Part shown: positions 1-20,750 of the stretch, in pieces
How the letters are laid out: every line of letters starts with the position of its first letter
Numbering within the stretch: the stretch's first letter is position 1
Source of the DNA: a virus
Virus record (IMG/VR): IMGVR_UViG_3300022756_000013
Span: 1-20,750 of that record
DNA length: 20,750 nucleotides
Strand: one strand, 5' to 3'
Translations under genes and position numbers: made by a program
Notes under the pieces: generated by a model
What the model saw: only the letters and a program-made list of their open reading frames with translations
Told to the model about the DNA's origin: nothing
The model's database searches: none

Positions 1-337
1 CTACGAGGGGCACTCGAACCTCTCGGTGTCCTACTCGTTCGCCCGCTCGAAGGCCCCCGAGGAGGACTACACCTGTGACAAGTGCCGCGAGTATCACCCC
101 GCAGGGCTGAACGTCGCACTGTTCGGCATCGGGCACGATGTTGACGCCGGGCACGCCACGATCCAGAACCCGATGGACCTCATGGAGTGGTCGCGCCTGC
201 TGGTGCAGGTCGGCCTCTGCCACAGGTGCTGGGCCGAGGAGGGCTACCCGCACAACCCGCTGGCCGACATCGACCCCGGCTTCGTCCAGCAGGCGGTTCG
301 CCTGATCGAGATTCCCCCGCTGGACGTGCTCACGTGA
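1..337 (+). CDS. C-terminal part of a small Cys-containing phage protein (5' end outside window)
   Basis: The frame is open from the left edge of the window and stops at the TGA at 335-337. A GTG at 26 could be a start. However, the frame continues upstream in good coding sequence (reading YEGHSNLS before that point), and no ribosome binding site precedes 26, so the gene probably begins outside the window. The visible part has two CxxC pairs, CDKC and CHRC, about 45 residues apart. This is the pattern of a treble-clef or zinc-ribbon metal site. The stop overlaps the GTG of the next gene by four bases, so the two are probably translationally coupled. I do not recognise the family. The position just upstream of the capsid protease is where actinophages usually carry portal-associated or accessory head genes. 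Function is unknown. Confidence 0.7.
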   Translation, partial: YEGHSNLSVSYSFARSKAPEEDYTCDKCREYHPAGLNVALFGIGHDVDAGHATIQNPMDLMEWSRLLVQVGLCHRCWAEEGYPHNPLADIDPGFVQQAVRLIEIPPLDVLT

Positions 338-639
338 GCGTCCCCCTGCGGCACCCCTGGAAGATTCAGGTCCGCGACGACCCCGAGGGCGGTGAGTCCT
401 CCTGGCGGGACAGCACCGTCGAACTGAACGAGGGCACCAGCGTCAGCGATTACGCGCACGAGATGAACGTGCTCCTGGGCTGGAAGAAGTACCGCCGCCC
501 GCTGTACTCGATCCGGTGCCCGCACTGCACGTGGTACTACACCGCGAGCGGCCAGGCGATTGTTGACATGGAGTTCAACCGCCACATGCGCCTGCGCAAG
601 AACGACCCCGCGCACGTAGCGACTAGTTCCAGTCGCTAG
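334..639 (+). CDS. Small protein with a possible CxxC/H-H zinc site
   Basis: The chosen start is the GTG at 334, in a GTGA overlap with the preceding stop. It gives 101 residues. The same frame stays open further upstream, to 187, but that stretch lies over the previous gene. The C-terminal half contains CPHC, then 18 residues, a His, nine residues and another His. This spacing could bind zinc. The last residues are basic and then Thr/Ser rich. The stop codon lies inside the first of three hairpins, so this gene probably ends its transcription unit. Small zinc-finger-like proteins are common in actinophage genomes, but I cannot assign this one to a family. A DNA- or RNA-binding role is only inference from the Cys/His pattern. 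Confidence 0.72.
   Translation: MSVPLRHPWKIQVRDDPEGGESSWRDSTVELNEGTSVSDYAHEMNVLLGWKKYRRPLYSIRCPHCTWYYTASGQAIVDMEFNRHMRLRKNDPAHVATSSSR
617..638 (+). other. Short perfect stem-loop over the stop codon
   Basis: TAGCGACT (617-624) pairs perfectly with AGTCGCTA (631-638) around a six-base loop. The right arm includes the first two bases of the TAG stop of the upstream gene. It is the first of three hairpins in 90 bases. Confidence 0.5.
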
Positions 640-645
640 ACAAGC

Positions 646-681
646 CTTCGCCCCCCGGCATTCCCGAACCGGGGGGCGAAG
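646..681 (+). terminator. Strong GC-rich hairpin, probable transcription terminator
   Basis: CTTCGCCCCCCGG (646-658) is perfectly complementary to CCGGGGGGCGAAG (669-681), giving a 13-bp stem and a 10-base loop. It begins seven bases after the stop codon of the upstream gene. There is no T-tract after it. Actinobacterial and actinophage terminators often lack one, so a terminator is the likely reading. The symmetry would also let it work from either strand. Confidence 0.72.
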
Positions 682-688
682 CCGTAGA

Positions 689-706
689 CAGGGCATCCTA
701 GCCCTG
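689..706 (+). other. Third stem-loop downstream of the terminator
   Basis: CAGGGC (689-694) pairs with GCCCTG (701-706) around a six-base loop. It lies between the strong terminator hairpin and the putative -10 box of the capsid protease gene. It could reinforce termination or be chance in GC-rich DNA. Confidence 0.35.
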
Positions 707-721
707 GTCCGGGCCTGCCGG

Positions 722-727
722 TAGTCT
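722..727 (+). promoter_or_regulatory. Possible -10 box for a leaderless capsid protease transcript
   Basis: TAGTCT fits the actinobacterial TAnnnT -10 pattern. It is followed by seven bases and then the ATG at 735, so transcription would start at or beside the A of the ATG. No Shine-Dalgarno sequence lies before that ATG, which supports a leaderless message. No clear -35 is visible. The site lies directly after the terminator cluster. Confidence 0.35.
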
Positions 728-734
728 GTGCCCC

Positions 735-2210
735 ATGAGCACACGTCGGCGGGACATCACGAAGTACGCGCTCGCCGTTGCCGAGCCTGACACCATCGCC
801 CCTGGCCTCGACTTCCCCGCCACGGCGCGGTGGGCCGGGCCTATCGGCATGGAGGACGAACTCACCGGCGACGGACGCGGCATCCAGGGCGGCGCACTGC
901 GCTGGGAAGTCTCCGCCGACAACCGCCCGCCGATCCGCTACGTCGCACAGGACGTGGGCCTGCACGACGGCGCTGTCACGGTGGGCAACTTCGACCTCAT
1001 CGAGCGGCGCGAGGGCGGCGTCATCTGGGGCGAGGGCGACTTCGACATGGCCTCCGAGGAGGGCCGCGAGGCGTACCGCATGGTGAAGGAAGCGCGCCAG
1101 AACGGTGTCTCGATGGACCTCGATGACGTGTCGTTCGAGATTCGCGTGGCCGCTGAACTGGTCGAGGCGATGAACGCTGTCATGGAGGAGGACGGCGACA
1201 TCGAGGTTCCGACCCCGAACGAGGACGGCACCGTCACCGTCGTGACGATCAACAGCGACGACGAAATCATGCTCACGACCAACGCGCGCATCCGCTCCGC
1301 GACCATCGTGGCGATCCCCGCCTTCGCCAATGCCCGCATCGGCATCGTGGAAGGCCCCGAGGACGACGACGACGCCAGCCCCGCAGGCAGTGATGAACTG
1401 GCCGTGGTCGATGTGTCCGGCGACCCGGTGCGCAACGCTGTCGCGCAGGCCGAGGCCGACGCGCTCCTTGCCGCCAGCGCCCCGATCCACCCGCCCGCCG
1501 CGTGGTTCGCTGACCCGCATCTCAGCGAACCCACGGCGCTCACCATCACCCCGGATGGGCGCGTCTACGGTCACCTGGCGCTGTGGGGCACGTGCCACCT
1601 GTCGCACGCGGCAGGCGGGCAGTGCGTGTCGCCGCCGAACAGCCCCAGCGGCTACTCCTGGTTCCACACCGGCGCGCTCGAAACCAAGGAGGGCGACCTT
1701 GTCAGCGTCGGCCACCTGACGATGGCAACCGGCCACGCGAAGGATGACCTCGGCCCTGCGGCAACCCTGAGCCACTACGACAACACCGGCACCGTCGCGG
1801 CAGACGTGCGCGCCTACGAGGACGGCTTCGGCATCGCCGTCGCAGGCGGGATGCGGTCGAACCTGACGCCCGAGCAGGTGCGCGAGTTCCGCGCGGCCCC
1901 GCTGTCCGGCGACTGGCGGCGGGTGGGCTTCGCGCTGGAACTGGTCGCGGCGCTGAGCGTGAACGTACCCGGCTTCGGCGTGCCCCGCCCTGCGGGCATG
2001 GTCGCGGGCGGCAACCTGGTCAGCCTGGTTGCGAGCGGCATCATCGTGCCGGTCAGCGCCGAGACTGCGAGCACGCTGTCGCACGGCGACCTCGCCTACC
2101 TGCGGGCCTTCATCGACCGCGAGAAGCGGGCAGAACTCACGAGCCTCGCGGCTCGCCGGAACCGAGTCAAGGTGGCGGCGTTCGCCCGCCGTAGTGGAAG
2201 GAAGTATTGA
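735..2210 (+). CDS. Capsid (prohead) maturation protease, two-domain
   Basis: This 491-residue protein looks like the capsid maturation protease of actinophages, which trims scaffold and capsid subunits inside the prohead. The N-terminal domain (about residues 30-205) has the layout of HK97 gp4-like (S78) proteases: a His in GLHDGAVTVG (H77), the IWGEGDF strand, a Ser in NGVSMDL (S126), and the closing segment ATIVAIPAFANARI. H77 and S126 are the likely catalytic residues; this is inference from family layout. A second conserved block (about 250-430) contains GHLALWGTCH, CVSPPNS, HYDNTG and PLSGDWRRVGFALELVA. Its role is not known to me; capsid association or autocleavage control are possible. 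A basic tail follows. Two to three times the length of a minimal prohead protease is normal for this subfamily. The next genes, including the capsid gene, fit this role. Confidence 0.8.
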   Translation: MSTRRRDITKYALAVAEPDTIAPGLDFPATARWAGPIGMEDELTGDGRGIQGGALRWEVSADNRPPIRYVAQDVGLHDGAVTVGNFDLIERREGGVIWGEGDFDMASEEGREAYRMVKEARQNGVSMDLDDVSFEIRVAAELVEAMNAVMEEDGDIEVPTPNEDGTVTVVTINSDDEIMLTTNARIRSATIVAIPAFANARIGIVEGPEDDDDASPAGSDELAVVDVSGDPVRNAVAQAEADALLAASAPIHPPAAWFADPHLSEPTALTITPDGRVYGHLALWGTCHLSHAAGGQCVSPPNSPSGYSWFHTGALETKEGDLVSVGHLTMATGHAKDDLGPAATLSHYDNTGTVAADVRAYEDGFGIAVAGGMRSNLTPEQVREFRAAPLSGDWRRVGFALELVAALSVNVPGFGVPRPAGMVAGGNLVSLVASGIIVPVSAETASTLSHGDLAYLRAFIDREKRAELTSLAARRNRVKVAAFARRSGRKY

Positions 2211-2213
2211 CGT

Positions 2214-2486
2214 ATGTGCAACTGCGGGAAGAACGCTCGGCAGACGCCCCCTGCCGGGATGACGACCGGCTCACGCCAGGCGGCGCAGACCGCCGCTGAC
2301 GCGCAGGCGCAACGGGCGGCAAATCACTCGACATCGCGCATCGGCCCGGCGCGTCCGGTGGAGCAGGGCGGGCAACAGTCGTTCGCTCTCCGCACCGCCG
2401 ATGGCCGCACGCAGTCGTTCGGCTCGTTGCTCGAAGCGCGTGCCGAACGGATGCGCTCAGGAGGCGGCGACATACAGCCCGCCTGA
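2214..2486 (+). CDS. Small conserved phage head-region protein (MCNCGKN type)
   Basis: The 90-residue protein begins three bases after the protease stop, with the purine-rich GGAAGGAAG (2196-2204) as ribosome binding site. It opens with the CxC motif MCNCGKN, then a low-complexity Gln/Ala/Arg linker (about 10-55). It ends in a compact segment reading FALRTADGRTQSFGSLLEARAER. Small proteins with a Cys-rich start and an 'R-x-F-G-S-x-x-E-A' tail are often found between protease and capsid genes in actinophages, as far as I remember. Their role is not established. The size and position could suit a head assembly accessory factor. It is probably co-transcribed with the protease, because the next hairpin lies just after its stop. 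Confidence 0.65.
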   Translation: MCNCGKNARQTPPAGMTTGSRQAAQTAADAQAQRAANHSTSRIGPARPVEQGGQQSFALRTADGRTQSFGSLLEARAERMRSGGGDIQPA

Positions 2487-2498
2487 ACACAGCAGACT

Positions 2499-2537
2499 CG
2501 CCGCCCGGACAGCGCTCTATGCGAAGTCCGGGCGGCG
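2499..2537 (+). terminator. 12-bp stem hairpin, probable terminator or attenuator
   Basis: CGCCGCCCGGAC (2499-2510) is the exact reverse complement of GTCCGGGCGGCG (2526-2537), with a 15-base loop that can form three more inner pairs. It lies 12 bases after the stop of the small head-region gene and upstream of the capsid gene. No T-tract follows. It would separate early head genes from the highly expressed capsid unit. Confidence 0.68.
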
Positions 2538-2540
2538 CGC

Positions 2541-2546
2541 TATGCT
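2541..2546 (+). promoter_or_regulatory. Possible -10 box of a capsid promoter
   Basis: TATGCT is a good actinobacterial -10 match (TAnnnT). It lies just after the hairpin and about 70 bases before the capsid start. No recognisable TTGACA-like -35 is seen 16-19 bases upstream, where the hairpin arm lies. The predicted message would carry a leader of about 60 bases. Confidence 0.35.
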
Positions 2547-2603
2547 CGCCGTGAACCAGATGGCGGATCGGGCCTTGGCGTGACTCTTTGTTCACCCCGA
2601 CCC

Positions 2604-2608
2604 GGAGG
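2604..2608 (+). promoter_or_regulatory. Ribosome binding site that decides the capsid start
   Basis: GGAGG ends six bases before the ATG at 2615. It favours that start over an in-frame TTG at 2588, which has no such site. Confidence 0.75.
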
Positions 2609-2614
2609 CCCATC

Positions 2615-4468
2615 ATGGCAACCATCTCGCGCCGGTCCAGCCGGACGCTCATCACTCTCGCCACGTGCTACGCCGACCAGGCGGACGACGCACTGGTCAT
2701 TCCCGAAGACCTGACGACGCTCACCGACGACGAGGTCGCGGCCCTTGCCGCCCGCGCCGACGAGGCGTTCGACACGATCTACGGCGACGGCACCGCCGCG
2801 CTCAGCGACGCCGACTACGCCACGCTCGGTGACCTCACCACCGGCATCGAAGCGCTCGCCGCCGAGCAGGCCCGCCGCGAGGAAGCCGCGAACGAGCGGC
2901 GTGAAGCCGCCGCCGCGCTTGCCGCCCGCGCCCGCCCCGCGATGTCCACCGAGTCCACCCCTGACGCCGGAGACAGCGGCGACGAGGAGGACGAGGACAC
3001 CGACGAGGACGACGAGGACGCCGACGACGAGGATGCGGACGACAGCGCCGACGCTCCCGCCGACGAAGCCGCCGAGGTCGTCACCGCCGCAGGCACCACA
3101 CAGCCGCGAGGCCGTCTGGCGATCAACCTCCGCTCCGCGAACCGCAACGCGCCGAAGCGCCAGCGCCAGCCGCAGACCGCCGACCGCTCGATGCGCGACG
3201 TGGCCTACGCGACAAGCGACGCGCTCGGCTACGCGGACCACGCCGGACTCGACTGGCTCGACGCGGGCAGGATGCTCGACCGCCGCATCGGCTCGTTCTC
3301 GCTCGGCCAGTACCAGGCCGCGCAGGCACGGGGTCAGCACATTCGCGAACAGCACAGCCTCATGGCGTTCAAGCGGGAGACTCCGAAGGAACTCCTCGTC
3401 GCGAGCACCGGCCCCGAGGCCATGATGAACGCGATGAACCGGGCCGTCGATGTGACCCGCCTGCCGGGCGGCGCACTCACCGCCGCTGGCTGGTGCGCCC
3501 CTTCCGACACGCTCTACGACCTCTGCTCGAACGCGAGCCGGGACGGCATCATCAGCCTCCCCGAAGTCGGCGTCCAGCGGGGCGGCATCAACGTGCCGGT
3601 GAACCCGACGTTCGCGGAACTGTACTCGCAGATCGGCTTCCACTTCACCGAGGAAGATGCCATCGCGGGCAACTGGGCACCGGGCGCGAACCCGGGCGAC
3701 CCGAACATCGCGGGCGACAAGCCCTGCTACGAGATTGAGTGCCCGGTCTGGGAGGACCACCGCCTTGAGGGCGACGGCCTCTGCATCGTCGCCGATCTGC
3801 TCACCGTTCGCGGCTACCCGGAGATGCTTGCCTGGGTCACGCAGAACGCGCTCATCGCGCACGACCACAAGGTCAGCGCGGGCAAGATCGCGAAGATCGT
3901 CGCCGGGTCCACCCCGATCACGATGACCACGGACACGGTGGGCACGACCGCCCCCCTGCTCGCGGCCATCGAGTTGCAGGTGGAGCACTACCGCTACACC
4001 CAGCGGCTCCCGCGCACGACCACACTCGAAGCGGTGTTCCCGTACTGGATTCGCGGTGCGATCCGGCAGGATCTGTCCGTCCGGCTCGGCCTCGCTGAGT
4101 TCGACGTGACCGACGCCCGCATCGACGCCTGGTTCCGGTCGCGCGGTGTGGCCCCGCAGTACGTGTACGACTGGCAGGCGCTCGACATCAACCCGCTCGA
4201 CACGTTCAAGACGTGGCCGAGCACGGTTGACTTCCTGCTCTACCAGGCGGGCACGTGGGTCGCGGGCGTGGATGACATCATCACGCTCGACACGCTCTAC
4301 GACTCCACCCTGCTCGGCCAGAACAAGTTCCTGGCCCTGTTCACGGAGGAGGCGTGGCTCGTCGCCAAGCGGTGCATCGACTCCCGGGTCATCACCGTGC
4401 CGGTCCACTCGGACGGCTCCACGCACGCGGGCGTCCTGCTCGACGCCGACCTCTCGCCCTCGGCGTGA
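2615..4468 (+). CDS. Major capsid protein, HK97-fold type, with fused scaffold-like N-terminus
   Basis: The 617-residue protein forms the capsid shell. The N-terminal third (about 1-175) looks like a scaffold or delta domain. It has helical Ala/Glu/Arg-rich stretches near 65-110, then a highly acidic, Asp/Glu-dominated segment at about 120-155. A basic patch (about 165-185) follows. The remaining 400 residues carry the shell domain: an E-loop-like region with RGGINVPVNPTF, and a C-terminal part with TTLEAVFPYWIRGAIR, FLLYQAGTWVAGVDDIITLDTLYDS and EEAWLVAK. These resemble actinophage capsid proteins of the HK97 superfamily. HK97 coat protein itself is about 385 residues, so the extra N-terminus matches a built-in scaffold removed by the protease encoded upstream. 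The cleavage site is not visible with confidence. Placement after the protease, with its own likely promoter and a strong ribosome binding site, fits high expression. Confidence 0.82.
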   Translation: MATISRRSSRTLITLATCYADQADDALVIPEDLTTLTDDEVAALAARADEAFDTIYGDGTAALSDADYATLGDLTTGIEALAAEQARREEAANERREAAAALAARARPAMSTESTPDAGDSGDEEDEDTDEDDEDADDEDADDSADAPADEAAEVVTAAGTTQPRGRLAINLRSANRNAPKRQRQPQTADRSMRDVAYATSDALGYADHAGLDWLDAGRMLDRRIGSFSLGQYQAAQARGQHIREQHSLMAFKRETPKELLVASTGPEAMMNAMNRAVDVTRLPGGALTAAGWCAPSDTLYDLCSNASRDGIISLPEVGVQRGGINVPVNPTFAELYSQIGFHFTEEDAIAGNWAPGANPGDPNIAGDKPCYEIECPVWEDHRLEGDGLCIVADLLTVRGYPEMLAWVTQNALIAHDHKVSAGKIAKIVAGSTPITMTTDTVGTTAPLLAAIELQVEHYRYTQRLPRTTTLEAVFPYWIRGAIRQDLSVRLGLAEFDVTDARIDAWFRSRGVAPQYVYDWQALDINPLDTFKTWPSTVDFLLYQAGTWVAGVDDIITLDTLYDSTLLGQNKFLALFTEEAWLVAKRCIDSRVITVPVHSDGSTHAGVLLDADLSPSA

Positions 4469-4500
4469 TCGGGCGGCGAGCGAAGCGAAGGAGGTAGGAC

Positions 4501-5310
4501 GTGGCAACTTTGGCCCCGCCTGCCCTGGTCGTCGGCCCAGCCCGCGCGCCTCTCGCGTTCGGGCTGGGGTCGGTGTTCTCTTGGCGCACCGGCGACCGCT
4601 GGGAAGCAGGCGTCACCTGGGATGCGATCACCTGCGAGCCTGCGGCTGGTCGCGGAGGGCCAGCGTGCGCGCCCGACGTGCCCATCGGCTTGCCGAAGGT
4701 CATCGACGCAGGCCCCGAGTACGGCACCGCCGACGCCTTCGTGGTGTTCGGCGAGGCGCTGTGCTCGCCCATCGGCGGTGGCTGGTCGGAAGTCCAGGCC
4801 AAGGCCGACGCCCACCTGTTCGCCCGCGAGGAGGCCCGCGCAGAGCAGGCGTTCTGGACGGGCGACCTGGGCAACACCCCGAACCTGTCCGGCGCGAACG
4901 GCTACCCCGCGCCCGTGTCGGCAGGCACCCACGACGACGCCTACGAGGCGCTTGCCGCAGTGGAGTACGGCATCGGCGTCGAGTACGGGTCGCAGGGCGT
5001 CATCCACATGAGCCGCCGCACCGCGTCGCTCCTGGCGAAGTTCCTTGAGAACCGGGGCGGTCGGCTCTACACGCGGGCGCTCCAAACGCCGGTCGTGGCG
5101 GGCGCAGGCTACCCGGACGTGCCAGAGATTGTCGGAACCCCCGCCATGCTCGGCTACCGCTCGGAAGTGTTCACGTCGTCCAACCGGCAGGGCGATCTGC
5201 TCGACCGGGCAACCAACGATCTGTACGCGGTAGCCGAGCGGACATACGTCCTCGGCTTCGATCCCTGCCCGGTCGTCAAGGGCACCTACACCGGGACGGT
5301 GACACCATGA
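4501..5310 (+). CDS. Head protein downstream of capsid gene, possibly a divergent HK97-fold relative
   Basis: The GTG at 4501 follows a perfect AAGGAGGT (4488-4495) at good spacing and gives 269 residues. The first 80 residues contain a Cys-containing, beta-rich region with WRTGDRWEAGVTWD. The middle is helical, around AEQAFWTGDLGN and ALAAVEYGIG. The C-terminal 130 residues read GVIHMSRRTASLL, RLYTRALQTPVVAGAGY, GTPAMLGYRSEVF, DRATNDLYAVAERTYVLGFDPC. This order (a 'TPVV' strand, a G-T-P-A turn, then an 'AER-x-Y' strand near the end) resembles the P/A-domain end of HK97-fold shell proteins. I have seen similar proteins next to capsid genes in actinophages, without a firm function. A minor shell, vertex or decoration protein is possible. 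The stop overlaps the next start (ATGA). Confidence 0.6.
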   Translation: MATLAPPALVVGPARAPLAFGLGSVFSWRTGDRWEAGVTWDAITCEPAAGRGGPACAPDVPIGLPKVIDAGPEYGTADAFVVFGEALCSPIGGGWSEVQAKADAHLFAREEARAEQAFWTGDLGNTPNLSGANGYPAPVSAGTHDDAYEALAAVEYGIGVEYGSQGVIHMSRRTASLLAKFLENRGGRLYTRALQTPVVAGAGYPDVPEIVGTPAMLGYRSEVFTSSNRQGDLLDRATNDLYAVAERTYVLGFDPCPVVKGTYTGTVTP

Positions 5311-5702
5311 GCCTTCCCCCGTTCGACGGCACTGGCTGGATCGCAGGGATGCCGGGCCTGCCCGGTGGCGGCGCATCAGTCGATATCATCGTCGCCCCCG
5401 GCTCGGTCCAGACGGTCGCCTCCACCGACCCGAACGTGATCGCCTCACCGCTGACGGCATGGACCGTGGGCCAGTCGGCCACGTTCAGCGACGGCGCGTT
5501 CTACTGGAACGGAACCGGCTGGGTCGCGGGTGCCGCGCCCGCTCTGGACGAGGACACGCTCTCCGGCTGGACGAAAGCGGAACTGACCCAGTTCGCAGAG
5601 GATCACGAACCGCCCATCCCGATCCCCACCGGCTCGACCAAGCCGCAGATCATCGCGCTCATCCTGGCGGCACTGGCCGACGAAGAATCCGAGGAGAACT
5701 GA
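5307..5702 (+). CDS. Small head-region protein with C-terminal HeH/LEM-like domain
   Basis: The ATG at 5307 overlaps the preceding TGA by four bases, so translation is probably coupled. The 131-residue protein has a Gly/Pro-rich start. Next is a segment (about 30-75) with PLTAWTVGQSATFSDGAFYWNGTGWVAG split across short beta-like stretches, a pattern common in actinophage head and tail proteins. The C-terminus (about 85-125), from LSGWTKAELTQFAEDH to PQIIALILAAL, has the helix-extended loop-helix form of HeH/LEM or Rho-N-like domains. Such domains occur at the ends of phage head proteins and can bind nucleic acid. An acidic tail ends the protein. It may be a head completion or decoration component. 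The function is inferred from domain and position only. Confidence 0.62.
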   Translation: MSLPPFDGTGWIAGMPGLPGGGASVDIIVAPGSVQTVASTDPNVIASPLTAWTVGQSATFSDGAFYWNGTGWVAGAAPALDEDTLSGWTKAELTQFAEDHEPPIPIPTGSTKPQIIALILAALADEESEEN

Positions 5703-5703
5703 C

Positions 5704-6471
5704 ATGACCACGCATTGCTTCATTCCGCTCCTCGGCAAGAGGATGCGAGTAACCGAACTCGATTCCTGCGGGGTCATCCTCCCCGACGCGGAGCAGTTGT
5801 CCACCGATGGCTTCATCACGGTCAACCTGTCCAGCGAGGTCGAGGACGGCACCGAAATCATCGTGAAGAAGGCGTCCGGCGCGCTGTGCGTCAATGAGCG
5901 GCAGGCGTCGTCCTTCAAGCGGTTCAATGTCGAGATGGAGTTCTGTGGCGTGAACCCCTCGCTCCTGGGCATCGTGTCGAACGCGGAGCCTTACGAGGAC
6001 TACGCGGGGGACATCGCGGGCTTCACGGTCGGGGAGGGCGAACTGGCGAAGTGGTTCGCGCTGGAACTCTGGCTCGGCATGTCCGGCAACGTCTGCGCAC
6101 CCGGCGCTGAGGAAGCATCGGGCTACATGCTCCTGCCCTTCGTCGTCGGCGGCGTGCTCGGTGACATCGCGATTGACGGTGAGAACGCTGTCACGTTCTC
6201 GCTGACAGGCGCAGTCACCCGAGGCGGCAACGGCTGGGGCGTCGGCCCGTACAACGTGGTCATGGACAACACCGTTCCGGCCACGCCGGTCCCTGCGGCG
6301 CTCCCGACACCGCTGGACCCGTTCGACCACCTGCTCCTGATCGACACCAGCGTCGCGCCGCCGCCCGAAGCGTGCGACCCGACCGCAGTCACCGGCTCGC
6401 CGCTGGCGCTGTCGGCGTCGGCCCGCAAGGCTACGCAGAAGGCATCTGACAAGGCCCTGGCGAACGCCTGA
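5704..6471 (+). CDS. Probable major tail (tube) protein
   Basis: The ATG at 5704 lies just after the previous stop and has GAGGAG (5691-5696) as ribosome binding site. It encodes 255 residues. The features are those of actinophage major tail proteins: an N-terminal Cys pair region (HCFIPLLGKRMRVTELDSCG), then DGFITVNLSSEVEDGTEIIVKKASG, FNVEMEFCGVNPSLL, a TGY-like loop (EASGYMLLPFVVGG), and the hallmark NAVTFSLTGAVTRGGNGWGVGPYNVV followed by a Pro-rich stretch and DHLLLIDTS. Subunits of this family stack as hexameric rings to form the tail tube. The last 30 residues are an Ala/Ser/Lys tail. No other candidate tube gene lies between the neck genes and the chaperones, which supports the call. 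The gene lies upstream of the neck genes rather than after them, which is unusual. Confidence 0.68.
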   Translation: MTTHCFIPLLGKRMRVTELDSCGVILPDAEQLSTDGFITVNLSSEVEDGTEIIVKKASGALCVNERQASSFKRFNVEMEFCGVNPSLLGIVSNAEPYEDYAGDIAGFTVGEGELAKWFALELWLGMSGNVCAPGAEEASGYMLLPFVVGGVLGDIAIDGENAVTFSLTGAVTRGGNGWGVGPYNVVMDNTVPATPVPAALPTPLDPFDHLLLIDTSVAPPPEACDPTAVTGSPLALSASARKATQKASDKALANA

Positions 6472-6491
6472 TCCAGAGAGGGGGCCGGGGA

Positions 6492-9400
6492 ATGGCTGAC
6501 CTCCCTGAGATTGGCTACGGAACTGTCACCGGCAGGTTCGTCGCTGGCATCCTCGACACCAACGACCCCGGAGCGGCACCCGACGCGGTGCCCCTCCGGG
6601 GAACGGTCGAGTTCTGGCCGACAGCGGACGTGGTGCGGGTGCCGACAGCGGCACCGCCGACGACGCTCCTGCCGCAGATGGTGTGCGCCGAACTGAACTG
6701 GCAGGGCGACCTGTACGAGAACGGCACCCCCGGCGTCAACCTGTTCTGCACCGACGACCCGGACGGCAACCCGGTCAACTGGCACTGGCGCGCCGTGTTC
6801 AAACTCACCTACCACGGGCGCGCTGTGCCGCGCGATCCGTTCTACTTCGCCCTGCCCTGCGGCTCGACCGTGGACCTGACGCTGGTCGCGCCGGTGGCTG
6901 TCGGGGACGACGGCATCATCATCATCCAGGGGCCGCAGGGCGAGCAAGGCCCGCAGGGTGAACCCGGCCAGGGGATCAAGGTGCAGGGCACCATCCCGCT
7001 CCCCGGCCCACCGACCTTCCCCGGCACTGACGACGGCGACTTCTGGATCGACCCGGACGGCAACGGCTGGGTGTGGGATGCCGCCGATGGCGTGTGGGTC
7101 GCCACTGGTCCGGTGCAGGGGCCTCCGGGTCCGCAGGGGCCTACGGGTATGCAGGGCGAGCAAGGCCCGCAGGGCGACCCGGGGGCAACCGGGCCAGCCG
7201 GGGCTGACAGCACCGTGCCGGGGCCTGTGGGTCCGGCAGGGCCTGCCGGGGCCGACAGCACTGTGCCCGGCCCCGAGGGGCCAGCAGGCCCCGCAGGCGC
7301 GGACTCCACGGTGCCGGGGCCTGTGGGTCCGGTCGGCCCGCAGGGAGAGCAAGGCATCCAGGGCGTCCAGGGTGCTCCCGGCGCGGATTCGACCGTCCCC
7401 GGACCCATCGGCCCGCAGGGTGAGAAGGGCGACCCCGGCGACACCGGCGCAACCGGCCCAGCCGGTGCTGACTCGACGGTTCCCGGTCCCGTAGGGCCAC
7501 AGGGACCGCAGGGTGAAATCGGCGCAACCGGCCCGGCAGGCGCAGACTCGACCGTGCCCGGGCCAGAGGGTCCAGCGGGGCCGCAGGGAGAGCAAGGCAT
7601 CCAGGGCGTCGGGGGTCCGGCAGGCCCTCCGGGGCCGCAGGGCGAAGGTCTGGACATCGACGGCACGCTGACGGTGCCCGGCCCGCCGACAGCCCCCGGC
7701 ACCAGTGAAGGCGAGTTCTGGATCGACTCGGATGGCATGGGCTGGGTCTGGGACGCCGACAGTGCGACGTGGATCGCAGTCCCGCTCGGCAGTAGCGGCG
7801 CGGGCCTCAAGACCTACGCCTCGCAGGCGGAACTCGACGCCGTGCGCGAGGCGGAAGTCGGCGTCCTCCACGTGGACAATCTCTCGCTGGCCTGGCCCCC
7901 GTTCACGGCGGCGGAACCGACCGTGTTCGCAGGCACCGGCCCCGCCGACATCGTGGTCACGTCCACCCTCTCGGATCACCCGGTCAACAGCGCGCCGCTG
8001 AACAACCGCTCGATGCTCCAACAGCACTTCTACATCGGCGACACCGCGACCCCTGGCGTTCTGCACGCCTCTCGCGTGCTGTTCTTCGACCGCACCACCG
8101 GCGCTGAACTATTCCGGTACGACTGGACAATCGTGCCCGCGATGCCGGTCGTCTACGCGCCGAACCACGTCCCGATCACGCTGGACACCAACGGCACCTG
8201 GGGCACGAAGGTCGCCAGCACGAGTGGTGCGGATAACAACACCCTGATGCTCCGCGACTCCGTAGGGCAGTCCGAGGTCTACGGCACGCCTCTCGGCGGC
8301 AACAGCATCGTCAACCGTACATACCTGGAACAGCAGTTCGACGCATTCCCGGCAGGCTCGACCATCCTCACCGGGCACGGCGCGCCCGCCGAGGACTTGG
8401 GCGACGCCGAGAACTTCTACATCGACCTGGACACCGGCGCGATCTACGGCCCGAAGCGGCCCGATCTGTACGGCGAGCCAGAACCGATCCTGACCGGCAC
8501 ACCCGAGTCGTTCCCGGTGCCGCTTGCGGGCACCCTGTACGCGGTCAAGTTCACCGCCGACGTGGCCGGGCGCGTGGCGGCGGTTCGGTTCTACATGCCG
8601 CCTGGCACTGCCAGCGTCATGCCGTCGTTCTACATCTGGGACGCGGCGGGCACGCAGATCGCCACAGGCTCCATCATCGGCTCCGAGGCGGGCGGGTGGG
8701 TCGAGGCCCCGTTCTACAGCGGCGGCTCCATCCTCACCGCTGACGCGGAGTACCGCATCGGCTACGTCGCGTACCCGTCCTCGAAGTACGCCTACTCTGC
8801 GGCGGGCGGCTTCCCGCAGTCCAGCGAGCACGTGACCCTGCTCGGCGCGATGACCGATGCCGCCGACCTGAGCGCGCCCGACATCGCGGACCCCGGCAAC
8901 TTCTGGGTGGAGCCGGTGTTCGAGCCACCCGTGACGACCCTGTGGCCGCTCGCCGTCGCGCCTGCCGAGGGCATCCCGCGCCTCGAACCGTGGTACGAGA
9001 TTGACAACGCGAACGAGCCGGGCGTCTACAAGGTCCGCGTTCCGAACCTCAAGAACCTGATCGGCAGTGTCGGGGACGCTTGGCCCGACCTCGCGCACAC
9101 CGGCCCCGCCGATCTGCTGGTCTACGTGTCCTGGAACGACAACACCGACCCGGCCTTCCCAGATCGCCGCAATGTCACACAGCAGTTCTGGGTGCCGGGT
9201 GCGCTCACCCCGAGCAAGCAACCCCTGATGATCCAGCGGATGAACTACCTGGACGAAGTGACAGGCAACCGCATCCTGACGATCAACGGCTGGCGGGTGG
9301 TGGACACCGGAAGCACCATCAAGGTCTACGCCTCGCTCGTCGCGGCAGAGGGCGACCGCACGCCTGCCATCGGCACTGTCAAGGTTCCCAACATGGCGGC

Positions 9401-10511
9401 GGCGTTCCCGAACCTTGCCGCTATCGGCTCCGGCGTGGAAGGCGCATTCGCAGGCGTCGGCTGGGGCAACCTCGTCATCACGACGACGATCACCGACTCA
9501 CCCACTGGCACCGACGACGGCACCTACCCCGACAAGTTCGTGCATCAGGAGTTCACTGTCGCGGACCTGTCTGACCCCGCCGCGCCGAAGTCACACCGCA
9601 TCGGGCGCGACTATCTCTGGAACCAGTCGCAGATCGGCTCCGGCGTGCTGTGGTCGCCCATCCAGGCCCCCGCATCGGGCGGCGGGGGCGGCGGCACGAA
9701 GGTCTACGCCGACATGGCCGAACTGGACGCGGTGCGCACCGGCGAGGTCGGCGTGCTTCACGTGGACGACATGGCGCTCGCCTTCCCCGCCCTGGCCGCG
9801 CTCAACACCACGTTCGCCGGGCACGGCCCCGGCGACCTTCTGGTCACCACGACGGTCGGTGACTACAGCGGTGATGTCGCGCCGTATGAGTTCTACTCCA
9901 CCGCCTTGCAGACGTTCGAGATTGCCAACCTGGCGAACGCCTACAGGCCCATGACCATCTGGCGCTCGATCAACTTCGACCGGCCTGGTGGGACACAGCC
10001 GGTCAGCATGGGCGCGTGGACCATCGCGGCAGAACCGCCGACCTTCCCCACGAACATGACGCAGGGCGACCTTGTGGTGGCCGCGAACGCCACCCGGTTC
10101 AACCGCCTCGTCGCGCCGACGACGGCGGGCCATGTGCTGTTGGCCGACCCGATCCAGTCGAACAAGATGCGCTGGGCCACGCCGATGCCCGTCGCGTACC
10201 AGTACGTGTTCGACTGGGGCGGGACGAACATCTTCGTTGACATCAACGTGGTGGGCAACCTGTACCTGCTCAGCCAGCCCGGTCCCATCACTATCGCGGT
10301 GCCGTCAACCGGCGTCCCCTCCGGCAAGCAGGTGGACTATGTGCAGATGAACGCGGTCGGCCCAGTGACGTTCGTGGCTGGCGAAGGCGCGGCCCTGCTG
10401 GCACCGGGTGGCAAGACGCAACTCGCGGGCCAGTATTCCAAGGCGAAACTGACAAAGGTGACCGGCAACGCCTGGCTCATCGAGGGCGATCTAGTCGTAC
10501 CCGTACCGTAG
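6492..10511 (+). CDS. Giant collagen-like fibre protein (tail or head fibre, probable host contact)
   Basis: The ATG at 6492 follows GAGAGGGGG (6475-6483) and gives 1339 residues. Order of parts: a beta-rich N-terminal anchor (about 1-140); a short Gly-X-Y run (145-157); a module with [15 protein letters not shown] (163-204); a collagen-like run (208-386) with six ADSTVPGP interruptions; a second copy of the module, [15 protein letters not shown] (388-433); repeat copy A (439-547); a [14 protein letters not shown] element (about 642-656); a DUF4082-like beta-sandwich (about 660-813); repeat copies B (833-938), C (942-1058) and D (1070-1183), with a poly-Gly linker before D; a fibre linker with [19 protein letters not shown]; and a C-terminal tip (1233-1339) reading [21 protein letters not shown], close to many phage fibre ends. 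Collagen-like runs usually trimerise. A receptor-binding fibre is likely. Whether it attaches to tail or head is open. Confidence 0.8.
7117..7650 (+). repeat. Collagen-like Gly-X-Y coding repeat with six ADSTVPGP units
   Basis: Within the fibre gene the sequence encodes repeated GPQG, GPAG and GEQG triplets. ADSTVPGP occurs six times, starting at 7203, 7251, 7299, 7383, 7467 and 7542. The spacing is 16, 16, 28, 28 and 25 codons. Each copy has a different codon spelling. Confidence 0.85.
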
Positions 10512-10533
10512 GACACAACAGAGGGAGCAGGGA

Positions 10534-10827
10534 ATGTCGTACAAGTCCGTGGCCGATATGGCCGAAAGTTACAGCCTGAACCGTCGCCTCACAGCGGGCG
10601 CGGCGAAGGAGTCGATTGACGAGCCGCAGGCGTGGGTGTCGGTCTACCGCTGGGAGATTGCCAGCCAGCCCGGCTGGGATACCGCGTGGGACTCCGCCGT
10701 CGCTGGCGAAGTGCCCGACCCCGGCTCAGACGAGGCCGTCATCACCGATGGCATGATCCTCGCGGGTGTGCAGGCGGTGCGCGCCGCGAACCCGGCCCCC
10801 ACAGCGGACGGTGAGCCGGTTCCTTGA
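10534..10827 (+). CDS. Small conserved actinophage protein of unknown function
   Basis: The ATG at 10534 is preceded by GAGGGAG (10521-10527) at good spacing and encodes 97 residues. The layout is familiar from actinophages: an N-terminal helix YKSVADMAESYSLNRRLTAGA, a central W-rich core with WVSVYRWEIASQPGWDTAWDSA, and an end reading DEAVITDGMILAGVQAV. Homologues that I recall are encoded beside fibre, capsid or tail genes and have no proven role. It follows the fibre gene directly (22 bases), so a fibre chaperone or a small structural component is a reasonable guess but no more. No membrane segment or signal peptide is seen. Confidence 0.68.
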   Translation: MSYKSVADMAESYSLNRRLTAGAAKESIDEPQAWVSVYRWEIASQPGWDTAWDSAVAGEVPDPGSDEAVITDGMILAGVQAVRAANPAPTADGEPVP

Positions 10828-10860
10828 ACTGCCGCCGCCCCTGACTGAGAGGATCAGCCC

Positions 10861-11679
10861 ATGAGCCACGCGCCGTGCTACTGGCCGGTGGACTACTCCA
10901 CCTGCAACGAGTGCGAGGCGCTGACGAGCCTGGACCCGGAGGAGCGGGCCAAGTTCGAGCAGATCGCCTCGGACATGATGTGGGCGTGGTCCGACCGGCT
11001 GTTCGGTGTGTGCGAGGTCGTCATCCGGCCCTGCCGGAACGACTGCGGCGGCGTCGGCCACACCCCGACGTTCTGGGGGCGGGGGCCTTACGGCGGCGCG
11101 GAGCGGGCATGGACGCCGGTGCTCATCGACGGCGTGATGCACAACATGGGGTGTGGCTGTGCGGGGGCCTGCTCCTGCCCGCAGGAAGGGCCGACATCGC
11201 TCAGGCTCCCCGGCCCGGTGCAGGCGGTCACCCGCGTCAGCGTGGACGGTCACGTGGTGCCGCCCACGGCGTACCGCGTGATGTACTCGCGGCTCCTGGT
11301 GCGCGTGGACGGCGGCGTCTGGCCGAAGTGCCAAGACCTGCTGGCCGAGGCCGACAAGCCCAACACCTTCGAGGTCGCCTACCGCAAGGGCGTCCCGGTG
11401 CCGGTCGGCGGGCAGATGGCGACTGGCGTACTGGCGTGCGAGATGGCGAAGGCGTACTGCGGTGACGAAACCTGCAAACTGCCCCAGCGCATCCAGACGA
11501 TCACCCGGCAGGGCATGACCATCGGCTTCCAGGACTCCTTCGAGGACTTGAAGCAAGGCGGCACCGGCATCTGGGCCATCGACTCGTGGATCGCCAGCAT
11601 CACGATGCCCCGGGCGTCGGCGTCCGTGCGTTCGGTGGACATTCCTGTGGCCGGGAGCACGACGCGCTATGGACACTGA
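10861..11679 (+). CDS. Head-to-tail connector (adaptor) protein, Cys-rich
   Basis: The 272-residue protein matches the actinophage head-tail connector that binds below the portal. It starts with CYWPVDYSTCNECEAL. A helical segment follows (ERAKFEQIASDMMWAWSDRLFGVCEVVIRPC). Next comes a Cys-rich loop with NMGCGCAGACSC, then LPGPVQAVTRVSVDGHVVPPTAYRV and LLVRVDGGVWPKCQDL, the most conserved part of the family. The C-terminal half has a helix (GVLACEMAKAYCG) and ends in a beta-rich tail. Fourteen Cys residues are unusually many and suggest bound metal or disulphides. The ribosome binding site AGAGGA (10848-10853) precedes the ATG. The next gene starts 11 bases before this gene's stop, consistent with an ordered neck operon. 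Confidence 0.75.
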   Translation: MSHAPCYWPVDYSTCNECEALTSLDPEERAKFEQIASDMMWAWSDRLFGVCEVVIRPCRNDCGGVGHTPTFWGRGPYGGAERAWTPVLIDGVMHNMGCGCAGACSCPQEGPTSLRLPGPVQAVTRVSVDGHVVPPTAYRVMYSRLLVRVDGGVWPKCQDLLAEADKPNTFEVAYRKGVPVPVGGQMATGVLACEMAKAYCGDETCKLPQRIQTITRQGMTIGFQDSFEDLKQGGTGIWAIDSWIASITMPRASASVRSVDIPVAGSTTRYGH

Positions 11680-12172
11680 ACCGCTCGACTTCATCGCCCC
11701 GGTGCTCGTCGGCATCGTCAACGAGTCCTTCGCGGCGGTGAACCCGGAGCCGAGCCGCGTCATCCATATCCAGCCCGGCGCTGAGGTCGCCTGGGACGAG
11801 TCGTGCGGCGGCGGTCAACTGTGGGGCCGGGTCGTGACGATTGCACCCGCCACCGGCACACAGCCGCGTTCCAGCGCGCCCTGCGGGGTGCTGTACTGGA
11901 ACGTCGTCATGGCGGTCGGCCTCATCCGGTGCGTCGCGGGCCTCAAGAGCGACGGATCGCCCCCCAGCCCCAGCGAACTGTCGGCGGACGGCTTGCAGAT
12001 GGTGCGCGACCTACAGGCGATCCAGCAGGTGATCCTCTGCCACCCGCAGGTGTCCGCGATCACAAACTGGCTCCCCTCCGGCCCGCAGGGCGCGTATGCC
12101 GGGGGAGAGTGGACGTTCGTGGTGCGCATCGGCGTCTGCCCCTGCGACCGGCCCCACGCCGAGCCGGTGTGA
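11669..12172 (+). CDS. Neck protein: head-tail connector or tail terminator
   Basis: The ATG at 11669 overlaps the end of the connector gene by 11 bases and gives 167 residues. Recognisable segments are PSRVIHIQPGAEVAWDESCGGGQLWGRVV, PCGVLYWNVVMAVGLIRCVA, SADGLQMVRDLQAIQQVILCHP and GAYAGGEWTFVVRIGVCPC, each as seen here in order. The same plan occurs in actinophage neck proteins. The alternating strand-helix-strand pattern, and the location between connector and gp10-like gene, fit either a stopper or a tail terminator ring subunit. The sequence alone does not decide which. Five Cys residues recur in paired places, as in the upstream connector. Confidence 0.65.
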   Translation: MDTEPLDFIAPVLVGIVNESFAAVNPEPSRVIHIQPGAEVAWDESCGGGQLWGRVVTIAPATGTQPRSSAPCGVLYWNVVMAVGLIRCVAGLKSDGSPPSPSELSADGLQMVRDLQAIQQVILCHPQVSAITNWLPSGPQGAYAGGEWTFVVRIGVCPCDRPHAEPV

Positions 12173-12173
12173 C

Positions 12174-12581
12174 ATGCCCTCCAAGATCACCTTCCGCGTC
12201 TACCCCTCGGCCTCCACGACCGTCGCTGGCATCGCTGACGAAGCCGCCGCACGTGCCGCCGAGGCCACCCGCCGCAAGGCCCGCGCCAACATCAAGGCGG
12301 CAGGCCGCGTTCACACCGGCGCGATGGGCGACAACATGACCGTCCACAAGGTAGACGGCGGCTCGTCGCCGCGCTACAAGGTGACGCCGGGCGGTGACGG
12401 CTACGCGAAGTACCAGGAGTTCGGCACCCGGGCGCACGGGCCTGTCCGGGCGAAGCGGCTGGTGTTCCAGATCAGGGGCAAGGGGCCGGTCATCTTCGCC
12501 AAGTGGGTGCGCGGTGTCACGCCTGCGCACTTCATGCGGGATGCGGTGCAGGCGGTCAAGGCGAGCGACTACGCACGCTAA
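12174..12581 (+). CDS. HK97 gp10-like neck / tail completion protein
   Basis: I chose the ATG at 12174, one base after the previous stop, giving 135 residues. The frame remains open upstream to 12096, but that extension lies over the previous gene and lacks support. The N-terminal half is a long Ala/Arg-rich helix (IADEAAARAAEATRRKARANI). Then comes the family's typical RVHTGAMGDNMTV, YAKYQEFGTRAHGP, FAKWVRGVTPAHFMRDAVQAV. The 'Y-x-x-Y-x-E-F-G-T-x-x-H' core followed by 'P-x-x-F-M-x-D-A' is seen in HK97 gp10-type proteins of siphophages, which act at the head-tail interface. A 26-base gap follows before the tail chaperone gene. Confidence 0.75.
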   Translation: MPSKITFRVYPSASTTVAGIADEAAARAAEATRRKARANIKAAGRVHTGAMGDNMTVHKVDGGSSPRYKVTPGGDGYAKYQEFGTRAHGPVRAKRLVFQIRGKGPVIFAKWVRGVTPAHFMRDAVQAVKASDYAR

Positions 12582-12595
12582 CCCGGGGTAGGTGA

Positions 12596-12601
12596 TACCT
12601 T
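12596..12601 (+). promoter_or_regulatory. Possible -10 box for a leaderless tail chaperone transcript
   Basis: TACCTT fits TAnnnT and is followed by six bases and then the ATG at 12608. No ribosome binding site lies at normal spacing before that ATG; the nearest G-rich run (12585-12594) is too far upstream. The arrangement mirrors that at 722-735. No -35 is evident. Confidence 0.3.
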
Positions 12602-12607
12602 CGCCTC

Positions 12608-12913
12608 ATGCCCATCATCGACATCGCCTCGACCGACGAACCCATCACGGTCAACCTGATCGGCCACGCCTACGTCGCCCACCCGCCCAAGACCCTGCTC
12701 GCGATGAAACTCGCTGAGGGCATGGACGGCTCATCGGACCCGACGTTCATCCTGGGACGCCTGCGCAAGTATCTCGACCTCACCTTCGGCAAGAAGGAAG
12801 CGGGCAAGATCATGGACCGCTTGGAGGACCAGGAGGACGAACTTGACGTGCGCCACATCATGCAACTCATGGAGAAGATCACCGAGGTAACGACCGGCAC
12901 CCCTACTACGTAG
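12608..12913 (+). CDS. Tail assembly chaperone, short form (lambda gpG-like)
   Basis: The 101-residue product begins MPIIDIASTDEPITVNLIG. It has a beta-rich N-terminal half with an HPPKTLLAMKLAEG segment, then a helical half (FILGRLRKYLDLTFGKKEAGKIMDRL) and an acidic helix. This is the typical plan of actinophage tail chaperones, which bind the tape measure protein while the tail tube grows. The position immediately before the tape measure gene supports this. The zero frame stops at TAG 12911-12913. The -1 frame is open from 12847 to 13206 and carries the second chaperone domain, so a frameshifted long form is expected. Confidence 0.75.
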   Translation: MPIIDIASTDEPITVNLIGHAYVAHPPKTLLAMKLAEGMDGSSDPTFILGRLRKYLDLTFGKKEAGKIMDRLEDQEDELDVRHIMQLMEKITEVTTGTPTT

Positions 12914-13206
12914 TCGCCCGGCTGACCCAGGCGATGATGTCGAACTGGGATGAGTTGGACGGCTACGGAGTCGCGCACAACGTTCCCGCCCTGACCAAAC
13001 TGCCGCTCGGTCGGGCGATGAACTACGTCTGGTACATGCTTGTCCGTCACGCCGACAGCGCGGAGCGGGCGAAACTGCGGGCGAAACTCTGGCTCCCGCC
13101 GAAAGGAACCGAGATTCCCGCCGAGTCGCCGTGGTCGGCTGAGAATGAGATGGGCGCGCTCCGGTCACTCAAGGCCGGTCTGGGCGGAAAGACCGCGAGC
13201 GAGTAA
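12608..13206 (+). CDS. Tail assembly chaperone, frameshifted long form (gpGT-like)
   Basis: The second reading frame (open from 12847, stop 13204-13206) lacks a good start. An ATG at 12934 has no ribosome binding site and would drop the conserved YYVVARLTQAMMSNWDELDG stretch. Joining the two frames by a -1 shift near 12902 yields about 199 residues, reading ...GTP-YYVVARL..., which agrees with the chaperone pairs of other siphophages. The downstream domain has NYVWYMLVRHADSAERAKLRAKLW and WLPPKGTEIPAESPW. In lambda and relatives the minor fusion product links tape measure to tail tube subunits. The frameshift is inferred, not demonstrated. Confidence 0.68.
12899..12905 (+). other. Candidate -1 programmed frameshift site
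   Basis: The zero frame reads GGC ACC CCT ACT ACG TAG. The run of four C before T (12900-12904) lets the Pro tRNA on CCT (12902-12904) slip back one base onto CCC (12901-12903), after which the -1 frame reads TAC TAC GTA. This is not a classic X_XXY_YYZ heptamer such as lambda's GGGAAAG. The exact slip point anywhere in 12847-12911 remains open. Confidence 0.45.
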
Positions 13207-13214
13207 CCTGAGCG

Positions 13215-13245
13215 GTGCAGGCCGTGACTGTCTCCCCGCCTGCAC
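13215..13245 (+). other. Stem-loop between tail chaperone and tape measure genes
   Basis: GTGCAGGC (13215-13222) pairs perfectly with GCCTGCAC (13238-13245) around a 15-base loop, nine bases after the chaperone stop. It may be an attenuator or an mRNA-stabilising element. There is no T-tract. The rest of the gap (13246-13301) shows only the G-rich ribosome binding site. Confidence 0.45.
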
Positions 13246-13301
13246 TCGTAGCGACATGCTGGCAGTAGGGCCGATGTCATCCCGTAGGGGGGGTGTCGTC
13301 C

Positions 13302-15767
13302 GTGGCCGTGAACAGTGTCGGTGAAGCCGCTGTTGACATCGTCGCGGACGCGAAGAACTTCGAGAAAGACCTGACGAAGCAGGTCGATACCGCCACGAAG
13401 GCCGCTGAGCCAGCCGCCGAGAAGGGCGGCACCGGCATCGGCAACGCCCTCGGGCGCGGCCTCATCACCACCGGCAAACTCGTGGGCGCGGGGCTTGCCG
13501 CCGCGCTGGGCGCATCGCTCGTCGCGGGGTTCAACCGGCTCAAGGTCATCGACCAGGCCGAAGCGAAGTTGCTGGGCCTGGGCAACAGCGCCGAAGAAGT
13601 CGTCGGGATCATGGATCAGGCGCTCAAGTCGGTGGAGGGCACCGCGTTCGGCCTCGGTGATGCCGCCGACCTGGCGGCGCGGTTCATGGCCGCAGGCGTC
13701 GAGTCCGGCAAGGACTTGCAGTTGGCCCTCGACGCGACGACGGATGCCGCCGCAGTCACCGGCGTCAGCCTCGCCGAAATGGGCGACATCATGGCGGACC
13801 TTGCCGCCGATGGCGACCTGACTGCCGACTCGATCAACCGCCTCGCTGACCGGGGCATCGACGCCCTCGACCAACTCTCCGACGCCTACGGCATCACCCG
13901 CGACGAAGCCGAGCGCATGGTCAGCGACGGCGAAATCTCATTCGAGGAGTTCGCCCAGGCGCTCGAAAAGAACATCGGCACTGCGAGCGAGCGTTCGGCT
14001 GACACCTTCACCGGCGCAATGAAGAACATCGGTGCCGCAATGGCCCGGTTCGGCGCGACGATTCTCAAGCCGGTATTCGAGGGCATCATTGCCCTGGCCC
14101 CTACGGTCATCTCCGCGATCAATGCCTTCGCCAAGGCGTTCGAGAAGATATGGCTGGAAATCGGCCCCGGCGTCCAGCAGGCGTTCGAGAACATAGCGGC
14201 GGCGCTCGGCAGGATCGACTGGGCCGCAGTAGGCGACGCCGTGGCGAACATGGCGGCAGTGATCTTGGCGGCGATCCGGGGGGTTCTGCCGGTCATCCGG
14301 CAACTGGTGGACATCTTCGGCCCGCCGCTCCAACTGGCTATCAAGGCTGTGACGGCGGCGTTGAACGCGATGCCGTGGGAAACGATCATCGCTGTTATCA
14401 ACCGCCTCGCGCCGATTGTCCTGGCGGCGGTCGCGGCGTTCAACGGCTTCAAGAAAGTCCAGGGCATCGTCAACGGCGTGAGCAAGGCGTCGAAGTTGCT
14501 CGGGTCCGCCGTCATCGGCATGGGTCAGGGGTTCAAGGGCGCGACGGTGCCGATCATTGCGAACACGACCGCAACGAAGGCGAACACCGCCGCCCTGAAA
14601 ATCCACAACATCGTGAGCAAGACTGCGGCCACCGTGACTAAGGCGTTCGGTGCCGCGATGAAGTTCCTGACCGGCCCCATCGGCCTCATCATCACCGGCA
14701 TCACCCTCCTGGTCGGCGCGCTGATCTGGTTCTTCACCCAGACCGAGGTCGGCATCCAGATGTGGAGCGCCTTCGTCAACTGGCTCAAGACGACGTGGGA
14801 AGCGTTCATGGCGTGGTTCCTGCCGATTCTGCAAGCCTTCGTGGAGTTCTGGACCGCCGTGTGGTCGCAGATCGTGGAGTACGCCACCGCGATCTGGGAG
14901 GCGTTCATCGGGTGGTTCCAACCGAAACTCGATGCCTTCCTGGCTGTGTGGACGCAGATATGGGAGGCCGTCAAGTTGATCTTCCAGGTGGTCTGGGACT
15001 TCCTGGTCGCCTTCGTCGTGCCGATTGTCGAAGTGATTGTCTCGTTCATAATCAACCGCTTCCAAGCGATGTTCGAGTTCTGGCAGAAGATATGGGACGC
15101 GGTGAAGGCGGTTATCGAGGTCGTCTGGAACATCATCACGTCGATCATCGAACTTGCCGTGGCGCTCATCATCGCGATATTCACCGGCGACTTCTCGACC
15201 GTCGTGGACATAATCAACCGCATCTGGGAGGACGTGAAGGCGGGCACGAAACGCATCTGGGACAACATCATCGAGTGGATCAGGGAGATACCGCAGAAGA
15301 TCAAGGACATCTTCTCCGGTGCGCGCGACTGGCTCGTGGACGCCGGTGCGAACGTGCTCCGTGGATTCTGGGATGGCCTCAAGTCCATCTGGGGCAACAT
15401 CGAGTCCTGGTTCAACGACAAGATCGGCGGCTTGAAGTCGTCCGCGCAGGGCCTCCTCGGTGAGCACTCGCCCTCAACGGTGTTCCGCGACATCGGTGAG
15501 AACGTCGCGCTCGGCTTCCTGGAAGGCATCGAGGGGTTGTCGAAGGAGGTCGAGGCGTCGGCCAACCTGTTCGCACAGCCTGCGCACGCGCTGACGAGCG
15601 GCCCCGGGGCGATTACTGGCAGGGCATCGAGCACGGCGGGGCCGACGACGGTGAGCGGCGCGCAGACGACATTCGCGGAGGGTGCAGTGCAGGTGAACGG
15701 CGTCGGTGACCCGTACAAGGCGGCGCTGTTGGCCGTCAATGGAATCGCGGAGAGGGTGGCGCTCTGA
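13302..15767 (+). CDS. Tape measure protein
   Basis: This protein sets tail length and threads through the tail tube. I prefer the GTG at 13302 (821 residues). AGGGGGGG (13286-13293) then sits at good spacing, whereas for the alternative GTG at 13293 the G-run would overlap the start. The N-terminal domain (about 80-250) has the conserved tape measure pattern AEAKLLGLGNSAEEVVGIMD, RFMAAGVESGKDLQLALDA, ADSINRLADRGIDALDQL, GEISFEEFAQAL. A hydrophobic helix lies near 455-478 (GPIGLIITGITLLVGALIWFF). Then a Trp-rich helical region (about 477-706) has about 22 Trp, often paired and spaced 7-18 residues apart. It ends with the typical LLGEHSPSTVFRDIGENVALGF segment and a Ser/Thr/Gly tail. At about 0.15 nm per residue the tail would be roughly 120 nm. 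The TGATG overlap couples it to the next gene. Confidence 0.85.
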   Translation: MAVNSVGEAAVDIVADAKNFEKDLTKQVDTATKAAEPAAEKGGTGIGNALGRGLITTGKLVGAGLAAALGASLVAGFNRLKVIDQAEAKLLGLGNSAEEVVGIMDQALKSVEGTAFGLGDAADLAARFMAAGVESGKDLQLALDATTDAAAVTGVSLAEMGDIMADLAADGDLTADSINRLADRGIDALDQLSDAYGITRDEAERMVSDGEISFEEFAQALEKNIGTASERSADTFTGAMKNIGAAMARFGATILKPVFEGIIALAPTVISAINAFAKAFEKIWLEIGPGVQQAFENIAAALGRIDWAAVGDAVANMAAVILAAIRGVLPVIRQLVDIFGPPLQLAIKAVTAALNAMPWETIIAVINRLAPIVLAAVAAFNGFKKVQGIVNGVSKASKLLGSAVIGMGQGFKGATVPIIANTTATKANTAALKIHNIVSKTAATVTKAFGAAMKFLTGPIGLIITGITLLVGALIWFFTQTEVGIQMWSAFVNWLKTTWEAFMAWFLPILQAFVEFWTAVWSQIVEYATAIWEAFIGWFQPKLDAFLAVWTQIWEAVKLIFQVVWDFLVAFVVPIVEVIVSFIINRFQAMFEFWQKIWDAVKAVIEVVWNIITSIIELAVALIIAIFTGDFSTVVDIINRIWEDVKAGTKRIWDNIIEWIREIPQKIKDIFSGARDWLVDAGANVLRGFWDGLKSIWGNIESWFNDKIGGLKSSAQGLLGEHSPSTVFRDIGENVALGFLEGIEGLSKEVEASANLFAQPAHALTSGPGAITGRASSTAGPTTVSGAQTTFAEGAVQVNGVGDPYKAALLAVNGIAERVAL

Positions 15768-18316
15768 TGGCATTCGAGGAGTGGCTGGCTCTCGGCGGCA
15801 ATGAGATTCTGAACAACGCTCGCACGGTCGGCTACGCCCGCACGGCCAACTGCCCGATGTCCTGGTTCAAGTCGCAACCGTGCGACACCCTGCTCGCCGC
15901 GACGCTGATCGGTGCGTTCGTCCACGAGGACCGCGACCCCGAGCAGATGGCCGGGGCCGACTACCGCGCGACGGCGATCCAGGGTGCCCCCTGGTACGAC
16001 CCGGTGCTCCCCGATGTCTCCGCGCGGTTCTACGGCGCGTTCGGCCTCGGCGTGTACGGCATCGAGGACTCCACCCGCGAAGCCAACGTGACGCAGGGCC
16101 TCGCGGACGGCGGCGTCATCGGGCGCGTGCGCAAGGCCCCGCGCCAGGTGCGCGTCGTGGCCCTGCTCGCCGGTGAGGGGCAGGACGCGCTGGAATACGG
16201 CATGGCCTGGCTGAACGCGGCGCTGGACCCCAACGCCTGCGGCCAGCACGGCGACGCCTGCGGCACGGCTGACCTGGCATTCTTCTCGACCTGCCCGCCC
16301 GCCCGCGCGCAGGTGCCGTCCTACTCGGAACCGGAACTCGTCGCCACCAACCTCAACCTGAACCCCTCGATGGAAACGCCGGGAGGGGTCATCGAACTCC
16401 GACGCAACCTGTCGCGGAACCCGAGGATGCAGACGACCACCGGGTGGGGCGGGAACGCGGGGGCGATCCTCACCGGGACCGAGAACGGTCTGAAACTGCA
16501 CTACATGGACGGCCAGCCGTCCGGCACGCTCATGTTCAACCAAGCGCAGGCGCACTGGGTCGGCATCAGCGGCAACGAGCGCGGCGTGGCGTCGATGGAC
16601 ATTGAAGTCCCGCCCGGCTACCCGGCAGTCACGCTCTACCTCAGCGTCGAAATGCGCGACGGCGGCGGGCAGTATCCCGGCGAAAGCGTGACGATCCAGC
16701 CTGGCGAGGTCAAGCGGCTCTACAGCGGCGTCGGCGTTCCCGGCCCGGCATCAGTGTTCCGCATCCTGGTCTACGCGGGTGCGCAGGTCGCGGGGAGCAC
16801 CGAGTTCTACGCCCGCAACGCGCTCATGGAGCGGCGCTCCAATCACCTGCCGTACTTCGACGGCACGACGGAGGATTACACCACCGGCCCGTTCACCTAC
16901 GCATGGGCTGGCGTCGCGGATGAAAGCGAGAGCACGCAGTCGGCACCGACCGTCAAGAACTACAGCGGGTCCGAGTTGGCCTACGTGTACCAGACGCACT
17001 CCCCGGATGCCCCGGCATCGCGAGGACAGTACGCCGTTCGCGCGGTGTCGGCAGGATCGCGGGGCGACGTGCGGGTGGGCGGCGTGACGTTCGCACCGGG
17101 CCAGATGTACACCGTCGAAGCCGACCTCTACATTCCCAAGCCGCACATCTCGCCCGACGACTCCGCCACAAGCCGACAGCGCAGGATCGTGGTGTACATC
17201 GGCGGGATGCCCACCGGCACCGTAGAAGTGTTCAGCGAGCAGGCCCCGAACACGGTGGGTTGGCATCACCTTGTCCACACGTTCGAGGTTCCCGCTGAGA
17301 GCACCGGGGCGATCCTGGGCCTCGGCTCTGCCGGTTCGGCGCAGGACACCTTCTTCGAGTCTGTCTGGGACGCGGTTTCCATCGTCACGGGCACGCAGTA
17401 CCCCGTTGGCGGCTACTTCGACGGTGACCGCTCCGACACTGAAACCGAGGTCTATTCCTGGACCGGCACCGCGCACGACTCAACCTCGACTGCGCACACG
17501 ATCCGCTTCCTGGGCTACGAGCCGGTGCCGAATGAGGACTATCGGCTTGAACTGAACAAGGTGCGTCGCTACCTGCACGACGTGGGCGCGGTCAGCGGGC
17601 CGCTGATCCAGGCGCAGTTCCAGAGCGGCCCACACTGGGCGTATCAGGTCGAGTACACGCTGGTCGCCGCGAACCCCTACGTCTACGGCGTGCGGCGCGA
17701 GATTGACCTGCCGCCGCGCCTGCCCACGGTCGTCGCGGACATTCCCTACAACCTCGTCACGCGCCCCAGCGCCGAACTGATCAACGCTACGACCGCTGTC
17801 GTCCAGACCAACTACGCGATCAACCCGAGTGCCGAGGTAGACGCGGGCGACTGGAACAAGACGCAGGGCGGTGCGATCCCCAGCGCCGATGTCGTCGTGG
17901 AGCGCACCACCGAACTGTTCGTGGTGGGCACTGCGGGCATCAAGGCGGTGTTCACGGCGGCGGCGACCGGCGCGGATGGCAACTTTGGCGCAGGGCAACT
18001 CGTTCCCTTGCCGGGCATCACCCCGACCACGCGGTACTCGGTGAACCTGTGGGCGTCGGGTTCGGTCGAGTCCGGCACCGCTGTCCTCGGCACCATCGAC
18101 TACTACGCCTACTGGCAGGACGCGGCGGCAACCACGCTCCGCAGTGACCTCCTCGGCACCCTGCCCGCAAGCGGCGGTGCCGAGGTAGAGAACTCGATCC
18201 TCCCGCCAGCGGGCACGGCGCAGGTGCTCGTCCGGGCGAAGCAGAACGTGACCAGTTGGAATGCGGGCGCGAAGGTCCGGCTCTACGTTGACGCGCTCGC
18301 CGTGACGAAGCCGTGA
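15767..18316 (+). CDS. Minor tail protein, Dit-like, with inserted carbohydrate-binding-like modules
   Basis: The ATG at 15767 overlaps the tape measure stop, and the product has 849 residues. The first gene after the tape measure usually encodes the distal tail protein. Here the N-terminus (about 1-180, with ALGGNEILNNARTVGYARTANCP and RKAPRQVRVVALLAGEGQDALEYGMAWL) and a later block (about 580-650, LNKVRRYLHDVGAVSGPLI and WAYQVEYTLVAANPYVYG) look like two halves of one Dit-like domain. Between them lie two jelly-roll-like modules, each ended by a YFDG unit (PYFDGTTEDYTTGPFTYAW at about 362, GYFDGDRSDTETEVYSW at about 549). A third jelly-roll-like module with NPSAEVDAGDW fills the C-terminus (about 690-849). 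This fits an 'evolved' Dit that helps bind host wall sugars. Ligands are not predictable. Confidence 0.75.
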   Translation: MAFEEWLALGGNEILNNARTVGYARTANCPMSWFKSQPCDTLLAATLIGAFVHEDRDPEQMAGADYRATAIQGAPWYDPVLPDVSARFYGAFGLGVYGIEDSTREANVTQGLADGGVIGRVRKAPRQVRVVALLAGEGQDALEYGMAWLNAALDPNACGQHGDACGTADLAFFSTCPPARAQVPSYSEPELVATNLNLNPSMETPGGVIELRRNLSRNPRMQTTTGWGGNAGAILTGTENGLKLHYMDGQPSGTLMFNQAQAHWVGISGNERGVASMDIEVPPGYPAVTLYLSVEMRDGGGQYPGESVTIQPGEVKRLYSGVGVPGPASVFRILVYAGAQVAGSTEFYARNALMERRSNHLPYFDGTTEDYTTGPFTYAWAGVADESESTQSAPTVKNYSGSELAYVYQTHSPDAPASRGQYAVRAVSAGSRGDVRVGGVTFAPGQMYTVEADLYIPKPHISPDDSATSRQRRIVVYIGGMPTGTVEVFSEQAPNTVGWHHLVHTFEVPAESTGAILGLGSAGSAQDTFFESVWDAVSIVTGTQYPVGGYFDGDRSDTETEVYSWTGTAHDSTSTAHTIRFLGYEPVPNEDYRLELNKVRRYLHDVGAVSGPLIQAQFQSGPHWAYQVEYTLVAANPYVYGVRREIDLPPRLPTVVADIPYNLVTRPSAELINATTAVVQTNYAINPSAEVDAGDWNKTQGGAIPSADVVVERTTELFVVGTAGIKAVFTAAATGADGNFGAGQLVPLPGITPTTRYSVNLWASGSVESGTAVLGTIDYYAYWQDAAATTLRSDLLGTLPASGGAEVENSILPPAGTAQVLVRAKQNVTSWNAGAKVRLYVDALAVTKP

Positions 18317-18326
18317 GGAGGGTGAC

Positions 18327-20573
18327 ATGAGCGGAGAGGCATTCGGCCTGACAGACCACGCGGTTCCCGCGACTGGCGATGAGCCGGTCGATCCGGTCGT
18401 CAACCCGCAGTCCGTCTACAGCGCGGCGTCGAACGGCCAACTGAACGGCTCGTACAACTACTGGGCACGCATCTATGTCCGGCAGGACGGCACCGACGCG
18501 GCGAACAACCGCACCCGGTTCTACTTCGAGGCCCGGCTGGAAATGTCGGGCGGCGGCGCATACAACAACGACCAGGACCAGTACTACGCGGTCTACGTCA
18601 ACGGCGGCCTTCACGCCAACGGCCACTTCCGGCTGGACTACAACAGCCGCCATAACACCAGCCGCGTCCTGCGCACCGGCACATTCTGGATGAGCCACGA
18701 CAGCAACGGCTACCGGGGCGGCTTCCCCACGGAACTGTGGATCGACACCGGGCACCCCTCGGTGGGCGATGGCTGGTCCGGGCAGGCGTGGGTGGACGCC
18801 GACCGCATCGCGAAGGTGCCCGGCAAGCCGCCGCGCCCCACGTTCCGCTCGGTGGGCACGACCGAAGTCCAGTACAACTTCCAGGGGCCGTCCGACAACG
18901 GCGGTTCCGCGATCCAGACGTACAACCACCAGAGCGCGACCAACACCGCCTTCACGGCGAACGTGAAGAACTGGGACGACCCCGGCAGTCCCGCCATTGC
19001 CAGCGACCTCATCCCCGGCACCGGGCACCACTTCCGCTTCCGCGCCCGCAACGCCATCGGCGCTGGCCCCTGGTCCGACACGCTCTCGCAGGTGACGATG
19101 CCTGCGGTCGCGCCGGGCTTCACCGTCGTGCCGAAGCCCACCGGGTCCGAGGCGGTGCTGACGTTCACGCCTCCTGGCGGTGTCAGCGGTGTCACGAAGT
19201 ACCGATGGGAGCGGCGCGTCAAGGGCCAGACCGCCGTGGCAACAGGCGACACCACGACGACGCCGCGCACCATCACGAACCTCGGCCCGGGCACCGTGTA
19301 CGAGTGGCGGGCAAGCGCGTTCGTGGATGCCTACCAGTCGCCGTGGACGGGCTGGATCACCGCGACCCAGCCGAACCCGAACACCGAGCCGGGCGTCTAC
19401 TTCGACGGCTCGACCGCCGACAAGACGGACGTGGACTACCGATGGAGCGGCACGGCAGGCAAGTCCACGTCAGAGGCGGTCGGCAAGCGCCCTGACGGCT
19501 GGACGGCCTCGTTCAGCAATGGGGCCGGGGGCGCATACTCGCGGGTCACCGACTCCGGGCTGACCGGCGACTACGCGGTGCGCGTCCAGATCACCGCCGA
19601 CGAGACAGCCGCAGGCGGGGTGACAGCGGGCATCGACCCGAACTTCCCCGCCGCCGTCATCGAGAACGGCACCTACTACGGCACCATCCACGTCAAGGTC
19701 AGCCGCGCTCAGCGGCTCGCGGCCTACCTCCGCTTCTACAACTCAAGCGGCGGGGCTATCGGCAACCCGGTGATGGGGGAATCGGAAGTCGTGGAGCCGG
19801 GGCGCTGGGCGCGGCTCATGGCCTCCGGCGTGGCACCGGCAGGCGCGGTCACCGCCATCGTCCGCGTGATGGACGTGGCCGGTGACGGCTGGGTTGCCTG
19901 GAAGGGCGGCGATGCGTTCCGCCTCGACGGCGCGGCGATCAACCTGGGCGAGCCGTACCCGTACTTCGACGGCGACACCCCCGATACCGGCGAGTGGGAC
20001 TTCCAGTGGGACGGCACCCCGCACGCCTCGGTGTCCAGCGCGAGTGCTCTCGAAGTGGCCTCCTACGACCCGCTGGCCGACCCCGACTGCCCACGCCCGC
20101 CTGCCCCTCCACGCCCGCCGACCATTGACGACATCTGCATCATCGACGTGGGCACGTGGTCGCGGTACTGGGCGGTCATCCCGGAAACCTACGTGACTGA
20201 GTGGCTGACGATGGTGCCGACCATCGCCCTGCACATCGGTGATGCCCCTGCGCGGCAGGTCCGCATCCGCATCTACCCCAACCCGCTCGACCAGGCCCCC
20301 GACGTGTTCATCGGTGACTGGATCAGCGAACAGATCGTGTCGTACCTGCCCGCGAACTCGTCCCTGCTCATTGACGGTGTGGATCAGCGGGTGTGGGCCG
20401 AAGTCGGCCTTGGCCCGCGCCTGCGCGCCGACCACCTTCTCTACGGCTCGAACGGCGAACCCGCGACCTGGCCGGTGCTGTCCTGCGGCCTCGGCTACCT
20501 CGCCTCCTTCGACGTTCCGGCAGACGCACCCCCGGTCGAGGTCGAGATTGCCCTGACCCAGCGGAGGAGTTGA
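18327..20573 (+). CDS. Minor tail protein with two fibronectin III domains and YFDG modules
   Basis: The ATG at 18327 follows GAGGAGG (18315-18321), overlapping the previous stop region. The 748-residue product has an N-terminal beta-sandwich domain (about 25-160, with YNYWARIYVRQDGTDAANN and RVLRTGTFWMSHDSNG) that resembles DUF859-type phage tail domains. Two fibronectin type III-like domains follow (about 170-260, ending FRFRARNAIGAGPWSD; about 263-350, ending YEWRASAFVDAYQSPWTGW). A jelly-roll-like module comes next, flanked by YFDG units (about 358 and 546). A Pro-rich hinge (CPRPPAPPRPPTIDD) leads to a C-terminal domain (about 605-748) with YLPANSSLLIDGVDQRVWAE and GEPATWPVLSCGLGYLASFDVPA. 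That end is typical of actinophage minor tail proteins and probably anchors the protein at the tail tip. Confidence 0.75.
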   Translation: MSGEAFGLTDHAVPATGDEPVDPVVNPQSVYSAASNGQLNGSYNYWARIYVRQDGTDAANNRTRFYFEARLEMSGGGAYNNDQDQYYAVYVNGGLHANGHFRLDYNSRHNTSRVLRTGTFWMSHDSNGYRGGFPTELWIDTGHPSVGDGWSGQAWVDADRIAKVPGKPPRPTFRSVGTTEVQYNFQGPSDNGGSAIQTYNHQSATNTAFTANVKNWDDPGSPAIASDLIPGTGHHFRFRARNAIGAGPWSDTLSQVTMPAVAPGFTVVPKPTGSEAVLTFTPPGGVSGVTKYRWERRVKGQTAVATGDTTTTPRTITNLGPGTVYEWRASAFVDAYQSPWTGWITATQPNPNTEPGVYFDGSTADKTDVDYRWSGTAGKSTSEAVGKRPDGWTASFSNGAGGAYSRVTDSGLTGDYAVRVQITADETAAGGVTAGIDPNFPAAVIENGTYYGTIHVKVSRAQRLAAYLRFYNSSGGAIGNPVMGESEVVEPGRWARLMASGVAPAGAVTAIVRVMDVAGDGWVAWKGGDAFRLDGAAINLGEPYPYFDGDTPDTGEWDFQWDGTPHASVSSASALEVASYDPLADPDCPRPPAPPRPPTIDDICIIDVGTWSRYWAVIPETYVTEWLTMVPTIALHIGDAPARQVRIRIYPNPLDQAPDVFIGDWISEQIVSYLPANSSLLIDGVDQRVWAEVGLGPRLRADHLLYGSNGEPATWPVLSCGLGYLASFDVPADAPPVEVEIALTQRRS

Positions 20574-20574
20574 C

Positions 20575-20750
20575 GTGGCAGGCGCGATCACTCCGGGCGA
20601 ACAGATCAGGTCGCGCCGGGTCAACCAAGACTGCATCCAGGTTCATCAGGCGATGATCTACGACCGGGGCGGCGTGCGGCGGCTGTGGCAACTGGTAGAC
20701 GTGGCCGAGGTCGAATGGAACCGCGAACTGGACGGGCTGAGCACTGCGCA
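20575..20750 (+). CDS. N-terminal part of a further minor tail protein (3' end outside window)
   Basis: The GTG at 20575 is preceded by GGAGGAG (20563-20569) at five bases and lies one base after the previous stop. The frame is open to the window end, giving about 58 residues: VAGAITPGEQIRSRRVNQD, then IYDRGGVRRLWQLVDVAEVEW and NRELDGLSTA. The segment 'V-x-x-x-x-D-x-x-G-x-x-R-L-W-x-L-x-D-V-x-x-V-x-W' followed by 'D-x-x-S-x-A' is how many third-in-line actinophage minor tail proteins begin. These are large and sit at the tail tip. With only the N-terminus visible, enzymatic or fibre domains cannot be judged. Confidence 0.65.
   Translation, partial: MAGAITPGEQIRSRRVNQDCIQVHQAMIYDRGGVRRLWQLVDVAEVEWNRELDGLSTA

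Follow-up and report, generated by a model that had tools for sequence, protein, structure and literature searches.

Fibre domains help determine which host a phage can hold. Among them the knobs (pyocin_knob in CDD), known from the fibres of R-pyocins and of phages, are well described. In the R2 pyocin fibre the knobs stand in tandem, have arisen by duplication and are just 20% identical; their antiparallel sheet is buried in the trimer interface, with the loops outside (PMC6116203). gp45 of phi11 likewise carries tandem knob copies, and a knob-like domain of K1F binds sialic acid (PMC6116203). Knob structures include those of the R1 and R2 pyocin fibres and phage RBPs (PDB 6CL5, 6CL6, 6CT8) and of phi11 gp45 (5EFV). 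Here these are set beside a phage fibre in which one domain occurs four times behind a collagen-like shaft.

The fibre gene and its setting

The window, i.e. the whole stretch of 20,750 nucleotides analysed, covers part of the structural genes of an actinophage. It encodes a portal (735–2210), a major head protein (2588–4468) sharing up to 69% identity with its counterparts in Microbacterium phages, Margaery and MementoMori among them, a major tail protein (5704–6471), a head-tail adaptor (10861–11679) and a long ORF which by position and size looks like a tape measure (13293–15767). Two large proteins follow the probable tape measure (15767–20573), of which the first matches CBM_4_9 weakly (E 0.006, short of the cut-off) and the second contains fn3 domains. 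The fibre gene lies, together with an ORF of 97 residues (10534–10827), between the major tail protein and the adaptor.

The fibre or minor tail protein gene (6492–10511, plus strand, as are all parts named below) is an open frame of 1339 residues from ATG to stop, with PHROG tail and tail-fibre matches as well as collagen and DUF4082 matches. It encodes a collagen-shafted fibre of a soil phage, in which Gly-X-Y repeats separate an N-terminal module from the distal head. The N-terminal module (residues 1–135; 6492–6896) is a probable virion-attachment domain common to actinophage minor tail proteins (PHROG 15881, 9707, 11690), and was found by tblastn at 28–40% identity in 23 phage records from Arthrobacter, Microbacterium and Rhodococcus, mostly the first two. 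The collagen-like shaft comprises residues 136–432 (6897–7787; Pfam Collagen, E 1.2e-14). Within it, six G-A-D-S-T-V-P-G-P segments break the Gly-X-Y register, and in the translation an F-W-I-D-x-D-G-x-G-W-V-W-D segment occurs as a pair, one near each end.

Repeat copy 1 (residues 434–553; 7791–8150) stands directly behind the shaft. It is followed by a linker region (residues 554–684; 8151–8543) which weakly matches minor tail and hypothetical proteins, including those of Achromobacter and Sinorhizobium phages (tblastn, best E 0.02). The linker carries a G-H-G-A-P...F-Y-I-D...I-Y-G-P-K motif, in longer form G-H-G-A-P...F-Y-I-D-x-x-T-G-x-I-Y-G-P-K. A DUF4082-like domain had been predicted between the first copy and the others, and residues 685–776 (8544–8822) indeed match PF13313 with 39.1 bits against a Pfam cut-off of 28.4 (E 9e-10, profile positions 19–105 of 143). 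Copies 2 (residues 826–940; 8967–9311), 3 (941–1062; 9312–9677) and 4 (1064–1185; 9681–10046) come next, and the protein ends in a C-terminal fibre module (1186–1339; 10047–10508) with matches at the C-termini of other virion proteins (PHROG 18179, E 3e-9; 21510; 21978).

In the related Microbacterium phages Margaery, MementoMori and Jollipop the adaptor follows directly on the major tail protein, and no gene is present at the site occupied here by 6472–10860. At this site the present phage has the fibre gene as an additional module. Elsewhere its N-terminal module is joined to other distal parts: the minor tail protein of the Arthrobacter phage Thunderclap (4001–5626 of the fetched locus) combines it with a short collagen-like stub and a distal part that by eye looks like an SGNH hydrolase, and in Reynauld it precedes an alanine-rich, probably coiled region. 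Because the N-terminal module occurs with differing distal parts and the gene is absent from the three Microbacterium phages, the fibre appears to behave as an exchangeable adhesion module, with the repeats and DUF4082 probably forming an exchangeable distal block behind the collagen shaft. As a whole, it is presumably a modular, homotrimeric adhesion fibre.

Four copies of one domain

Four copies of one domain of about 115 residues are present in the fibre. The original prediction had placed them at 7806–8134, 8990–9305, 9316–9665 and 9697–10040 (residues 439–548, 833–938, 942–1058 and 1069–1183), which proved correct within a few residues. Profile HMMs built from three copies recovered the fourth in every case, with 77.8, 25.5, 50.4 and 73.4 bits for copies 1 to 4; the best of 2000 shuffles per held-out copy reached 7.1–12.6 bits (7.1 for copy 2, the most diverged). 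The four-copy profile found exactly four places in the window (7800–8144, 8973–9308, 9318–9671 and 9690–10037) and four in the 60-kb record of the same phage, with none elsewhere in either. In pairwise Smith-Waterman comparisons the pairs 1-2, 1-3, 1-4 and 3-4 scored above all 500 shuffles and pair 2-4 lay at the noise limit (1 of 500 shuffles), while the score of pair 2-3 arose from overlapping ends and therefore carries no evidential weight. Self-comparison of the fibre by hhalign, for which a single sequence is a very thin profile, reported no repeat. The pairwise shuffles and the leave-one-out HMMs together support the duplication within the fibre that had been proposed. A chance or compositional resemblance would have had some basis in a sequence rich in A, T, V and P, in which pair 2-4 alone is not significant, but each leave-one-out score is several-fold the best of 2000 composition-matched shuffles, which refutes this explanation and leaves it a negligible probability.

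Identities between the copies range from 19 to 44% and loop lengths differ. The highest identity (44%) is that of copies 1 and 4, which share 67% over the first 30 columns and 24–32% over the second half. Recent gene conversion between them was considered and rejected: the same codon is used at 32 of the 50 identical residues, only slightly above the fraction of 0.53 expected from codon usage, so that there is no sign of recency. The columns identical in all copies include the second-strand Val, Ala-x-Pro, and the Ala and Gly before the third strand, and further an Asp, a Pro, Gln-x-Phe, a Gly and the final Trp. The order of elements first described for the copies required correction at two points. 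No KxYA start is present in copy 2, where the VYKV taken for such a start aligns with the second strand (VGVLHV) rather than KVYA. Nor does Q-x-F form the last strand, as more strands come after it and end at the invariant Trp. At the aromatic-Pro step of copy 3, a C to A difference at window position 9407 (F972L) from IMGVR_UViG_3300028876_000014 is the sole difference in 7725 bases.

Relatives and predicted structure of the repeat

The same phage is represented in three metagenome records, namely the window and two further IMG/VR records, of which one is 60,386 bases long. Beyond this phage, no relatives of the repeat were found in Pfam, PHROGs, NCBIfam, the PDB, 50,697 phage records, IMG/VR or GTDB genomes. 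Each copy searched separately against Pfam, PHROGs and NCBIfam gave no match, in agreement with the earlier statement that no named family was known for it, and the copies themselves had no match to any binding or carbohydrate-recognition family. Scans of viruses and genomes with copy 1 and the stretch after it, with copy 4, with copies 2–4 joined and with the alignments A1, A5 and A6 returned the same phage only; tblastn of copies 1, 2 and 4 against phages and of copy 4 against plasmids gave nothing or weak matches. The profile search in other phages that had been suggested gave no relatives: the four-copy profile matched neither 23 phage genomes nor phage Motura (a weak BFVD match), and with all filters off it found nothing below E 0.6 in the translated phage loci fetched. 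Since pattern-based scans miss distant sequences, these results mean that there are no relatives at this sensitivity within the collections searched. Bacteriophytochrome matches were rejected as chance (about 30 residues, E 0.04–1.4). A Salmonella contig match of copy 2 was set aside as well; by eye it sits in an ordinary bacterial-looking enzyme ORF.

The segment Q-A-E-x-D-A-(L/V) at the start of the repeat is, by eye, similar to the stretch closing the minor tail protein of Reynauld, a protein that matches PF24243 (Phage_tail_C, a phage tail tip domain of 26 residues). However, the segment opens a longer domain in the repeat copies, whereas in Reynauld it ends the protein. The PF24243 HMM gave no match to the window at E ≤ 10, the Reynauld protein being matched as positive control.

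AlphaFold2 single-chain models were calculated for copies 4 (mean pLDDT 78.6, pTM 0.73) and 2 (73.7, 0.68), in both cases with an alignment of the same four copies (4 rows). Both models show a short helix, a strand, a Pro-containing loop with helical turns, and long strands leading to the invariant Trp; the two folds thus agree in element order, although this agreement is not independent, as both rest on the same four sequences. Neither outcome that was to refute the repeat occurred, as profile comparison recovers it and the two models agree. Modelled strands comprise residues 48–59, 69–78, 88–97, 104–107 and 111–113 in copy 4 and 51–60, 70–83, 89–99 and 105–116 in copy 2, and are read as antiparallel because of the short connections between them. 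The copies are accordingly predicted to have the build of a small globular alpha/beta domain. They had been described as binding or spacer domains; their location distal to the shaft and their predicted build fit bead or head domains, and the binding or spacer role itself is what we infer. A C1q/TNF-type jelly roll, considered because of the collagen shaft, was dropped since the models have a helix start and few long strands. As monomers from a 4-row alignment the models are weak Foldseek queries for an intertwined trimer; nothing below E 0.1 was returned for both against the PDB or for copy 4 against BFVD, and knob structures were absent among the 50 matches listed.

The layout of the repeat led us to suspect a pyocin-type knob. 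Searches with a knob consensus brought up R-pyocin fibres from the PDB (E 4e-4) and 709 phage records, which indicates that the consensus works; to the copies it gave no significant match. From those phage records 18 domains were fetched to build a knob profile of our own, which is not a curated model. With it, hmmsearch against the copies gave nothing above noise and hhalign a probability of 0.1%; in a profile-global test the copies scored within the decoys save a borderline copy 2, and the DUF4082 stretch scored equally high. Because these profile tests failed, membership of the copies in the knob family is unsupported at the sequence level. Genuine knobs do occur in tail proteins of actinophages; a protein of the Arthrobacter phage Breylor17, for example, matches the knob of the R2 pyocin (E 5.6e-5).

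Role of the copies and comparison with known fibres

Collagen is an obligate trimer, and the collagen shaft upstream of the copies therefore supports a trimeric fibre. The copies are likely trimeric head domains for host binding, and we infer for them trimerisation, knob-like packing and glycan binding. The model we put forward, an even call in our judgement, is that of a fibre with an anchor, a collagen shaft and a chain of globular domains, among which the four duplicated copies act as trimeric, knob-type, glycan-contacting head beads. They would have arisen from one alpha/beta domain of about 115 residues by duplication inside the gene. In each bead the helix-strand start would pack on an antiparallel meander that helps to hold the three chains together, while the variable loops (the Pro step and the DxP/Q-x-F step) would point outward and touch glycans on the surface of the host. 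With its diverged copies and DUF4082, one fibre could then have several points of contact along its length.

It is quite possible, if tentative, that the domain instead has a separate fold with no relation to pyocin knobs, and represents a family of fibre domains that the libraries do not yet contain. The failed knob profile tests and the lack of any match in Pfam, PHROGs, NCBIfam, PDB sequences, PDB and BFVD by Foldseek, the 50,697 phages, IMG/VR and GTDB genomes argue for it; yet the order of the predicted elements runs parallel to that published for knobs, and the Foldseek failure weighs little with monomeric models from a four-sequence alignment. More doubtful is that the copies are passive spacers which lengthen and stiffen the fibre, with binding left to DUF4082, the C-terminal module or both. 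Length is commonly built from repeated beads, same-domain copies flank DUF4082 and a conserved C-terminal module lies behind copy 4, but divergence to 19–44% identity and differing loop lengths exceed the need of identical spacers, even if divergence alone is no proof of binding. That the repeat is a previously undescribed fibre-head fold forming a four-bead multivalent adhesin, each copy reading a different surface glycan of the actinobacterial host, seems improbable.

The plan of anchor, trimeric shaft and duplicated head domains is well known, so that the gain is one more domain type and no new principle. The fibre is of ordinary design with an unfamiliar part, its copies probably being bead-like head domains that help in holding the host. 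A repeat unmatched in Pfam, PHROGs and NCBIfam and without recognisable relative in the phage records marks a gap in fibre annotation, and a chain with four diverged copies is a natural setting in which to test whether duplicated head domains broaden binding.

Compared with known systems, the fibre shares the N-terminal module and/or the collagen-like shaft with collagen-shafted actinophage minor tail proteins (PHROG 1806, 15881, 819), whereas the distal four repeats and DUF4082 were not found in any of these. From pyocin-type knobs the copies differ in giving no significant sequence or fold match, in having longer loops, and in a single invariant Trp close to the end, at a place where W-x-x-W is present in most knobs; the fibre here also has four copies with a DUF4082 domain between them. 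Knobs fold as an antiparallel sheet that has five or six strands and curved loops; the two models, of copies 4 and 2 on their 4-row alignment, show helix-strand-loop and three to five more strands. Common to both are a size of about 80–110 residues, diverged tandem copies from duplication, a position behind a rod or shaft (here the collagen shaft upstream of four copies, three of them consecutive), and, as predicted for the copies, the order of a helix or strand, loops and then antiparallel strands (PMC6116203). By this analogy, the published knob description would still be the best functional model for the copies.
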